From: Gracilimonas sp.
GTDB taxonomy: Bacteria > Bacteroidota > Rhodothermia > Balneolales > Balneolaceae
Assembly: GCF_040218225.1 (NCBI RefSeq)
Contig: NZ_JAVJQO010000004.1
Location: 496,001 to 560,000, forward strand
DNA length: 64,000 bases
Reading direction: 5' to 3'
The translations under genes and the position numbers were made by a program. The notes below the pieces were generated by a model. That model was not told the origin of the DNA. It saw nothing but the letters and a program-made list of their open reading frames with translations, and made no database searches. Positions 1 to 64,000 of the stretch are shown one piece after another (position 1 is the stretch's first letter; each line of letters starts with the position of its first letter).

Positions 1-92
1 TAATCGACTTGCAGACCGGTTTGCCTGAAAAAATGTTTTATTCGGTTAGATTTCTGATATTAATTCAGTGATCATAACAAATAAAACAGTCT

Positions 93-2762
93 ATGAAGGT
101 TAAAACCATATTATTGTTGTTTGCGGCTTTTTATTTAACAGCTGCGGGCGCAAAAGCTCAAGAGAGTTTTGTCTTAAATGAACCGACTTCCTTACATCAA
201 AAAGTAACGGCTGATCAAGAAAAGTTTTTCTTTTCATTAAATGAAGATGTGCTGGAAAACCCTGATTTCACAAAAGGAGCACGTTTTATATTCGAGACAA
301 GTAATGGGGCACGGGAGTTTATTATAAACAGGAAAACAGAATACTTTCCCGGTTATACTTCTGTAATTGCATCGAGAGAGGGGCAGAAAGAGAATTTATT
401 TTCCTTTACTTATTATAATGGGAGGTTGAGCGGTATTTATCATGAATCTCATAACCAAACGATGTTGTTGGGTTATGATGAGAAGACCAAGCTCAACTAT
501 CTGTCAGCTTCAAAAGACGCTGAAACGGTGGGGCTGGTTTGTGGCGTTCACAATGGAGATCGATCTTTGTTAACCCCACCCAGAAAGTTTGCTGCTTCAA
601 AATTAAGCCGCCAAAAAGCCACCAAAAAAGCCGGAAAATCTCTTTTATATGGCTCTGAAGACGATAGTGTTACCATAGATATAATGTTGGTGTATACAGA
701 TGCTGCTGAAACCTGGGCTTTAACTTCTCCCCAAGGTGATATAAACGGTGTGATGGCACAAGCTCTCAATCTTTCACAAACAGCCCTGAACAATAGCAAC
801 GCAAAAATCAACCTGAGGTTGGTACATACTTATAAAACCAGTTATGACGAAGAAAATGATGGTGTAGATTCTAATGATCGATTAAGGCGGTTTACTCAAA
901 ACCCTGATAACCCCCAGTTTGAAGCTGAATATGATGGTTATATGGAAGAGATTCATGACCTAAGAGATCAACACGGTGCGGATATTGTTTCTCTGATAGT
1001 TAGAATAAGCGATACGGGAGGCTTGGGCTGGAGGCTGGGGAGCTCCGGCGGTGAAGAAGCGTATGCATTTAATTTGAACCGTGTACAGCAGGTGGCCGGC
1101 GGATATACATTAATTCATGAAATAGGGCATAATATGGGAAATGCTCACTCGCGCACGCAAGATGAATCAGCAGCAAAGGATGCAGGAGGGTTATATCATT
1201 ACTCTGTTGGTTATCAGGATTCTACAAATGACTTCTATACCATTATGGCCTACAACAATACTAAAGGAGGACAGGTCCTGAATAGTGCACCTGTTTTTTC
1301 AAGCCCGGGTTTAACCTTTCAGGGTCATTCGGCGGGAACAAATAATTTTCAAACACCAGAAGACAATGCGCGGAGTATGAAGGAAATAAAATGGAGCATC
1401 GCATCGTATCGCCCGTCAGTAGTTGATGCCCCTGTTGCCTCTGTATCTGCGAATGAAATAGAAGTAGAAATGAACCGTGAAGATGAATTTACGGCGAGTT
1501 TTGATATTTCTAATTCCGGGAATAGTGGATTGATGTGGAGTGCAGACTTTGACTTTATTTCTAAAACAGTAGAAAAACCGGTTCAAGAGCAAAAGGAAGG
1601 AGTAAAGCCCATTTTACTCAAGAATCCAATACAAAGCCCGGCAAACTTTTCGGGGACCATGAACCGCCAGAAAGCACATTTGGCTGAGTCTGTTTTATAT
1701 AACACATCTTTTGAGAGTAATGAAGGCTTTTCAAACGGCTCATATTCAGGACGGTCTGAATGGCGGGCGCTTTCAGATACGGAGTTCATGATTTCTGGTG
1801 TAGCACCAAACACTGGAAGCCAGCACCTTAGATTGGCGTACGATGGAAGCGGAAGCACTCAATTTATAGCCTCGCCATTTTTTGGGTATCAGCTTTTTGG
1901 TGAATACGAAGTAACTATCAATTTTTTGATATCGGACATCAACGAGACATACGATTTTTATATTTTTGACGGGAAAACGGGGGGGTATTCCGCGGGTGTA
2001 ATAATAGACTCAGGTTCAATTTTTACGTTCGACATTGGCGAACAGGGAAATCTTATTTTTCCTTATTCCGGTCAAGACATAACTGCCAACTCTTATCAGG
2101 AATTAAGGATTGTGTATAATACAGCCAATGAAACCATAGATTACTATTACAATGGCGGACTTATTGCACAAAATGATTATCTGAATGGTTTTACTCCCGG
2201 GGTAATTCAGGTTTTACATAGAAACCAGGTCTCTGGAGCGTACATGGATGTGGACGATATTGAAGTTAAACAGCTGGATGCGCCTTATGAATGGCTTTCA
2301 GTTCCGTCTATGAGCGGGGTTGTATTTGAAGGAACATCCGGGCAGGTTGAATTGACATTTAATACCGAGGGAATTTCAACCGGCACGTATGAAACTCTTC
2401 TAAAGATAACTACAAACGACCCAAACAACCCTGAATATCAAATACCGATAACGTTAACGGTAAACGATGTTGTTTCTAATGAAACTGAGCAGATCCCACA
2501 TAAAATTACGCTGAATCAGAATTATCCCAATCCATTTAATCCCTCAACCACTATCAGGTTTAATCTGTCAGAAGCTCAGGAGGTGAGGCTGGAAGTATTT
2601 AACATGCAGGGCCAGAAAGTCGCTACACTTTTAAATCAGAAAAAAAATCAGGGCGAACATAAAGTTTTATTCGATGCGAGCAGTTTATCAAGTGGGATTT
2701 ATGTGTACCGGCTAATAACGGCCTCACAGATGCTAACCCGCAAAATGGTTTTAATAAAATAA
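93..2762 (+). CDS. Secreted reprolysin-like zinc metalloprotease with T9SS sorting domain
   Basis: An 889-residue secreted endopeptidase. A signal peptide ending near AKAQ is followed by a propeptide-like region (about 24-190), then a metzincin catalytic domain (about 195-440) carrying HEIGHNMGNAH, with zinc ligands H342, H346 and H352, general base E343 and a Met-turn at M385 (IMAY). Ig-like and adhesion-type beta regions follow (about 445-800). The C-terminus carries the NYPNPFNPST type-A sorting domain (about 808-889), so export by the type IX system and anchoring or release at the cell surface are expected. It probably degrades extracellular protein; the substrate is unknown. The next gene starts one base after the stop and resembles this protein's propeptide, so the two are probably cotranscribed. 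Family and motifs are seen directly; the M12B assignment is by motif. Confidence 0.9.
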   Translation: MKVKTILLLFAAFYLTAAGAKAQESFVLNEPTSLHQKVTADQEKFFFSLNEDVLENPDFTKGARFIFETSNGAREFIINRKTEYFPGYTSVIASREGQKENLFSFTYYNGRLSGIYHESHNQTMLLGYDEKTKLNYLSASKDAETVGLVCGVHNGDRSLLTPPRKFAASKLSRQKATKKAGKSLLYGSEDDSVTIDIMLVYTDAAETWALTSPQGDINGVMAQALNLSQTALNNSNAKINLRLVHTYKTSYDEENDGVDSNDRLRRFTQNPDNPQFEAEYDGYMEEIHDLRDQHGADIVSLIVRISDTGGLGWRLGSSGGEEAYAFNLNRVQQVAGGYTLIHEIGHNMGNAHSRTQDESAAKDAGGLYHYSVGYQDSTNDFYTIMAYNNTKGGQVLNSAPVFSSPGLTFQGHSAGTNNFQTPEDNARSMKEIKWSIASYRPSVVDAPVASVSANEIEVEMNREDEFTASFDISNSGNSGLMWSADFDFISKTVEKPVQEQKEGVKPILLKNPIQSPANFSGTMNRQKAHLAESVLYNTSFESNEGFSNGSYSGRSEWRALSDTEFMISGVAPNTGSQHLRLAYDGSGSTQFIASPFFGYQLFGEYEVTINFLISDINETYDFYIFDGKTGGYSAGVIIDSGSIFTFDIGEQGNLIFPYSGQDITANSYQELRIVYNTANETIDYYYNGGLIAQNDYLNGFTPGVIQVLHRNQVSGAYMDVDDIEVKQLDAPYEWLSVPSMSGVVFEGTSGQVELTFNTEGISTGTYETLLKITTNDPNNPEYQIPITLTVNDVVSNETEQIPHKITLNQNYPNPFNPSTTIRFNLSEAQEVRLEVFNMQGQKVATLLNQKKNQGEHKVLFDASSLSSGIYVYRLITASQMLTRKMVLIK

Positions 2763-2763
2763 G

Positions 2764-3270
2764 ATGAAGAAAATTTATCAGACCCTTATGGTTTTGATAG
2801 CAGGTGTAATGCTGCTTTCATGTGGAAAGAAAGAACGGGAAGAAGCAACGCCAGCTCCGGCAGAGTCGCAGATATCTCAAGAGGCTCATAAAGATTCTAC
2901 TTCAGCCGAAAAGTATTACTTCGGCATAGACAGGGATTTTTTAGGTTCTTTGAAACAGGGAGATACTTTCGAGATTGCAACGCGAAATCAGGAAATGATC
3001 TATAAACTAAATGTCCGCAGAGTACAGGAAGCCATTCCGGGAATAACGTCCATTTCTGCAAATGTAGAAGACACAAATACGGGACTTGCCACACTTTTAT
3101 TCAGGGACGGAAAGTTAACCGGGGTATTGGATATATATAAAGGTGGTATAAAATATAGGGTTCAATACGATTCTTCAGAAAGCACACATTTTCTACAGGA
3201 GATACTTCCTGAAGAAATGGATGCTCTTGAAGGAGGGACACCATTGTCTCCCCGGAAAGGGATGAAATAA
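2764..3270 (+). CDS. Lipoprotein resembling the upstream protease propeptide
   Basis: A 168-residue protein with a lipoprotein signal (lipobox LLSC, Cys about 20) and a short Glu/Ala-rich linker. The remainder aligns by eye with the propeptide of the metalloprotease immediately upstream. Both contain an EK-[YF]-[YF]-F start, a [DE]-D-x-L segment, a central PG-[IY]-TS block, an F-x-[DN]-G-[KR]-L-[TS]-G block and a closing L-[ST]-P-x-[RK]-K segment. There is no catalytic motif. The gene begins one base after the protease stop, so one transcript is expected. Being lipid-anchored, it may act as a periplasmic inhibitor or folding helper of the protease before export. That role is inferred from the similarity and linkage only. 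Confidence 0.8.
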   Translation: MKKIYQTLMVLIAGVMLLSCGKKEREEATPAPAESQISQEAHKDSTSAEKYYFGIDRDFLGSLKQGDTFEIATRNQEMIYKLNVRRVQEAIPGITSISANVEDTNTGLATLLFRDGKLTGVLDIYKGGIKYRVQYDSSESTHFLQEILPEEMDALEGGTPLSPRKGMK

Positions 3271-3300
3271 ATTAACTGAAGGAGCAAAAGTGTTGGTAAT

Positions 3301-4362
3301 TCAACCCTTCATCCGGCTGAAGCGCAGGGCCGAAATCATCCAGCTTGGAAGGTTCTTTTTGGGGTCGCGTTTGGTCATATCAATATACCACCCGATCTTT
3401 TTCATGATGGGCACTTTATGAGTTTCAACAAACTCAATGAGTGTCCCGTCAGGATCTTCAACATAGGTAAAACGGCCAGCTGCTTTCCCCATATCAAAGC
3501 TATTGGCAGAGTCGACGGTGAAAGGAAAACCATTGGCCTCAAGTTCATCTTTCAAAACATCCATTCCCTGTATGTCAAAACAAAGGTGAATATATCCTAA
3601 GTCGCCCCAATAGCGGTCTTTAAAAAGCTTGCGGGGCTCTCTTTCCTGTACTTCAATAAGTTCAATCTCTGTAGGGCCAAACATTTGACTGAATCCACCT
3701 TGCCGGGGTTTGGAGTGACGAAGCAAAACGCGCCGGTAGCGGTTTTCACCACCAGGCAATCCTTTGAAATCATCAAAAGCGGCCGTTTTATCATATACCA
3801 CTTCGTCATAACCCAAAACATCGGAGTAAAGCTTTCGGGCTTTTTCAATATCTGTTGATCCAATAATGGCACCAACTACTCCGCCGGTAGAAGCAGGCGT
3901 TTTCTTTTTAAAGAAATCGAGCCCTTTTACAACCTGCCAGATGTTGCCGTATAAGTCCTTCACAAAAAAGGTATAGTCGCCAGCTGGGTTTTTCTCAAGA
4001 GGAGTCAAAATGTCCAGTCCGGCCGACTCCATTTCATCATAAGTTCCGGGTACGTTTATGGATTTAATTTTACCAACGTTGATTCCCAGGTCTCCCATCA
4101 TCAAATCAAAATCGGCAGGCTGAGGCTCCCGGCTGGTATATTGCCAGATCTCAAATCCGCCACCACCTTTCATGTTAAGAGCAAGAATAGCGGTCCGGTC
4201 ATGTGCTTCGCCACCGGTGTAAGGAGTCATGAGTTCAGCGGTAGCAGAATCTTCGAACACCTTGATATCCATTCCAAAATGCCGGCGATACCAGTCTGTT
4301 GCCTTGTGAACATCAGGGATTCCGATTCCGATTTGCTGAATACCAGAAATTACTTTTTCCAT
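3301..4362 (-). CDS. VOC (glyoxalase/dioxygenase fold) family protein
   Basis: A 353-residue cytoplasmic protein built from vicinal-oxygen-chelate modules. The first pair starts at IGIGIPDVHKATDWY (about residues 11-25) and the second at VVGAIIGSTDIEKARKLY (about 163-180). A typical EDPDGTLIEFVE strand, which often carries a metal-ligand Glu, lies near 304-315. The length fits two fused two-module VOC units. Members include glyoxalase I, ring-cleavage dioxygenases and epimerases; the substrate cannot be read from the sequence. The gene converges on the protease/lipoprotein pair. It is the last gene of a long minus-strand run but is separated by 78 bases from the next one, so cotranscription is uncertain. 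Confidence 0.85.
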   Translation of the reverse strand: MEKVISGIQQIGIGIPDVHKATDWYRRHFGMDIKVFEDSATAELMTPYTGGEAHDRTAILALNMKGGGGFEIWQYTSREPQPADFDLMMGDLGINVGKIKSINVPGTYDEMESAGLDILTPLEKNPAGDYTFFVKDLYGNIWQVVKGLDFFKKKTPASTGGVVGAIIGSTDIEKARKLYSDVLGYDEVVYDKTAAFDDFKGLPGGENRYRRVLLRHSKPRQGGFSQMFGPTEIELIEVQEREPRKLFKDRYWGDLGYIHLCFDIQGMDVLKDELEANGFPFTVDSANSFDMGKAAGRFTYVEDPDGTLIEFVETHKVPIMKKIGWYIDMTKRDPKKNLPSWMISALRFSRMKG

Positions 4363-4440
4363 AAAAATTATTGTGAAGTGGATATGATTGAGGGCGCCAA
4401 GGTACGTGTTTTTAGGCTTTCAGAAAAAACGATAAGTAAT

Positions 4441-5055
4441 TCATGGATTAGAAAAGCTTCTCAAAAAAGCTTTGAATTCGGCGGTGTTGTATGTTGCCAT
4501 ACCTGCATGCTTCATCACAATAGTACCATCCGGTGAAATGACATAGGTGGTTGGCACCATAGAGGTATCATAAACCCGTGGTTTACTGATTGCAGAATAC
4601 ACCGGAAAAGTGAATTCTTTTCTTTTTATGAAGTCTTTGGCTGTTTGAGGGTTCTGGTCCAGCGAGGCCATTACAAAAACGATATCATCATCTTGAATGT
4701 CATCATATAATCGTTGAATATTGGGCATTTCGGCAATGCAGGGAGGACACCAGGTTGCCCAAAAATTCAGGAAGATGGTTTTGCCTTTGAAGTCTGAAAA
4801 GGAAGTGGGCGTGCCATCAAGGGAGATAAGCCGCATGTTGAAATCAGCGTTATTACCAGGCATGACAGATTCTTCAACATCGGGTTGAAAAAGACCGGTA
4901 TATAAAACCACACTCTGAAGTTTTCCGATCACCTCGGTATGATATCCGGTACCATATAGAATAGCCCCAACTAAAAAAATTACCCCCCATTGTAGAAGTT
5001 CTTTCTTGAAAGCGGAGGATTTCTGGGGTGTGCTATTATCTTTATTCACGGGCAA
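4441..5055 (-). CDS. TlpA/ResA-like membrane-anchored thioredoxin-fold protein
   Basis: A 204-residue thiol-disulfide oxidoreductase. A single N-terminal membrane helix (about 22-38) anchors a periplasmic thioredoxin domain (about 68-204). The domain has the WCPPC active site (C103, C106) and the VPTTYVI segment containing the cis-proline. The family (TlpA, ResA, AhpC/TSA-type redoxins) keeps extracytoplasmic cysteines reduced, for example in cytochrome c maturation. No cytochrome maturation genes lie nearby, so the client is unknown. The start was chosen at the first Met, which leaves a polar N-terminus before the membrane helix. Confidence 0.88.
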   Translation of the reverse strand: MPVNKDNSTPQKSSAFKKELLQWGVIFLVGAILYGTGYHTEVIGKLQSVVLYTGLFQPDVEESVMPGNNADFNMRLISLDGTPTSFSDFKGKTIFLNFWATWCPPCIAEMPNIQRLYDDIQDDDIVFVMASLDQNPQTAKDFIKRKEFTFPVYSAISKPRVYDTSMVPTTYVISPDGTIVMKHAGMATYNTAEFKAFLRSFSNP

Positions 5056-5069
5056 AAATATCTTTTAAA

Positions 5070-5164
5070 GTCATTCTAGTGAAGGCAGGAATCTAATGTG
5101 GCGATAAGTCTATCGGTTGATTCCTGAACATCATCTGAATTTCGGGCATACGCCGCGAAATGAC
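5070..5164. repeat. Dispersed GTCATT...AATGAC repeat, degenerate copy
   Basis: An intergenic element of about 95 bases. It starts GTCATT and ends AATGAC, with an inner inverted pair AGGAATC (5087-5093) / GATTCCT (5119-5125) and a small central GATA/TATC stem. The layout matches the copy at 63331-63413. It lies between the nitroreductase and TlpA-like genes. Confidence 0.6.
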
Positions 5165-5172
5165 ATAGTTGC

Positions 5173-5841
5173 TTACAGAAAAGTAGAAATTTCATCCAGC
5201 GACTTTTTGGTGATGTCAGGCACAGTTACTCCTTCCACAGGATATCCCACGATTAATAGCAGAAAGGGTTTTTCATGAGACGGGCGACCCATAATTTCAT
5301 TCAAAAAACCCATGGGGCTTGGGGTGTGCGTCAGGGTGGCTAAACCGGCATTATGCAAAGCCGTAATCAAAATACCTGTGGCAATTCCAACGGACTCTTT
5401 GACATAGTAATGTTTCTCCTTTTCGCCGTCTTCATCCAGATTATAACTTTGTGCAAAGATGCCGATCAGATAAGGGGCTTCTTCCAGAAAAGGTTTGTTT
5501 TCATCCGTACCGAGCGGGCGGAGGTCATCGAGCCAGTCTTCTGGCGCGCGGCGATTATAAAACTCATGCTCCTCTTTTTCAGCTTCAACCCGAATCTTTT
5601 TCTTCACCTTCGGATCGCTGACGGCTACAAAATGCCAGGGCTGTTTATTTGCCCCATTTGGGGCCGTTCCTGCTGCCAATAAACACTTCTCGATCACTTC
5701 TTTGGGTACGGATCTCGAGCTGAACTCCCGAACTGTGCGCCGGCGCTTCACCAGCTCGTAAAACTCCGAGGCTTTTTGCTTCATTTCATCCTGTGGGAGT
5801 TCCTTGTAAGACTCGAGGGGTACGAAGATGGCTTCACGCAT
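5173..5841 (-). CDS. Nitroreductase family flavoenzyme, iodotyrosine-dehalogenase-like
   Basis: A 222-residue FMN-dependent oxidoreductase. The N-terminal [14 protein letters not shown] segment and the [16 protein letters not shown] segment are the FMN-binding parts of the nitroreductase fold. The C-terminal half has [16 protein letters not shown] and [17 protein letters not shown]. These features most resemble the iodotyrosine deiodinase/BluB side of the superfamily, including a possible substrate-lid Glu and Tyr within EEHEFY. Activity on halotyrosines or other substrates is inference. The gene lies 33 bases from the YciI-like gene upstream, in the same direction, so the two may share a transcript. 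Confidence 0.87.
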
Positions 5842-5874
5842 TATGATATGTTGTTCTTTGGATTATGCTGGAAG

Positions 5875-6297
5875 TTACTTTACTCCCGAGCCTTTTGCCA
5901 GCCACCAGGGGTGAACTTCCACAACCAGGCGCCCGGCTTTCACCATGGGATCGTTTTCAGCATATTCTTTTGCCTGCTCAATGGTGGCTACATTATAAAC
6001 GGAGAATCCGCGAATATCACCTTCACCTCCTGATGGACCGTTCAGGTTAATGATGCCTTCCTCATATAAACCTCCCAGATAGGCAAGATGCTGCTGTTGA
6101 AGTTTCATGGCTTCTTCCTCCGACTGACTTCTTTCCGGGCCCGACTTAAGAAAAACGATGAAATACTTCTGCATGGTCATTTTCTCACCGCCCCATTCGT
6201 AATCAAAGGTTTCGGGCTGTGCGGTAGAGTCAGCCTCCTGTGCAAAAGCGGGGGCTGAAATCAAAACAAAAAGGAGGGATAGAAATAAGTTTTTCAT
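5875..6297 (-). CDS. Secreted YciI-like domain protein
   Basis: A 140-residue protein with a clear signal peptide (cleavage near AFAQ-EA) and a YciI-type ferredoxin-like domain over most of the rest. The domain shows a FIVFLKSGPERSQ strand, a QQQHLAYLGGLYEEGIINL helix-strand and a GFSVYNVATIEQAKEYAENDPMV segment. Characterised members of the fold are small dimeric cytoplasmic proteins, some with hydrolase or dehalogenase-like roles, so a secreted version is somewhat unusual. No function is assigned. It is tightly placed with the nitroreductase downstream and the LytM fusion upstream. Confidence 0.78.
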   Translation of the reverse strand: MKNLFLSLLFVLISAPAFAQEADSTAQPETFDYEWGGEKMTMQKYFIVFLKSGPERSQSEEEAMKLQQQHLAYLGGLYEEGIINLNGPSGGEGDIRGFSVYNVATIEQAKEYAENDPMVKAGRLVVEVHPWWLAKGSGVK

Positions 6298-6342
6298 GAG
6301 ATAAAGGTTGTTTTAAGGTATCAGATATTACTAAATATGAAT

Positions 6343-7431
6343 TCAAAAACGAATATAGGATTCAGGGTTTACGGGCTTGCCGTCTTTGATAATTTCAAAA
6401 TGAAGGTGAACTCCACTGGAAGTCCCGGTATTTCCGGCCTTTCCAACAACCTGCCCTTTTTTGATCCGGTCGCCTTCCTTTACCTTGATCTTGCTCATGT
6501 GAGCATATATCGTTTCATACCCGCCGGAATGTTTGATACGGACCATTTTCCCATAGCCCCGGCCATTTCCGGCTTTTACCACTACCCCTTGCTCTACGGC
6601 ATAAATATTATCCCTAAGATTAGCATCCAGGTCTACTCCTTCATGAACACTTCGCCACCGGGGACCGAATTTAGAAGTAACAAAAGTATCGTCCATGGGT
6701 TTGTCAAAGTTGACGGATGTAACCCTCATTAAGGGCGGGAGCTTTGTTTTATCTCCTTCAGCACGTTCTCTTTCATTCCATGGAATACTAATGGAGACCC
6801 CGACAGAAAAGGTAACCGGGTTGAAATCAAAAGACCGAAACGCCGGGTTTTCGGTAAAACTGCTTTCAGGCACGATGTTCTGTGGAAGGTTGTGAGTCTG
6901 GGTGATTTCGGCCTGAAGCCGTACAAAATTCAGCAGGTAATATTTTACGCCACCGGTTATGGAGGTGGTAAAACGGTCAGCATTATCGGTTGGTTTAACC
7001 CAGAACTCATCGCCATTTGCCCTGGTAGCTTTGATGTTAAAATTCCAAACACCGCCAGCCTTTACTCCTCCGTATATCCCAAATTTTGGCCATTGAAGAC
7101 CGGCTGTGGCTCCAAAATTGATCTGGTTGAAATTAACAGGACCGCCAATCAAAAAGTCTTCCTGGTTTTGAACCAAAAGCTCACCCTTTCCCGCAACATA
7201 AAGCCGATATAATAAATAGCGCTCAAGTTCTACCTCAAGCATTCCTTTTACTGCCTTGTTGATTTCCCCGGAATAGGTTCGATTGGGAGTATAATTAAAG
7301 CCCACGCTTTGAACATTATAGCTGGCTGAAAGCCTCCAATCTTGTGAGGCAGCGGATTGAGGTACGGCAATAAGTAAAGACGTGCAAGCACAAATAATAG
7401 CCGCAATATTTTTCGTTTTATGGTAACCCAT
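6343..7431 (-). CDS. Outer-membrane barrel-like region fused to M23 (LytM) peptidase domain
   Basis: A secreted protein of 362 residues from the chosen start. The signal peptide is MGYHKTKN... with cleavage near SAAS-Q. The first 220 residues or so are alternating, aromatic-rich strands (VKYYLLNFVRLQAEI, FSVGVSISIPW) like a small outer-membrane barrel. The last 120 residues are a LytM/M23 domain with HEGVDLDA and GVHLHFEI, giving the HxxxD and HxH zinc ligands. LytM enzymes cut peptidoglycan cross-bridges; with all ligands present, activity is plausible. An upstream ATG at 7491 in the same frame overlaps the preceding gene's stop and gives 20 extra residues, but it spoils the signal peptide. 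Confidence 0.82.
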   Translation of the reverse strand: MGYHKTKNIAAIICACTSLLIAVPQSAASQDWRLSASYNVQSVGFNYTPNRTYSGEINKAVKGMLEVELERYLLYRLYVAGKGELLVQNQEDFLIGGPVNFNQINFGATAGLQWPKFGIYGGVKAGGVWNFNIKATRANGDEFWVKPTDNADRFTTSITGGVKYYLLNFVRLQAEITQTHNLPQNIVPESSFTENPAFRSFDFNPVTFSVGVSISIPWNERERAEGDKTKLPPLMRVTSVNFDKPMDDTFVTSKFGPRWRSVHEGVDLDANLRDNIYAVEQGVVVKAGNGRGYGKMVRIKHSGGYETIYAHMSKIKVKEGDRIKKGQVVGKAGNTGTSSGVHLHFEIIKDGKPVNPESYIRF

Positions 7432-7480
7432 CAACCCAAAGTATTTCCTGTTAAGATGACCAAACATGATTATAAAACCA

Positions 7481-9616
7481 TTAATCTGCAACCATTGATT
7501 CTGCTTTTTGAAATTGCAGCCACTCTCTTTGCTCTTTTAACCGTTCCTGATATCTAAGCCGGAGACTGACTGGGTTGTATAATTCAAGCCAGTTTTTAGC
7601 TAATGCAAACTGCCCTAAAAAGCTGAGTTTGTCGGCGGTCATTTCATGAATATCAAACCAGTTTTCGTTTGGATCGTGAGCTTTTAATAGGTTTGCATAA
7701 AGCAGAACAAAGTCATCTTTCTCATCTAACAGAGCTTTGTTCAGGCTTAGCATCTGGTTAGGCAGATTTAGTTTGGTGAATGTTGAACTGTCTGGAAAAA
7801 ACTGCTGATATCGGCGCTGAACATGAAAACTCCACTGCACAGAATCAGCCCGAAGCTGAAGGGTGTAGCGAAAATTGCGTGCCTCAGATCGTTCAACTTC
7901 AGGGGTGATGTAATTAAGGACAGAATCAGCTTTTTGTGTTTGCCCGGCGAGAAATAAGGCATCCGCCTTGAGCACCAGTAAAGTAAGAAGTGAATCTTCC
8001 GGGGTGATGGCTTCAGAAGCCTGCAGATATTTGTGTTGTAATATTTGAGCCCTAACCCAGCTGTCTTTGACCAAGTTATTCTGAGGATAAAGTTCATAGA
8101 GCTTATCAAGGGTTTGATGGGCAGAAATGGTATCCCGACCGGCCAATAAATGTTGATATTCATCCCAGAGCTTCATCTCCTCTGTAACAGAATGAGGACA
8201 ATGCTTTTCAAATAAGGATCGCTGGGCAAAAATAAACTCTGATACCTGTTGGTCTACCGAATCAAGCGGGGTTGCTTCTAAAGCTTGATGCCAGCCGTTT
8301 ACCAAATGGGAGATAGAGGTTTCATAAGCAGACTCAATATCGCCGGAAGCATAGGCGCGTTTAAATATACCCGGTTTGTAATTCGAAAGCAGATACTCCA
8401 CAAAAGAACCCGAAGTAGTATAGCTGATGGCACCGGCACTTCCATAAAAGCCGGTGAGGGATAAGGCAGACTCCATTTTTTCCGGGGATGGATACGGTTT
8501 TTCCCCTGCAACAATTTGATGAAGCGTAGACCGGGAAGAAGCGTCTTTTGCAATTCCCTCAGCAAGCCCTTCAATTAACCCGATACTCCAGCTACCGTTA
8601 AATAGTTCATTTCCAAACTGTTTTGAAATTACATGAACCATTTCATGTTTCAATACACTTTCCAGCTGCTGTTTGGCGATGTGAAGCTGATCTTGTTCCA
8701 GCCAGATAGGTACATAACTGGTGAACTTGGCTCCGGTGATTTTTTTCTTTTGCCAGGCATGAGCATAAAGATTGCTTTCAATCTTCCGGCCTTCCGGCCA
8801 GTCAATTTCTAAAAGCTCATTGATTTGATGAAAATAGAACTCATGTTTGGAGGCCCAATACCGAACTTCTTCAGTAGAATAGAAATCCTTATCAAAATAC
8901 AGATCAAAATGTTCGGTTTGATGAACCCCACCAAGCTGAGTTTTTATCGATTCTCTTGGGCTGATTATTCCGGTTTCGTCCAGGTTAAGGTAACTGAACA
9001 GTAAGAGGATCAGGGCAAAGCCGGTTATAAGTTTGGTTTGCAAATTTCTGGTCCAGTTGGGAAGAACCCAGAGCAGGGTAATCCAAAGAAAAGTAATCCA
9101 GCGAAAGTAAAGGAATGAGCCGGAAAGTTGAACGGCTTCATCATAAATAGGTCCGGGCCAAACACCCCAAATATGGTTATAAAAATACACCTGCGGAAAG
9201 GCATAAAACTCAATGACCCATATACCTGCTCCACAAAAAAGAAGAATTAACACAGTTATCAACTTTGGAAACGGCAGGTTGAAGGAGCAGATCAATCTGC
9301 CAATAGATGCTCCAAGAAAAACACTTGGAAGAGGGGTGAAGAGCCAAAACCCAAAACCATCGAAGCTCAGGCATCCTGATAAAACAGAATAAATGAAAAG
9401 AGGTAATCCCCCCAGGTACAGAAAGCCAAGAATCTTCAGCGAGTAGAAAAAATCTTGCTTTGAAGTGCCAGAAGAAGCACGAAGGCCGGCCCAAAAGCAA
9501 CCTATTATGGCAGCAAGTGCTGCAGATTCAAAATGAAAATCTCTTAAAAGGGGAACAGCAAGTAGAGCTAATCCTGTTAGGATAGAAACGATATAGGGGG
9601 CGTACTTCTTAAGCAA
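7481..9616 (-). CDS. Polytopic membrane protein with gluzincin (peptidase MA-like) domain
   Basis: A 711-residue protein. The N-terminal 210 residues hold about six to seven hydrophobic helices. A peptidase-MA-type domain follows, with HEMVH (H324, E325, H328) and a downstream GLAEGIAKDAS segment that can supply the third ligand Glu. The C-terminal 250 residues look like helical TPR-type repeats. The catalytic domain probably lies outside the cytoplasmic membrane. The substrate is unknown. It is followed closely by the barrel-LytM gene, which suggests an envelope or cell-wall role. The domain call rests on the HExxH-E pattern and general layout. Confidence 0.75.
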   Translation of the reverse strand: MLKKYAPYIVSILTGLALLAVPLLRDFHFESAALAAIIGCFWAGLRASSGTSKQDFFYSLKILGFLYLGGLPLFIYSVLSGCLSFDGFGFWLFTPLPSVFLGASIGRLICSFNLPFPKLITVLILLFCGAGIWVIEFYAFPQVYFYNHIWGVWPGPIYDEAVQLSGSFLYFRWITFLWITLLWVLPNWTRNLQTKLITGFALILLLFSYLNLDETGIISPRESIKTQLGGVHQTEHFDLYFDKDFYSTEEVRYWASKHEFYFHQINELLEIDWPEGRKIESNLYAHAWQKKKITGAKFTSYVPIWLEQDQLHIAKQQLESVLKHEMVHVISKQFGNELFNGSWSIGLIEGLAEGIAKDASSRSTLHQIVAGEKPYPSPEKMESALSLTGFYGSAGAISYTTSGSFVEYLLSNYKPGIFKRAYASGDIESAYETSISHLVNGWHQALEATPLDSVDQQVSEFIFAQRSLFEKHCPHSVTEEMKLWDEYQHLLAGRDTISAHQTLDKLYELYPQNNLVKDSWVRAQILQHKYLQASEAITPEDSLLTLLVLKADALFLAGQTQKADSVLNYITPEVERSEARNFRYTLQLRADSVQWSFHVQRRYQQFFPDSSTFTKLNLPNQMLSLNKALLDEKDDFVLLYANLLKAHDPNENWFDIHEMTADKLSFLGQFALAKNWLELYNPVSLRLRYQERLKEQREWLQFQKAESMVAD

Positions 9617-9683
9617 TCTTGTTTGAATGGAGTGATTGATGTTTATGAATAAGGTATCAAAAACTTCATCACTTAATCACTGA

Positions 9684-10061
9684 TTACTTTAATCCCGCCC
9701 AATACACCCAATACAAAATTAAGAATTGTAGTGGCAGCCGCCCAATCAACAACCAGGTGTAAAGAGTGAGGCCATGATTCTTAAATCCTTTCCAGGCCAT
9801 ATCGATATTTGCGGGAAATACCGCAATTAGCAGCAATATCAGCCCCCAGGCAGCATAGGTGCGGAGTTCGGGAATCATAAATCCTATTCCTCCTATTACT
9901 TCGGCAACACCACTGATATAGACCATCGCTTTGTGATAGGGAATATAATCGGGCATTATGCTTATGTATATGCCGGGTTTCAGAAAGTGTAGCAAGCCCG
10001 CCAGAATAAATATTGCGCCAATAAAGTATCGGTGGAAAGTCGGCTCAAGCAGAAAAGACAT
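9684..10061 (-). CDS. DoxX family membrane protein
   Basis: A 125-residue integral membrane protein with four hydrophobic helices. It has the family pattern: FIGAIFILAGLLHFLKP near the N-terminus, a central SGVAEVIGGIGFMIPELR, and a last helix ending in VYWAGLK. DoxX/DoxD-like proteins are small quinone- or redox-linked membrane proteins, but most bacterial members have no known reaction. It is separated from the neighbouring minus-strand genes by 67 and 80 bases of palindromic sequence, so independent transcription is possible. Confidence 0.82.
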   Translation of the reverse strand: MSFLLEPTFHRYFIGAIFILAGLLHFLKPGIYISIMPDYIPYHKAMVYISGVAEVIGGIGFMIPELRTYAAWGLILLLIAVFPANIDMAWKGFKNHGLTLYTWLLIGRLPLQFLILYWVYWAGLK

Positions 10062-10072
10062 TTAGTGACCGG

Positions 10073-10140
10073 TTGATAGTGTGATGAAGATAAGGTGAAT
10101 CAGAAAATACTCATCACTCATAACTTTATCACCCCATCAA
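10073..10140. repeat. Imperfect palindrome with GTGATGAAG / CTTTATCAC arms
   Basis: Intergenic between DoxX and proline dehydrogenase genes. It begins TTGATAGTGTGATGAAG and ends CTTTATCACCCCATCAA; the two halves are imperfectly complementary around 10105. The same GTGATAAAG core recurs in the 30-bp arms at 40315-40476. It may act as a transcript-end hairpin or be a mobile-repeat relic. Confidence 0.45.
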
Positions 10141-10141
10141 T

Positions 10142-10993
10142 TTACTTCTTAAACATCGTGCTTAGCACAAACCAAACATTCTCCTTTCTCTCCATCAGCC
10201 GTCGCTTGAAATATGGAAACCAGTCGGTGCCAAATGGAACATAAACACGAGCAGAATACCCTTCTTCACCAAGCTGAACCATGGTTTCTTCTCTAAGGCC
10301 ATATAACATCTGGAACTCAAAGCGGTCTTTGGGAATATCGTTTTCTGAAGCATAGCTTTTGACCCATTCAATCAGTTCATCATCATGAGTTCCAAAACGA
10401 GGGAACGGAGTTTTCTCTAAAAGCACCCTTGCCTGTTCTTTGAATGCTTCACGGATGGCAGGCATATTTTGCAACGCAATCTTGGAAGGTTCACTGTAAG
10501 CCCCTTTTACCAATCGAATATCGGCACCCATTTCAGCTAACTCGTTAATGTCATTTTGGCTTCGGTGCAGCATTGCTTGTACAACCGTGCCTACATGCTT
10601 GCCATATTTTTCGAAGGCTTCTTTGAAGATGTCTAATGTAATTTGGGTATGGTCTGAACCTTCCATATCGATGCGTACAAATTGATTCTGCTCTTTGGCT
10701 ACATCCAGTAATCGAAAAAGGTTTTCCCGGGTGAAATCATGATCAATATCCAGGCCCATCATAGTTAGTTTGATGGAAATGCTGCTGATCAATCCCTGCT
10801 CTTTTATGCCTTCGAGCAGGCGAATGTAAGAATCAACCGTATCTGAGGCGGTTTGCCGATCGTCAACATTTTCTCCCAGAAGGTCTAAGGTAAGCTTGAG
10901 ATCTTTTCTGTTTAATTCTTTTGCTTTGGAAATAGATTCTGTAAAAGACTCACCGGCTACAAAGCGTTTTGCCAGAATGAAAGGTAACTTCAT
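10142..10993 (-). CDS. putA: Proline dehydrogenase
   Basis: A 283-residue monofunctional proline dehydrogenase. It oxidises L-proline to pyrroline-5-carboxylate with FAD and passes electrons to the membrane quinone pool. The TIM-barrel domain covers almost the whole chain. It shows SIKLTMMGLD (substrate/FAD-site strand), RLVKGAYSEP, FQMLYGLREE and the C-terminal PFGTDWFPYFKRRLMERKEN, which contains the RR pair that holds the proline carboxylate. It has no P5C dehydrogenase domain, so the second step must be encoded elsewhere. The size matches the short Bacteroidota/Bacillus-type enzyme rather than bifunctional PutA. Confidence 0.92.
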   Translation of the reverse strand: MKLPFILAKRFVAGESFTESISKAKELNRKDLKLTLDLLGENVDDRQTASDTVDSYIRLLEGIKEQGLISSISIKLTMMGLDIDHDFTRENLFRLLDVAKEQNQFVRIDMEGSDHTQITLDIFKEAFEKYGKHVGTVVQAMLHRSQNDINELAEMGADIRLVKGAYSEPSKIALQNMPAIREAFKEQARVLLEKTPFPRFGTHDDELIEWVKSYASENDIPKDRFEFQMLYGLREETMVQLGEEGYSARVYVPFGTDWFPYFKRRLMERKENVWFVLSTMFKK

Positions 10994-11093
10994 AAAACTC
11001 CAATTTTAAGGGCGGGCAAATTTAATCAATAGTTGTCATCAGTGCCCACATAAAATGTAACTACTTTAAAATTCATTCGTGTAACGAGAGTGA

Positions 11094-12059
11094 GTGAAAA
11101 CCAATGGAGAAAATATGAGTTCAACAGGAAAATATTTGAAGAAAATTATAATGTTCGGAGCAGTTTTAGCCGGATTTACTTTATCTGTATTGCAGGTGGG
11201 AATGGCACAGTCGGGTGACGATGCCTACCGTGTTGAAGAGTTTAGAGTATCAGGAGAGGTGAGCCTTGAGGTGCAAACTTCGGGAGGAAGTATTTCGGTA
11301 GTTGGATCGAACGAAGATGAAGTAGTAGTCGAAATGTTCGTGAGAAGAAAAGGAGATTATGTAGAAGCAGGAGAGGCCGATCTAAGCGATTACGACATAG
11401 AAATTTTTCAAGATGGAAATACCGTTAAGGCCTTGGTTGATAGAAAGTCTAAAGGGTGGAATTGGAATAATGGATATTCCATCTCTTTTGTAGTGTATGC
11501 GCCGGAAGAAACACGCTCTCGCTTGAAAACCTCGGGCGGAAGTCTGACGGTTAGAAATCTAAACGGCTCACAAGAGCTTAAGACGTCTGGAGGAAGCATA
11601 ACAGCAGAAGGCATCCGCGGAGAGATGGTTCTGAAAACCTCGGGCGGAAGCATCAACATCTCGGAAGTACAAGGAAATGTTGAAGCAAATACCAGTGGCG
11701 GAACTATTCGTGCAGAAACACTGGTGGGTAATTTAGACGCCAAAACCAGTGGCGGGAGTATCCGCTTGTCTGGAATAGAAGGAAATGTTGATGCCAGAAC
11801 AAGTGGGGGGTCTATAAATGCCGAAATCTTGGCGCCGGCTGATTATATCGAGCTCAAAACCAGCGGTGGAAGTATCACTATCAAAGTTCCCGAAGAGAAT
11901 GGATATAACTTAGATTTAGATGGAAACAGGGTTTACGTGAACTTGAATAATTTCAGCGGGCAGGCCGAGAAAGATGAGGTCAGCGGAACCATGAATGGCG
12001 GGGGCACACTGATAGAAGCAAAGACAAGTGGCGGTTCAGTCCGCTTAGAGTATTTATAA
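11094..12059 (+). CDS. DUF4097-like secreted beta-repeat protein with TSGGS repeats
   Basis: A 321-residue secreted or cell-surface protein. A signal sequence (KKIIMFGAVLAGF..., cleavage near GMAQ) is followed by a beta-solenoid made of nine TSGG[ST] turns, most spaced about 18-20 residues apart in the central part. The repeats match the DUF4097 (bactofilin/adhesin-like) family. The listed start is a GTG; an ATG at 11115 would also keep the whole signal sequence. No enzymatic motif is visible. A strong terminator follows 32 bases after the stop, so this is probably a single-gene transcript. Function is unknown; a scaffold or adhesion role is a guess from the fold. Confidence 0.83.
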   Translation: MKTNGENMSSTGKYLKKIIMFGAVLAGFTLSVLQVGMAQSGDDAYRVEEFRVSGEVSLEVQTSGGSISVVGSNEDEVVVEMFVRRKGDYVEAGEADLSDYDIEIFQDGNTVKALVDRKSKGWNWNNGYSISFVVYAPEETRSRLKTSGGSLTVRNLNGSQELKTSGGSITAEGIRGEMVLKTSGGSINISEVQGNVEANTSGGTIRAETLVGNLDAKTSGGSIRLSGIEGNVDARTSGGSINAEILAPADYIELKTSGGSITIKVPEENGYNLDLDGNRVYVNLNNFSGQAEKDEVSGTMNGGGTLIEAKTSGGSVRLEYL

Positions 12060-12090
12060 AGGGCAATAATATATACACTAATAAATTCAG

Positions 12091-12121
12091 AAAGCGAGGG
12101 ATAGAATCTCTCGCTTTTTTT
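12091..12121 (+). terminator. Rho-independent terminator after the DUF4097-like gene
   Basis: Stem AAAGCGAGGGA (12091-12101) pairs with TCTCTCGCTTT (12107-12117) across a five-base loop and runs into a T tract. It ends transcription of the upstream gene before uvrA. Confidence 0.88.
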
Positions 12122-12197
12122 GTTTGCTGATGTTGTCGGTTCACTCCCAACAAATGTTTATATTCAGGGTTCGACTAAATCAGGATTCAATAAATCT

Positions 12198-15011
12198 ATG
12201 TCCACAATTCAAACGGCAAGCAAAGAAGCAAAAGAGAAAGAAGAAGAACGCCCGATAATTATCAGGGGAGCAAGGACACACAACCTTAAAGACATTGACG
12301 TAGAAATTCCCCGAAATAAACTCACCGTTGTCACCGGGGTTTCAGGTTCAGGCAAATCCAGCCTCGCCTTCGATACCATTTATGCAGAGGGGCAGCGCCG
12401 GTATGTGGAAAGCCTCTCCAGCTATGCCCGTCAGTTTCTGGAGCGAATGGATAAGCCAGATGTGGATTTTATGCAGGGAATTTCTCCTGCCATGGCTATT
12501 CAGCAGAAAACCACGACCTCCAATCCGCGCTCTACCGTTGGTACTACAACAGAGATTTATGATTATGTTCGGCTTTTGTTTGCCCGGATTGGAAGAACCA
12601 TTTCCCCTGTTTCTGGCGAAGTAGTAAAAAAAGACAGCCCCCGCACGGCGATAGAAAAACTCTTTGAAAGTCAGGAAGAAGGAGAGCGGTTTTATGTGTT
12701 GCATCCCATTCCACACCATGAGAAAAAGAAACTGGATGAAGAGCTTAAAGTGCTAAAAGAAAAGGGTTTGACTCGTCTGTTGAATATAGAAGACGAGAGC
12801 ATGGTGGATTTAACAACGGATGAAATCAACCTGAAAAAGTTTAAGGCTGACAAGCATCGTGTGCTTATTGACCGGCTGGTTTTGAAAGATGATAAAGAAA
12901 CCCGCACCCGGATCGCTGATTCTCTGGAAACGGCTTTTCAGGAGGGAAGCGGAAGATGCTCTATTAAAATGAAGGACGGAGAAGAGCTTCATTTTAGCGA
13001 GCGGTTTGAAAAGGATGGCATCGAATTTACCGAGCCAACGCCCCAGATGTTTTCGTTCAATAATCCATTTGGTGCCTGCGATAATTGCGAAGGGTTTGGA
13101 AAAGTAGCCGGTATCGACGAAGACCTGGTTATTCCCGATCACCAAAAAACGATCAGAAACGGAGCCATTGCCCCTTTCGATTCCCAAAAATTCAGCATGC
13201 ACTTACGTGATTTAATCAAAGTAGCCGCCCGGGAAAAATATCCTATCGATACTCCATATGCAGAGCTTTCCAAAGAGTTCAAGGATGTAATCTGGAAAGG
13301 GAAAGATGAGTATGTCGGAATCTGGAAATTCTTTGATGAGATTAAGAACCAATCCTATAAAGTACACATGCGTGTTTTGTATTCTCGCTATCGTGGATAC
13401 AGTCGCTGCCAGGAGTGTGAGGGCTACCGGGTTCGCAAAGATGCCCTCTATGTCAAAGTTGGTGACCTGCATGTGGGAGAAGTCTCAGAACTGACGATTG
13501 GCCACGCCCGAAAATATTTTGAAGATCTTGAGCTTACGGAATTTGAAGAAGGTGTAGCAGGGCAGATTCTGTATGAGATCAGAAAACGGCTAAAGTACCT
13601 CGATGAAGTTGGCTTAGACTATCTGACACTTGATCGTTTAGCAAACACTCTTTCCGGAGGAGAATCTCAGCGAATCAGCCTGGCTAATGCACTTGGTAGC
13701 TCTTTGATAGGAAGTTTATATGTACTGGATGAACCAACGATTGGACTTCACCCCAGAGATAATGATCGGCTGATTAAAATTTTGGAATCGCTGAGGGATA
13801 TTGGAAATACCGTATTGGTGGTTGAGCATGATCCCGAAATGATAAAAGCGGCTGATAACGTAATTGATATTGGTCCTTTTGCGGGCACCCATGGAGGAGA
13901 GGTTGTTTTCCAGGGCTCTGTAGATAAGCTTCTAAAAGCGGAGACACTTACCGGAAAGTTTTTAAGTGGCCGAAAGGAAATCCCGGTTCCCAAAAAACGA
14001 AGAAAAGGAAACGGCAAAACTATTCAGCTGAAAGGAGCTTCAGAACATAACCTGAAGAATGTAGATGTTGATTTTCCGTTGGGGATGATGACGGTGGTAA
14101 CGGGTGTATCCGGGTCAGGAAAGTCCACACTTGTTCATGATACACTGTATGCAGGAATTCAGAAACACATTGGCTCATATAATGATAAGGTGGGGCGTTT
14201 CTCAGATCTGTCTGGAATGGCCGCTGTTCATGGCGTTGAAATGGTAGATCAAAGCCCGATCGGAAGGTCTTCCCGTTCAAACCCCGCTACCTATACCAAA
14301 GCATTTGATGGAATCCGGGATCTGTTTGCGAACACAAAGCAGTCTAAAATCATGGGCTATGAACCAGGTCATTTTTCTTTTAATGTTCCGGGTGGCCGGT
14401 GCGAAAACTGCCAGGGAGAGGGTGTTCAGCGCATTGAAATGCAGTTTATGGCTGATATCGAATTAACCTGTGAGGTTTGTAATGGAACCCGCTTTCGAAA
14501 AGATGTGCTGAGAGTGAAGTATCGAGGAAAGAACATTCATGATGTGCTGGAAATGCCAGTTTCTGAAGCCATTGAGTTTTTTGTGGATGAAACGACGATC
14601 ATAAATAAACTGCAGCCACTGGAAGATGTGGGTTTGGGATATTTGAAATTAGGGCAAAGCGCGACTACGCTTTCCGGAGGGGAAGCCCAACGGGTGAAGC
14701 TGGCTAAATTTCTGGCAAAAACCTCGACCGATCATACGCTTTACTTTTTTGACGAACCAACAACCGGCCTCCATTTTGAAGATGTAGCTAAGTTACTTGA
14801 CTCATTTAATGAGCTGGTTGAGCAGGGCCACTCAGTGATTATTATCGAGCATAACCTGGATATCATAAAGTGTGCTGACTGGATTATTGATATCGGACCG
14901 GAAGGCGGATTTGGCGGAGGACAAATAGTTGCTGAAGGAACGCCGGAAGACATTATGGAACATAAAGAGAGTTATACAGGTACGTTTCTTAAGTCATACC
15001 TGTCAGAATGA
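12198..15011 (+). CDS. uvrA: Excinuclease ABC subunit A (UvrA)
   Basis: A 937-residue DNA-damage sensor of nucleotide excision repair; it dimerises, scans DNA and loads UvrB. Two ABC ATPase modules are visible, each with a Walker A (GVSGSGKSSL and GVSGSGKSTL), a signature LSGGESQR or LSGGEAQR, and DEPT[IT]GLH. The CxxC zinc sites are present, including CDNCEGFGK, CQECEGY and CENCQGEG...CEVCNG. The ATG at 12198 (MSTIQ) was chosen because it gives the usual UvrA length of about 940. A TTG at 12120 would add 26 unconserved residues and overlap the terminator. No uvrB or uvrC lies in the window. Confidence 0.97.
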   Translation: MSTIQTASKEAKEKEEERPIIIRGARTHNLKDIDVEIPRNKLTVVTGVSGSGKSSLAFDTIYAEGQRRYVESLSSYARQFLERMDKPDVDFMQGISPAMAIQQKTTTSNPRSTVGTTTEIYDYVRLLFARIGRTISPVSGEVVKKDSPRTAIEKLFESQEEGERFYVLHPIPHHEKKKLDEELKVLKEKGLTRLLNIEDESMVDLTTDEINLKKFKADKHRVLIDRLVLKDDKETRTRIADSLETAFQEGSGRCSIKMKDGEELHFSERFEKDGIEFTEPTPQMFSFNNPFGACDNCEGFGKVAGIDEDLVIPDHQKTIRNGAIAPFDSQKFSMHLRDLIKVAAREKYPIDTPYAELSKEFKDVIWKGKDEYVGIWKFFDEIKNQSYKVHMRVLYSRYRGYSRCQECEGYRVRKDALYVKVGDLHVGEVSELTIGHARKYFEDLELTEFEEGVAGQILYEIRKRLKYLDEVGLDYLTLDRLANTLSGGESQRISLANALGSSLIGSLYVLDEPTIGLHPRDNDRLIKILESLRDIGNTVLVVEHDPEMIKAADNVIDIGPFAGTHGGEVVFQGSVDKLLKAETLTGKFLSGRKEIPVPKKRRKGNGKTIQLKGASEHNLKNVDVDFPLGMMTVVTGVSGSGKSTLVHDTLYAGIQKHIGSYNDKVGRFSDLSGMAAVHGVEMVDQSPIGRSSRSNPATYTKAFDGIRDLFANTKQSKIMGYEPGHFSFNVPGGRCENCQGEGVQRIEMQFMADIELTCEVCNGTRFRKDVLRVKYRGKNIHDVLEMPVSEAIEFFVDETTIINKLQPLEDVGLGYLKLGQSATTLSGGEAQRVKLAKFLAKTSTDHTLYFFDEPTTGLHFEDVAKLLDSFNELVEQGHSVIIIEHNLDIIKCADWIIDIGPEGGFGGGQIVAEGTPEDIMEHKESYTGTFLKSYLSE

Positions 15012-15061
15012 TTTGACGAGGTGTAAAATCAAATTTTAATTAATTTTAAGAGAGCTAAGAA

Positions 15062-15646
15062 ATGAACGTAAAGAGAGTTTTAATCTGTGGACTATTTATA
15101 ACTTTAATGACGTGTGGAATTACTACTCAGGCTCAGGTTTTACCTAAGTTTGGGGTGAAGGCAGGCGCGAACTACTCAACTTTTAACAACACAGACAATG
15201 TAGAGTACAAAGCCGGATTTGTAGGGGGAATTTACTCGAGTATCAAAGTTCCTGCATCACCGCTTACCATTCAGCCGGAAGTATTATATGTTCAATATGG
15301 AGCAGGTATCGAAAACAGTGATGCTTGGTTCAGAGTGAATTATCTGCAAATTCCCGTACTGCTGAAGTTTGGGTTTAATACTCCGGGAGTACAGCCTAAC
15401 GTATTTTTCGGTCCATACATGGGGATTAACCTTAACTCGGAAGTGAAGAATGAAAGTGGCTCCATCAATCTTGATGACCAAGCCGAGGGAACCGATTTTG
15501 GAATTGCTGTAGGTGCCGGGTTAGATATAAGCAAGTTCAACATCGGTTTGCGCTACACTGCCGGATTGAAAGATGTGGCCAACGACAACTTCAACGATGA
15601 AGCAAAAAATGGAGCCTTTGCCCTGACCGTGGGCGTCGAATTTTAA
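15062..15646 (+). CDS. PorT-like outer membrane beta-barrel protein
   Basis: A 194-residue secreted protein with a signal peptide (cleavage near TQAQ) and eight or so amphipathic beta strands. The first is FGVKAGANYSTF and the last is ALTVGVEF, a chain end typical of outer-membrane barrels. It belongs to the OMP_b-brl_2/PorT-like group common in Bacteroidota. PorT itself is a type IX secretion component, but most paralogues are of unknown function and this one cannot be assigned to that role. It lies 50 bases after uvrA, with a strong terminator after it. Confidence 0.82.
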   Translation: MNVKRVLICGLFITLMTCGITTQAQVLPKFGVKAGANYSTFNNTDNVEYKAGFVGGIYSSIKVPASPLTIQPEVLYVQYGAGIENSDAWFRVNYLQIPVLLKFGFNTPGVQPNVFFGPYMGINLNSEVKNESGSINLDDQAEGTDFGIAVGAGLDISKFNIGLRYTAGLKDVANDNFNDEAKNGAFALTVGVEF

Positions 15647-15705
15647 AGAACAACATCTATATGTAGATAAGAGACTTTTCTTGCCTTAGTCTCTGCCAAA
15701 AATAT

Positions 15706-15756
15706 AAAGTGCCTTTGAGTTGTTGCAATGGTTGGCAATTTGAAGCCACTTTTTTT
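15706..15756 (+). terminator. Long-stem terminator after the PorT-like gene
   Basis: Arms 15706-15724 and 15734-15752 form a 19-bp stem with several G-U pairs and one mismatch around a nine-base loop, followed directly by a run of T. It ends the uvrA/barrel transcript. Confidence 0.8.
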
Positions 15757-15842
15757 ATGACTGAAAAGGCTGAGGTATGTATTTGAGCGGATTCTTTTTT
15801 GTGCTTCGTATGAGTTAATGAAGTACAATTAAAACCCGCATA

Positions 15843-18800
15843 ATGAGAGAGATAATAAATTTTCGGTCATCATTGGTAATATTAACCCTTCTTTTTACCT
15901 TACAAATTACGATTGTCGCGCAGACGGCAGAGACTACAGCAGTCAAGGACACGACTAAACATCTAAATATACAGCTCGTTGATGATGAGCCTGTGGAAAC
16001 GGGGTTTAGCAATTACGAAGATTTTAAACCCATGAACCTTCCCGTGTATGAAGAGCGGGCCAATAAATCTTCCGGGGAGCAGCTTATCTATCGGTATAAC
16101 ATAGAAACGAAGAAAGTAGACCGTTTCCGGGAGGATGAGATTTCGATTCAGAGCAAAAATAATTTCAGTGAAGGAAATTACCACAGCCCGATTGCTGATT
16201 CGAAGATAGAGGAAAATCAAAACCGAGAGAGGAGGGCTAAATTCAGTCCTTTGCAGCAAGTAACAGACCCGGAAGAGTTTCCCTACAAAATGAATGTGAA
16301 GGTCTTCATGACTTTTTCGAATGGAGATAATTTGGTTTGTTCGGGTTCTTTAATTGATTTTGAATGGGTGCTTACCGCCGGGCATTGTGTGTACAGTGAG
16401 GATGATAACCGGGGAGGTTGGGCTACGTCGGTAGAGGTGGTTCCGGCCTATGAAGACGGGGACAAGCCCTTTGGTGGAGCGATGGCAAAGAATTTATTCT
16501 CAATTTCGGGATGGATCGATAACGATGATTTATCTTATGATATAGGTTGGATAGAACTGGAACGGCCTGTGGGTTTTTTAACAGGCTGGTTTGGCTACGG
16601 GTTTGACAACGACAATGACTTTTTCAAAAACAATACCTTTTATAACCAGGGGTATCCAGCAGAAAGTCCCTATGACGGTAACTTCATGTTTGAGTGGGAC
16701 GGCAAGTTTGACTTCAGAACGTTTGCCTCAGAAAAAAACACCGTATGCCAGGATCGCGTTGGTTATGGCGGACAAAGCGGAAGCGGTGCCTATGCATTCA
16801 AAAGCGGAGATCGCATTATGTATGCAACCACGTCACATACAAAAGAGGATAAAGATGAGAACCGCAAGCCCCCAACCTGTTATACCAGAGTAACACAGCC
16901 CCGGTACAATACCTGGAACGGTTTTAAGAATAACAGCACACCCCAAAATCTGGATCTGGTCGCCATGGAAACAGACCTTTTGGCAACGGATAAGGCTGAA
17001 GGACAGGAAATAAGTGGGCTTTCGTTCAAGGTGTTCAATCGCTCTACCCAGCAGATGAACGGCAACTGGGATGTAGACATCTATTTATCGGATAACAATA
17101 ACATCTCAACGTCTGATGAACTGCTGAGTTCGCAGACGTTCTCGTTTAATTTTCAACCTTCAGCAGGCTTAACGGTAAATACCCAGCCTTTCAAACTTCC
17201 CGATGGGGTAACGGGTAAAAACTATCTTGGAGTAGTAATAGATTATGAAGACAGCAATACGGACAACAACGACACGGACGGTGAAGATGCTCTTGAAATA
17301 AATATCACAGAGACAGCTGTACTTACTTTCGAGGCCGTTGATAAGAATAACGATCCAATAGGGGTTGATTTGAGCATATTTCCGGATGACGTGCTGGATG
17401 AAGGATTTGGCACCACAACGGTTGAAAGAAGGTTTGCTCCGGGCACGGACGTAAGCGTTTATGCCCCCGAGTATTTTGGAACCGATAGTTTTGAACGGTG
17501 GATTTTACCGAACGCATCATCTTACAGTTCCAGATATCTTGACCTTAATCCCGACCAAAACGACAAGGCTTACAAGGCAGTATATGAAACACCTGATATA
17601 CCCGTGATGCCCCGGCAAATAAGCAAGCGGGTAATGGAAGGAACCGAAGCAGAATACAAGGTTCAGATCATCAATAAGAATAACAGCACGTTGAACTGGA
17701 ATGTAAGTTCGGCTGAAAGCTGGATTGATTTTAATTTCACTTCAGGGTCATTAGCTCCAGGAGCTACCGGAGAAGTGACGGTTTATTTAGGATCAGAAAA
17801 TACCACACCGGGTCAGCTGACCGGGAAGCTGGAATTTACATCCCCTGATGCCGGCGTATCCGCGCTCGATGTACCTGTATCTATAAGGGTGTTTGATTCC
17901 AACATACCCCCGACACCTGAAGAGGCGTTTCGTGCTATATATGGTGTTCCCTTCGACAAGTTCGGCTCAGTAATAGGAGGCGACCCGGATGAGAAATTTA
18001 TCTCCGCAGGTATTCCCGACAGAAATGAGCAGTTAGGGGTAGGCTATATTTATGAGTTTACGGAAGCCGGCTGGGGACAAGGAACCGAAATCTCACCTAC
18101 CGAACCAATTTCCGGACAACGATTTGGGTATTCAATGGATGTGCTGAGATTAAATGAAAATGATTTTGCCGCAGCAGGTTCACCGGGCACCGATCCCGAT
18201 AAACTGAAGACCCAAAATACTGTTCCCGGATCGGTATATTATTTTGAGAAAGTTTCGGGAGAGTGGCAGCAGCAAGCGAAAATACAAGCCGATGTGGAAA
18301 CCGGAGCAGGATATGGGGAGTCTGTTTTGCTGGAGCAGAATCCACTTAGCGGCTCGAAAAAACCACTGATAATTGCCGGCGCCCCGGAATGGGATGCGAG
18401 CGGGCAGACTAATGCAGGTGGGGTTTTTGTAAGTGAGCACGACGGAACAAGATGGAAGACGGCACCCATCACCCCAAACGAATCTGTAGCCAGAGATTAT
18501 TTCGGAGCAGCTATTGATATAGCCTTTTCAGATTCCCGCGGATTCATGGCGATTGGTGCTCCGGGTACAGACTCGGAAGTTTCCTCCGGGAAAGTGTTTG
18601 TGTATGAATATAAGTCAGGTCAGTGGGTATTCCACAGCATGATAAATGAAGACCTGCTCATTTTTGCTGACTTTGGAACATCGATAGACATTAGTGCCGA
18701 TGCTGAAGTTGGCTTCGAAATAGTTGTTGGAGCGCCCGGAACTACTTTGGCTAAGTCGGAGCCAAGTGGAGCAGTATTCAGCTACTCACTTAAAGAGGAC

Positions 18801-20513
18801 GAATGGGTGGGCAAAGAAGTACCGCTCAGTTCTCAAACAGTGCCTGTAGGAGGTCGCTTTGGCGAACAAATTTCATTGATTAAAGTAGCAGAGGAAACGT
18901 TTATGAGTGTTTCAGCACCTAAGGCTGGCTCAGGTAAAGTGTTCTCCTACAAAAAAACACCGAAAGATGATGAGTGGCAGGGGCTGGGTGTTATAGGCGC
19001 AGATAACAAAGAAACAACGGAGCTATTTGGTTCTTCATTAATTTCCTACATCAACGATGGTAAGCCTGAAATACTGGTGGGTGTGCCCGGATTGGACACG
19101 GAAGAAGGACAGGATGTAGGAGCTGTAAAAAGCTTTTCCATAAAGCGGGATTCTGAGCTGCCACAACTACAACTTTCATCAGCTAAACTGGAATTGGATG
19201 CGTATAAAGGCGAATCCAAAGACAAAAAAGTAATGCTGACCAATAGCGGCGGTGAAACACTTCTGTGGGAATTGGAAGAGTTAGAGGAAGCGCCCTGGAT
19301 TACCTTTGATAAGTCTTCGGGCTCAATTCAAGGAGGAGCGTCAGAAGAACTGGCACTTACTTTTCAAACAGAACAGTTGTCCCCAGGAGAATACAACACA
19401 TCCATGCGAATTAACTCCAACGATGTAAACGACGAGTCATTCACAATCGAAACCATTCTGTCGGTTACTGAAAGAGACAGTACAGAGTTGATGGCCGGAG
19501 AAGTTGTCAGCTCAAACGGCGATACACTTGAGGCCGGCGCTCTCGTCAATAACAGCTTTCAGGCTGAAGTTTCCAATAATGGTAAACAAGCAGTAGTCAA
19601 TGGTTTTCTGGTGGGTTTCTACTTGTCGGATGACGAGCAAATCACAACAGAAGACTCCCTGTTTGCTAAAGTAAGAGTGAACGAGTTGAGTGAAGACAGC
19701 TCGATGGTTATACAATCACCAATGGGAAGCCGGTTACCTCAGGGAATGAGTGCAGGCACCTATTATGCGGGAGTGTATGTAGATTATAGCAAGGAAGTTT
19801 TTGAGCTTGATGAGGCTAATAACATTGGAACAATGCAGATAGAGCTCATCCCGCAAAGAAAGAGAAGTCTCAGCATACAAAAAACCAAGTATCAGGTTAC
19901 CATCAGTGAAGAGACAACCGTGACTGAACAAGTGGTGTTGGTGAATGACGGAGAAGTGGAAATAGATTTTACCGTTCCTGAATTTACCGAAGATGCGGCG
20001 CTGAAAAGCAACACTGTAGCCGACTCTGCAGATAGCTCCAGGGTGATTATAAAAACCGTGAATCCGGCTTCAGGAACCATCGGCGCTGGAGATACGGTAG
20101 CGATAAATGTAGAACTGGATGCAAGCCATCTCTCTGCAAGCGGAATGGATTCGCTTTCCATTATCAGTAACGATCCGGAACAGCCAAAGGCCGAATTGGT
20201 ATTTGAAGTCATGATATCCACCGCTGGGGAGAAAGACCGTGAACTACCCGAAACCTTTTCCTTAAAGCAAAACTATCCTAATCCATTCAACCCAAGCACG
20301 AACATTACATACTCGTTGCCTACACAATCTTATGTTGATTTAACGGTGTACAATATACTGGGGAGAAAAGTCCATACACTGGTTAATGAACAGAAACGGC
20401 CGGGCACCTTCACGGTGAATTTTGATGCATCCGGACTTTCAAGCGGAGTGTATATCTACAAGCTGCAGGCGGGCAGCTACACCAAAGTGAAGAAAATGTT
20501 ACTGATCAAATGA
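15843..20513 (+). CDS. Giant secreted trypsin-like serine protease with FG-GAP propeller and T9SS sorting domain
   Basis: A 1556-residue secreted protein. After a signal peptide (near IVAQ-T) and a prodomain (about 30-140) comes an S1-type, glutamyl-endopeptidase-like protease (about 145-375) with triad H181 (TAGHC), D233 (SYDIGW) and S312 (GQSGSGA). A CARDB-like segment (about 390-480) and a BACON/Ig-like domain (about 615-700) follow. The next 400 residues are FG-GAP (integrin-propeller) repeats with recurring FG-x-S/A and VGAPG-type motifs. More Ig-like and CARDB-like domains precede the NYPNPFNPST sorting domain at the C-terminus. It is expected at the cell surface by type IX secretion, cutting extracellular protein while the propeller binds a partner or substrate. 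The triad is seen; substrate and binding are inference. Confidence 0.88.
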   Translation: MREIINFRSSLVILTLLFTLQITIVAQTAETTAVKDTTKHLNIQLVDDEPVETGFSNYEDFKPMNLPVYEERANKSSGEQLIYRYNIETKKVDRFREDEISIQSKNNFSEGNYHSPIADSKIEENQNRERRAKFSPLQQVTDPEEFPYKMNVKVFMTFSNGDNLVCSGSLIDFEWVLTAGHCVYSEDDNRGGWATSVEVVPAYEDGDKPFGGAMAKNLFSISGWIDNDDLSYDIGWIELERPVGFLTGWFGYGFDNDNDFFKNNTFYNQGYPAESPYDGNFMFEWDGKFDFRTFASEKNTVCQDRVGYGGQSGSGAYAFKSGDRIMYATTSHTKEDKDENRKPPTCYTRVTQPRYNTWNGFKNNSTPQNLDLVAMETDLLATDKAEGQEISGLSFKVFNRSTQQMNGNWDVDIYLSDNNNISTSDELLSSQTFSFNFQPSAGLTVNTQPFKLPDGVTGKNYLGVVIDYEDSNTDNNDTDGEDALEINITETAVLTFEAVDKNNDPIGVDLSIFPDDVLDEGFGTTTVERRFAPGTDVSVYAPEYFGTDSFERWILPNASSYSSRYLDLNPDQNDKAYKAVYETPDIPVMPRQISKRVMEGTEAEYKVQIINKNNSTLNWNVSSAESWIDFNFTSGSLAPGATGEVTVYLGSENTTPGQLTGKLEFTSPDAGVSALDVPVSIRVFDSNIPPTPEEAFRAIYGVPFDKFGSVIGGDPDEKFISAGIPDRNEQLGVGYIYEFTEAGWGQGTEISPTEPISGQRFGYSMDVLRLNENDFAAAGSPGTDPDKLKTQNTVPGSVYYFEKVSGEWQQQAKIQADVETGAGYGESVLLEQNPLSGSKKPLIIAGAPEWDASGQTNAGGVFVSEHDGTRWKTAPITPNESVARDYFGAAIDIAFSDSRGFMAIGAPGTDSEVSSGKVFVYEYKSGQWVFHSMINEDLLIFADFGTSIDISADAEVGFEIVVGAPGTTLAKSEPSGAVFSYSLKEDEWVGKEVPLSSQTVPVGGRFGEQISLIKVAEETFMSVSAPKAGSGKVFSYKKTPKDDEWQGLGVIGADNKETTELFGSSLISYINDGKPEILVGVPGLDTEEGQDVGAVKSFSIKRDSELPQLQLSSAKLELDAYKGESKDKKVMLTNSGGETLLWELEELEEAPWITFDKSSGSIQGGASEELALTFQTEQLSPGEYNTSMRINSNDVNDESFTIETILSVTERDSTELMAGEVVSSNGDTLEAGALVNNSFQAEVSNNGKQAVVNGFLVGFYLSDDEQITTEDSLFAKVRVNELSEDSSMVIQSPMGSRLPQGMSAGTYYAGVYVDYSKEVFELDEANNIGTMQIELIPQRKRSLSIQKTKYQVTISEETTVTEQVVLVNDGEVEIDFTVPEFTEDAALKSNTVADSADSSRVIIKTVNPASGTIGAGDTVAINVELDASHLSASGMDSLSIISNDPEQPKAELVFEVMISTAGEKDRELPETFSLKQNYPNPFNPSTNITYSLPTQSYVDLTVYNILGRKVHTLVNEQKRPGTFTVNFDASGLSSGVYIYKLQAGSYTKVKKMLLIK

Positions 20514-20634
20514 TTTGAACATGAAATGAAATCATAAGCAAGGGCAACAGCTGAAAATTTGAACTTTCAAATAGTAAAATCACGATGATACTGTTATAAT
20601 AGCACCCTGTTATTCATCAACTAATTAACTGCCC

Positions 20635-22185
20635 TTGTTCTACAGGCTGCTTACATTGAATTGGAGAATTTTTATCTCCAACCTGAATCGGTTTCAGTTA
20701 TTACTGACCATCGGGTACATTATGTTTTTGGGCATCATGCTGGTAAATCTGGCAGGTACAGCCATTGTTGTAGTAATGATGGATAGCGATCCCTGGATGC
20801 AAATGCAGCTTCCTTGGCTCACCCCGGATATTTATACCTTTATTCTGCTGGTTTTTGCCAATGCCTACTGGGTAATGCATTTCTCTTTCACCAACATGCG
20901 CCTGATGAATATCGAAGAAAACCGAAAGCTGCTTGGTTTCGGTTTTCCCTTAAAAAGGCTCGCAAAATATCTGACAATTATCGGGTTTTGCCATCCTGTA
21001 AACATCATCTACAATTTAACCTGGCTGGTTTTTTTGTTGATACAGGTACATGCCGCTTATCAGGTGCCGGTGGCGATAGCAGCTGTAGCTTTAAATTATG
21101 TGTTAATTTATTCAGTAAAACACCGGTTTATCCGTGTTGTTGAAAAGCGCTTTATTGCCGTTGTGATTGGTTTCTTTGTGCTGGTATTCGGTCTGTTTCA
21201 ATTAGTGTCACTTTTTGCATCCAATTCGACAAAGATCTTTGCGGAATTACTGCCTCAGGTTGAGACGGTAAATGCGTTTTTGTCGTGGCTACCGGGCGGC
21301 ATGCTAATCCAAACCGTAACCGAAGATTATGGGTGGATGAATGCGCTTACCATTCTCTTTTTTGCCATTGTGCTGATTGGGCTTACCGTTGTTGATCACT
21401 TCAACAAAACGAAGGAAGGGCTGTTGAACCCCGGACTTAAAAAAGCAGAAGAGGAAAGCAGCAAGCTCTGGACAATACTTCGTAAAGTTCTTGGGCGGAA
21501 TGCAGGAAAATATTACTTCTATGTGATGAAGCATCCCTACAACCGGCTGCAGGTATTAACCCTTACTATTATTCCGATTGTATACGTTCCGCTATTGTTG
21601 AATGTAGATTATGAAGTCGCTAAAACTATTTTAATTCCAACCATTCTAGCGGGAATTCCAGTGGCTCTGCTGGCTATGGGAATGGCCAATATGTATGGTT
21701 ATGAAAACCGGGAATTCCTGCTGCACCTTCAGTTTCCCATCAACTTAGAAAAACAGTTAAAAGAGCGCTTTTTAGGGGTGATTGTTTTGCCGCTACTGGT
21801 TTTTTACCTGATTACGCTGTTTGAATTACTTGTGATTCCTGAAATCGGTTCACCCTTGCAAATTTTTGTGGCAAATACGTTTTTCTTCCTGATGTTTATG
21901 CTGCTGTTTGTCTGGAGTTCCTATTTCCAATACCAAAAAGCCACCTATTCTTCATTCAGTTATAAGCACCCAATTATCCCCCAAAAAGTAACATTCGCTA
22001 TCTCATTCCTGATTTTTTCTATGGGATACTTGGTCTTTGTGCCACTAAATGGATTGGAATGGTACCGGCTGACGATTATGGGAACGGTTATTGTAATTAT
22101 GGGAATTTATTTATGGCGACACATGGATGTTTTGGTTAACCTGTTTAAAAATCGAGTATTGATGAGATTATGGAGCGAGCTGTAG
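20635..22185 (+). CDS. ABC transporter permease, multi-spanning
   Basis: A 516-residue integral membrane protein with about twelve hydrophobic helices and no enzymatic motif. It is followed by an ATPase gene that overlaps it by 16 bases, so the two form an ABC transporter of the export type. The start is a TTG; it gives MFYRLLTLNWRIF, a natural N-terminus, and no in-frame ATG lies nearby. The TTG falls inside TGCCCTTG, which is complementary to CAAGGGCA about 85-95 bases upstream. The cargo is unknown. Confidence 0.83.
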   Translation: MFYRLLTLNWRIFISNLNRFQLLLTIGYIMFLGIMLVNLAGTAIVVVMMDSDPWMQMQLPWLTPDIYTFILLVFANAYWVMHFSFTNMRLMNIEENRKLLGFGFPLKRLAKYLTIIGFCHPVNIIYNLTWLVFLLIQVHAAYQVPVAIAAVALNYVLIYSVKHRFIRVVEKRFIAVVIGFFVLVFGLFQLVSLFASNSTKIFAELLPQVETVNAFLSWLPGGMLIQTVTEDYGWMNALTILFFAIVLIGLTVVDHFNKTKEGLLNPGLKKAEEESSKLWTILRKVLGRNAGKYYFYVMKHPYNRLQVLTLTIIPIVYVPLLLNVDYEVAKTILIPTILAGIPVALLAMGMANMYGYENREFLLHLQFPINLEKQLKERFLGVIVLPLLVFYLITLFELLVIPEIGSPLQIFVANTFFFLMFMLLFVWSSYFQYQKATYSSFSYKHPIIPQKVTFAISFLIFSMGYLVFVPLNGLEWYRLTIMGTVIVIMGIYLWRHMDVLVNLFKNRVLMRLWSEL

Positions 22186-22928
22186 AAATAAAAAATCTGG
22201 ACAAGAGCTACGAGGAAACCCCTGTACTCAAGAACCTGAATTTGGAAATTCCCAAAGGAACCGTTTTTGGGTTGATAGGACCTAATGGTGCAGGCAAAAG
22301 CACCCTGATTGGAGTATTGACGGGCTTGCTGAGTTTTGAAAGCGGAGATGTAATTATTCATGGGATGAAGCTGAACCCGGTGAACGAACTCGAAATCAAG
22401 AAATTGACGGCTTCTGTACTGCAGCCACCGTTGTTATTTGAGCAATTCAGCAGCCTGGAGTTTATTGAATATGTGTGCGAGATCTACGAAGTAGAAAAAG
22501 AGGGATTGATTGAAAAGGCCTATTCCCTGATGGATTATTTCGATATCAAAGACTTTGCCAAAATTAAAGTGAATAAGCTTTCTTCCGGGAGCCGCAAAAA
22601 GCTGGCGTTTGTAACTTCCGTTTTAGTTGAGCCGAAGCTGTTACTTTTGGATGAACCTTTTGAGGCCGTTGATGTCATCTCTATTGAAAGAATGAAAAAT
22701 ATTATCCGACGCCTGAAACAAAAAGGAGTTACGATTATCGTGACCAGCCACATTCTTGAAGTAGTAGAAAACCTGTGTGACGACATCGCCATTCTGCACC
22801 ATGGCCACATTAAGGCTTATCTGGATTCCGTGAGCCGCAAAGAGCTTCAAAAAGACGCAAGCCTCCACGAGATATTTGAAAAATATGTGGAAGTAGAACG
22901 CAAAGAAGAAATCGTTGAGTGGTTGTAA
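22170..22928 (+). CDS. ABC transporter ATP-binding protein
   Basis: A 252-residue ABC ATPase that drives the permease encoded immediately before it. It has Walker A GPNGAGKST, the Q-loop near SVLQPP, the signature LSSGSRKKL (a variant of LSGGQ), Walker B LLLLDEPFEAVD and the switch His in VTSHI. The layout resembles CcmA/DrrA-type export ATPases. Translation is coupled to the permease through the gene overlap. It converges on the cytidylate-kinase-like gene, whose stop lies 13 bases away. Confidence 0.92.
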   Translation: MERAVEIKNLDKSYEETPVLKNLNLEIPKGTVFGLIGPNGAGKSTLIGVLTGLLSFESGDVIIHGMKLNPVNELEIKKLTASVLQPPLLFEQFSSLEFIEYVCEIYEVEKEGLIEKAYSLMDYFDIKDFAKIKVNKLSSGSRKKLAFVTSVLVEPKLLLLDEPFEAVDVISIERMKNIIRRLKQKGVTIIVTSHILEVVENLCDDIAILHHGHIKAYLDSVSRKELQKDASLHEIFEKYVEVERKEEIVEWL

Positions 22929-22940
22929 AAGTAGTTCTGT

Positions 22941-23654
22941 TTATACGATTCCAACTTTTTTCAGGGTTGAAATCTTAAAGCCGGTTTTTATTTCATAACC
23001 GCGGATTACAAGCTCTGCCATCTCAGTAATCGAATAGGTGTTAGAATTGATAATCAGATCATAATCGCTTGAGTTGTTGATTTCCTGGTTGAAATTATAC
23101 TTAGTGAAGTTTTCGCGTTCTGTATCTTTCTTCATGATAATTTCGGAGGCTTCCACTTTGGGAATTTGATAATCCTGTGCATAATTTTGGATGCGTTTTT
23201 TGAGCGGACATACCACACGCACATGGAAAGAATCTTTATGTTGGCAGATGTAGTTTGCTCCCCTTCCCACAATAATGCCGTTGCCAAATTTTTCCAGGGC
23301 ACGAACGGCCTTTATCAGAAAGATCAGATAGCTTAGGTTTGTTTCCCGGTGATGGATAAAGCCAAAAATAGTGTCTTCCAGTAATCCCCTGCGGCTCTCA
23401 TCTAAAGATTTAATAAACTCCTTATCACTGCCAATATTTTTACTGATCAATTCCAGCAAGTCTTTATCCCAAACCTTAAACCCCAACTGAGTGCCCAGCT
23501 CCGTAGCAAGTGCGGCGCCTTTAGCACCAAATTGCCGGGAAATCGTGATAATGGGAAATTTTTTATTAGGAACAGGAACTCCTTTTTGAGCGGCTTCTTT
23601 GCGAATCCAAAACTGGATTTGCTGTTCAGTGATCTGAGGAACTTTCTTTGACAT
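22941..23654 (-). CDS. Cytidylate-kinase-like family protein
   Basis: A 237-residue P-loop protein of the cytidylate_kin2 group. It has ITISRQFGAKGAALATELG as the variant P-loop strand-helix, WDKDLLELI near the substrate side and IIVGRGANYIC further in. These proteins are separate from the essential Cmk and their nucleotide substrate has rarely been tested. It stands alone, converging with the ABC ATPase gene and diverging from the kinase gene across about 190 bases of AT-rich sequence in which I see no clear motif. Confidence 0.82.
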   Translation of the reverse strand: MSKKVPQITEQQIQFWIRKEAAQKGVPVPNKKFPIITISRQFGAKGAALATELGTQLGFKVWDKDLLELISKNIGSDKEFIKSLDESRRGLLEDTIFGFIHHRETNLSYLIFLIKAVRALEKFGNGIIVGRGANYICQHKDSFHVRVVCPLKKRIQNYAQDYQIPKVEASEIIMKKDTERENFTKYNFNQEINNSSDYDLIINSNTYSITEMAELVIRGYEIKTGFKISTLKKVGIV

Positions 23655-23845
23655 GACAATTACCCATTAAATTAAATAACGAGCTTTTCTGACTGATGAA
23701 GGATTTACAATCAGAGTAAAAGAACCTTAAGTATTTAAAGAATTAATGTGAAGAGAAAATGAAAATAGATCCGATATAAGGGGGCTTTTTCAATCGGCTA
23801 TTTTTGTTAGCTTTAAGAAATTCGGGAATCAAGAAAAGCTACTTT

Positions 23846-26371
23846 ATGAAAAAAGCGGAGTTTGAAGAGCTGGAAAAAATTATTGATGAAGTTTTGCTCT
23901 ATCCAAAAAAAGAGCAGAAGGCTCACTTAGAAAAACTTTGTGAAGGGAACCCAGAACTTCAAAAGCAGGCCGAAGAACTTTTAGAATCAATCCATGAAAG
24001 TGAAACATTCATGGATGATCAGCAGAAAAATCTGAGATCTTTCCTGGATGATTTTTCCGAGACGGAAGCTTATAGCGAATGGGAGGAAGAAAGCTTTTCG
24101 CCGCAGAATTTTGGGGCTTATACAACCACCGGCAAGATAGATCAGGGCGGAATGGGCGTTGTGTATAAGGGCAACCGCTCGGATGGGGAGTTTGAAAGAG
24201 AAGTAGCTATAAAGGTTTTAAACAGGCGGTTGGTAAGTGAGAACTGGGAGAAAAGGTTTAAGCAGGAAAAAGTAATTCTGGCCAGCCTGGAACATCCTAA
24301 CATTGCCAAGTTGTATGATGCGGGGATAGCGCAAAATAACCGGCCATATCTGGTGATGGAATATGTCCGTGGGCTGTCGTTAAATGAATACGTCAAAAAA
24401 GAAAAACCCGGCCTGAAGGAGTGTCTTCAAAAGTTTAAAGAAGTCTGTGAGGCCATTGATTATGCGCACCGAAACCTGATTGTTCATCGGGATATTAAAC
24501 CTCAAAACATACTCGTAGATGAGCATGGCCGTGTGAAAGTGCTCGATTTTGGAATAGCTAAAATCATTTCTGAAGAACTTTCTGAAGAAGAAGTAGTACA
24601 GACCATTGAGTCGGGACGACTGCTAAGTTTAAGCTATGCCGCCCCCGAACAAATCAATATGGGGAAAATAACTGTAGCGACGGATGTTTACGCATTAGGC
24701 TTGGTGCTATATGAGATGCTTGCTCAGCAAAAACCATTTGATCTCTCAGGAAAGACATTGCAACAGGCCGAAAGAATCATCCTTAATCGGGAGACAAAAA
24801 GTATAAGTGAGAAAGCTAAGGTAAGTCTCAAAGGAGTTGATCCGAAAGACTTAGATGCGATCGTAAATAAGTGCCTTAGAAAAGAATCCGAATATCGCTA
24901 TTCATCAGCCCGTGAACTGTTAGACGACCTCGATAATCTTCAAAAAAGTAAGCCCGTATTAGCCCGGAAGAATACCAACCGCTATAAGGCAAAAAAGTTT
25001 ATTAAAAGAAATAGGTTTCGGCTTTCTGTAGCGGCTACTTTTCTGGTAGCGGCCATAGCATTTGGAATTATCTACAGTGTCAATATCACCAAAGAAAAAA
25101 ACCGGGCATTACAAGCTCTGGGAAGGGCCAAAATGGTTAGTGATGTGATGGTGAATATCTTCGAAGAGGTTGACTACACAAAGACTGAAGACCCCCGCCT
25201 TGCTACTAGCCAGTTTCTTGATGAGTCCCTGGCAATGGTGAAGTATAAGTTTGCTGATGTGCCTGGTGAAAAGGCCCGGCTGTTATTAAATTTTGGGAGC
25301 ATAAAGTTTAATCTGGGCGAACTGGAAGCTGCAGACTCCCTGCTTAATGAAGCATCCTCAATTCTGCATTCTCTGGATAAAGAAAATGAATATCGGTATT
25401 GGATTGTAGATGTGTATAACTCGAAGGCAGATTTGGCGAGGGCTATGGGGAATGATAGAAAGGCTATCGTCTATGCCGACTCATTGGAAAGTTTTTTAAG
25501 GGAAAATGAGGAGGAGATCAAAAATCTGGAAGTGGTTGCTGTTGACTGGCAGGCGTACCTGTTGTCATCTAAATCTTACAAGGCAGAAGTATATACTTAC
25601 CTGGGCGAATATGAGAAGTCAGACAGCCTGTACAAAGAAATTTTTGATGGATATGCAGTAAGAAAGGATACTCTTTCAGATGCGTATTGGGTAAGCAGAC
25701 ATGATCATGGGTGGCTGTTGTTTGATATGGGTGAATATGAAAAAGCTATATCAACCTTTGAGGAAGTTGTAAGCGCAAGAACTAAAGGGTTTGAAGAGGG
25801 CAGATTATACTATTCTCCAACTAAAGTAGCTGGAGCTCATGCTAGTTTAGCCTGGGCCCTGCACATTCAAAACCAGCAGAAAAAAGCCGAGCAACACTCT
25901 CGTAAAGCACTTGAAATGTATGATGATATCTTTGGAGATAAGCCAAGCATAGAGCGATCAAAGGCAATGAATGATTTAGGAATTATCATTCAGAAAAGTG
26001 GAAAGTATGAGGAAGCCAGGGCACTAATCGAAAAAGCATATTATATGAGAAAAGAGCTGTTGGGGGATAAACATCCTTTGACCTTAACAAGCGAGGGAAA
26101 CATGGGAATGGTTTATTTCTACGATGGTCAAAAAGAAAAGGCTATCGATTGGTTTATAAAAGCGCACGAAAGCAACGTTGAAGTTAAAGGAGAAAACCAC
26201 CCGGACCATGTTAGGGAGTTAAGCAATATTGGTGCTGTTTTTATGCAGCTAGGGAAAAATGAGCAGGCAAGAAAATACTTTAAGAGAGCACTAGATATTG
26301 GCGAACAATACTATGATACATCTAATGTGATTTACAGCAAGACATTATCAGCCTATAATTCTATCAAGTAA
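23846..26371 (+). CDS. Transmembrane serine/threonine protein kinase with TPR sensor region
   Basis: An 841-residue Hanks-type kinase. It has an N-terminal helical lead (1-85) and a kinase domain (about 90-360) with GGMGVVYKG glycine loop, catalytic K123 (VAIKVL), HRDIKPQNIL with D216, DFGIAK and the APEQ segment. A membrane helix follows (about 391-412), then about 400 residues of TPR-type repeats outside the membrane. Such kinases in Bacteroidota and planctomycetes are encoded near ECF sigma factors, but none is adjacent here. Targets are unknown. The ATG at 23846 (MKKAEFEEL) was chosen; a TTG at 23804 would add 14 residues of poor coding quality. Confidence 0.9.
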   Translation: MKKAEFEELEKIIDEVLLYPKKEQKAHLEKLCEGNPELQKQAEELLESIHESETFMDDQQKNLRSFLDDFSETEAYSEWEEESFSPQNFGAYTTTGKIDQGGMGVVYKGNRSDGEFEREVAIKVLNRRLVSENWEKRFKQEKVILASLEHPNIAKLYDAGIAQNNRPYLVMEYVRGLSLNEYVKKEKPGLKECLQKFKEVCEAIDYAHRNLIVHRDIKPQNILVDEHGRVKVLDFGIAKIISEELSEEEVVQTIESGRLLSLSYAAPEQINMGKITVATDVYALGLVLYEMLAQQKPFDLSGKTLQQAERIILNRETKSISEKAKVSLKGVDPKDLDAIVNKCLRKESEYRYSSARELLDDLDNLQKSKPVLARKNTNRYKAKKFIKRNRFRLSVAATFLVAAIAFGIIYSVNITKEKNRALQALGRAKMVSDVMVNIFEEVDYTKTEDPRLATSQFLDESLAMVKYKFADVPGEKARLLLNFGSIKFNLGELEAADSLLNEASSILHSLDKENEYRYWIVDVYNSKADLARAMGNDRKAIVYADSLESFLRENEEEIKNLEVVAVDWQAYLLSSKSYKAEVYTYLGEYEKSDSLYKEIFDGYAVRKDTLSDAYWVSRHDHGWLLFDMGEYEKAISTFEEVVSARTKGFEEGRLYYSPTKVAGAHASLAWALHIQNQQKKAEQHSRKALEMYDDIFGDKPSIERSKAMNDLGIIIQKSGKYEEARALIEKAYYMRKELLGDKHPLTLTSEGNMGMVYFYDGQKEKAIDWFIKAHESNVEVKGENHPDHVRELSNIGAVFMQLGKNEQARKYFKRALDIGEQYYDTSNVIYSKTLSAYNSIK

Positions 26372-26506
26372 GGAACTGAAGATGACTCCTGAAAAGAATA
26401 AGGGAATGCCTGTCAGGAAGTGTCAAATCCTTGGATAAAATAGAGATTTCTCCAAGTCATTCATTTATTGTATAATCAGGCTGGTTAGTAATAGATTATA
26501 TTATAT

Positions 26507-26513
26507 AGGAGGG
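26507..26513 (+). promoter_or_regulatory. Strong Shine-Dalgarno sequence
   Basis: AGGAGGG lies five bases before the ATG at 26519. Most starts in this window lack such a site, so this message is probably translated efficiently. A similar AAAAGGAG lies seven bases before the next gene (27307). Confidence 0.7.
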
Positions 26514-26518
26514 TTAAT

Positions 26519-27205
26519 ATGAAGGTGATATTAAATTTAGTAGTGTTGGTATGTTTTGTCGCCAATCTTTCACAAGCGCAGGATCGTCCGGATCCAAATG
26601 TTCCACAGGGGGTTAATTTTGAAGTTCCGGAAGGATGGCAGGTTCGTCTGGATCATGAGATGGAAGACGCAATTATTGGCTCCAAGCTTGACTCCTCTGA
26701 CGTCTATTTTGTAAATATGACTCCGGGCTGGCATATTACTACAGGTCCGGCTGGCATTTTTTATCATCCTTCAAATACGGCCTCAGGAACCTTCGGGATA
26801 AAAACAGAGCTACACTTTTTTAATCCGGGCGACAGAAACAGAGAGGGATATGGATTGTTTTGGGGCGGATCAAATCTGGATGGTGATGCACAAGCATATA
26901 TGTATTTCTTGCTCAGGAATACCGGGGAGTTTCTTATCAAAAAAAGAATAGGAGAAAATACCGAGGTAGTTAAAGAGTGGACGGCTAGCGATGCCATCGT
27001 CAAGTATGGGGATAATGAAGAGTCCTCTGTTCTAAATGTACTTCAGGTAATGGTTGATGAAGAGAATGTCAGTTTCTATATCAACGACGAAAAAGCAGCA
27101 ACTGTAAGCGCTCAGGGGATTAATAGCGACGGAATTTTTGGCCTGCGGGTAAACCATAGCGTCAATCTGCACATTTCGGATTTAGCTTTGGCTCAACGCG
27201 ATTAA
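26519..27205 (+). CDS. Secreted lectin-fold (LamG/DUF1080-like) protein
   Basis: A 228-residue protein with a signal peptide (cleavage near SQAQ) and a single beta-sandwich. It shows WHITTGPAGIFYHPSNTASG, a long FGIKTELHFF strand, GYGLFWGGSNLDGDAQAYMYF and a closing GIFGLRVNHSVNLHISDLAL. These strands resemble concanavalin-A-like and DUF1080-type domains, which bind or act on sugars. No catalytic residues can be named. The gene follows the kinase by about 150 bases and has its own strong ribosome-binding site, so it is probably transcribed separately. Confidence 0.72.
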   Translation: MKVILNLVVLVCFVANLSQAQDRPDPNVPQGVNFEVPEGWQVRLDHEMEDAIIGSKLDSSDVYFVNMTPGWHITTGPAGIFYHPSNTASGTFGIKTELHFFNPGDRNREGYGLFWGGSNLDGDAQAYMYFLLRNTGEFLIKKRIGENTEVVKEWTASDAIVKYGDNEESSVLNVLQVMVDEENVSFYINDEKAATVSAQGINSDGIFGLRVNHSVNLHISDLALAQRD

Positions 27206-27306
27206 AATTTTTTCCCACCATTTAAAATTTAGCGCTTGTTGATGTAACACGATTTCAATTCAGCCGTACGAGTTCATGTCTCAGAAAATTTAAAAGGAGA
27301 AGAGAG

Positions 27307-27723
27307 ATGAAAAAAATAAATGCGGTATTGATCTTAGTTATAATCGGAATGATGACGGCAGCTTGTAGTACGTCTGTAAATAAATCTACTACTACCCACG
27401 TAAAAGACCTTGTTCAGTCGGACGTTTTTGGCGTATTACCTGAGGCAGGCCAGGAAATTGTAGTCTATAATAATCCTGAAGAAATTGAAGGGGAGTACCT
27501 TGAGCTTGCAACCGTAAATATTCAGGAAACAGCTCAGAAGAGTTCCACAGAAAACATGATGGAAATGCTTAAAAAAGAGGCAAAAAATTTAGGCGGAAAT
27601 GGAGTAATCCTTGTCGAAAGCAAAACCAATGAAAAAGGCAGCGCAGTGACTAAAGAAGTAAAAGCAATTGCTGTTTTTGCTCTGGATAAAATGCCCGCAA
27701 AAAACCAGTTTGTACTGCTTTAA
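27307..27723 (+). CDS. Small lipoprotein of unknown function
   Basis: A 138-residue protein with a lipoprotein signal (TAACSTS, Cys about 20). The mature part has a YLELATVNIQETAQ strand, a helix rich in Lys and Glu and a NGVILVESKTNEKGS strand. This pattern resembles small YbjQ/heavy-metal-binding-like or RcsF-like lipoproteins, but I do not recognise the family with confidence. A good Shine-Dalgarno (AGGAG) lies seven bases before the ATG. It is followed 86 bases later by the mechanosensitive channel gene. Confidence 0.72.
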   Translation: MKKINAVLILVIIGMMTAACSTSVNKSTTTHVKDLVQSDVFGVLPEAGQEIVVYNNPEEIEGEYLELATVNIQETAQKSSTENMMEMLKKEAKNLGGNGVILVESKTNEKGSAVTKEVKAIAVFALDKMPAKNQFVLL

Positions 27724-27809
27724 GAAAAAGCCTGGAATTAACCTTGGTGAAAAGTGTTTTATTTTATGTACTCTGCAATAAGTAGAGAAATAGAAATAAG
27801 ACAAGAATC

Positions 27810-28673
27810 ATGCAGGAAAGTTTTGAGCTTCTGGCAGAAAGAATTATAAGCACTGCGCCACAGATAATAGCCGCTGTGGCCTCTTTAATAGTACTCATTT
27901 TTATTGGTCAATTCGTCAGCAACGGCGTCACACGATTGATAGGTGGTGAGAAAAGGAAAGGAGTTAAACAGGTTCGGCTTGTTAAGCGTCTGGTTAGGTG
28001 GGCTTTTAATGTTCTGGGGTTAGTAGTTGCTTTACAAATTGTAGGTTTAACCCAGGTTGCCACCAGTTTTTTAGCAGCAGGTGGAGTAATGGCTGTGGTT
28101 CTTGGTTTTGCTTTTCGTGAGATTGGAGAAAACCTTCTTGCAGGATTATTCCTTTCTTTCAGCCGGTCGTTTGATGTAGGTGACCTTATTGAAAGTAATG
28201 GAATCAGAGGCGTCGTTAAGCGAATAGAAATAAGAGATGTGCACATCAGAACAGCGGATGGATGTGATATATTTATTCCAAGCGCCACTATCTACAAGAA
28301 CCCACTTCATAACTTTACCAGGGATGGGTTGAGGCGAGGAAACTTCACGGTTGGCATTGATTATGGTGATGATCTGGAAAACGCCAGGGAAGTGCTGCTA
28401 TCGGTGGTGCAGGAAAATACGCTAACCCTTCAAAACCCGGAACCTAAGGTACAGATATCCGGATTTACACCTTCCTATGTTGAGCTGGAAATATTCTTCT
28501 GGATTGACACATTCAGCAATGACCTTGGGCTTGGCGAGATCAGGTCTGGTGTGATGAACGCCAGCCATAAAGCACTTGCAGAAAAAGGATTCACTTTCAG
28601 CTCTAATGTTACTACGGCCGTAGACATGTTGCCTGTAAATGTGAAACTAAGCCAGGATGAAAAGGGAGTTTAA
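27810..28673 (+). CDS. Mechanosensitive ion channel of the MscS family
   Basis: A 287-residue channel that opens under membrane tension to release solutes on hypo-osmotic shock. Three membrane helices (about 16-35, 63-80, 87-115) include the pore helix with AAGGVMAVVLGFAFREIGENLLAGLF. This is followed by the conserved FDVGDLIESNGIRGVVKRIEIR beta domain and FIPSATIYKNPLHNFT. The C-terminal alpha/beta cage follows. It is on the short side, as expected for the minimal three-helix type. Its stop codon overlaps that of the convergent TerB-like gene. Confidence 0.92.
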   Translation: MQESFELLAERIISTAPQIIAAVASLIVLIFIGQFVSNGVTRLIGGEKRKGVKQVRLVKRLVRWAFNVLGLVVALQIVGLTQVATSFLAAGGVMAVVLGFAFREIGENLLAGLFLSFSRSFDVGDLIESNGIRGVVKRIEIRDVHIRTADGCDIFIPSATIYKNPLHNFTRDGLRRGNFTVGIDYGDDLENAREVLLSVVQENTLTLQNPEPKVQISGFTPSYVELEIFFWIDTFSNDLGLGEIRSGVMNASHKALAEKGFTFSSNVTTAVDMLPVNVKLSQDEKGV

Positions 28674-29023
28674 AGTCCGAACTGGTTTTTTAGTTCGTCA
28701 AGCTTTTCGCGGGACTCATCACTGATACCCCCCTCTGTGGCAGCAACTGTTTCAAGAAGGCTGTAAGTCAGCTTTTTACCATCATCAGAGAAATTACTTT
28801 TGACATGGTTGATAGCATCCTCTTGAACTTCATGAAGACCCTCGGTGCTGAGAGCGCCAAGGTGACTAAGTGTCTCCCGAAAAGTTTTCATGGAATATTC
28901 CATATTACTAAGAATGCGTTTTACAGCTTCTTCCTCTTCATAGGAAATAGTGCCATCGGAGCTTTCAATCCAAAAAATGAGTACATCGATTGCCGTTTCG
29001 TCGGTAAGGGAAAATTTTCTCAT
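28670..29023 (-). CDS. Small helical TerB-like protein
   Basis: A 117-residue, all-helical acidic cytoplasmic protein. The N-terminus has DVLIFWIESSDGTISYEEEEAVKRIL, a helix-loop-helix with acidic residues (DGTISYEEE) like the metal-binding loop of TerB/tellurite-resistance domains. The C-terminus has a second such DGGISDE-type turn (EGGISDESREKL). A link to stress response is family knowledge only. It overlaps the MscS stop by four bases on the opposite strand and lies 12 bases from the GAF gene on the same strand, with which it probably shares a transcript. Confidence 0.72.
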   Translation of the reverse strand: MRKFSLTDETAIDVLIFWIESSDGTISYEEEEAVKRILSNMEYSMKTFRETLSHLGALSTEGLHEVQEDAINHVKSNFSDDGKKLTYSLLETVAATEGGISDESREKLDELKNQFGL

Positions 29024-29035
29024 GGTAATAGTTGA

Positions 29036-29509
29036 TTAAAATTCGTCTGCAAGAAGTTCACAAATTTCTTCCAAAAGTTCTCGTTGTTCTTTGGTAATAG
29101 AGTTTTTGGTGTTTGAGTCTATGTCGAGCTGTCCAACAAATTCATCGTTTTTCATAATGGGAACAACGATTTCGGATTGCACATCTGTACTGCAAGCCAG
29201 ATAATTCTCTTCACTATGTACATCCTGAGCCACAAAAGTTTCGTGGCTTAAAGCAACCTGCCCACAAATCCCTCTTCCATAAGGTATTCGGGTATGATCA
29301 GTTGAAGGACCCACAAATGGACCAAGAACAAGCTCATTTTTGCCTTCAGGATCTGGGAGATAAAAACCAACCCAGTTAAAGGTGTTGATTTCATCGGCTA
29401 ATAATTCACAAATTGCGAAAAGCTTTTCATCGCGGGTAACATTCCGCTCTAAAATATCTTCGGTATCCGATATCAATTGATCGTAGGAAATAAGTTGTAC
29501 GGTGCTCAT
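29036..29509 (-). CDS. msrC: GAF-domain free methionine-(R)-sulfoxide reductase
   Basis: A 157-residue single GAF domain of the fRMsr type, which reduces free methionine-(R)-sulfoxide using thioredoxin. It has FNWVGFYL, PYGRGICGQVA with C82, QDVHSEENYLACSTD with C106, and SEIVVPI plus GQLDIDS. C106 corresponds to the catalytic Cys of the family and C82 to a resolving Cys; the third Cys of the E. coli enzyme is not present at the usual place. The ATG at 29509 (MSTVQL) was chosen because an upstream ATG at 29590 adds an unrelated hydrophobic leader. Confidence 0.87.
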   Translation of the reverse strand: MSTVQLISYDQLISDTEDILERNVTRDEKLFAICELLADEINTFNWVGFYLPDPEGKNELVLGPFVGPSTDHTRIPYGRGICGQVALSHETFVAQDVHSEENYLACSTDVQSEIVVPIMKNDEFVGQLDIDSNTKNSITKEQRELLEEICELLADEF

Positions 29510-29630
29510 AGCATTATTAAAATTTGATGGAACAGAAAATAAAATAATATATCCGATATAAAAGTTAAGCTTTGTTTTAAGTAAAAACACAATCTAAAAA
29601 TTGGTAAAAAGGTGTGTATCTTTAAGCATC

Positions 29631-30305
29631 ATGGAAGAATTTTTTAACGACATAATTCCTTTTTCAACAGTGTTTATGAGCATCGCCGCATTATTCTTTG
29701 CAAGCTTTTCATCATTGTTTTCAGTTGTGAACCCTTTTGCTGCAATGCCGATCTATATTTCATTGATGGAAGGGCATTCCGACGAAGAGAAGATAAGAAC
29801 GGCAAGAAAGGCTACTACATATATGTTTTTTGTGCTGATTATTTTCTTGCTGGTTGGAACTTATATACTGAGTTTTTTTGGAATAAGCTTACCGGGAATA
29901 CAGATAGCCGGAGGACTGGTAATTGTAAGAGCTGGTTTTTCGATGCTAAGTCCGGATAATGGAGGTAAAAAGCTGACAAAAAAAGATCAGGAAGCGGCAA
30001 AAGAAAAAGAAGATGTTTCATTCAGTCCGCTTGCACTCCCGCTGCTTTCCGGGCCGGGAAGCATCGCCGTGGTCATTGGTTTTGGGTCAGACGCACAAGG
30101 AGTTACTGATTATATGGTTCATGGAGCCGCTGTATTTATGACGGCCCTGGTTGCTTATGGAATTTTAAGAGTCGCTCCGGCCATCGTAAAGTATATTGGC
30201 AAAACCGGTATGACCGTTATTACCCGAATGATGGGCTTTATCGCTCTGGCTATTGGCGTGCAGTTTGTGATTAATGGAATCTCTAAGTTCTTTGGTATTG
30301 GGTAA
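29631..30305 (+). CDS. MarC family integral membrane protein
   Basis: A 224-residue membrane protein with six hydrophobic helices. It carries the family's SLFSVVNPFAAMPIYISLMEGHS stretch, GLVIVRAGFSML and LPLLSGPGSIAVVIGF. MarC proteins were once linked to multiple antibiotic resistance, but their transport role is unproven. The ATG at 29631 was preferred over a start at 29601, which would add ten residues upstream of the family's usual N-terminus. DinB follows after five bases, so the two are probably cotranscribed. Confidence 0.9.
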   Translation: MEEFFNDIIPFSTVFMSIAALFFASFSSLFSVVNPFAAMPIYISLMEGHSDEEKIRTARKATTYMFFVLIIFLLVGTYILSFFGISLPGIQIAGGLVIVRAGFSMLSPDNGGKKLTKKDQEAAKEKEDVSFSPLALPLLSGPGSIAVVIGFGSDAQGVTDYMVHGAAVFMTALVAYGILRVAPAIVKYIGKTGMTVITRMMGFIALAIGVQFVINGISKFFGIG

Positions 30306-30310
30306 GAAAA

Positions 30311-30745
30311 ATGGATCTTAATAAACTATTCGCTTACGATCATTGGGCAAACAGGAGGATAATCGAGGCTTTTCAAAAACTTAACGATAGCGAAGCAAGA
30401 AGCAATGTAGGGCAACTCTTTTCTCATCTTCTGGCTGCGCAGGTGATATGGATGAGCAGAATTACCGGTGAGAAAACAGATCTGGAAATATGGCCAGAAC
30501 TCTCTGTTCAGGAAATGAAAGCCTTAATAGATGAGAATAACGAGAAGTTAATAGCTTTGATTTCCAAGAAAGAGGAAGGCATCACTTATCATAACTCGAA
30601 AGGTGAAGCCTTTGAGAATAAGGTTGGTGATATTTTGACTCACCTGATCATTCATGGGCAACACCACAGGGCTCAAATTGCAAAGTTATTAAGGGAAGCG
30701 GGTGTTAAACCACCGGGAACTGATTACCTCTTTTTTATAAGATGA
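30311..30745 (+). CDS. DinB family protein
   Basis: A 144-residue four-helix-bundle protein of the DinB/YfiT superfamily. It starts with LFAYDHWANRRIIEAFQKL, has a central FSHLLAAQVIWMSRITGE and ends with LTHLIIHGQHHRAQIAKLL. The three metal-ligand histidines typical of the family (one in SHLLAAQ and two in the HGQHHR segment) are present. Members act as metal-dependent thiol transferases or are of unknown reaction. It lies five bases after marC-like, suggesting translational linkage. Confidence 0.88.
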   Translation: MDLNKLFAYDHWANRRIIEAFQKLNDSEARSNVGQLFSHLLAAQVIWMSRITGEKTDLEIWPELSVQEMKALIDENNEKLIALISKKEEGITYHNSKGEAFENKVGDILTHLIIHGQHHRAQIAKLLREAGVKPPGTDYLFFIR

Positions 30746-30756
30746 AAGCAGGACTG

Positions 30757-32619
30757 TCAGTATAAAGAAGGAATTCTTTGTGCCCGGTAAGTGATATCAA
30801 TATTCCCCCAACCCTGACCGTCTGCAAGTTGATTCTTAAAATGAAGTGTTGATTCAAAAACCACTTCCTTACTTGGGTATGTAACCTCTACCACTTTTGA
30901 GTAAGAGTTTGAGCTCCCTAAGCCAACTACACCAGGCATAATTAGCCTGTTTTTAGTTTCAGGTAGAAAGTCTACGTCACTAATTATTGAAGAAAACAGC
31001 TCTTCTCCCCGAGATTTCCCATAACTCCATACTTGTTTGACGGTCAAATTATCTTCATCTATTTCATACTCCGTTCCCATAGAGTAATTTGGTGCCGCGC
31101 CAAAATTTCGATTAAATCCATTGTCAAAAATGAAAAGATTACCGTTGGGTAGTATCAAAGGAGCGTGTTGTCCCCAAGTCCAGGAAAAGGCATTATGCTC
31201 TTGGGTTCCTTGCTGAACAGCATCACTAAAAGGGACACCATTCTGGTCTACAGCAGTCAAGAGAAACGGCGCCGTTTCGGTTGTTTTCTCATAGCGGCCT
31301 GCCTTTCCCCAGCCTTTGTGTGGGGCTAAAATCCATTGTAACTCGTTCTCCCAATTAACTTTTACAACACCTTGGTTCCTTCCCGAAATAATCAGGCTGT
31401 TATCGCTTTCACTATACCAAATTGCATTCATGTGGAACCAATCCACCCCACCATCGGTAAGGTCAGTTCGGTTTACATCCAGCACTTCAGCAAGATCCCA
31501 TTCGGTTACTATATTACCATTGGGATCAACTTCAATTATATAATCTTCTACACTGATGATTTCTTCTCCACCTTTTATCATAGTAGCTCCGACCCTGCTA
31601 ACAGCTACAACATAATTTCCATTTGGAATCTTGATGACTTCATGGTGCATATTGTTTTCTTCAACCACAATTCGATTTTTTTCTATGCCCGTCATATCAA
31701 ATTCAAAAATTGTGACACCAAAAATGGCAAAGAACGAACCGTCATCATTAAATTTAATAGGCCAGGTAATTTTACCAAACTCACTCAAGTCCATATACCA
31801 TCTTACATCCCCGTTATTGTCAAATATAATTGGGTGGGTGTTGAAGTCACCAGAATTCCCAATGTGTACTTCATTGAAGTGCATCCCGGGCTCCATTTTT
31901 GATTCCTGCAAAACATTAATTTCTGGGGTGGGAAGGAAGTCGGGAAGAGCTTCGGTCGCAATACTCAAGGTGTCTTTTACAATATGGTCTTCTGAGTTTT
32001 CAAGAGTTAAAACGACCTTGTTTTCAGTGTTTGGATAAAGTCCTAAAACAGGAATTTGAAATTTGGAAAAGCGATTGGAAAAGGAATTTTCTACAGGTAT
32101 ATCTCCTAAAACCTCGATTTTAGCAGTGGCGGGTTTACGGGTTTCAAACTGAATCTCTGCAGATAATGGGTTTCTGCCACTGGGATTTTTAATTATGGAG
32201 ATAGGTTCTTTTACCAAATAATTTAAAGGGAGTTCGCTGGTTAAATAGACAAAATAGGTTTCCCGATTAAGCTCGCCTTCTGATACTACGGTATAAAAAA
32301 CACCCTCAGAAAAATCATTGGTAGTTTCACCTGATATTTGAGGTTCCGAATCGACAAAAACTGTGGCTCCTTCTGAAGTTGAAAAAGTAGCGGTTAGAGA
32401 ACTGAGGTCCACATCCCCGCCTACAGATCCGGTGTTTGTCACTTCAATGAAATGATCCTCATGATTAATAGAAAAAGAAGTATTAGGTAATTCACTTATG
32501 CTGAATTCAAGAAACTCTGCATTTTTATTGGACTCTGGCCCCGAGCCATTTTGACAACCGAAAAGAATTAATGAAAAAAATAATAAACCTGAGAAAAGAA
32601 GTTTTTTGGTAACAGACAT
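30757..32619 (-). CDS. Arylsulfotransferase (ASST) family lipoprotein
   Basis: A 620-residue lipoprotein (lipobox LILFGC, Cys about 22). Two Ig-like N-terminal domains (about 30-215) precede a six-bladed propeller of the ASST type (about 230-615). Motifs include HHEVIKIPNGNYVV, EVDPNGNIVTEWDL, DWFHMNAIWY, IISGRNQ and WGQHAPLILPNGNLFIFDNG. The His, Asn, Arg and second His in these segments line up with active-site positions of bacterial arylsulfate sulfotransferase, which moves sulfate between phenols. It would act on the periplasmic or outer-membrane side. Substrate is unknown. It diverges from the AGCS symporter over about 150 bases of AT-rich sequence that may hold both promoters. Confidence 0.85.
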   Translation of the reverse strand: MSVTKKLLFSGLLFFSLILFGCQNGSGPESNKNAEFLEFSISELPNTSFSINHEDHFIEVTNTGSVGGDVDLSSLTATFSTSEGATVFVDSEPQISGETTNDFSEGVFYTVVSEGELNRETYFVYLTSELPLNYLVKEPISIIKNPSGRNPLSAEIQFETRKPATAKIEVLGDIPVENSFSNRFSKFQIPVLGLYPNTENKVVLTLENSEDHIVKDTLSIATEALPDFLPTPEINVLQESKMEPGMHFNEVHIGNSGDFNTHPIIFDNNGDVRWYMDLSEFGKITWPIKFNDDGSFFAIFGVTIFEFDMTGIEKNRIVVEENNMHHEVIKIPNGNYVVAVSRVGATMIKGGEEIISVEDYIIEVDPNGNIVTEWDLAEVLDVNRTDLTDGGVDWFHMNAIWYSESDNSLIISGRNQGVVKVNWENELQWILAPHKGWGKAGRYEKTTETAPFLLTAVDQNGVPFSDAVQQGTQEHNAFSWTWGQHAPLILPNGNLFIFDNGFNRNFGAAPNYSMGTEYEIDEDNLTVKQVWSYGKSRGEELFSSIISDVDFLPETKNRLIMPGVVGLGSSNSYSKVVEVTYPSKEVVFESTLHFKNQLADGQGWGNIDITYRAQRIPSLY

Positions 32620-32767
32620 CTCTTAAATAGATCTTATTTATATAGTTAAATAGTCAAAAATAAATTACAGGATAAAATTTAAAAATGATAAAATTTTAGA
32701 GAGATTGGACAATTAACCCGTCTATTCATTAGTTTCTACGCTTAATATTTAATAAACGGACAATACT

Positions 32768-34159
32768 CTGGTACTTATCGAAGAATTTCTCGCCGCGTTT
32801 TCCTCCTTCATGTGGGGATACCCTCTCGTTATCCTTTTGGTAGGAGGAGGATTGTTTTTCCTGATCTCATCTGGATTTACTCCATTTAGATTTTTCTTTC
32901 ATGCTGTTGATTTAGTAAGGGGTAAATATGATAATCCCGATGATCCCGGAGACATTAATCACTTTGAAGCGCTCTCAACAGCACTGGCCTCTACGGTGGG
33001 TATGGGGAATATCAGTGGGGTGGCTGTGGCTATTTTTATGGGTGGCCCCGGTGCTCTGTTCTGGATGTGGATGAGTGCTATTGTAGGAATGGCGACGAAG
33101 TTCTTTACCTGTACACTATCCATCATGTATCGTGGCGAAGATACTGAGGGTAAAATTCAGGGCGGCCCGATGTATGTAATTCGGGAAGGGCTGAGTAGTA
33201 AATGGATGCCATTAGCATACCTTTTTGCATTAGCTGGTTTGTTTGGACCATTACCAATCTTTCAAACCAATCAGCTGGTACAGATTTTAAGAGATTTTAT
33301 TTACATCCCAAATGGATGGGTTGAAGCTGACGCTGCTTTCACCGGAAACCTGATTACCGGTATTGTGCTGGTTGGGGTGGTTTCACTTGTAATCTTTGGT
33401 GGAATTACAAAAATCGGAAAAGTGGCCTCCAAGCTTGTTCCTTCCATGGTTGTGATTTATGTGGTATCCGTGCTGTTTATTTTAGCCGTTCACATTGGTG
33501 ATATCCCGTATTACTTGGGCTTGATCGTAACGGACGCTTTTACTGGAAAGGCAGTGATGGGCGGGGCTGTTGGGCAGTTGATTATTATTGGTGTACAGCG
33601 CGCAGCTTTTTCAAATGAAGCCGGAATTGGAACCGAGTCGTTGGCTCACGGCGCATCAAAGACCAAAGAACCCGTCCGCGAAGGGTTGGTTGCAATGATG
33701 GAACCTGCTATTGATACGTTACTCGTATGTACCATGACTGCCCTCGCCATTTTGGTAACTGGTGTATGGCAATCTACGGAAGCCAATGGGGTAACTCTTA
33801 CACTCAATGCCTTTAATGAAGCACTCCCCGCTTTTGGGACATATCTTCTGGTGATTTCAGTGCTTACATTTAGTGTGAGTTCTATGCTATCCTATTCTTA
33901 TTATGGTTCTAAATGTTTAGGGTTTTTGCTGGGCGCGGAGAAGCAACATCTCTATAATTACTTTTATGTCTTCTCCATCATTTTTGGAGCAGTAGCCTCA
34001 CTTGATGCGGTTATTAACCTGATTGATGGAATGTTTGCTCTTATGGCAATTCCGACGGTGACTTCTGCATTGCTCCTATCCAAGAAAGTAAGGCAGGCCT
34101 CAAAAGATTACTTCACCCGATTAAAAAACGGCGAGTTCAAAGAGTACTTAGACAAATAA
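32768..34159 (+). CDS. Sodium:alanine symporter family (AGCS) transporter
   Basis: An integral membrane symporter with about ten to eleven helices that takes up alanine or glycine with sodium. It shows FFHAVDLVRGKYDNP, TALASTVGMGNISGVAVAIFMGGPGALFWMW, GGPMYVIREGL and FSNEAGIGTESLAHGASKTKEPVREG. The first ATG (32810, 450 codons including stop) falls within the normal first segment. The frame stays open upstream to a stop at 32753, reading LVLIEEFLAAFSSF before the ATG, which looks like the real N-terminus. No ATG, GTG or TTG exists there, so a CTG at 32768 is proposed as the start; this is inference. Confidence 0.88.
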   Translation: MVLIEEFLAAFSSFMWGYPLVILLVGGGLFFLISSGFTPFRFFFHAVDLVRGKYDNPDDPGDINHFEALSTALASTVGMGNISGVAVAIFMGGPGALFWMWMSAIVGMATKFFTCTLSIMYRGEDTEGKIQGGPMYVIREGLSSKWMPLAYLFALAGLFGPLPIFQTNQLVQILRDFIYIPNGWVEADAAFTGNLITGIVLVGVVSLVIFGGITKIGKVASKLVPSMVVIYVVSVLFILAVHIGDIPYYLGLIVTDAFTGKAVMGGAVGQLIIIGVQRAAFSNEAGIGTESLAHGASKTKEPVREGLVAMMEPAIDTLLVCTMTALAILVTGVWQSTEANGVTLTLNAFNEALPAFGTYLLVISVLTFSVSSMLSYSYYGSKCLGFLLGAEKQHLYNYFYVFSIIFGAVASLDAVINLIDGMFALMAIPTVTSALLLSKKVRQASKDYFTRLKNGEFKEYLDK

Positions 34160-34357
34160 AGGGATTTGTTTGAGTAGTCTTTACCCTGCACTTTATTCAG
34201 ATTTTTATTGAGAATAACGCCGGAGTTTTCCCAAACCTTTACTGTAAGGAATGAGCTTAGGCGAAAACTTTAACATTTTTCTTATCCGCTCTTCTTTCAG
34301 ATATTGGATGAAACCGTTATTTAGCGAACCTTCAACCCAAATAAAAATTCTGCATTG

Positions 34358-36766
34358 ATGAAAAGAGCACTCACCGTATTCGTGATGATGTTTGTTGCCA
34401 TTCAGGCCTCCGCACAAATACCGACCATTTCTGAAAAAACCAAAGGACTTAATAAGACTGAAGGGTATTTCAACTATTACTTTGACGAAGCTAAAGACCA
34501 GATCTGGTTGGAGGTTGATAAGTTGAACACCGAATTCATTTATGTAAACTCGTTGACGGCCGGTATCGGCTCAAATGATATCGGATTGGATCGGGGCCAG
34601 CTTGGGGATACCCGGTTAGTATATTTTGAAAGAAGAGGCCCGAAAGTGCTCATGGTTCAGCCTAACTACGAATACCGCGCAGAAACAGATAATGAACTGG
34701 AGAAGAAATCGGTTCGGGAAGCCTTTGCATCATCGGTTATTGCAGGGTTTGAAGTTGCAGCCGAAGAAGATGGAAAGGTGCTCATTGACCTAACCAGCTT
34801 TTTGCTGAGGGATGCTCATGGAGTGACTAACACTCTGCGCAGATCCAATCAGGGTTCCTACAGTTTGGACAAAAACCGTTCCGCCATATACAAAGAAGGC
34901 ACGATGAACTTCCCCAAGAATACAGAATTTGAGGCAACGCTTACGTTCGATGGAAGTAATCCGGGAGGGTATGTGCGCTCGGTTGTACCAACACCAGAGG
35001 CCATCACAGTTCGCCAGCACCACTCTTTTGTAGAACTCCCTGATGACGGTTATGAGAAAAGAGCTCTGGATCCCCGGGCTGGATATTTCGGGATTTCTTA
35101 CCAGGATTACGGCACGCCGATCGATCAGGATTTGACCAAGCGGTTTATAGCCCGGCACCGACTTGAAAAGAAAAACCCGGGAGCCGAAATGAGCGAACCG
35201 GTTGAATCGATCGTATATTATTTGGATAATGGAACACCGGAACCGGTTCGTAGCGCTTTGTTAGATGGAGCCCGCTGGTGGAATCAGGCGTTTGAAGCGG
35301 CCGGGTACAAAGATGCTTTCATTGTAAAAATATTACCGGAAGAAGCTCACCCGCTGGATGTTCGATACAATGTTATTCAATGGATTCACCGATCTACACG
35401 GGGATGGTCTTATGGCTCATCAGTGACGGATCCGCGGACGGGTGAAATCATTAAGGGGCATGTTTCGCTGGGTTCACTAAGAGTTCGTCAGGATTTCCTG
35501 ATCGCTGTTGGACTGCTTGCTCCATATGGTGATGATCAGGTAAATACAACAATGCAGGAAATGGCACTTGCCCGAATCCGACAGCTTTCTGCTCATGAAG
35601 TGGGACATACCCTTGGAATCGCTCATAACTTTGCAGCCAGTGTTACAAATGATGCTTCGGTGATGGATTATCCTCACCCACAGCCAAAACTTGTGAATGG
35701 AGAAATTGACCTTTCCAGTCCTTATGATGTTGGAATTGGAGCCTGGGATAAAGTGGCTGTAGCCTATGGGTATCAGGACTTCCCGGAAGGAATGGATGAA
35801 AAAGAAGCGCTGGATGAAATCCTGGAAGCAGCTTATGATTCCGGACTAAAGTATATTTCTGATGCTGACGCAAGGCCGCAGGGTGGGGCTCATCCAGATG
35901 CCCATCTTTGGGATTTTGGCTCAGATCCATCTTCACAATTGTCAAAGATTTTAGAAATCCGTAAAATAGCGCTGGAGAATTTTGGCGAAGCTAATCTGAA
36001 ATCAGGAAAGCCTATGGCGGAACTGGAGGATGCCTTAGTTCCGATGTACTTTTTTCATCGCTATCAGCTGGAAGGAACGGTTAAACTGATTGGAGGGCTC
36101 GATTATAGCTACAACTCAAAAGGGGATAATTTACCGGCCCCTAAAATTGTGGATAAATCAATCCAACAGAAAGCTTTAGCAGAAATGTTGAAAACTATTG
36201 ATCCGTCTACTTTGGCGATTCCTGAGAACCTTTTAGAGCTTATTCCACCCCGGCCGTCTTCATTGGGATATTCTCGGGAGCTTTTTAATGGAAACACAGG
36301 TCCGGCACTGGACGCATTAGGAATTGCTGAAACTGCGGCCAACTTACCGGTGAGCTTAATACTAAATCCGGCACGTGCGAATCGACTGGTAGAGTATGGC
36401 GCACGCGATAATAATCTGAGCCTGGAGACTGTACTCGATGAACTCATTGCCGCAAGCTGGGACAAGAAAAACCAATCAGGATATCTCGGGTCCATACAAC
36501 GAGTGGTAAATCATGTGGTGCTGAAAAATATGATTGCTCTTGCAGCAGACAGTGATTCCAATCCTGTGACCAAGGCCATTACCCATAAAAAGCTAACAGA
36601 TCTCCAATCCAAATTATCCGGCAAAAATGATGCGGACAGCCGCTATGCGGTATATACGATTGGGATGTTTTTGACAAACCCCGAAGATTTTGAAGCAGAA
36701 GATGCTCCGGCACCGCCACCAGGATCACCAATTGGAAGTGATGCGATATTGTATTGTGAATTTTAG
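34358..36766 (+). CDS. Secreted zinc-dependent metalloprotease (DUF5117/DUF5118 type)
   Basis: An 802-residue secreted metalloprotease. A signal peptide (cleavage near ASAQ) is followed by a DUF5118/DUF5117-type N-terminal half, where NYYFDEAKDQIWLEV and SLTAGIGSNDIGLDRGQ are typical. The catalytic part carries HEVGHTLGIAHNF, with ligands H413, H417 and H423 and base E414, and a likely Met-turn at VMDYPHPQ. The C-terminal helical region ends without a sorting domain, so it probably stays in the periplasm. These enzymes are widespread in Bacteroidota, with little known about substrates. The ATG at 34358 is used; a TTG one codon earlier is in the same frame. Confidence 0.92.
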   Translation: MKRALTVFVMMFVAIQASAQIPTISEKTKGLNKTEGYFNYYFDEAKDQIWLEVDKLNTEFIYVNSLTAGIGSNDIGLDRGQLGDTRLVYFERRGPKVLMVQPNYEYRAETDNELEKKSVREAFASSVIAGFEVAAEEDGKVLIDLTSFLLRDAHGVTNTLRRSNQGSYSLDKNRSAIYKEGTMNFPKNTEFEATLTFDGSNPGGYVRSVVPTPEAITVRQHHSFVELPDDGYEKRALDPRAGYFGISYQDYGTPIDQDLTKRFIARHRLEKKNPGAEMSEPVESIVYYLDNGTPEPVRSALLDGARWWNQAFEAAGYKDAFIVKILPEEAHPLDVRYNVIQWIHRSTRGWSYGSSVTDPRTGEIIKGHVSLGSLRVRQDFLIAVGLLAPYGDDQVNTTMQEMALARIRQLSAHEVGHTLGIAHNFAASVTNDASVMDYPHPQPKLVNGEIDLSSPYDVGIGAWDKVAVAYGYQDFPEGMDEKEALDEILEAAYDSGLKYISDADARPQGGAHPDAHLWDFGSDPSSQLSKILEIRKIALENFGEANLKSGKPMAELEDALVPMYFFHRYQLEGTVKLIGGLDYSYNSKGDNLPAPKIVDKSIQQKALAEMLKTIDPSTLAIPENLLELIPPRPSSLGYSRELFNGNTGPALDALGIAETAANLPVSLILNPARANRLVEYGARDNNLSLETVLDELIAASWDKKNQSGYLGSIQRVVNHVVLKNMIALAADSDSNPVTKAITHKKLTDLQSKLSGKNDADSRYAVYTIGMFLTNPEDFEAEDAPAPPPGSPIGSDAILYCEF

Positions 36767-36774
36767 TTTTAAAA

Positions 36775-36930
36775 TCGTCATTGCGAGGAGAAAAGTTGCG
36801 GAAATAGACTTGGGATTTTGGCCGACGATGCAATCTCCCTTATTCTAAATCCCAAGTGGTTCATGGAGATCGCCGCGGCGAAAAGCGGTAGAGTCAAAAG
36901 TTCGACAATGATGCTCCTCGCGATGACAAT
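36775..36930. repeat. MITE-like repeat with CGTCATTGCGAGGAG / CTCCTCGCGATGACA ends
   Basis: About 155 bases between the metalloprotease and aat genes. The ends TCGTCATTGCGAGGAG and CTCCTCGCGATGACA are near-perfect inverted repeats. Inside lies a second inverted pair, GCAATCTCC and GGAGATCGC. The same outer and inner motifs occur at 38817-38959 in the opposite orientation. Confidence 0.72.
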
Positions 36931-36952
36931 AAAATAATCACCAAATAGCAGC

Positions 36953-37537
36953 ATGAAAATCATCCCGCCGGAAAGTCTGCTTGAAGCCTACAGCCAGGGG
37001 ATTTTCCCCATGGCTGAGAGTAAAGATGCGGAAGGGGTGGATTGGTACTCAGCAAGAAAGCGGGGAGTTATCCCGATTGGTGAATTTCATACTTCAGATA
37101 ATCTTAGAAGAATTATACGTCAGGGGAAGTTTGAAGTAAAAGTGAACCATCAGTTTCGGGAAGTGGTAAAGCAATGTGCTAAACGTGAAACGTCCTGGAT
37201 TAATGACCTGATTATCAATTCTTACGATGTTTTGAATCAGTATGGAAATGCCTGCAGCGTGGAAGCCTATAATAAAGGCAAGCTGGTTGGTGGTTTGTAT
37301 GGGGTGAAGTTGAAGGCAGCGTTCTTTGGAGAAAGTATGTTCAAGAAAGAAAAGTGGGCCGATAAAGTAGCTCTCTATTACTGCCATGAGATCTTGGAAA
37401 AGAACAGGTTCCTTCTTTGGGATACCCAATTCTATACCGATCACTTAGCGCAGTTTGGTTGTGTTTAAATTGAAGCTTCCGAATATGAAGAGATGCTGGA
37501 AATAGCCCTTAATAGAGAATGTAGATTTGTCCTTTAA
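36953..37537 (+). pseudogene. aat: Leucyl/phenylalanyl-tRNA--protein transferase, C-terminus cut by an in-frame stop
   Basis: Aat transfers Leu or Phe from tRNA to N-terminal Arg or Lys of proteins, marking them for ClpS/ClpAP. Residues 1-171 (to 37468) contain the family markers PPESLLEAYSQGIFPMAES, VDWYSARKRGVIP, VEAYNKGKLVGGLYGVKL, FFGESMF and DTQFYTDHLAQFG. The TAA at 37466 falls two codons after FG, where homologues have the FGA-x-E-I continuation. In the same frame the DNA then reads IEASEYEEMLEIAL... to a stop at 37535, the expected C-terminal helix. A single G-to-T change (GAA to TAA) explains this. The 171-residue product lacks only the last 23 or so residues, so it may still fold; sequencing error is the other explanation. 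Confidence 0.85.
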
Positions 37538-37644
37538 AAACCTTCCACAAGAGCACGTTATAAAAAAAGCCACCCCGAATACGGATCGATGAAAATCATG
37601 TCCGGTATCCAAGGCAGCTTTCTGGATAGGATGTTAGTTACACT

Positions 37645-38985
37645 TTAATATTCGGTGAGGGTTACAGCATTTAATGCAGCTTCACGGGAAATTTGTCCTC
37701 GGTCCAGCTGATTAAAGGTCGACTTCTTAACCTGGAAGTCAACTCGTTCAGGCACAATATCACTTGAATCATTGATGTTCAATGAAACCAATAAGTATTG
37801 ATCGTCATTAAGAGAGCTCAGCGTTCTGCCGTAATCCACAATAAACTCTTTGGTTTTAGCAACAAGAGCATCGTATTCTTTTTCAAGAGTTTCCGACACT
37901 TTCTTTTCACTTTCTTGAGCTTTTGCAGCGATTTCTTCTGCATTGCTATCCCGGTTCAGCCTTAATTCAAAAACATTTGAACCAAGCCCGTGACCCCGGT
38001 GCAAATCAAGTGAATACAATGCACCAAAATTATCCAGGTACATATACGAAAGAGAATTACTGTTTATCAGGTGATACTGATTACCATCCCCATCACCCAG
38101 GGCCGTTCCGAAGATGTTGCCAAGAACCTTCAGGTCAAGTCGTTCTTTATCTTCTGATGTAGACACTGATAAGCGGTTCTTGAAAGCATCGGTATTCAAT
38201 CTCCCGGCACGATATGCCTCCAGGTCCGATTTTTTAGCTGAGACGGAAATTACAGGAAGGGGCTCAGACTTGTCTTCTTCATCTCCTTGTAAATTATAAA
38301 CAGCAAAGCGGCTTCCGGTGGAGTTTGCAGAACCATAGATGACAAGAATACTTTCATCATTTTTTAGCTGACCGATCGTAGAGGCATAATCCTGCAGAAA
38401 CTCACTGATTCTGTTCGTCACAGATTCTTTGTCGATGCTTCGGTCAGAGTCGTTGTCATCCGAGCTGTACTGAAACACAATCTGCCGGTCAGAACTTTTT
38501 CTGGAAACGATGGAGTACCTATTACTGGTAGATGGAATCATAAAAATGACACCGTACCCAGGAATATACGTCCCTTTAACATTTCCGGACGAGCCGCTTC
38601 CAAAAATAGTGTAGCCTTGTGAGCGCACCTGTATAGTTCCAGTTCCTTCCTTTGTGGTAAATTGGGTTTTAAACATTTCGCCCAGAATGTTCTCCATGAT
38701 CTTGATGTCGCGGTTCATGCGATTGGTATCAAAATTCTGAGCGAGAGACAATGGAGACAGCAAAAGCGTCATCAATCCTACTATAATCATTTTAGCGAAA
38801 TATCCACTTCTATGCCCGTCTTCGCGAGGAGTCTCAAAATTAGAATTCGAGTTGTCAAAGTAATCGACGAAGCGATCTCCCTGACTAATTTCAGATGTTG
38901 ACTTAAAGAGATTGCCACGGGATTTACTCCCTTTGGCCGCCGAATCCCTCGCAATGACGAGGTTATTAAAGACTGATGTTTTCAT
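37645..38985 (-). CDS. Secreted protein of unknown function, third gene of the sigma operon
   Basis: The open frame codes 446 residues. A normal signal peptide starts only at residue 66 (MIIVGLMTLLLSPLSLAQ, ATG at 38790); the first 65 residues are mostly translated repeat element (38817-38959). The mature protein is beta-rich and Ser/Asp-rich. It has two similar-looking halves, each ending in a D-YA/RTL-QL-type helix (FLQDYASTIGQLKNDESILV and FIVDYGRTLSSLNDDQYLLV), which suggests an internal duplication. I do not recognise a family. It follows the anti-sigma gene by 18 bases, so it is probably made under the control of that sigma factor and acts in the envelope. The start used in the cell is unclear. 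Confidence 0.7.
   Translation of the reverse strand: MKTSVFNNLVIARDSAAKGSKSRGNLFKSTSEISQGDRFVDYFDNSNSNFETPREDGHRSGYFAKMIIVGLMTLLLSPLSLAQNFDTNRMNRDIKIMENILGEMFKTQFTTKEGTGTIQVRSQGYTIFGSGSSGNVKGTYIPGYGVIFMIPSTSNRYSIVSRKSSDRQIVFQYSSDDNDSDRSIDKESVTNRISEFLQDYASTIGQLKNDESILVIYGSANSTGSRFAVYNLQGDEEDKSEPLPVISVSAKKSDLEAYRAGRLNTDAFKNRLSVSTSEDKERLDLKVLGNIFGTALGDGDGNQYHLINSNSLSYMYLDNFGALYSLDLHRGHGLGSNVFELRLNRDSNAEEIAAKAQESEKKVSETLEKEYDALVAKTKEFIVDYGRTLSSLNDDQYLLVSLNINDSSDIVPERVDFQVKKSTFNQLDRGQISREAALNAVTLTEY
38817..38959. repeat. Repeat element inside the 5' end of a coding frame
   Basis: A 143-base copy of the 36775-36930 repeat in reverse orientation. On the minus strand it starts CGTCATTGCGAGG, contains GCAATCTC and GGAGATCGC, and ends CCTCGCGAAGACG. 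It is open in the reading frame of the minus-strand gene and adds about 48 codons between MKTSVFNN and the signal peptide. Confidence 0.7.
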
Positions 38986-39003
38986 AATTGTGTCCTGTAA
39001 ATT

Positions 39004-39690
39004 TTAATTTCCGGTACTTACCGTTTGTATGAGTTCGCCTAATACCTGGTCGGTTTGTCTGAATCGGTCGTAATAAGTTTCTTCCATGTTATAAAGGCCG
39101 GAGCTGATCATTTGTAAATCAGATTGCCGTTGCTGTTCAATATAATCCGCAAAATTCACCAGGGTTTTTTCAATCCGGTTTTCTTGCTGTTGCTGCGCCT
39201 CCTGAATGGCGTCCGAAATCATGACAGCGTTATCTTCTCTTACCTGCTGGAGAAGCATTTCTACTTGCTGCGGGGTGAACCCCTGTTGTATAATTTCCTG
39301 CTTTTCACCAAAGGCCAGGTTAAAACCACCATCGCCCACAGTTATATTCATCTTAGTAAAAGCCCCAATAACAACAAATACGGCCAGAATCGAGGCCATT
39401 GCAAAACCGGCGCGGGCAAATCCGTTTTGAGGGAGTAACCCGCCAATTAGCTCATTCCACCACTCCTGTAATCCGGACTTGTTGGGCTCTACCATAACCA
39501 ATTGCTCGGCAGGGTCCTGAACCGGAAGGTGGGAAATCATAGAGCGCACATCAGACAACGCGTCCAGCTCTTTCTTCAGCTCGGGGTTTTGGGATAAAAA
39601 GGTTTCTAATTCTTTTCGTTGATCGTGCTCCAATTCATCATACAGATAATCCATGAAGAGTGATCGGGCGGTTTCTTTATTCATAATCAA
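39004..39690 (-). CDS. Anti-sigma factor-like membrane protein
   Basis: A 228-residue protein encoded directly after an ECF sigma factor, which it overlaps by 14 bases. The N-terminal 60 residues (LFMDYLYDELEHDQRKELETFLSQNPELKKEL) have the shape of a zf-HC2/anti-sigma domain but lack the HxxxCxxC zinc motif. One membrane helix (about 94-112) follows. The C-terminal part is a long coiled coil rich in Gln (about 135-215). It probably holds the sigma factor at the membrane until an envelope signal arrives. The role follows from linkage and layout. Confidence 0.82.
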   Translation of the reverse strand: MIMNKETARSLFMDYLYDELEHDQRKELETFLSQNPELKKELDALSDVRSMISHLPVQDPAEQLVMVEPNKSGLQEWWNELIGGLLPQNGFARAGFAMASILAVFVVIGAFTKMNITVGDGGFNLAFGEKQEIIQQGFTPQQVEMLLQQVREDNAVMISDAIQEAQQQQENRIEKTLVNFADYIEQQRQSDLQMISSGLYNMEETYYDRFRQTDQVLGELIQTVSTGN

Positions 39691-40270
39691 ACACCTCTTT
39701 GTTGATATTCCAGGAGTCGAACGTCTTCTTCAGCGCGCTCAACCCGTAATACAATCTTGACTTTACTGTGTTTTCTGGTTCGTCTAAAATTTCTGCTATT
39801 TCTCTGAAGGTCAGACCTTCATATTCTTTCATAATTACCACTACTCGCTGGTCCACCGGTAATTGGAGGAGTGCTTTGTGAAGCAATACCAATCCTTCGT
39901 TTCGGAGAACCGTGCCATCGGCAGGAGTAGCGGTTTCGGTTTGGGGGGCTACCTTGAGAGCTTCATAAGAAGTAGCTCGCTTGCGGCCCGCACGTTTCAA
40001 TTCATCGAGACAAAGATTATTGGCGATGGTGTATAGCCACGACCCAAATTTATTTACATCATCCAGCGTATCCAGCTTGTGGTAGGCTTTGATGAAAGTT
40101 TTTTGAGTGATCTCGGCGGCATCATCGGAGCTCGCAAAAAAACGGTACGCAAAGTGGTGGATGCGATCCTGCCATCGCGTTACCAGCTTGTTAAAAGCCT
40201 GGTGATTTCCACCACGAAAATCCTGTACCAGTTGCGCGTCTTCCATGTGTTCGTGTTGTCCCGGGTTCAT
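39677..40270 (-). CDS. RNA polymerase ECF-type sigma factor
   Basis: A 197-residue sigma-70 family factor. Region 2 (about 10-95) has FNKLVTRWQDRIHHFAYRF, DDAAEITQKTFIKAYHKL and FGSWLYTIANNLCLDELK. Region 4 (about 130-185) has LPVDQRVVVIMKEYEGLTFREIAEILDEPENTVKSRLYYGL, with the helix-turn-helix in the second half. The start could be M1 or M9. It heads an operon with an anti-sigma gene (14-base overlap) and a secreted protein gene, so it probably responds to an envelope signal. A 30-bp inverted-repeat element lies 44 bases upstream and may displace or carry its promoter. Confidence 0.93.
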   Translation of the reverse strand: MNPGQHEHMEDAQLVQDFRGGNHQAFNKLVTRWQDRIHHFAYRFFASSDDAAEITQKTFIKAYHKLDTLDDVNKFGSWLYTIANNLCLDELKRAGRKRATSYEALKVAPQTETATPADGTVLRNEGLVLLHKALLQLPVDQRVVVIMKEYEGLTFREIAEILDEPENTVKSRLYYGLSALKKTFDSWNINKEVFDYE

Positions 40271-40314
40271 TCTGAAGGTAAGACGAGAGAAGAATGAATA
40301 TAGTTTTAAAAGAA

Positions 40315-40476
40315 ATGAAATCGAGAGTTGAAAGGGTGATAAAGGGGAAAAACTAAGAGGTAAGCAAATAGCGCAAGTGTCCGCCTGTGCAGTGTTGAAT
40401 TAGTGAAGAGGTTAATGGCTGGCTCGTCTGAGTTTAAGCCAAATCACTTTATCACCCTTTCAACTCTCAATTTCAT
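40315..40476. repeat. Element bounded by 30-bp near-perfect inverted repeats
   Basis: Arm 40315-40344 (contains GAGAGTTGAAAGGGTGATAA) is complementary to arm 40447-40476 at 29 of 30 positions, around 102 bases with no gene. It lies between the ECF sigma factor start and the OmpA gene end. The GTGATAAAG core is shared with the palindrome at 10073-10140. Confidence 0.75.
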
Positions 40477-40482
40477 CAACAT

Positions 40483-40514
40483 AAAAAAAGGGGGAAGTGA
40501 TCAACCTTCCCCCT
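40483..40514 (-). terminator. Terminator of the OmpA/DUF4398 operon
   Basis: Read on the minus strand, AGGGGGAAG (40514-40506) pairs with CTTCCCCCT (40497-40489) around an eight-base loop, followed by seven T. It lies 23 bases after the OmpA-family stop codon. Confidence 0.87.
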
Positions 40515-40536
40515 CGTCTCTCTTCGCATATGGATG

Positions 40537-41421
40537 TCATTCCGTACGTTGCGTAACGACTCCATTCTCGTTAGATATAATAACTTCCACCCGGCGATTT
40601 TGTTGCCGGCCAGCCTCATTCATATTGGTGGCTACCGGAAATTCTTCCCCGTAACCAACGGTCTCAATTCGTTGTGAAGATATCCCCGCCTTAATAAGTG
40701 CTTGTTTCAAGGCATCGGCTCTTCGCTGGGATAAGTTCTTATTGTATTCTGCGGAACCGATGCTATCTGTAAATCCTTCTATCTGAACCGTTCTTTCAGG
40801 ATAGTTATTCAAAAAAGCAGCCAGTTCATTTACCACTTTATTAGCTCCGGCTTTAAGGTTAGAGCTGTCGAAATCAAAAAGCACGTCGCTAAGGGTTAAT
40901 ACCATGCCCCGTTCACTTTGGCGGGCTTCCATTTCAGACAGTCGGTCGGCCAGCTCCGATGCTTCTTTACGAGCTTTTTCCGCCTCCTGTCGTTCTTTCT
41001 GAAGTTGTTGCATCGCATTTTCAGCGCGTTGCTCTGCTGCAATAGCTTCTGCTTTTCGGGCTTGTATCAACACTTCTTTACGTTCGGCTTCCGCGCGCTC
41101 AACCTCATCTTGCGCTGCGTTTAACTCAGCGGTTTCCCGGGCAATTTTTGTTTTCTGATTGGCAATGTATGCATAATGCTCAATTAGGTTTTTATCGGCA
41201 CCTTCTTCCCAAAGCTGCTGACTTTGTTCCAGGGCTTCTTCCGCTTCTTTCAAGGCAACCGGTGCTTTCATTACAATCAGCGAATCTTGTTCAGCTTTAT
41301 CATAAGATTGTTTTGCTTCCATAAGCAGCGGGTTGTTCTGGGGAGGGCCGCCACAGGCAGATAGCAGGAATACAAAGATTATACTTGTGAAAAGGAAACT
41401 ACTTTTTGCAGAACTCATCAT
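40537..41421 (-). CDS. OmpA-family lipoprotein with coiled-coil stalk
   Basis: A 294-residue lipoprotein (lipobox LLSACGG, Cys about 23). A DUF4398-like helical segment (about 30-90) continues into a charged coiled coil rich in Ala, Glu and Arg (about 90-170). The C-terminal OmpA peptidoglycan-binding domain (about 175-290) has VQIEGFTDSIGSAEYNKNLS, the NxxLSxxRA pattern and GYGEEFPVATNMNEAGRQQNRRVEV. It probably links the outer membrane to peptidoglycan. The first codons overlap the upstream DUF4398 gene by four bases (ATGA), showing coupled translation, and a terminator follows. Confidence 0.92.
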   Translation of the reverse strand: MMSSAKSSFLFTSIIFVFLLSACGGPPQNNPLLMEAKQSYDKAEQDSLIVMKAPVALKEAEEALEQSQQLWEEGADKNLIEHYAYIANQKTKIARETAELNAAQDEVERAEAERKEVLIQARKAEAIAAEQRAENAMQQLQKERQEAEKARKEASELADRLSEMEARQSERGMVLTLSDVLFDFDSSNLKAGANKVVNELAAFLNNYPERTVQIEGFTDSIGSAEYNKNLSQRRADALKQALIKAGISSQRIETVGYGEEFPVATNMNEAGRQQNRRVEVIISNENGVVTQRTE

Positions 41422-41792
41422 GATTGACTCTCCGATTTATCAATATTATTCTGAATTTCTTCCTGAAGCACCCGAATACTTTCCCGGAGCTCTCGCACCG
41501 CTTTCTGGGCTTTTTCCGATAATGATTTCATTTGTGCCAGTTCAGCATCTACCATGGCGCGGTCGGCGGTACGCTTTGCCTTTTCATATTTTTCTTTAGC
41601 CACCAACTCGCGGGCTTCGGTAAGTTTCTTTCGGGCCTCCCGTATTTCAAGCGGAGCATAATTTTCAGCTCCAACCTGCTCAGCTTGTTGAATAGAGGCT
41701 TCTACCTGAGTGAGTTTATCGGCAGGGGGTTTGGTGCTGGCACAAGCACTCAATACAATAACGAGCGGAACAACAATCGCTAACTTTCTCAT
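41418..41792 (-). CDS. DUF4398-domain lipoprotein
   Basis: A 124-residue lipoprotein (lipobox VLSACAS, Cys about 17). The rest is a single helical hairpin of DUF4398 type with QAEQVGAENYAPLEIREARKKLTEARELVAKEKYEKA, ending in a coiled coil. The same domain occurs in the OmpA protein encoded next, with which it overlaps by four bases. The two probably act together at the outer membrane, perhaps by forming a mixed coil. Function beyond that is unknown. Confidence 0.88.
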   Translation of the reverse strand: MRKLAIVVPLVIVLSACASTKPPADKLTQVEASIQQAEQVGAENYAPLEIREARKKLTEARELVAKEKYEKAKRTADRAMVDAELAQMKSLSEKAQKAVRELRESIRVLQEEIQNNIDKSESQS

Positions 41793-41961
41793 GACCTTGA
41801 ATGTTTTTTTGCAGAAAATTCACTCAGTTAAAGAAGAGAAATGAGACTTTGTTCCCGGTGAGGTGATTGGGCACTTAAACTAGTTAGTAAATAAGTTTGA
41901 GGATGCTAAAAAAGCCACATCAACTCTCATCCAGTCAACTCTCAACCCTCTATAAAAATAA

Positions 41962-41983
41962 TTATCCACATAACTGTTGATAA
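41962..41983. promoter_or_regulatory. Inverted pair of DnaA-box-like sites
   Basis: TTATCCACA (41962-41970) matches the DnaA-box consensus exactly. After four bases comes TGTTGATAA (41975-41983), the complement of TTATCAACA, one base from the consensus. The second site contains the -33 TTG of the proposed ffh promoter. Binding by DnaA is inference. Confidence 0.5.
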
Positions 41984-42007
41984 GCCTTAAAAGATGCCGT
42001 ATTTTTA
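41977..42007 (+). promoter_or_regulatory. Candidate ffh promoter of Bacteroidota type
   Basis: TTG (41977-41979), a 20-base spacer and TATTTTTA (42000-42007) fit the -33 TTG / -7 TAnnTTTG pattern of the Bacteroidota primary sigma factor. The ffh ATG follows 40 bases later. Confidence 0.45.
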
Positions 42008-42046
42008 CAGGCTCTGTAATTGGCGGAGAAAAATTCTGTTAACACC

Positions 42047-43387
42047 ATGTTTGAAGATTTATCCTCAAAATTAGATAAAGCATTTCAATCCCTTAAGGGA
42101 GAAGCTCGCATCACGGATGTGAATATAGCGGAGACTGTCCGTGAAATTCGCCGTGCATTGCTGGATGCTGACGTTAATTATGAGGTTGCCCGTCAATTCA
42201 CAGAAGATATTAAAGAGCAGGTGCTCGGTTCTGATGTACTCACCAGTGTTAATCCCGGCCAGCAGTTCACAAAAATTGTGCACGACAAGCTGGTTGAAAC
42301 ATTTGGTGGCGAAAAGGCCGATATCGCACAGGCTGACACTCCCCCTACAGTAATTCTTATAGCCGGACTTCAGGGTTCGGGTAAAACGACCTTTGTTGGT
42401 AAGTTAGCCCGACACTTAAAACAGGAGCATAAAAGGAATCCTCTTCTTGCTGCCGCCGATGTTTATCGCCCTGCCGCTGTTGACCAGCTTAAGACACTCG
42501 CTTCGCAAATTGATGTTCCGGTGTATTCCATCGAGCAGAAAGATGCAGTTCGGGTTGCCAAAGAAGCCGTTTCGATGGCTAAAAGTTTGGCGCTCGATAC
42601 GGTTATCATTGATACCGCGGGTCGTTTACATGTAGATGAGGAAATGATGAATGAGGTTGCGGAAATTAAGAAGGCCGTAAATCCTCACGAGATTCTGTTT
42701 GTAGTCGATTCCATGACCGGACAGGATGCTGTAAACACAGCCAAAGAATTTAACGAACGCATTGATTACGACGGCGTGGTATTAACCAAGCTGGATGGTG
42801 ACACCCGCGGTGGTGCTGCCCTTTCCATTAAAACCGTTGTAAACAAGCCCATCAAATTTGTGAGTACCGGCGAGAAGCTGGATGCTCTCTCTCCATTCTA
42901 TCCCGACCGTATGGCTCAGCGTATTCTGGGCATGGGAGATGTGGTGTCGTTTGTTGAAAAAGCTCAAAAAGAATTTGACGAGAAGGAAGCAGAAAAACTT
43001 CAACAGAAAATTCGGTCGGATAAATTCGACCTGAACGACTTCCTTGAACAAATTCAGAAGATCAAGAAGATGGGAGACTTCGGTGATCTTGTTTCTATGA
43101 TACCCGGCGCCAGCAAAGCATTGAACGATACTGAAATCGACGATGATGCCTTCAAACCAATTGAAGCTATAATCTTATCAATGACGCCGGAGGAACGCCA
43201 GGAGCCCGAGTTGCTAAACGGAAGTCGAAGACGACGCATAGCAAAAGGATCTGGCACCACTGTTCGTGAGATCAATCAACTCATGAAGCAGTTCGATCAA
43301 ATGAAAAAAATGATGAAGACCATGTCAAAAATGGGTAAAGCCGGACGTGCTCTTCAAGGATTGAAGAATCTGCCTATCGGCCGATAA
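42047..43387 (+). CDS. ffh: Signal recognition particle protein Ffh
   Basis: A 446-residue SRP GTPase that, with 4.5S RNA and FtsY, delivers membrane proteins to the translocon. The N domain (about 1-85) is followed by the G domain with GLQGSGKTT (G1), DTAGRLH (G3) and TKLDGDTRGG (G4). The M domain (about 320-446) has the GSRRRRIAKGSGT signal-RNA-binding motif and a Met-rich C-terminal helix. The ATG at 42047 (MFEDLSSKL) matches the family start; a TTG at 42020 would add nine residues. It leads a block of translation genes. Confidence 0.96.
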   Translation: MFEDLSSKLDKAFQSLKGEARITDVNIAETVREIRRALLDADVNYEVARQFTEDIKEQVLGSDVLTSVNPGQQFTKIVHDKLVETFGGEKADIAQADTPPTVILIAGLQGSGKTTFVGKLARHLKQEHKRNPLLAAADVYRPAAVDQLKTLASQIDVPVYSIEQKDAVRVAKEAVSMAKSLALDTVIIDTAGRLHVDEEMMNEVAEIKKAVNPHEILFVVDSMTGQDAVNTAKEFNERIDYDGVVLTKLDGDTRGGAALSIKTVVNKPIKFVSTGEKLDALSPFYPDRMAQRILGMGDVVSFVEKAQKEFDEKEAEKLQQKIRSDKFDLNDFLEQIQKIKKMGDFGDLVSMIPGASKALNDTEIDDDAFKPIEAIILSMTPEERQEPELLNGSRRRRIAKGSGTTVREINQLMKQFDQMKKMMKTMSKMGKAGRALQGLKNLPIGR

Positions 43388-43422
43388 GAACTTATAATTT
43401 AAACACACATTGGAGAACAGCA

Positions 43423-44343
43423 TTGTTAAGAATCAGATTACAACGAAAAGGACGTAAGAAACGCCCGATTTGGCATATCGTAGTAGCCGAAAGACACGAA
43501 GCCCGCGATGGACGAATCGTTGAGCGTGTTGGTCGTTACGACAACGTAACCGAGAAAAAGGAAGTGGTATTAAATGAAGACCGTATCCTTTATTGGTTAG
43601 ATACCGGCGCTCAGCCTACCGACACTGTACGTAAAATCCTTCGTCGCGAAGGTATTTTGTATAAGCGTCACCTTATAAACTGGGGCAAAAGCGAAGAAGA
43701 AGTAGAAAAAGCACTGGCAGAATGGAAAGAGTACAGAGACTCTAAGAAAGACGATGCCACCAGCCGTAAAGCGGATTATAAAGAAGTGCTTGCTGCTGAA
43801 GAAAGAGAATATAAAGAGCAGCTTCAGAAAAAAGCGAAGCAGGCTGCTGCTGAAGTAGAAGCTGAAAAAGCGGCTGAAGAACAAGAAGACGAAGCTCCTA
43901 AAAATGAAGCCGAAGAAATTGAAGCGGCATTAGAAGAAGCTGAATCGGATGACTCTGCTGAAGAAACCACAGAGGCTGCCCAGGAAGAAACTACGGAAGC
44001 AGAAGCTGAGGAAGAAACAGCTGATGAGGCCGAAGAAGAAACCGAAGCTAAAGAAGAAGCTCCGGAAGAAGAAGAAAAAGCTGAAACTCAGGAAGAATCT
44101 TCTGACGACGCTGAAGAAGAATCGGAAGAAGCTGCTGAAGAAACCAAAGATGAAGAGCCGGCTGAAGAAGAGAAAGAAGAAGCCAAAGAGTCATCTTCTG
44201 ATCAGGTTTCCACTGATATGAATGCAAAAGAGGCGATTGATCATATTAACAATACTGATCTAGACGACCTTAAAGGATTTGTCCCGGAAAACGAAGACCG
44301 CGTGACGGTTCAGCGTGCCTGGGAAAGCAAACAAGAAGGATAA
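43423..44343 (+). CDS. rpsP: 30S ribosomal protein S16 with very long acidic C-terminal tail
   Basis: The first 85 or so residues are S16: LRIRLQRKGRKKRPIWHIVVAER, RDGRIVERVGRYDN and GAQPTDTVRKILRREG. S16 is normally about 80-90 residues, and up to about 180 in many Bacteroidota. Here the chain is 306 residues. A basic/acidic helical linker (110-155) leads to about 110 residues of almost pure Glu/Ala/Asp. The chain ends in a compact 40-residue segment (MNAKEAIDHINNTDLDDLKG, ending near AWESKQEG). The start is a TTG; there is no ATG in the right place. It follows ffh by 35 bases and precedes rimM by 18, as in the conserved rpsP-rimM-trmD-rplS order. Confidence 0.93.
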   Translation: MLRIRLQRKGRKKRPIWHIVVAERHEARDGRIVERVGRYDNVTEKKEVVLNEDRILYWLDTGAQPTDTVRKILRREGILYKRHLINWGKSEEEVEKALAEWKEYRDSKKDDATSRKADYKEVLAAEEREYKEQLQKKAKQAAAEVEAEKAAEEQEDEAPKNEAEEIEAALEEAESDDSAEETTEAAQEETTEAEAEEETADEAEEETEAKEEAPEEEEKAETQEESSDDAEEESEEAAEETKDEEPAEEEKEEAKESSSDQVSTDMNAKEAIDHINNTDLDDLKGFVPENEDRVTVQRAWESKQEG

Positions 44344-44361
44344 AAAAGATATCCGGCGCCT

Positions 44362-44898
44362 ATGAATCAGGACGCCAATACACCGGGCTTTGTTCAGGTG
44401 GGGCATATTGAACGCTCCCATGGACTTGAGGGCGAGGTCAAAGTTTTCTTTGATGTCGATGACCCTCAAAAAGCCGAAAACCTTAAGCTGGTGTATTTGC
44501 GGAATGAACGAGGCGATTTTTACCCTGCCCGAATCATGGATTTACGGGTTGAAGGGAAAAGAAACAAAATTTCGTTCTTTGTACAATTTGACCATATCGC
44601 TGATCGCACCGGCGCTGAAGCATTGAAAAGCAAAGGCATCTTCCTGGAAACAGATGATGCGGAGCCTTTTGTCAGTGCTGAAGAAGAACCTGATGATTCA
44701 CTCGTAGATCATGAAGTTTATGATGGAGATGAATCGATTGGGTTAGTGGTTGATGTGATGAACAATCCGGCTCACCCTATTTTAGTAGTTGCAACTACAT
44801 CGGGAAGCCGGCTCATTCCATACATCGATCATTTTGTAAAAGACCGGCGCGACGGTAACATCTATTGCCAAAACCTGGATGAACTGGAGGGAATCTGA
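44362..44898 (+). CDS. rimM: Ribosome maturation factor RimM
   Basis: A 178-residue factor that binds S19 in the 30S head and helps mature the 3' end of 16S rRNA. The N-terminal RimM domain has VGHIERSHGLEGEVKVFFDVDDP. The C-terminal PRC-barrel has GDESIGLVVDVMNNPAHPILVV and LIPYIDHFVKD. The central linker is acidic and a little longer than usual. The TGA stop overlaps the trmD ATG by one base (TGATG), indicating coupled translation. The rpsP-rimM-trmD context confirms the call. Confidence 0.94.
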   Translation: MNQDANTPGFVQVGHIERSHGLEGEVKVFFDVDDPQKAENLKLVYLRNERGDFYPARIMDLRVEGKRNKISFFVQFDHIADRTGAEALKSKGIFLETDDAEPFVSAEEEPDDSLVDHEVYDGDESIGLVVDVMNNPAHPILVVATTSGSRLIPYIDHFVKDRRDGNIYCQNLDELEGI

Positions 44899-45590
44899 TG
44901 AGAATTGATATTATATCAGCTGTTCCTGCTTTGTTGGAAGGACCCCTGAATCACAGTATTGTGAAGCGGGCCATCGACAAAGACTTGGTTAAAATTCATG
45001 TGCATGATTTACGGGACTATACCGAAGACAAGCACAAGAAAATAGATGATTACCCTTATGGTGGCGAACCCGGAATGGTGCTTACACCGCAGCCAATATT
45101 CAGCTGCATTGAGAAACTCCAGTCTGAGCGTGATTATGATGAACTCATTTTCACAGCACCCGATGGCGATGTTTTTGAACAGCCTGATGCGAATGCATTA
45201 TCGCTCAAAGAAAACATCATTATTCTGTGCGGCCACTATAAAGGCGTAGATCAGCGGGTAAGAGATGAATTGATTACCAAAGAATTTTCGATTGGTGATT
45301 ATGTGCTTTCGGGAGGAGAACTGCCGGCGATGGTAATTACAGATGCCATCGTTCGCTTGCTCCCCGGTGTGTTGGGAGATGCCGGAAGCGCATTGAATGA
45401 TTCATTTCAGGATGGACTGCTGGAAGGTCCGGTTTATACACGTCCGGCAGAATTCAAAGGAATGAAAGTTCCTGAGGTGTTGCTATCCGGCGACCACAAA
45501 AAAGTAGCTGAGTGGAAGCAGGAACAATCCGAAAAGCGGACCAAAGAACGAAGAAAAGATTTGTACGAAAAATTTAAGAAAGAACATTAA
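44898..45590 (+). CDS. trmD: tRNA (guanine-N1)-methyltransferase TrmD
   Basis: A 230-residue SPOUT-class methyltransferase that makes m1G37 in tRNAs and prevents +1 frameshifts. It has the SPOUT knot segments ILCGHYKGVDQRV, IGDYVLSGGELPAMVITDAIVRLLPGVLG and the early DYPYGGEPGMVLTPQP. The C-terminal part ends in a basic helix (EQSEKRTKERRKDLYEKFKK). The length is normal. It starts on the last base of rimM and is followed 39 bases later by rplS. Confidence 0.96.
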   Translation: MRIDIISAVPALLEGPLNHSIVKRAIDKDLVKIHVHDLRDYTEDKHKKIDDYPYGGEPGMVLTPQPIFSCIEKLQSERDYDELIFTAPDGDVFEQPDANALSLKENIIILCGHYKGVDQRVRDELITKEFSIGDYVLSGGELPAMVITDAIVRLLPGVLGDAGSALNDSFQDGLLEGPVYTRPAEFKGMKVPEVLLSGDHKKVAEWKQEQSEKRTKERRKDLYEKFKKEH

Positions 45591-45629
45591 TAACAATCCT
45601 GATAGTTATCGGGGTTAAATTTAGAAATC

Positions 45630-45983
45630 ATGGATAAGTTAAAACTTGTAGAGCAAAGCCTGATAAATGAGGACATTCCTCACTTTACAGCTGGAGATAC
45701 TGTAAATGTACACTACCGCGTACGAGAAGGTGAAAAAGAACGTATTCAGCAGTACGAAGGTGTTGTACTTTCTGAAAGGGGAAGTGGGCCGAACAAAACG
45801 TTTACAGTTCGTAAAATCAGCAGTAACGTTGGTGTAGAGCGTGTTTTTCCGCTAAACTCTCCTTTTATTGCTAAAATTGAAGTGAAGAAAAAAGGAAAAG
45901 TAAGACGCTCCAAGCTGTTCTATCTTCGTGATCTGCGAGGGAAAGCAGCTCGTATTCAGGAAAAAGGCGCGAAGAAGCAATAA
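45630..45983 (+). CDS. rplS: 50S ribosomal protein L19
   Basis: A 117-residue ribosomal protein at the 30S-50S interface. It shows [52 protein letters not shown] and [20 protein letters not shown]. The length is standard. It closes the rpsP-rimM-trmD-rplS cluster. Two hairpins lie in the gap before adk. Confidence 0.96.
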
Positions 45984-46002
45984 TTTAGCTCGCTGAATTT
46001 TA

Positions 46003-46057
46003 CTGTGATCTTAGATTCTTGTTAATCAGGTCTAAGATTACAGCACAGCTTGCTGTG
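46003..46057. repeat. Two hairpins between rplS and adk
   Basis: CTGTGATCTTAGA (46003-46015) pairs with TCTAAGATTACAG (46031-46043), a 13-bp stem with one G-U pair and a 15-base loop. A small CACAGC/GCTGTG hairpin (46044-46057) follows directly. There is no T run, so it is not a classical terminator; an RNA-processing site or repeat is possible. Confidence 0.5.
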
Positions 46058-46089
46058 GCTATATATCAGTATTAAAAAACTAATTAAGG

Positions 46090-46644
46090 ATGAATATTAT
46101 TCTGTTTGGCCCTCCGGGGGCGGGAAAAGGAACTCAGGCAAAACTGTTACAAGACGAGTTCAGCATTCCGCATCTTTCTACCGGAGATATTTTTCGGGCT
46201 GCCATCAAAAACAAAACGCCTCTTGGTGTTAAAGTAAAATCCATTCTGGATTCCGGAGAGCTGGTTCCTGACCAAACGGTTGTGGATCTGGTAGCTGATG
46301 AACTTAGTAAAGAAAAGTATCAGGATGGATATATTTTGGATGGTTTTCCAAGAACGGTTGTTCAGGCCGAGGCTTTTGATTCTTTTCTGGATGAGAATGA
46401 TGATAAGCTGGATGCTTTTATTCTGTTATCTGTTCCCGAAAAAGAGCTGATAAAAAGAATTCTTTCACGCGGTGAAGGGCGCTCGGATGACACCGAAGAA
46501 AAAGTGAAAACCCGTCTTCAGGTGTATCGTGAGGAAACCCAGCCTGTAATGAGGCACTACGAAAAACAAGGCAAAGTCCAGCAGATAGACGGTATAGGAT
46601 CCATCGATGAAATCTTCGGGCGCATTAAAAACGCTCTTTCCTAA
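46090..46644 (+). CDS. adk: Adenylate kinase
   Basis: A 184-residue nucleotide kinase interconverting ATP + AMP and 2 ADP. It has the P-loop FGPPGAGKGTQ, the AMP site LSTGDIFRAAIK, YILDGFPRTVVQAEAF and the LID start LSRGEGRSDDTEEKVKTRL. It is the short-LID form without zinc Cys, as usual in Bacteroidota. It lies 106 bases after rplS and is followed by a strong terminator. Confidence 0.96.
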   Translation: MNIILFGPPGAGKGTQAKLLQDEFSIPHLSTGDIFRAAIKNKTPLGVKVKSILDSGELVPDQTVVDLVADELSKEKYQDGYILDGFPRTVVQAEAFDSFLDENDDKLDAFILLSVPEKELIKRILSRGEGRSDDTEEKVKTRLQVYREETQPVMRHYEKQGKVQQIDGIGSIDEIFGRIKNALS

Positions 46645-46652
46645 TCATATTT

Positions 46653-46679
46653 AAATCCCGCCACCGAGCGGGATTTTTT
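46653..46679 (+). terminator. Terminator after adk
   Basis: AAATCCCGC (46653-46661) pairs with GCGGGATTT (46668-46676) around a six-base loop and runs into T. It ends the ffh/rpsP/adk transcript. Confidence 0.9.
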
Positions 46680-46799
46680 ATTGTTGGCTTATTCATAATC
46701 GTTCGGCACGCAAGAGCTTACCATTAACAGGCAATGGAACGATTATCTGCATTTCTTGTGTATATTATTTAAAGAGTTATTAATTACAGGAGCGTGTGA

Positions 46800-47543
46800 A
46801 TGGTAGCATCAAGCAAAAAAGGTACTGGCTTACTAAAGTGGGGAACCGGGTTGGCGGTATTGGGAGGATTGTCGGTTATATTATCCGGTTATGGATATCA
46901 ATGGGGTTGGTGGCACTTCAGTACGGGTTTCTCGATTATTCCATGGGGAACTGGTACGGCGATATTGGGAAGTATTATAGGGACTATCGGATTCTTTAGA
47001 ATACAAGGACGATCCAGAGATCAGACCGTTTCTGGCCTGGTTGCCATGGTGATAGGTTTAGGTGTATTATTAAATTTTGGGTATTGGTACCTCGAGGTTC
47101 AAAAAGGATACCCGCCTATTCATGATATAACGACCGATACGGTAAACCCTCCCGAGTTTAATGCCATTGTTCCCCTAAGAGAGGATGCCCCAAATCCACA
47201 TGAATATATTTTTGAAAATGGGCCGGCTGAAGCACAAAAAGAATTTTATCCCGAACTGGAAACGCTGAATGTTTCTATGGATTATGACAGGGCGTATGAT
47301 CATGCACTTGCCACAGCTCGTAAAATGCCCTGGCAAATCGTGGGAGAAAACAGACAAGAAGGTCGCATTGAAGCCTATGACAAGCTTCCCTGGTTTGGGT
47401 TTATTGACGATGTTGTAATCCGCGTTGATACAACAGAAATGGGCAGTAAAATTGATATGCGCTCAAAGTCCAGAATAGGAAGAGGTGATTTAGGGGTGAA
47501 CGCAAAACGTATCCGTTCCTATTTCAACACCTATAATAAATAA
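46800..47543 (+). CDS. Membrane protein with DUF1499 domain
   Basis: A 247-residue protein. The N-terminal 100 residues hold three hydrophobic helices (about 15-32, 45-65, 78-98). The C-terminal 130 residues form a DUF1499 domain with YDRAYDHALATARKMPWQIVGENRQEGRIEA, FGFIDDVVIRVD and the ending SRIGRGDLGVNAKRIRSYFN. The SR-GxxDxGxNxxRI pattern is the hallmark of that family. Function is unknown. It stands alone between the adk terminator and a convergent ATP-grasp gene whose stop is four bases away. Confidence 0.85.
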   Translation: MVASSKKGTGLLKWGTGLAVLGGLSVILSGYGYQWGWWHFSTGFSIIPWGTGTAILGSIIGTIGFFRIQGRSRDQTVSGLVAMVIGLGVLLNFGYWYLEVQKGYPPIHDITTDTVNPPEFNAIVPLREDAPNPHEYIFENGPAEAQKEFYPELETLNVSMDYDRAYDHALATARKMPWQIVGENRQEGRIEAYDKLPWFGFIDDVVIRVDTTEMGSKIDMRSKSRIGRGDLGVNAKRIRSYFNTYNK

Positions 47544-47547
47544 CTGG

Positions 47548-48459
47548 TCAGGGAATAAGCCTAATTACTTCGTCTGCCAGTAAGTTAGCAGCCTTTGGTT
47601 TCATGCGAAACCAAAGCTCGGGCTCAATTAGTTCGAGTTCAGAAACGGCCATTTTTCCAGAGTTATTAAGAATAAGATCGACACGGGCATAAACCGGAAG
47701 TTCAGGACAAGCCATTAATGCTTCCCGGGCAAAATTGATTTCCGACTCTTTGGGAATATATTCATGAACAGTTCCTCCAAAATCGTCCTGAACCCTGAAA
47801 TCACCTGGTTTTGCTTTCTTTAAAACGGCATGACTGAAGTTTTTCCCAAAGAATACAAACGACCACTCTCCACTTGACAATACAGATTCCTGAAAAGGCT
47901 GTAACATGAAGTCTTCCTTTTGCATCACTTCAATAAGCTTATTGGCAATGATATCGATATTTTCTGGCTGGATACGATAAGTATGCCGGCCAGCTCCACC
48001 CACCGTCGGCTTTATGACGGTATCCCGCCACCCGGTAATTTTGTGTATTTGGTGGATTGACATGCCATTTCCCCGGTTGAGGTATCGCGTTGGAATAACA
48101 GAAACTCCAGCTCGGTTAAGGTCATCCAGATAGTGTTTATCTATATTCCAGTTTATAAGAATCTTACTGTTGATGAAGTGAGTTTTAGAAGAAGCCTCCT
48201 CCATCCAGCCTTGGAACTCTTCAAACCTATTGAAATAATCCCAGGTTGTTCTGAAAAGAACTGCTTTGGTTTGCTCCCAATTGAATTCAGAGTCTGCCCA
48301 ATCTTTTCTGCCTACCCTTAGGTTTCTAGCTTCTAAGGCTTCCTTAACAATCTGGTCTTCCTTCAAAACATTCTGAACATAGCCGTCGGGTACACTTGGG
48401 TTTATATAGCGGGAGTCGGTTAATATGACTATATCAAAAATTGGTTGTGGCATTGGCAA
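47548..48459 (-). CDS. ATP-grasp family ligase
   Basis: A 303-residue enzyme of the ATP-grasp fold, which joins a carboxylate to an amine or thiol with ATP. It has a pre-ATP-grasp N-domain with FRTTWDYFNRFEEFQGWM, the ATP-binding strand VIKPTVGGAGRHTYRI, PGDFRVQDDFGGTVHEY and the metal-binding end VSELELIEPELWF. The layout is that of the glutathione-synthetase-like/DcsG group (COG0189). The substrate cannot be read. It is a single gene in its direction with about 250 bases of non-coding sequence upstream. Confidence 0.85.
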   Translation of the reverse strand: MPMPQPIFDIVILTDSRYINPSVPDGYVQNVLKEDQIVKEALEARNLRVGRKDWADSEFNWEQTKAVLFRTTWDYFNRFEEFQGWMEEASSKTHFINSKILINWNIDKHYLDDLNRAGVSVIPTRYLNRGNGMSIHQIHKITGWRDTVIKPTVGGAGRHTYRIQPENIDIIANKLIEVMQKEDFMLQPFQESVLSSGEWSFVFFGKNFSHAVLKKAKPGDFRVQDDFGGTVHEYIPKESEINFAREALMACPELPVYARVDLILNNSGKMAVSELELIEPELWFRMKPKAANLLADEVIRLIP

Positions 48460-48708
48460 CGTATATTTACAATAAAACTGATGCTAAGGAATACAATTAA
48501 TTGATAAAAACCAACACACGACACGGCTAGGGCATTTTTTATGAGACTTCATCTTGCTGGTTTGTATTTATTTAACAACAGAAAATTAAAGGTTGGCTAA
48601 CTGAATAAATACCAAAGAAAAAGTTATAATAAAGGCGAAACATAAGGGGGAACAAAAAAATAAAAGTCTCGTTAGATCAGTAGCTAATAATAAATAAGAT
48701 GGGTTTTC

Positions 48709-49335
48709 ATGAAGAAGTTAATAAGCATAATAATTTATACGCTGGTTCCATTTTTTGCATTCTCACAAGTAATGGATGACGCTGATATTAAAAAACTTGA
48801 GAAAGGGGAGTACAATCTTGAATCCGGAAAAATTCAGGTTACCTTTTCTGATACCGTATCACCAAACTTTTTAGAGACAAAGTTGGATGAACTGGGCTTT
48901 GAAATTTTAAGTAGCAACATTCAAAATATTGTCCTTTCCATAGAAAACAATCCAAGCCCTAAACAATTAAAGGAGCTGGAAGAAAGTGAGTGGGTTGAGT
49001 TTGTTATGAGCGAAGCAGCGGGAAATGCTGATAAGGAACTTGAGCAGATTAATGAAAGCGATTCACTAGAGGGTAATCAGGTAAATCAGTTGCTGGCGAA
49101 GCTGACTTACAGCAAAGAATACGAATATGTAATAGTAGCTTTAACATACAGTGCAACCGAAGAAACAGTTGCGCATATTAAAGCAAAGTACCCAGAGCTT
49201 AAATTTAAAATGGTTGAAGAGAGCCAGCGTACAGCTATTCTAAAAACAGAAAAAGACAAAGAGTTAGAGGCTATGGATGAGTTGAAAAAACTCGTTTTCG
49301 TTGAAAATACGGCTATGGTTGGAAGTCTTGAGTAG
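48709..49335 (+). CDS. Secreted protein with two propeptide-inhibitor-like (ferredoxin-fold) halves
   Basis: A 208-residue secreted protein (signal cleavage near AFSQ). The mature chain has two similar halves, about 40-105 and 135-205. Each reads as strand, helix (FLETKLDELGF and VAHIKAKYPEL), two strands, a helix beginning at a Lys/Glu-rich segment and a final strand with a hydrophobic V-x-FV or VFVE pattern (WVEFVMSEA and LVFVENTAM). This order matches the I9 propeptide fold, and the closing element is close to the VxYVE-type end of subtilisin propeptides. A stand-alone inhibitor of secreted proteases is therefore possible. The match is by eye and remote. No operon partner is obvious. Confidence 0.65.
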   Translation: MKKLISIIIYTLVPFFAFSQVMDDADIKKLEKGEYNLESGKIQVTFSDTVSPNFLETKLDELGFEILSSNIQNIVLSIENNPSPKQLKELEESEWVEFVMSEAAGNADKELEQINESDSLEGNQVNQLLAKLTYSKEYEYVIVALTYSATEETVAHIKAKYPELKFKMVEESQRTAILKTEKDKELEAMDELKKLVFVENTAMVGSLE

Positions 49336-49412
49336 AAATCAGAGACCATTGAAATGCTGCTTTCCTATAACCCGTTTAATCTATAAGTGAAGTTGGAAAA
49401 AAAGAGATTATT

Positions 49413-49850
49413 ATGGAAGCGCAGAAAGCACCCGTAAATAACTCACCCTTTTCTGAAAAAGAACTTGAACATTTTAATGATCGGCTAGAAGAAGAACTGG
49501 ATGATGCTAAAGAAAAGATCAGTTCATTTGAGGACCGGTTAAGCGAAATAGAGGAAAAGCTTGATGATACATCTTCTTCCGCTGCTCACCATCAGGGAAA
49601 TATAGCTTCCTCGGAAGAAGAAAGAGAGAAGTACTATGCCATGATTGAAAAGCAAAAAGAAAAGGTCGAAGAAATAAACATGGCAAAAAACCGAATAAAG
49701 ACAGGGAATTATGGCATCTGCAATGTAACTGGTGAGCCCATCAAAAAAGAGCGACTCGAAATCAAGCCTTATGCCCGTTACAGTGTAGAAGCGGTTAAGT
49801 CAGCCAATAATGTTGAAAGCCATAAAATTACAGTAAGCGATTCAACTTAA
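49413..49850 (+). CDS. TraR/DksA-type protein with lost zinc ligands
   Basis: A 145-residue, highly charged protein. A long coiled coil (about 12-95) is followed by a zinc-finger-like end with AKNRIKTGNYGICNVTGEPIKKERL and PYARYSVEAVKSAN. DksA family members have CxxC...CxxC here. In this protein only the first Cys (GIC) remains, and the other three positions are Thr, Tyr/Ser and Val/Ala. The fold may hold without zinc, as in several Bacteroidota homologues. DksA-like proteins act in the secondary channel of RNA polymerase; that role here is inferred. Confidence 0.83.
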   Translation: MEAQKAPVNNSPFSEKELEHFNDRLEEELDDAKEKISSFEDRLSEIEEKLDDTSSSAAHHQGNIASSEEEREKYYAMIEKQKEKVEEINMAKNRIKTGNYGICNVTGEPIKKERLEIKPYARYSVEAVKSANNVESHKITVSDST

Positions 49851-49923
49851 AAAGTCAGCTTAAAAGCAGAGAAATGTATACTTTAGTAGTATAAAATGTA
49901 TAAACTATGCTTTACTTTGGTAT

Positions 49924-50949
49924 ATGATAAGTGTGATGAGCAAAAGCTTTTTTCTGTTAACATTAATAGTGTTGGTTTTCGGTTGCAAATACTCCCCCAG
50001 CGGAAGTAATTATATAGAAAGGTCGCAAGAAATGTTACCGATTGAGGCAAATGTCTCAGTATCCCCTTCTTTTCAAATTGACGACACTATTAAAGTATCT
50101 AGCTTCATAGAAGTAAGTTATAGTTTTGATCCAGGGAATAGTAATAAGCAAATAAGAAGGATTAGCTATTGGCTGGATGATGATACTCTGGATAGTCAAT
50201 GGGGCGAAAGTTATGCGAATTTAGAACAGAGCAGTAGCTTAGAAACTACGAGATATGAAGATGGTGAACATACACTTCACTTTAGATTAATCACATCATC
50301 GGGAAGGGGGAATATTGCAGATAAGTTGGGGGTAGAACTCATAGAAGAAACCTACAGTTTTCCCCTGTGGTTTGATAATGCACCAGCAACTTCAGTTCAA
50401 ATAAATGCAGCACAAAAAACGGAAGGAACTCTTCAGCTTACCTGGAAGCAGTACCGGAGGCCAAATTTTCAAGAGTATAGGGTATATAGAAGCACGTCCT
50501 TAAGAAATGGAGATTTGGAAAACACGAGACTGGTGGGAATAAACAGTACAAGAGAAAACACGATGATACATGACCCAAACTATATTGGCGGGAAGGTATA
50601 TTACAGGGTTGATACACGGTTGAATTCGAATCATGCAAATGATTACTATGGTATGGGCTCGGCTTTTGTGTATGAAGATGATTATCCGCAGTTTAGTTCT
50701 GCCAGAATTGTTAATGACGAGATGATAATAAAGTGGAAACAGTGCAAGTATCCTGAAAACTTTGCCAAATATGATGTTTCTAAAATAAATAGTTCCAATA
50801 CCTGGAGTTTTGAAAACATCTCAGACACGACCATAACAGTACCTGTTCCCGTGGGAGGAAATACAGCTACATATATTCTAAGAACGTTTGCGAAATCAAA
50901 TAATGCGTTTACAAACATTAAGTCAGATACATTGCAGATCAGCCAATGA
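49924..50949 (+). CDS. Lipoprotein with fibronectin-III-like domains
   Basis: A 341-residue lipoprotein (lipobox VFGCKYS; the start may be the second ATG at 49936). An N-terminal beta domain (about 40-150) is followed by two fibronectin-III-like modules (about 155-250 and 250-341). The first has LQLTWKQYRRPNFQEYRVYRS, and the second has MIIKWKQCKYPENFAKYDVS, each with the W and Y core residues of the fold. No enzymatic motif is present. It overlaps the next gene, an outer-membrane barrel, by four bases (ATGA), so the two products are made together and probably act as a pair at the outer membrane. Confidence 0.8.
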   Translation: MISVMSKSFFLLTLIVLVFGCKYSPSGSNYIERSQEMLPIEANVSVSPSFQIDDTIKVSSFIEVSYSFDPGNSNKQIRRISYWLDDDTLDSQWGESYANLEQSSSLETTRYEDGEHTLHFRLITSSGRGNIADKLGVELIEETYSFPLWFDNAPATSVQINAAQKTEGTLQLTWKQYRRPNFQEYRVYRSTSLRNGDLENTRLVGINSTRENTMIHDPNYIGGKVYYRVDTRLNSNHANDYYGMGSAFVYEDDYPQFSSARIVNDEMIIKWKQCKYPENFAKYDVSKINSSNTWSFENISDTTITVPVPVGGNTATYILRTFAKSNNAFTNIKSDTLQISQ

Positions 50950-51671
50950 GCATGTCCGGGAAAGTAACAAGTCTGTTGGTGATGTTTATCACTTTGGGGG
51001 GCAGTATTATTGCCCAAACCCAGTCTTATGAGGCAGAATTCAGCGTGGGGTATTCATCAACTTCTGCAACAGATTTAAAAAAACTTCAGGCTGAAGTGAT
51101 CTCATCTCAAAATTTTGAGTATAAAGTTACAGACAACTTTCCGGCAACACCTTATCTGAATCTTGCCATATTTAAAAATTTAGAAGACGGGAATAGGGTT
51201 GGCTTGTTTTGGAGGTATCTATCAACCGGCGGGCGATTAACGGTAAGCGACTATTCCGGAACCCTGACGTCTGATCAAATACTTACCAATCATGAGATAG
51301 GCGCAGATCTAAATATTTATTTGAAAGAGTTCCCACAAAAACTTGTAAGACCATTCGTGGAGCTGCAAATTTCAGCATTACTGAGTCGTTTGGAAATGAA
51401 GGATAAAGCAGTAATTATAAATTCGGGAGAGCAGAGTGAAAGCCTGTCTTTAGTAGCTCAAAATGTTGCTATTACACCAAGCCTTGGATTTGAAGTTATA
51501 ATAAAAAATCATCCCATCAGGTTTAAGGCAGGGTATCTGATTGAGGTTACTCAATTTCCATTTCATTTGAAGGAAAACAGAGATGCCAAACTAAGGATTT
51601 CAAATGATAATACTGTTGGTCCGGGACTAACAGGGTTAAGAATAGGGGTTGGAAGCGCTATAGGATTTTAG
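50946..51671 (+). CDS. Outer-membrane beta-barrel-like protein
   Basis: A 241-residue secreted protein with a signal peptide (cleavage near IIAQ). The rest is made of amphipathic strands and ends in VGSAIGF, with the terminal Phe typical of barrels inserted by BamA. Family is not recognised. Translation is coupled to the fibronectin-type lipoprotein upstream (ATGA overlap). Its stop codon overlaps the stop of the convergent DUF72 gene by four bases. Confidence 0.78.
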   Translation: MSMSGKVTSLLVMFITLGGSIIAQTQSYEAEFSVGYSSTSATDLKKLQAEVISSQNFEYKVTDNFPATPYLNLAIFKNLEDGNRVGLFWRYLSTGGRLTVSDYSGTLTSDQILTNHEIGADLNIYLKEFPQKLVRPFVELQISALLSRLEMKDKAVIINSGEQSESLSLVAQNVAITPSLGFEVIIKNHPIRFKAGYLIEVTQFPFHLKENRDAKLRISNDNTVGPGLTGLRIGVGSAIGF

Positions 51672-52525
51672 AATAAACCTAATTGCTTATCCTGCTTGTT
51701 AGCGGGCCATTCAGGAAGTGGCGGGACATCAATAAGCCTCGAAAGCAGTTTGTGAAAATGTCGGCAAAGTTTGGGTTGATCAACTTTGTTTGGAGCGTGG
51801 ATAAAAACGTAGGGGTGAAGCCCTTCATCAATCCATTCAGCCACTATGATAGCCCACTCTTTTAGGTAGGGGTCGTTGTTAAGGATATCATTGGTACCCA
51901 CGTATCTTAATAGAGGTCGGGCACCGGTGGTATCGAATCGAACGGGTACTTTGGGTTTCTTCTTTTGCGCCTCTGCAATAGAAGATTCGATAGCTTTAAC
52001 CGAATGGAGTTTACGGGTGTCAAAAATAACCCGATCCACATCATAGCTTTTTAGTAGCGAAGTCAGGTTTCGTTCGTGTTTGCCGTGGTCAAAAAAGTCG
52101 CGATGCCGTACTTCCACGGCATAACTAAAGGTCTTTGGAAGAATAGAAAAGACATTTTCTAACTTATATAAATCCTGCGGACCAAAAGTATCTGGAAACT
52201 GTATCATGAAGGGGCCGACTTTCTCACGAATTGGTTCGAATAGCTTTACAAACGCAAGGGTATCCTTCTCAGCTTCCAGCATTTTACGTTCATGAGTCAA
52301 ATAGCGTGGGAATTTAAAGCAAAACTTAAATCCTTTCGGGGTCTGCTCGCCCCACTTCTTTATCACATCAGGGTCGGGCACGCTATAGAAAGTGGTATTT
52401 CCTTCTACCGCATTAAAAACAGAAGCATATTGAGATAAAAACTGTTCTGGTTTAGCATCATCAGAAAAGAAAGTCCCTTTCCATTCCTGAAGGCTCCAGA
52501 CAGTACAGCCAAGATGATATGGCAT
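51668..52525 (-). CDS. DUF72 (YecE-like) family protein
   Basis: A 285-residue TIM-barrel protein of the DUF72 family. It starts MPYHLGCTVWSLQEWKGTFF and has the family's FKFCFKFPRYLTHERKM, GPFMIQFPDTFGP and VFIHAPNKVDQPKLC segments. Function is unproven. The extreme C-terminus is QLGLF after a flexible Lys/Asp-rich linker. This fits the QLxLF motif by which repair proteins bind the DNA-polymerase sliding clamp, so contact with the clamp is possible. It converges on the barrel gene upstream with overlapping stops. Confidence 0.88.
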   Translation of the reverse strand: MPYHLGCTVWSLQEWKGTFFSDDAKPEQFLSQYASVFNAVEGNTTFYSVPDPDVIKKWGEQTPKGFKFCFKFPRYLTHERKMLEAEKDTLAFVKLFEPIREKVGPFMIQFPDTFGPQDLYKLENVFSILPKTFSYAVEVRHRDFFDHGKHERNLTSLLKSYDVDRVIFDTRKLHSVKAIESSIAEAQKKKPKVPVRFDTTGARPLLRYVGTNDILNNDPYLKEWAIIVAEWIDEGLHPYVFIHAPNKVDQPKLCRHFHKLLSRLIDVPPLPEWPANKQDKQLGLF

Positions 52526-52659
52526 TATCGTTTTTATCTTTTTAATCCGTTTGCTTTCAATTAACTTCGCAATTAACTAATTCCACCAATCAATTTCCAA
52601 GCCTTAAAGTTCAGAACGGGGAATGGAAAAACATTGATTTATCACAGAGCCAAAATAAG

Positions 52660-54360
52660 ATGCCATTTGAGACTTTAGATTATGCTGTTGTTGCCGGATA
52701 TATTTTATTAATGATTGCCGTTGCCTGGGCCGCGAAAGTACGTGGTCAGGAATCGCTGGACGATTTCTTCGCCGGTGGAAAAAACCTGCCCTGGTGGTTG
52801 GTTGGGGTTTCGATGGTGGCCACTACTTTTGCAGCAGATACTCCCCTTGCCATTACTGGAATTGTTGCAAAACAGGGAATAGCGGGAAATTGGTTTTGGT
52901 GGAACTGGATGATTTCAGGTATAGTGACTGTATTCATCTATGCCAAACTCTGGAAGCGAGCAGATGTGTTAACCGATGTTGAATTCATCGAGCTTCGCTA
53001 TGGCGGAAAGCCCGCAAGTTTTCTCCGAGGGTTTAGGGCTCTGTACTTTGCCTTTCCATTCAACTGTATCATTATGGGATGGGTAACGGTGGGGATGGCC
53101 AAAATCCTTACTGTAGTTACTGGCGCTGACCAATGGATTGCCATCCTGGTTTTATATGGACTGATTGCCATTTATATTGCCATCTCCGGTTTGTGGGGAG
53201 TTATTGTAACCGACTTCGTACAATTCATTCTTGCAATGATCGGCACAATTGCGTTAGCCTATTTTGCGGTCGATCATGTTGGCGGGCTTTCGGAGTTAAA
53301 GTCACAGCTTGGAGATGTTGCTAATTATGATGTGCTCAGCTTCAATCCATTTACCAATCCAGAAATTGCTTTAACCACAGCGCTTATTTGGTTGGGGATG
53401 AACTGGTGGGCTGCCTGGTATCCCGGAGCGGAGCCTGGAGGAGGAGGTTATATTGCCCAGCGGATGTTCTCTGCCAAAGATGAAAAAAATGCGGTAGGCG
53501 GAACCCTGCTTTTCAATATTCTGATGTACGCTGTTCGCCCATGGCCCTGGATTTTAGTGGGGCTTGTGGCTCTTGTAGTATTCCCCGGACTTGAAGACCC
53601 TGAAACCGGCTATCCATTGATGATGCTTGAAGTTCTTCCCGTGGGGTGGATGGGGTTGCTCATGGTTGCTTTTCTTTCCGCGTTTGTATCAACAATATCA
53701 ACTCAGCTTAATTGGGGTACTTCCTATGTGGTAAACGATTTCTATAAGCGGTTCATTAAAACAGAAGAGGAATTTGAAAACAAAGCGAAAGCACAGTCAC
53801 ATTATGTATTTATTTCCCGAATAGCCACCTTACTTATGGCCGCGTTAGGTGTGGGAGTTTCCTATTTCTTTGATTCTGTGTCTGGTGGCTGGGAGTTTAT
53901 TCTCTCATTAAGTGCCGGAATTGGCGGGGTATTATTGCTTCGATGGTTCTGGTGGAGAATAAACGCATGGAGCGAAATAACGGCAATGATCGCCGCTTTT
54001 ATTGGAGCTGTTTTCTGCAATCAAATGGGGTATGATTTTTCGGGAAGCATGATCTTCACCACTTTATTTTCTACGGTGGCATGGCTGAGTGCTACTTTTG
54101 TGACCAAGCCAGAGTCTGAACAAACGCTTAAAAAGTTTTATGCCAAGGTAACACCAATGGGAAGCTGGTCGGGATACCGGAATGGCAAACACTCAACCGA
54201 TCGCTTGCTTCCACAGCTTATTAACATTGTAATGTCATTATTGGCCATCTTCTTTTTCCTTTATGGCTTGGGACAGATTTTCTTCTTCAATGTTGGAACA
54301 GGGATTGGTTTCCTGCTGGGAGGCTGTATTTTTGTTTACGCTGTGGTGAAGAAGATTTAG
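52660..54360 (+). CDS. Sodium:solute symporter family (SSS) transporter
   Basis: A 566-residue transporter with about 13 membrane helices. Motifs include FFAGGKNLPWWLVGVSMVATTFAADTPLAITGIVAK, GLWGVIVTDFVQFILAMIG and the late AFVSTISTQLNWGTSYVVNDFYKRF. These are typical of the SSS family, which uses the sodium gradient to bring in sugars, amino acids or organic acids. The substrate is unknown. It has no dedicated partner gene and is separated from padR by 87 bases containing the padR operator candidate. Confidence 0.92.
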   Translation: MPFETLDYAVVAGYILLMIAVAWAAKVRGQESLDDFFAGGKNLPWWLVGVSMVATTFAADTPLAITGIVAKQGIAGNWFWWNWMISGIVTVFIYAKLWKRADVLTDVEFIELRYGGKPASFLRGFRALYFAFPFNCIIMGWVTVGMAKILTVVTGADQWIAILVLYGLIAIYIAISGLWGVIVTDFVQFILAMIGTIALAYFAVDHVGGLSELKSQLGDVANYDVLSFNPFTNPEIALTTALIWLGMNWWAAWYPGAEPGGGGYIAQRMFSAKDEKNAVGGTLLFNILMYAVRPWPWILVGLVALVVFPGLEDPETGYPLMMLEVLPVGWMGLLMVAFLSAFVSTISTQLNWGTSYVVNDFYKRFIKTEEEFENKAKAQSHYVFISRIATLLMAALGVGVSYFFDSVSGGWEFILSLSAGIGGVLLLRWFWWRINAWSEITAMIAAFIGAVFCNQMGYDFSGSMIFTTLFSTVAWLSATFVTKPESEQTLKKFYAKVTPMGSWSGYRNGKHSTDRLLPQLINIVMSLLAIFFFLYGLGQIFFFNVGTGIGFLLGGCIFVYAVVKKI

Positions 54361-54417
54361 ACAGCACCTTTTCAACAAAAAGATAAAATTTTTGAAACCT
54401 ATCTGGGAGGATAACGT

Positions 54418-54442
54418 ATTTGTTCTAAATTTTAAAACAAAT
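54418..54442 (+). promoter_or_regulatory. Candidate PadR operator palindrome
   Basis: ATTTGTT and AACAAAT flank an 11-base AT-rich spacer, and the 25-base site is symmetric at 22 positions. It ends five bases before the padR ATG (54448). Autorepression by the PadR protein is the simplest reading. Confidence 0.6.
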
Positions 54443-54447
54443 GTATT

Positions 54448-54786
54448 ATGGATATTCTTTCTCGCATGGAAGAGCTGATACTTCTTTCCGTATGGAAGCT
54501 GCAGGATGAGGCTTATGGTCTGGAAATCAGGCTACATCTTTCTGAAATACTGGATCATGATTTATCAGTGGGTGCGGTATATGTTCCGCTAAAGCGCTTA
54601 AAAAAAAGAGGATTTTTAGATTCATGGGATAGTGAGCCCACGGAGGAACGAGGGGGTCGATCCAAGCGCTTTTACAAGCTCTCAAAAAAAGGATTAAATG
54701 CGCTTCAACAAGTCAGAACAGTTCAGGAAAATGCCTGGTCTGACTTACCAGATTTGGGTTTAGGCTGGGTCCCTTCAAAAAACTGA
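54448..54786 (+). CDS. PadR family transcriptional regulator
   Basis: A 112-residue winged-helix repressor. It starts MDILSRMEELILLSVWKLQDEAYGLEIRLHL and continues with AVYVPLKRLKKRGFLDSW and RSKRFYKLSKKGLNAL, the recognition helix and wing. It lacks a long C-terminal dimerisation domain, as in the short subfamily 2. It lies three bases before the ABC permease gene, which has the N-terminal extension found in PadR-linked permeases, so it most likely controls that transporter. The palindrome at 54418-54442 is the probable binding site. Confidence 0.92.
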   Translation: MDILSRMEELILLSVWKLQDEAYGLEIRLHLSEILDHDLSVGAVYVPLKRLKKRGFLDSWDSEPTEERGGRSKRFYKLSKKGLNALQQVRTVQENAWSDLPDLGLGWVPSKN

Positions 54787-54789
54787 CGT

Positions 54790-57405
54790 ATGCCTGACCA
54801 TAAAAACATCATAACAAAAATATTAGATGAACTTCTGCCTCCGGATCTCCATCACCTGATCGGAGACCTGGAAGAAGAGTTTAATTTAAACAAAGAAAGA
54901 GAGGGGTTGGCTCAGGCTCGATGGTATTTTTGGTCTCAGCTGGTTCGTTCTTTCCCCTGGTTTTTTGTTCAATCTCTAACATGGAACATGGAAATGATTT
55001 ACAACTATCTGAAAGTAACCTGGAGAAACCTTAAAAAGCATACCGGCTTTTCACTAATTAATGTACTGGGGCTGGCAGCAAGTATGTCGGTCTGCCTGCT
55101 CATTATTTTGTTTTTGATTGATCAGCGAAGTTATGATCGGTTCCATAGCAAAAGTGACCAAATTGTAAGGGTAACCATAGATTTTAAGTCACCCTCGAAT
55201 AACGAAAGCAGTTTGTATGCTACAACACCTGCTTCGCTTGCTGAAAAGCTTGAAACGGATTACCCTGAGGTAGAGGAAGCGCTTCAGGTTCGGGGAAATT
55301 ATGATGGTGAATTCAAGCATGGTGAGAAGGTGATTCCCCTGCAGGGTTTCTATGCAGATGAAGATTTTTTATCTGTTTTTGATTTTGAATTGATTTCCGG
55401 TGACCGTGCTTCTGCTCTAAATGAACCTGGCCAGGTTTTGCTTACTCCTGAAAGTGCTCAGAAATTGTTCGGTGACGAGGAGGCCCTGGGTAAAACCATT
55501 ACCGGACTTGGCGATCGGGATTATGTGGTTTCAGGTATTATCAATGATGATGTAAGAACGCACTTTACTTTTGAAATCATTGCTTCACATAAAACTCTGG
55601 AAGCCAACACAGCCTCTCAGGAAATGTTAAATAGCTGGACGAGTAGTGTCTACGATTCCTACACATATCTGTTGATGAAGAAAGGAATAGATACAGAGGC
55701 GTTTGAGGAGAAAATTCAAACAATAATAGCCAGTGATTACAACGACCCTGAAGGAGAAAGTGTAATGGCATCAATGATCATCCAACCATTGACTAAAATT
55801 AACCTTGGTCCGGCCTTATCTAACGAAATAGGTATGGTAGTACCTAATTTTTTTGGATGGGTTTTTATCGGTTTTGCTATCATCATTATACTAATCGCCG
55901 GGTTTAACTATGTAAGTCTGACAATAGCACGATCACTTAACCGGGGGAAAGAAGTAGGGGTTCGGAAAGTGCTGGGTGCTCATCGGCTGAGCGTAATCAA
56001 ACAGTTTTTGTTCGAGTCGGTGGTAATTACCACTATAGCTCTTTGTTTTGCAGTTTTGATTCTTAGGTTTCTACTACCTGAGTTCAATAGCTTATTCTTT
56101 ATCAGTTTTACTGAGAATCAGATAGAAATGGATCTTCTGGCAAATTATGGGGTAATAGCTGTCTTTATATGCTTTAGTATTATGGTAGGTGTTTTTGCCG
56201 GTATCTATCCTTCCCTCTATCTGTCGTCATTTCAGCCGGCCAGCGTACTGAAAGGAATTTTTTCCACAGGCAACCGGCTTTCCGGTCAAACATTAAAGAA
56301 AACACTTACGGTGGGTCAGTTTACCTTTTCACTGATATTTATCATTACTTCCTTTATTCTTTTTCAGCAGTTTAAATTTATGGGAGAGACTGATTATGGC
56401 TTCAATCGTGAGAACATTGTAAATATAGCTCTCCAGGATATTTCACTTGATCAATTAAAGTATGAGCTGGAAAACATGCCGGAAGTGCAATCGGTAGCAG
56501 GAGCCTCTGTCGTACCGGCATTGGGTTCTATTCGGGGAGTTTGGCTGGAATCAGATTTGATAGAAGAACGTCTTCGGGCCCATTCATTTTTAACCGATGA
56601 AAACTATATCCAAACGATGGGGTTGAATCTGTTGGCAGGTCGAAACTTCAACCCGGAAATCTCCATGGATACTGCAAACGCCGTAATTATTAGTGATCAG
56701 GCTGTTGCACAACTAGGTTTTGAAAGCCCTCAGGATGCTTTGACCAAAGAAGTAACCATCAATGATGAAGACTATGAAATAGTGGGAGTGATTGAGAACT
56801 TCATTTCTGCTGATCCTATGCGGGCTGGAGATCCCATTGTAATGTTTTACAGGCCCGACATTACGTACTATGCGGTTGTCAAAACAAAAGCGGGCTCAAC
56901 AGGTGATTTTCTACAAAACCTGGAAGAAAGCTGGTTAACAATGAATAGTCTTTATTCATTGAAGTACAAAGTTTTTGACGAACAATTAAAGGAAAGCCCT
57001 CAGCTGATAGTATTTGTTGACTTCATAAAAATTCTGGGACTTATAGCCGGGTTTTCAATTTTGATATCCTGCCTGGGCTTGTTAGGAATGGCTATGTATT
57101 CAGCAGAAAACAGGGTGAAAGAAATTGGTATTCGGAAAGTATTAGGTGCCTCCGTACAAAATATTGTGGTGCTGCTATCTAAGGAATATCTTGTATTGAT
57201 TGCAATCGCTCTATCCATAGGAATACCACTCTCATGGTTCATTAATAACCTGTGGATGCAGCTGGTAACTAATAAGGTTGGTCTTCAGCCGGCCGTATTT
57301 GTATTCGGATCGATCGCCGTATTGGGGCTGGCAGTGATAACTATTGGTTCTCAGGCTTTCAAAGCAGCGCGGACGAACTCCATCGATAACTTAAGAAGCG
57401 AATAG
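54790..57405 (+). CDS. FtsX/MacB-type ABC permease with PadR-associated prefix domain
   Basis: An 871-residue membrane protein. The first 80 or so residues (LLPPDLHHLIGDLEEEFNL, WYFWSQLVRSFPWFF) are the permease-prefix domain found in proteins encoded after padR genes. Two MacB_PCD periplasmic domains and two FtsX blocks follow. The FtsX blocks show RGKEVGVRKVLGAHRLSVIKQFL and RVKEIGIRKVLGASVQNIVVLLS, with about eight helices overall. Such permeases export peptides or sense cell-wall drugs with a separate ATPase. No ATPase gene is adjacent, so a shared or distant one must be used. A weak terminator follows. Confidence 0.92.
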   Translation: MPDHKNIITKILDELLPPDLHHLIGDLEEEFNLNKEREGLAQARWYFWSQLVRSFPWFFVQSLTWNMEMIYNYLKVTWRNLKKHTGFSLINVLGLAASMSVCLLIILFLIDQRSYDRFHSKSDQIVRVTIDFKSPSNNESSLYATTPASLAEKLETDYPEVEEALQVRGNYDGEFKHGEKVIPLQGFYADEDFLSVFDFELISGDRASALNEPGQVLLTPESAQKLFGDEEALGKTITGLGDRDYVVSGIINDDVRTHFTFEIIASHKTLEANTASQEMLNSWTSSVYDSYTYLLMKKGIDTEAFEEKIQTIIASDYNDPEGESVMASMIIQPLTKINLGPALSNEIGMVVPNFFGWVFIGFAIIIILIAGFNYVSLTIARSLNRGKEVGVRKVLGAHRLSVIKQFLFESVVITTIALCFAVLILRFLLPEFNSLFFISFTENQIEMDLLANYGVIAVFICFSIMVGVFAGIYPSLYLSSFQPASVLKGIFSTGNRLSGQTLKKTLTVGQFTFSLIFIITSFILFQQFKFMGETDYGFNRENIVNIALQDISLDQLKYELENMPEVQSVAGASVVPALGSIRGVWLESDLIEERLRAHSFLTDENYIQTMGLNLLAGRNFNPEISMDTANAVIISDQAVAQLGFESPQDALTKEVTINDEDYEIVGVIENFISADPMRAGDPIVMFYRPDITYYAVVKTKAGSTGDFLQNLEESWLTMNSLYSLKYKVFDEQLKESPQLIVFVDFIKILGLIAGFSILISCLGLLGMAMYSAENRVKEIGIRKVLGASVQNIVVLLSKEYLVLIAIALSIGIPLSWFINNLWMQLVTNKVGLQPAVFVFGSIAVLGLAVITIGSQAFKAARTNSIDNLRSE

Positions 57406-57485
57406 CAAAAAATTGGAGTTGATCGGACAATCTATTTAACAACCATCTGGTTTAAGTCGATAAAAGTCATAAAAACATTATAGAT

Positions 57486-57510
57486 ATAAAGACGAAAGCT
57501 TTATTTTTTT
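57486..57510 (+). terminator. Weak terminator after the permease gene
   Basis: ATAAAG (57486-57491) pairs with CTTTAT (57499-57504) around a seven-base loop, and a run of T follows. The stem is short, so the call is tentative. Confidence 0.42.
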
Positions 57511-57569
57511 AATGTATGGAAATATTTTAAATGACTTTTCCGGCTTTAGGTTAACTGCTTGGTTGAATA

Positions 57570-59042
57570 ATGATTAGAAATTTTCTCGTAAGGATTAAGC
57601 TATTATTATTGGCTTTTATTTTACCGTGGGCTTTGTGTAGTGCCCCGGGAAACGCTCAGGCTACTTCTGATTCTCTCTGGACCTTTTCCGAAATCCGCTC
57701 CGATACCAACGGCGACCATAAGCTTGACTACCTTGGCCAAAAAGTGACCATCACGGGTATTGCTAACATAGGCACCGGCTTGCTTCATGAACACTATTTG
57801 CAAGCTTTTGTTCAGAACGATTCGGCTGGAATGTCGATTTTCGCAATGGAAATCGAAACTCCGTTTGAAGTCGGGGACAGCATAGTGGCGACAGGGATGA
57901 TCGAACGATACAACGGGCTCGCAGAGGTTCATATTGATTCATACAAGGTATTCAAGACTTCATCCCCGATAAAGATAAACTTCTTATCTGACGCCATTGA
58001 AGCGCCGCAGAATTACCTTGGAATGTTGGTTAAGGGGGAAGGGAAAGTCATAGAAAAAGGCAGCACCTTTAACGGAAAGTATGTGCGTATTTCATCCGAA
58101 GGTTCATCAAAAAGTATGATGGTATACGTTTCAAATTTTCACCGTCTCTTTGATGAGTTCGAGTTCGATGTTCTTCAGGTTGGTGACAGGATTTCGGTTG
58201 AAGGAATTATTACAGAGTATAACCCAGAGTTTCCGGAAGAAAGAACGTTTAAATTATTTCTAAGAACTCCGGAGGACCTTGACTTTAAGGGAATTCCCCA
58301 GTTCTATCTTTACCTGATAGCCGCGACCTCCACTTTTTTCATGATCCTGATTGTTGGGTGGGTAATAGTTTTAAAGAGAAGCGTAAAATCCAAAACAAAA
58401 GAAATAAAGGCTTCTTTAGAACAGAAAGAGGTATTACTCCGTGAAATTCATCATCGCGTAAAGAATAGCCTGACGATAGTTTCGGGACTTATAGAGCTGC
58501 AGGAAGGGAGCACAGAAAGTCAGGAAGCAAAAGACGTGCTGCAAAACAGTCAGGCACGCATACAATCAGTGGCGTTAATTCACGAGAAACTATACAAAAC
58601 AGAGTCGCTTTCAGAAATACAGCTCAATAACTACATCAATGATTTGGTGCAGGCTATTCATGGAACGTTCTCCGATTATAAAGAAGCCGTGGACCTCAAT
58701 TTTGAACTGGAAGAGGTTTTTTTGGAGACAGATCGGGTGATTCCTTGTGGACTACTCATTAATGAACTGGTGGTGAATGCATTCAAACATGCATTTAGTA
58801 AAAACAAGAAGGGACGGCTTGATGTTATTCTGAAAAAAGAGGCAGGGGAAATTATTTTGACTGTTTCAGACAATGGGCCTGGATTACCCAAAGACTTTGA
58901 CCCCAAAACCGACGAAAGTCTGGGCTCAATGCTGATCGATTCATTTGCCTCTCAACTGGATGCCAGCATGAAAGTAAGCAACAAAACGAGTGGAGGAGCC
59001 GAGTATATTTTTAAATTTCCTTCAGAAAATAAAACTGACTAA
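57570..59042 (+). CDS. Sensor histidine kinase (HisKA_2 type) with secreted OB-fold-like sensor
   Basis: A 490-residue kinase. A signal or first membrane helix (about 8-26) and an extracytoplasmic sensor (about 35-240) contain two strand patterns (VTITGIANIGTGLLHEHYLQAFVQNDSAG and VKGEGKVIEKGSTF...) like the OB-fold domains in YhcR/DNA-binding-like proteins. The second membrane helix is near 248-268. The HisKA_2 box EIHHRVKNSLTIVSGLIELQ has the phospho-acceptor at H294 or H295. The ATPase has IPCGLLINELVVNAFKHAF and DNGPGLP. No response regulator is encoded nearby, so it is an orphan. The ligand could be a nucleic acid or small molecule; this is inference. Confidence 0.9.
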   Translation: MIRNFLVRIKLLLLAFILPWALCSAPGNAQATSDSLWTFSEIRSDTNGDHKLDYLGQKVTITGIANIGTGLLHEHYLQAFVQNDSAGMSIFAMEIETPFEVGDSIVATGMIERYNGLAEVHIDSYKVFKTSSPIKINFLSDAIEAPQNYLGMLVKGEGKVIEKGSTFNGKYVRISSEGSSKSMMVYVSNFHRLFDEFEFDVLQVGDRISVEGIITEYNPEFPEERTFKLFLRTPEDLDFKGIPQFYLYLIAATSTFFMILIVGWVIVLKRSVKSKTKEIKASLEQKEVLLREIHHRVKNSLTIVSGLIELQEGSTESQEAKDVLQNSQARIQSVALIHEKLYKTESLSEIQLNNYINDLVQAIHGTFSDYKEAVDLNFELEEVFLETDRVIPCGLLINELVVNAFKHAFSKNKKGRLDVILKKEAGEIILTVSDNGPGLPKDFDPKTDESLGSMLIDSFASQLDASMKVSNKTSGGAEYIFKFPSENKTD

Positions 59043-59446
59043 CGATCTTCTTTACGGTACACAAATTTCAATCCGGACCAGTCTTCGTCCACGGCACATA
59101 CCTTCACATCAACAAGGCCAATTTGAAGGCCAAGTGAACGCACTTCGTTTCCGGTGATGTCGGTGTCAACCTTAGATGACTTCTTAATCCAGGAAACCCA
59201 TAAAGTGCCATCTTTTGCTAATTTTTCTTTAAGGGGAGGAAAGAAATTGTTCAGCTCTTCTTCGTTTCTGCAAAACACATGAATAAAATCTATGAGATCG
59301 TGATAGTTGTTGTCTACAAGAGTGACATCATCGGGAAAATCACCTAGTATTTCTAAGATGTGCTTTGGCTGATTGACAAGAAAAACGGAATAACCGGGCT
59401 TAATGCCAAGTTTTTTCAGGAGAGGTGTTCCTGAATAGCCAGCCAT
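59039..59446 (-). CDS. DUF3052-like protein
   Basis: A 135-residue cytoplasmic alpha/beta protein. It has GTPLLKKLGIKPGYSVFLVN, FIHVFCRNEEELNNFFPPLKEKLAKDGTLWVSWIKKSS and VDVKVCAVDEDWSGLKFVYRKEDR. These are the recurring parts of the DUF3052 family, whose members have no known function. It starts on the last base of the stop of the preceding SirB1-like gene (TGATG), so translation is coupled. Its own stop overlaps the convergent histidine kinase stop. Confidence 0.83.
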   Translation of the reverse strand: MAGYSGTPLLKKLGIKPGYSVFLVNQPKHILEILGDFPDDVTLVDNNYHDLIDFIHVFCRNEEELNNFFPPLKEKLAKDGTLWVSWIKKSSKVDTDITGNEVRSLGLQIGLVDVKVCAVDEDWSGLKFVYRKEDR

Positions 59447-60300
59447 CAGTCTTGATACATTTCTGCCACATTCAAAAGCTTGCGGAGGTCTTCAACTTTC
59501 TCAAGTTCTTCCTGGCGTTCGTAGCTATGAATGAGATTACGAATACACCGCAGTATGATATCGAGGTTGGTGGCAATTTGGAAGTGCTCGGGTCGGGGAT
59601 CAATATTGTTTTTCTTCAGAAAGAAATAGCACTGATCATAGGTAACAATGGCCCCGTCATCGTATGGATCTATTAAAAGCTCTTCCTTATCACCCACATA
59701 ATTCAGCATAAAGTGAATGGGCATATTGATACCAAAAAAAGGCATTTCCAGCCGGTGGGCTATAAACATCACAACAAGACTCAGAGAAATAGGAAGGCCT
59801 TTTCTGCGGTCAATGACCTGATTCAGGAAACAGTTTTTGGGAGCGTGGTAGGATTCTGTATCGCCCCTGAAGTTGAGGTCTTCAAAGATGAATTTAAGCA
59901 TGCGCTTCATTTTGCGCTTTTCATCCAGCTTATACTTAATCTGGGGCTCAATCATTTGTGCAAAGTGATCCAGCTTATTTTGATATTCTGATATTCTGAG
60001 CGTTGGGTTTCCAAACCGGGCCAGGGTAAACACAGCGGTCTCTAGTGACTTACGGGTTTTGATGCCATGCTCGAGAATTTCGATGAAATCAGATTCGAGT
60101 GTATCAAAGGTAAGCTTGTGAATTACATCATTTACACGGCTTTTTGCGTCTTCTCCACTAATCTCGGAACGATATTCATCAAGCAGCGGAACGGCTTTCT
60201 CGCCAAGTTCCTGAAGACGGCTTTCGACACTTTGTTGCACAAATGGATCAGGGTCATCCATTAAAAAAAGCAACGATTCTATTTCTGTCTTAGAAGTCAT
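59446..60300 (-). CDS. SirB1-like transglutaminase-fold protein
   Basis: A 284-residue protein. The N-terminus (1-100) is a short HEAT-type helical region (FVQQSVESRLQELGEKAVPLLDEYR). The rest is the transglutaminase-like core of the SirB1 family, with NCFLNQVIDRRKGLPISLSLVVMFIAHRLEMPFFGINMPIHFMLNY. SirB1-type proteins are found widely next to translation or nucleotide genes and are thought to be non-catalytic. The DUF3052 gene follows with a one-base overlap. Confidence 0.85.
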   Translation of the reverse strand: MTSKTEIESLLFLMDDPDPFVQQSVESRLQELGEKAVPLLDEYRSEISGEDAKSRVNDVIHKLTFDTLESDFIEILEHGIKTRKSLETAVFTLARFGNPTLRISEYQNKLDHFAQMIEPQIKYKLDEKRKMKRMLKFIFEDLNFRGDTESYHAPKNCFLNQVIDRRKGLPISLSLVVMFIAHRLEMPFFGINMPIHFMLNYVGDKEELLIDPYDDGAIVTYDQCYFFLKKNNIDPRPEHFQIATNLDIILRCIRNLIHSYERQEELEKVEDLRKLLNVAEMYQD

Positions 60301-60422
60301 AATCTCTTTTCATTTACCTTGGCCGGTCAAGATATTGATTCACAAAGCCAATTACTTCTTATAAATGCGGTTTGTAACCGTTATATTTCACAGCTTCATT
60401 AAATCAATTATCTAACCAATCT

Positions 60423-61658
60423 ATGGATATTAATGTTTCTTCTGAAATAGGACACCTTCAGGGAGTGATTGTACATACTCCCGGACATGAAGTTTCGCTG
60501 GTCAATCCTGAGCTTAAAGACGAACTGCTATTCGATGATATTATCTTTGAGGAAGACGCCCGGATAGAACATCTGGACATGCTGGAAGTCTTTAAAACGG
60601 CGATGCCAGCTGATGGCAATGTGATCGAAATCATTGATCTTTGCATCGAAGTATTTAAAAATGAAGATGCCCGGTCTTTTTTCATTGAACAGCTGATAAA
60701 AGAGTTTCCTGAAGAAAACCTCCACGTTGTGGAAAAAGACCTTCATAAACTGAATCCCAAAGAACTACTGATTTTCGTAACTCAGGGATACCTGGAGCAC
60801 TCCAAAGGATTTTCACTAAATCCTTCTCCAAATCTGCTTTTCACAAGAGACTTGGCAGCTGTTGTGGGTGATAACATCTTAATTTCACGGGCAGCTAAAA
60901 AGGCTCGGTTACGAGAGTCTTTGCTAATGGAAACACTGGTAGAATTTCATCCCCTATTTGAGAGCGTCAGAGAGAATGCTATAAAAATATCCGGCCATCA
61001 GTCTATTGAAGGTGGAGACGTGTTGGTGGTTTCAGAGAAACTGGTTTTAATTGGGATGAGTGAAAGAACCTCTTTCAGTGGATTAATGAAAGGAACTGAA
61101 GGTTTATTGAACAGTGGTGTTGAAACGGTTCTGGCTGTTGATATTCCAAAACAACGCTCCTCTATGCACCTAGACACTATTTTTACTTTCGCAGATAAAA
61201 ATGAGTGTATTGTATTCCCTCCGGCTATTTTAGAGCAGAACAACAATGTGGTTGCTCTATTTAAAGATGGGAGTTCTATTAAAACAGAAATGAAGGGCTC
61301 ACTGAAATCAGCACTGGAAGAATCAACCGGTTATGACTTTAATTTCATTAAGTGCGGCGGTGAAGACCGAACTAATCAATTCCGCGAGCAGTGGACGGAT
61401 GGCGCTAATGTTTTTGCGTTAGCACCGGGAATAATCGTTGGCTATGAACGTAATACCAATACTTTTAACACGCTGGTTGATCATGGTTATGACCTGATGA
61501 ATCAGTTTGAGTTTATCGAGGAATTCAGTAAAGAAGGATTCACGCCTAAAGCCGGGCAAAAAATAGCTATCAGTTTCCAGGGACACGAGCTTTGTCGTGG
61601 ACGAGGAGGCGCTCGCTGTATGACCTTGCCGATTTCCAGAAAGCCGCTAACCTATTAA
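60423..61658 (+). CDS. arcA: Arginine deiminase
   Basis: A 411-residue enzyme that hydrolyses arginine to citrulline and ammonia. It has VSSEIGHLQGVIVHTPGHEV, the catalytic-domain segments NLLFTRDLAAVVGD, SIEGGDVLVVSEKLVLIGMSERTS, HLDTIFTF with the catalytic His, CGGEDR and the C-terminal CRGRGGARCMTLPIS with the nucleophilic Cys. The length is standard. The gene stands alone: no ornithine carbamoyltransferase, carbamate kinase or arginine/ornithine antiporter is adjacent, so an energy-yielding ADI pathway is not supported by context. A role in acid or nitrogen stress is possible. Confidence 0.93.
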   Translation: MDINVSSEIGHLQGVIVHTPGHEVSLVNPELKDELLFDDIIFEEDARIEHLDMLEVFKTAMPADGNVIEIIDLCIEVFKNEDARSFFIEQLIKEFPEENLHVVEKDLHKLNPKELLIFVTQGYLEHSKGFSLNPSPNLLFTRDLAAVVGDNILISRAAKKARLRESLLMETLVEFHPLFESVRENAIKISGHQSIEGGDVLVVSEKLVLIGMSERTSFSGLMKGTEGLLNSGVETVLAVDIPKQRSSMHLDTIFTFADKNECIVFPPAILEQNNNVVALFKDGSSIKTEMKGSLKSALEESTGYDFNFIKCGGEDRTNQFREQWTDGANVFALAPGIIVGYERNTNTFNTLVDHGYDLMNQFEFIEEFSKEGFTPKAGQKIAISFQGHELCRGRGGARCMTLPISRKPLTY

Positions 61659-61671
61659 GAAAAAGAGACGA

Positions 61672-62892
61672 TTGAGTTCAAACCCATATCAAGAGGAAGT
61701 TAAAAGCGATTTTGAAGTCCTTTCCAGTAAAGAAGAGCCCAAAAATAAGCCCGATACCAAAACGATTTTAAAACATCTGGGGCTGTTTTTACTCACGTTT
61801 TTCTTTGTGACGATGACCGGCGCAAATTTTGTGGGATTTGATCCGGTTCTATTTCCTTTTGCCATCCCGAATTCTACAGACTTACTGAGAGGGGTGCTTT
61901 TTGCTGGATTGTTACTCTCCTTTCTCACAGTTCACGAGTTTGGGCATTATTTTGCAGCAGTTCATCACAAAATAAAAGTGACACTTCCCTACTACATCCC
62001 CCTTCCAATTGGAATAGGTACACTGGGGGCAGTTATTCGAATCAAGGAGCGCATTCGAAAAATGCATAAGCTGTTTGATATAGGTGCAGCGGGCCCTGTA
62101 GCCGGTTTTATTGTGGCGTTGATTGTTTTATTGGTTGGCTTTGCCACATTGCCTGAGCCGGCCGAATATGTGCAAAATTTTTCAGGGCACGAAGAGCTTA
62201 AAGAATATGTGGCTCAGAATGGTACTTATCCGGATTTTAAAACAGATAAGGTTGACGGACAGGGGGTTTTAACAGTTGGAAATACACTATTGTATACTGC
62301 TTTGGCATCCATGTTTGAAAACGTGCCGCCAATGTGGGAGATGTATCACTATCCCTTTTTATTTGCCGGATGGCTGGGGCTGTTTTTTACAGCACTAAAC
62401 CTGATGCCCGTTGGTCAGCTTGATGGGGGACATATTCTCTACTCACTTATTGGGCATAAAAAGCATAAAATTGTAGCACGGCTGTTTTTTACTATGGTTA
62501 CAGCAATTGGCGGTGCTGAAATGCTTCCACTGTTGAGAGATTTAATTTCTGGTTACACTACCATGCCGCTGGCGGAATATGTGGTTTGGGGGTTTATTTT
62601 ATTTATTCTGATGAACCGTGCTTTTCGCTCAGATCGATACTGGGTTTACGCAATGATGACTTTCTCTATTATCGGCTCCGTAGCTTATAATTATACAGTT
62701 GGGGGAGTGGAAGCAGGGCAAGGCGACTACATATGGGTTATATGGAGTTTTTTCATCGCATTTGTAGTTGGGGTGGAGCATCCGCCGGTGGATATTGAAG
62801 AAAAATTATCACCCACCCGGCGCGTGATAGGCTGGTTAAGTATGCTTATCTTATTACTCTGTATTAGTCTGAATCCAATTTATATGAATTAA
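61672..62892 (+). CDS. Site-2 protease family membrane metalloprotease (M50)
   Basis: A 406-residue integral membrane protease. It has seven or so helices, the zinc motif HEFGHYFAA (VHEFGH) in the second hydrophobic segment and a later NLMPVGQLDGGHILYSLI, whose NPDG-like core supplies the third ligand Asp. The enzyme cuts membrane-bound substrates such as anti-sigma factors by regulated intramembrane proteolysis. No PDZ domain is seen. The start is a TTG 13 bases after the arcA stop. The lipoprotein gene downstream starts on the last base of this stop codon. Confidence 0.92.
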   Translation: MSSNPYQEEVKSDFEVLSSKEEPKNKPDTKTILKHLGLFLLTFFFVTMTGANFVGFDPVLFPFAIPNSTDLLRGVLFAGLLLSFLTVHEFGHYFAAVHHKIKVTLPYYIPLPIGIGTLGAVIRIKERIRKMHKLFDIGAAGPVAGFIVALIVLLVGFATLPEPAEYVQNFSGHEELKEYVAQNGTYPDFKTDKVDGQGVLTVGNTLLYTALASMFENVPPMWEMYHYPFLFAGWLGLFFTALNLMPVGQLDGGHILYSLIGHKKHKIVARLFFTMVTAIGGAEMLPLLRDLISGYTTMPLAEYVVWGFILFILMNRAFRSDRYWVYAMMTFSIIGSVAYNYTVGGVEAGQGDYIWVIWSFFIAFVVGVEHPPVDIEEKLSPTRRVIGWLSMLILLLCISLNPIYMN

Positions 62893-63326
62893 TGAAATCA
62901 ATGAGAACAATACTTTTTGGTATCCTTGCAATAGGACTTTTAACTGCTTGTAATCAGCCTGAAAAGAAAGCTGAGCAAGAACAAACGCTTGATCAGCAGG
63001 TAAACAGTTTGGTGGAGGAAGCCAAGTTTGAAGATGCCATGGCTATTCTGGACGGCCGCCCAACTTCTCCGGAAGTTGTTGCTTTGAAGGAAGAAGTACA
63101 CCTGCAGCATGGAATTTACCTGATATATAATTCCGACCCTTCCCAAATGCGGGAAAATGCAAACAATGCACTGCGTGAATTTATAGCTGTGCTTGAAATC
63201 AACCCGGAGAATGAGAAAGCAATAGCAGAAACCGAACAGATTTTGGGCATTTACCGGACATTTCCAAACCGAAGCCCGGAACCAGAAATAATGGAAAAGC
63301 TAAAAGAATTAGGTTTCGAAATTTAG
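62892..63326 (+). CDS. TPR-like lipoprotein
   Basis: A 144-residue lipoprotein (lipobox LLTACNQ, Cys about 20). The mature part is helical with TPR-type spacing (FEDAMAILDGRPTSPEVVALKEEV and ALREFIAVLEINPENEKAIAETEQIL), enough for about two repeats. It may act as an adaptor for the site-2 protease encoded immediately upstream, whose stop it overlaps by one base. Function is otherwise unknown. Confidence 0.8.
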   Translation: MKSMRTILFGILAIGLLTACNQPEKKAEQEQTLDQQVNSLVEEAKFEDAMAILDGRPTSPEVVALKEEVHLQHGIYLIYNSDPSQMRENANNALREFIAVLEINPENEKAIAETEQILGIYRTFPNRSPEPEIMEKLKELGFEI

Positions 63327-63330
63327 CTTT

Positions 63331-63413
63331 GTCATTCCGCACTTGATGCGGAATCTTCATAAAAAGGCAACCCAAATATGTATAAAGATTCCGGCTCAGA
63401 GGCCGGAATGACA
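63331..63413. repeat. Dispersed GTCATTCCG...CGGAATGAC repeat
   Basis: An 83-base intergenic element made of two hairpins. The left one is CATTCCGC/GCGGAATC and the right one is GATTCCGGC/GGCCGGAATG. The outer ends GTCATTCCG and CGGAATGAC are perfect inverted repeats. It lies between the TPR lipoprotein and smpB genes. The layout matches 5070-5164, and in outline 36775-36930 and 38817-38959. Confidence 0.75.
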
Positions 63414-63429
63414 ATAAGAGGGAAGTTAT

Positions 63430-63903
63430 ATGTCAGATAAGAAAACATCACCAACCATTCAAAATCGAAAGGCTCGCCACGATTATAACATCGAGGAGAC
63501 CTACGAAGCCGGTTTGGTTCTGAAAGGAACCGAGGTGAAATCGTTACGTCAGGGTAAAGCCAGCTTTGCAGATACTTTCGCATATATCCAAAATGGTGAA
63601 GTGTATTTGCGGGACATGTACATCAAGCCCTATGAACACGGCTCGTATTACAATCACGATGAAACCCGCCCCAGAAAATTACTGCTTAACAAAAGGGAAA
63701 TAAGAGAGCTTGAAAAAGCAACGGAACAAAAAGGCTATACCATTGTTCCGCTAAAGCTTTACTTCAAAAAGGGAAATGCCAAGGTGCTGATCGGTATTGC
63801 CAGAGGTAAAAAGCAGTACGATAAGAGAGATTCCATCAAAGAGAAAGATGTGAAACGCCAGATTGAGCGCAACGTGAAGGGGAATTACAAGATTAATATG
63901 TAG
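63430..63903 (+). CDS. smpB: SsrA-binding protein SmpB
   Basis: A 157-residue protein that binds tmRNA and brings it to stalled ribosomes. It has the standard parts: NRKARHDYNIEETYEAGLVLKGTEVKSLR, ASFADTFAYIQNGEVYLRDMYIKPYEHGSYYNHD, RPRKLLLNKREI and KRDSIKEKDVKRQIERNVK at the C-terminus. The length is typical. The tmRNA gene (ssrA) is not in the window. A dispersed repeat ends 16 bases before the start. Confidence 0.96.
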   Translation: MSDKKTSPTIQNRKARHDYNIEETYEAGLVLKGTEVKSLRQGKASFADTFAYIQNGEVYLRDMYIKPYEHGSYYNHDETRPRKLLLNKREIRELEKATEQKGYTIVPLKLYFKKGNAKVLIGIARGKKQYDKRDSIKEKDVKRQIERNVKGNYKINM

Positions 63904-63907
63904 AAAG

Positions 63908-64000
63908 TTACTTAGTAGCTTCTTTGTTTTTTTCTTTCCACTTCTTTAATTCAGATTCTACATAATCCATGTGATTCTTAGCTAAATCTTCACCAACTTT
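63908..64000 (-). CDS. C-terminal end of an unidentified gene entering from the right edge
   Basis: The last 30 codons and TAA stop of a minus-strand gene. The reading ends with the charged segment MDYVESELKKWKEKNKEATK. It is too short to identify and continues beyond the window. The frame is open to the edge, and the stop is four bases after the smpB stop on the other strand, a normal convergent arrangement. Confidence 0.55.
   Translation of the reverse strand, partial: KVGEDLAKNHMDYVESELKKWKEKNKEATK

Follow-up and report, generated by a model that had tools for sequence, protein, structure and literature searches.

A secreted metzincin of Gracilimonas sp. is paired with a lipoprotein homologous to the protease's own prodomain

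Results

The window (the whole stretch of Gracilimonas sp. DNA that we analyzed, 64,000 nucleotides) contains a protease gene and a lipoprotein gene on the same (+) strand and separated by a single base. They lie at 93-2762 and 2764-3270, and the original prediction was right about both the coordinates and the spacing. The first gene (93..2762, +) encodes a secreted M12B/reprolysin-type metzincin of 889 amino acids including the stop (Reprolysin_5, E 3.5e-14, 53.9 bits, cut-off 27). The protein begins with a signal peptide (93..158, +; identified by inspection of the sequence, cleavage site approximate), followed by a prodomain in cis (210..557, +; about residues 40-155, delimited by hhalign to the lipoproteins and by an AF2 model of the zymogen) and a catalytic metzincin domain (663..1448, +; domain matches and fold match). 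The catalytic domain contains the zinc-binding motif HEIGHNMGNAH (HExxHxxGxxH; 1116..1148, +), and all three of its histidines are invariant in the 9/9 rows from the genus. A model for Mep72 matched residues 194-452 only (E 1.8e-33); at 115.9 bits the protease is below the NCBIfam equivalog cut-off of 645, and no Mep72 locus above that cut-off was found in 369 genomes (0/369).

The protease is predicted to be secreted by the type IX system, as originally proposed. It ends in a C-terminal sorting domain (2523..2750, +; Por_Secre_tail, PF18962, E 2.1e-14, 54 bits, cut-off 27; TIGR04183, E 5e-15), and its own genome contains a SprA_N gene (317 bits), the one part of the translocon that we sought.

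The prodomain likely has a cysteine switch. Cys150 (LVCGV; codon at 540..542, +) is invariant across 9/9 rows from the genus. The zymogen model had a mean pLDDT of 75, with the prodomain consisting of one short helix and eight strands, and it resembled the zymogens of ADAM17 (9o54 and 8snl, Z 17.5-19.4 over the whole model) and profragilysin. The top match, over the catalytic part, was chain A of 6o38 (Z 21.0, rmsd 2.8 over 200), and snake venom reprolysins gave Z of about 15. Its confidence dropped near Cys150 (mean pLDDT of 58 and 49 for the two blocks of that region), so the case for the switch comes from conservation.

The second gene (2764..3270, +) encodes a lipoprotein of 168 amino acids that is a free-standing, cysteine-less paralogue of the prodomain (BLASTP, hhalign). 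Its signal peptide and lipobox (2764..2823, +; by inspection), the latter ending in Cys20 (MLLSC), which is invariant in the nine-row alignment, agree with the earlier assignment of the protein as a lipoprotein. A linker separates the anchor from a prodomain-like beta domain (2896..3207, +; about residues 45-148, from hhalign, an AF2 model and fold matches). The domain is followed by a conserved C-terminal tail, DALEGGTPLSP (3220..3252, +), which in the alignment sits where prodomains carry the switch cysteine, and in which D153, L155, G157 and P160 are invariant in 9/9 lipoproteins of the genus.

The lipoprotein is, judged by profile comparison, homologous to the prodomain (about residues 40-150) of the metzincin encoded upstream. 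BLASTP of the protease against the lipoprotein, signal peptides included, gave 27% identity over 118 amino acids (E 7e-9), and the protease used as a query in its own genome also retrieved the lipoprotein (E 1.1e-4). Alignment by hhalign of nine lipoproteins with nine N-terminal protease regions from the genus gave 98.4% (E 4.9e-15). The signal peptide as the source of the BLAST match was rejected: after removal of the signal peptides and the linker the homology persisted (97.9%, E 5.1e-13), with a score of 78.4 compared with at most 16.6 for column-shuffled controls (99 of 100 gave a score). The likeness to a propeptide that had been proposed from alignment by eye is thus significant. Its extent was overstated: the alignment had been drawn to residue 195 of the protease, and it ends near residue 142 in the profile comparison and near Cys150 in a larger alignment. 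The last of the blocks used, L-[ST]-P-x-[RK]-K, has no support, as in the alignments the protease's cysteine segment (GLVCGVH) is matched by DALEGGTPL of the lipoprotein tail, with TPPRK beyond it. In the third block, F-x-[DN]-G-[KR]-L-[TS]-G, the protease starts with Y instead of F (YYNGRLSG).

The lipoproteins lack the switch cysteine that nearly all fused prodomains have. A cysteine was at the switch position in 44/46 fused (cis) prodomains, 43 in the same column and one a place off, and in 29 of these 43 it was followed by glycine. By contrast, the switch column in 28 lipoproteins contained no cysteine (23 G, 3 E and 2 gaps), and the last cysteine was that of the lipobox in 32/32 lipoprotein copies of the order, with none after it (0/32). 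We recognized a lipobox by inspection in 32/34 free-standing copies; 31 have A, G or S before the cysteine and one (genome G009) has C. Free-standing copies without a lipobox had a cysteine at the switch position in 3/3 cases. In two genomes the domain is a separate protein with a cysteine, next to a catalytic gene without a prodomain (L073 and L080), and fused prodomains without the cysteine occur in Thiobaca and Lutibacter. These arrangements indicate that the domain can replace a prodomain. Two points are new here and went unnoticed in the original prediction: the lipoproteins have no switch cysteine, and the pairing is ancient.

A second metzincin of the same genome, outside the window (L032), provides a possible counter-example. 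It adjoins a secreted-type frame of 190 amino acids that has no cysteine and matches the domain weakly (E 7e-5); this frame, which was left out of the three cysteine-bearing copies without a lipobox, may be a broken gene, as there is an in-frame stop between it and the catalytic frame. It is preceded by a 235-amino-acid frame with a lipobox-like start, for which none of the three profiles gave a match.

The two genes have long been paired and are inherited together. Among 128 genomes of the order there were 34 free-standing matches to the domain, and 29/34 adjoin a catalytic metzincin gene on the same strand, with intergenic gaps of -8 to 28 bp in 24 of the 29. One further copy adjoins the C-terminus of a protease cut by a contig end. 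The original prediction had named two outcomes that would count against it, a lack of profile match and lipoprotein homologues never linked to a protease; the opposite was found for both. The lipoprotein is present in 9/10 genomes of the genus and across three families within the order, and a test over 24 pairs supported co-inheritance (Mantel r 0.76; 0/5000 permutations as high). Of the 63 catalytic matches in 92 genomes of the family, 24 were paired and 39 had no adjacent free-standing copy (counted by eye), indicating that the partner is dispensable for many related proteases.

We also considered whether the lipoprotein might be a chance likeness or a decayed, functionless duplicate of the prodomain. 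The one point in favor of this that we found was that the two share little identity (18% across the aligned domain). The distribution described above speaks against it, and so does conservation: dN/dS was 0.13-0.26 in the 7/11 lipoprotein pairs with a computable dS. We regard this explanation as very improbable.

The lipoprotein did not arise by a recent duplication within this genome, which was rejected by identities, ranks and trees. The mean identity of lipoproteins to their own prodomain was 0.163, compared with 0.153 to other prodomains, and the rank of the own prodomain was spread from 0 to 22 of 24. In both trees the lipoprotein and the prodomain of the window were placed apart, each in a well-supported clade. 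The tree of 64 rows divided 22 lipoproteins, together with two separate prodomains and two cysteine-less cis prodomains, from 38 cis prodomains (support 95/88). The tree of 74 rows, made without the switch columns and without three long rows, did not recover this split, and the lipoprotein label needed five changes on it. A single lipoprotein clade was not rejected on the 74-row tree (p-AU 0.13).

The lipoprotein has been kept without a working protease in three genomes, representing at least two lineages, and this favors a role in protection. The protease gene is decayed in G009 and absent from G069 and G073. Between the lipoproteins of G069 and G073, dN was 0.42 and dS 2.28 (near saturation), a ratio of 0.18 that points to constraint on the reading frame over a period during which the protease may have been missing for only part of the time. 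These intact genes and this constraint would also fit an envelope immunity factor directed against proteases of kin or competitors, not that of the cell itself. However, the lipoprotein is linked to one protease in most genomes, the G073 genome is only 71% complete, and G069 and G073 are sisters in both trees, so their loss of the protease may be one event; losses can also be recent. We consider a role in immunity alone improbable.

The closest structural relative of the lipoprotein is in a chaperone-substrate complex. The AF2 model (pLDDT 90.2) matched best a short chain, M, of 6o38 (Z 10.9, rmsd 5.0 over 107; Foldseek prob 1.00, E 1.3e-2). The next matches were prodomain chains of ADAM17 (9o54 and 8snl), at Z 8.1-8.4, which barely exceeds the usual background. 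No potempin-titled entry was among the 50 fold matches listed. At the sequence level, searches of Pfam, NCBIfam and PDB sequences yielded no convincing relative and no Pfam family, a 24-row lipoprotein profile compared with all PDB chains gave no match to 6o38 with an E of 10 or less, and the single sequence as a query found no relative in named genomes.

Discussion

We think it somewhat probable that the lipoprotein serves as a prodomain without the cysteine, tethered to the membrane, which binds its protease and holds it in check within the envelope; its binding, its inhibitory effect and its place of action are what we infer from the comparisons above. The lipoprotein and the cis prodomain share descent from one domain, the lipoprotein being without the switch cysteine and carrying a lipid anchor. 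It would most likely bind the catalytic domain of its partner in the manner of the cis prodomain, threading its conserved tail (D-x-L-x-G-x-x-P) through the cleft of the active site with no thiol on the zinc, which would make the binding releasable. During export the protease would be held latent by the cis prodomain and its cysteine switch, and the lipoprotein would catch protease that sheds this prodomain prematurely in the periplasm or comes into contact with the producer's own envelope.

The self-protection that was originally proposed is partly supported. The homology to the prodomain, the sorting tail, the lipobox and the tight, conserved linkage all agree with it, but the protease carries an intact cysteine-type prodomain, so the lipoprotein cannot act as its sole lock, and this prodomain would compete for the lipoprotein's site. 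The lipoprotein probably serves as a second lock and thereby protects the cell. Against reading it as a lock, it lacks both the cysteine and a proven zinc ligand, many related proteases do without such a partner, and its closest relative in structure has been described as a chaperone on which secretion depends (PMC4713064).

That relative suggests a different function. CpaB is described as a membrane-bound chaperone needed for secretion of the metzincin CpaA by the type II system of Acinetobacter (PMC4713064), and its tail is reported to enter the catalytic site of CpaA in a manner similar to zymogens (PMC7542363). The small chains of 6o38 are presumably CpaB. Like the lipoprotein, CpaB is encoded directly downstream of a metzincin gene and has a membrane-anchored periplasmic domain, and it differs in its transmembrane rather than lipid anchor and in having no detected sequence similarity. 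The lipoprotein might accordingly be a secretion chaperone of the CpaB type. It would then aid folding or stability of its protease while this is still periplasmic and pass it on to the type IX machinery, with any block of the active site a by-product. The matches of the lipoprotein and of the catalytic part of the zymogen model to 6o38 are what this explanation has in its favor. However, the window protease already has a prodomain of its own, and the cited passages mention none for CpaA. CpaB belongs to a type II rather than a type IX system, and the lipoprotein profile did not match 6o38. Prodomains are common folding aids. In addition, many related proteases have no partner, and in the three genomes that kept the lipoprotein without a working protease a chaperone would have no client. 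We consider a secretion chaperone rather unlikely but the strongest of the alternatives.

Other partners encoded beside secreted proteases have been described. Potempins of Tannerella forsythia are small lipoproteins beside type IX-secreted KLIKK proteases and are stated to inhibit the co-expressed protease, with data to be published (PMC7296668). They too are encoded next to a type IX-secreted protease, but directly upstream of it rather than downstream, and no prodomain relation is stated in the cited passages. BamI, in an operon with Mep72 in Pseudomonas aeruginosa, is reported to bind Mep72 and to remove its toxicity in E. coli (PMC4334185). The two operons each combine a related metzincin with a partner. 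Compared by description, BamI differs from the lipoprotein in being encoded upstream and predicted to be partly unfolded, and Mep72 is described as a signal sequence, a metzincin domain and carbohydrate-binding domains without the prodomain that the window protease has (PMC4334185).

The pair in Listeria, a secreted metzincin (Mtz) and an adjacent downstream lipoprotein (Tim), has the same gene order as that in the window, and there the lipoprotein is reported to be cleaved and released (PMC8235301). By analogy, the protease of the window might cut its tethered lipoprotein, with the freed domain acting elsewhere. The linker between anchor and domain is consistent with this, as is the report that mirolysin cleaved a lipoprotein encoded upstream of it, the C-terminal segment of which stayed in the cleft (PMC6949598). 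However, the Listeria partner is likened by fold prediction to TIMP and not to a prodomain (PMC8235301), and the likeness of our lipoprotein to the prodomain of its protease suggests that it binds where that prodomain does. We give this possibility little weight.

Free-standing propeptide-like inhibitors exist elsewhere, including I9 proteins and cathepsin propeptide-like proteins. These belong to other peptidase clans, and what they share with the tethered prodomain is the principle that a relative of a prodomain works in trans. Unlike the cysteine-switch prodomains of the ADAM type, the lipoprotein is a separate, lipid-anchored polypeptide without the cysteine. We found no report of a lipoprotein partner derived from a prodomain in a search of titles and abstract openings, with most subscription papers outside the search. 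Pairs of a protease and a partner are already known (potempins, BamI, CpaB); descent from the protease's own prodomain is new.

Bacteria that export destructive metalloproteases must keep their own envelope safe, and the known partners (potempins, BamI, CpaB and TIMP-like proteins) look unrelated. In the pair described here the origin of the partner is visible: it is a paralogue of the protease's own prodomain that is cysteine-less and tied to the membrane. Other arrangements are still extant, including separate prodomains with the cysteine and fused ones without it, and they outline a route from a propeptide in cis to an inhibitor or chaperone in trans. The pair also gives reason to look at CpaB afresh, as a possible prodomain in trans. 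More tentatively, there may be a third mode of control of metzincin zymogens, in which an intact cysteine-switch prodomain in cis is combined with a lipid-tethered paralogue without a zinc ligand that serves at the membrane as a second lock, one that can be released; the "chaperones" of the CpaB type, and BamI perhaps as well, could then be prodomains moved to a separate protein, and lineages without the protease could be keeping the lock as immunity against related proteases.

The protease and its lipoprotein partner

The genes for a metzincin protease and a lipoprotein are adjacent in the window, which is part of a 3.54-Mb genome. The protease (889 aa; 93-2762, + strand) has a signal peptide and an N-terminal domain for which no Pfam name was found. 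A reprolysin-type domain carrying the zinc motif HEIGHNMGNAH follows, then a linker region and finally a type IX sorting tail (window 2523-2750). Genome-wide, the tail family has 59 matches, this one included, and SprA_N has one. The lipoprotein (168 aa; 2764-3270, + strand) starts one base past the protease stop codon, and no Pfam family was found for it.

The lipoprotein is homologous to the prodomain of the protease. BLASTP matched the two proteins with an E-value of 7e-9, to which the signal peptide contributed in part. We compared an alignment of nine lipoproteins with one of nine N-terminal protease regions using hhalign, and obtained a probability of 98.4% (E 4.9e-15), and 97.9% (E 5.1e-13, score 78.4) after cutting the signal peptides and linker. 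Dropping one row that is a different paralogue (L031) from the trimmed set gave 97.1% (E 5.8e-11). Among 100 shuffled controls for the trimmed comparison, 99 yielded a score, with a maximum of 16.6 versus 78.4 for the real alignments. The aligned stretch covers protease residues about 40-142 and reaches the cysteine at position 150 in a larger alignment; the last motif block of the original prediction, L-[ST]-P-x-[RK]-K, found no support. L031 (4298-7951, - strand, genome G007) encodes a 1217-aa metzincin whose prodomain has the cysteine; no matching lipoprotein adjoins it.

The cysteine switch

Anchored copies of the prodomain lack the switch cysteine. We aligned 46 cis prodomains (those fused to a metzincin), excluding near copies and fragments, and found a cysteine in one shared column in 43, followed directly by glycine in 29 of these; in a 44th (L095) the cysteine was one place off. 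For pappalysin-type proteases, PMC6949598 describes a cysteine switch with a conserved cysteine-glycine motif. In two metzincins, from Thiobaca trueperi (L106:7413-9407) and a Lutibacter metagenome-assembled genome (L105:3992-7177), the fused prodomain is without the cysteine and has a lipoprotein-like C-terminal end. In 28 aligned lipoproteins (G001, G005, G009 and the second G078 copy being left out as near relatives of included rows), the switch column held no cysteine, 23 glycines, three glutamates and two gaps, and the lipobox cysteine was the last cysteine of the protein in all 32 lipoproteins.

Three free-standing copies without a lipobox have the switch cysteine. At L073:1500-3426 (- strand) and L080:1948-6034 (+ strand), such a prodomain gene lies directly upstream of a catalytic gene that starts with its own signal peptide and has no prodomain. 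The third (L167:4467-5072) is from another family of the phylum, and its contig ends before any partner. The second metzincin of the window's own genome, outside the window on contig C4 (L032:7284-9865), consists of a prodomain frame without the cysteine, an in-frame stop, and a catalytic frame; just before it, a 235-aa frame that starts with a lipobox-like segment had no match to the three profiles. L032 is possibly a broken gene or another split, and is a candidate exception among copies lacking a lipobox. The pattern so far is that anchored copies lack the cysteine and unanchored copies have it, with L032 as the possible exception.

Linkage and distribution

Free-standing copies are usually next to a protease gene. 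The lipoprotein was present in nine of ten genomes of the genus, directly downstream of the protease in eight of those, including that of the window; our searches found neither gene in the tenth (G006). Across the order, 65 of 128 genomes had matches to the prodomain-like domain (E up to 1e-4), and 34 copies, spread over three families, were free-standing (within an open frame of at most 240 aa). A catalytic metzincin frame was on the same strand within 400 bp of 29 of the 34, and in 27 of these pairs the protease had its own prodomain. The gaps were -8 to 28 bp in 24 pairs and 72-133 bp in three, and the two large overlaps (G005, G060) are an artefact of choosing the longest possible frame. 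The protease is usually upstream; the order is reversed in G037, G045, G055, G060, G063 and G066, and in G072 the free-standing gene is flanked by two proteases. Two copies are near contig ends: the G837 lipoprotein adjoins the C-terminus of a cut-off protease (36% identity to the window protease over 304 columns), and the G813 copy, some 400 bases from the end, has no protease in view. In the family, 24 of 63 catalytic hits across 92 genomes had an adjacent free-standing copy (counted by eye, G072 once), and the partner is therefore optional for the wider family.

Some lipoproteins persist without a working protease. In G009 (L023:7420-9113, - strand), an intact lipoprotein, with an unusual cysteine preceding the lipobox cysteine, is beside a protease gene of which two fragments are left, without the catalytic domain. 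In G069 and G073 (L069:6440-7057, - strand; L071:7940-8545, + strand), the locus is conserved and the lipoprotein directly adjoins the gene that borders the pair in the genus. This gene (376-377 aa) looks chorismate-mutase/tyrA-like and the one after it uvrB-like, both being named by reading the sequence. No protease was present between the lipoprotein and this gene and none was found genome-wide, at completeness of 94% (G069) and 71% (G073).

The pair has been inherited together. The window lipoprotein fell in a clade of ten lipoproteins from three genera (support 98/94, and 100/96 in the other tree) and the window prodomain in one of 18 prodomains (100/97 and 99/98); all lipoproteins may share a single origin. 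Distances among lipoproteins correlated with those among their own prodomains (Mantel r 0.76, 24 pairs, none of 5000 permutations as high, using the nearer protease for G037 and G072, which have two each), which shows common inheritance and is by itself no proof of contact. The lipoproteins are under purifying selection: dN/dS was 0.13-0.26 in the seven pairs, out of 11, for which dS was computable, several dS values being above 2.

Structure models and mechanism

The structure models point to a known complex. The lipoprotein model (mean pLDDT 90.2) has one short helix and eight strands, and their order matches that in the zymogen model's prodomain (pLDDT 75). It is not independent of the homology, because its 22-row input alignment mixed lipoproteins and prodomains. 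Its six best Foldseek matches were 117-130-residue chains of 6o38 (probability 1.00, TM about 0.57), weak by E-value (1.3e-2 to 3.7e-2); none of the 681 matches had an E-value up to 0.001. By VIA-align, in which best values of 7-8 are common even without a clear match, 6o38 chain M was best (Z 10.9, rmsd 5.0 over 107), followed by ADAM17 zymogen and prodomain chains (8.1-8.4), unrelated entries from 7.2 down, and profragilysin (5.3). The zymogen model matched the large chain of 6o38 best (Z 21.0), then the ADAM17 zymogen (19.4) and profragilysin (19.2). PMC7542363 names 6O38 as CpaA and cites a CpaA-CpaB cocrystal, and the small chains are presumably CpaB. The best matches of both models are in this one entry, and would thus be two halves of one solved complex.

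Based on the homology and on analogy with known protease partners, the likeliest mechanism is that the lipoprotein would bind at the prodomain site of the protease, with its tail inside the cleft. Such binding could serve secretion or inhibition. CpaB is membrane-anchored, encoded directly downstream of cpaA and required for CpaA secretion (PMC4713064), BamI binds to Mep72 and counteracts its toxicity (PMC4334185), and potempins are lipoproteins adjoining type IX proteases and are stated to inhibit them (PMC7296668). We favour, with moderate confidence, a role in restraining the protease rather than one purely as a chaperone. The reasons are that the protease already comes with a prodomain, that a partner is missing beside many of its relatives, and that in three genomes the partner persists without it. 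This last argument weighs less because the trees place G069 and G073 as sisters, possibly with a single shared loss, G073 is incomplete, and the losses may be recent. By analogy with CpaB, one lipoprotein may also combine restraint with chaperoning.

A metzincin with an adjacent envelope-anchored partner is an already known kind of system. A limited literature search, covering sources other than the main CpaB and potempin papers, found no report of prodomain descent or of anchored copies without the cysteine. What appears to be new is that the partner descends from the prodomain of its protease, and that no anchored copy examined has the switch cysteine.
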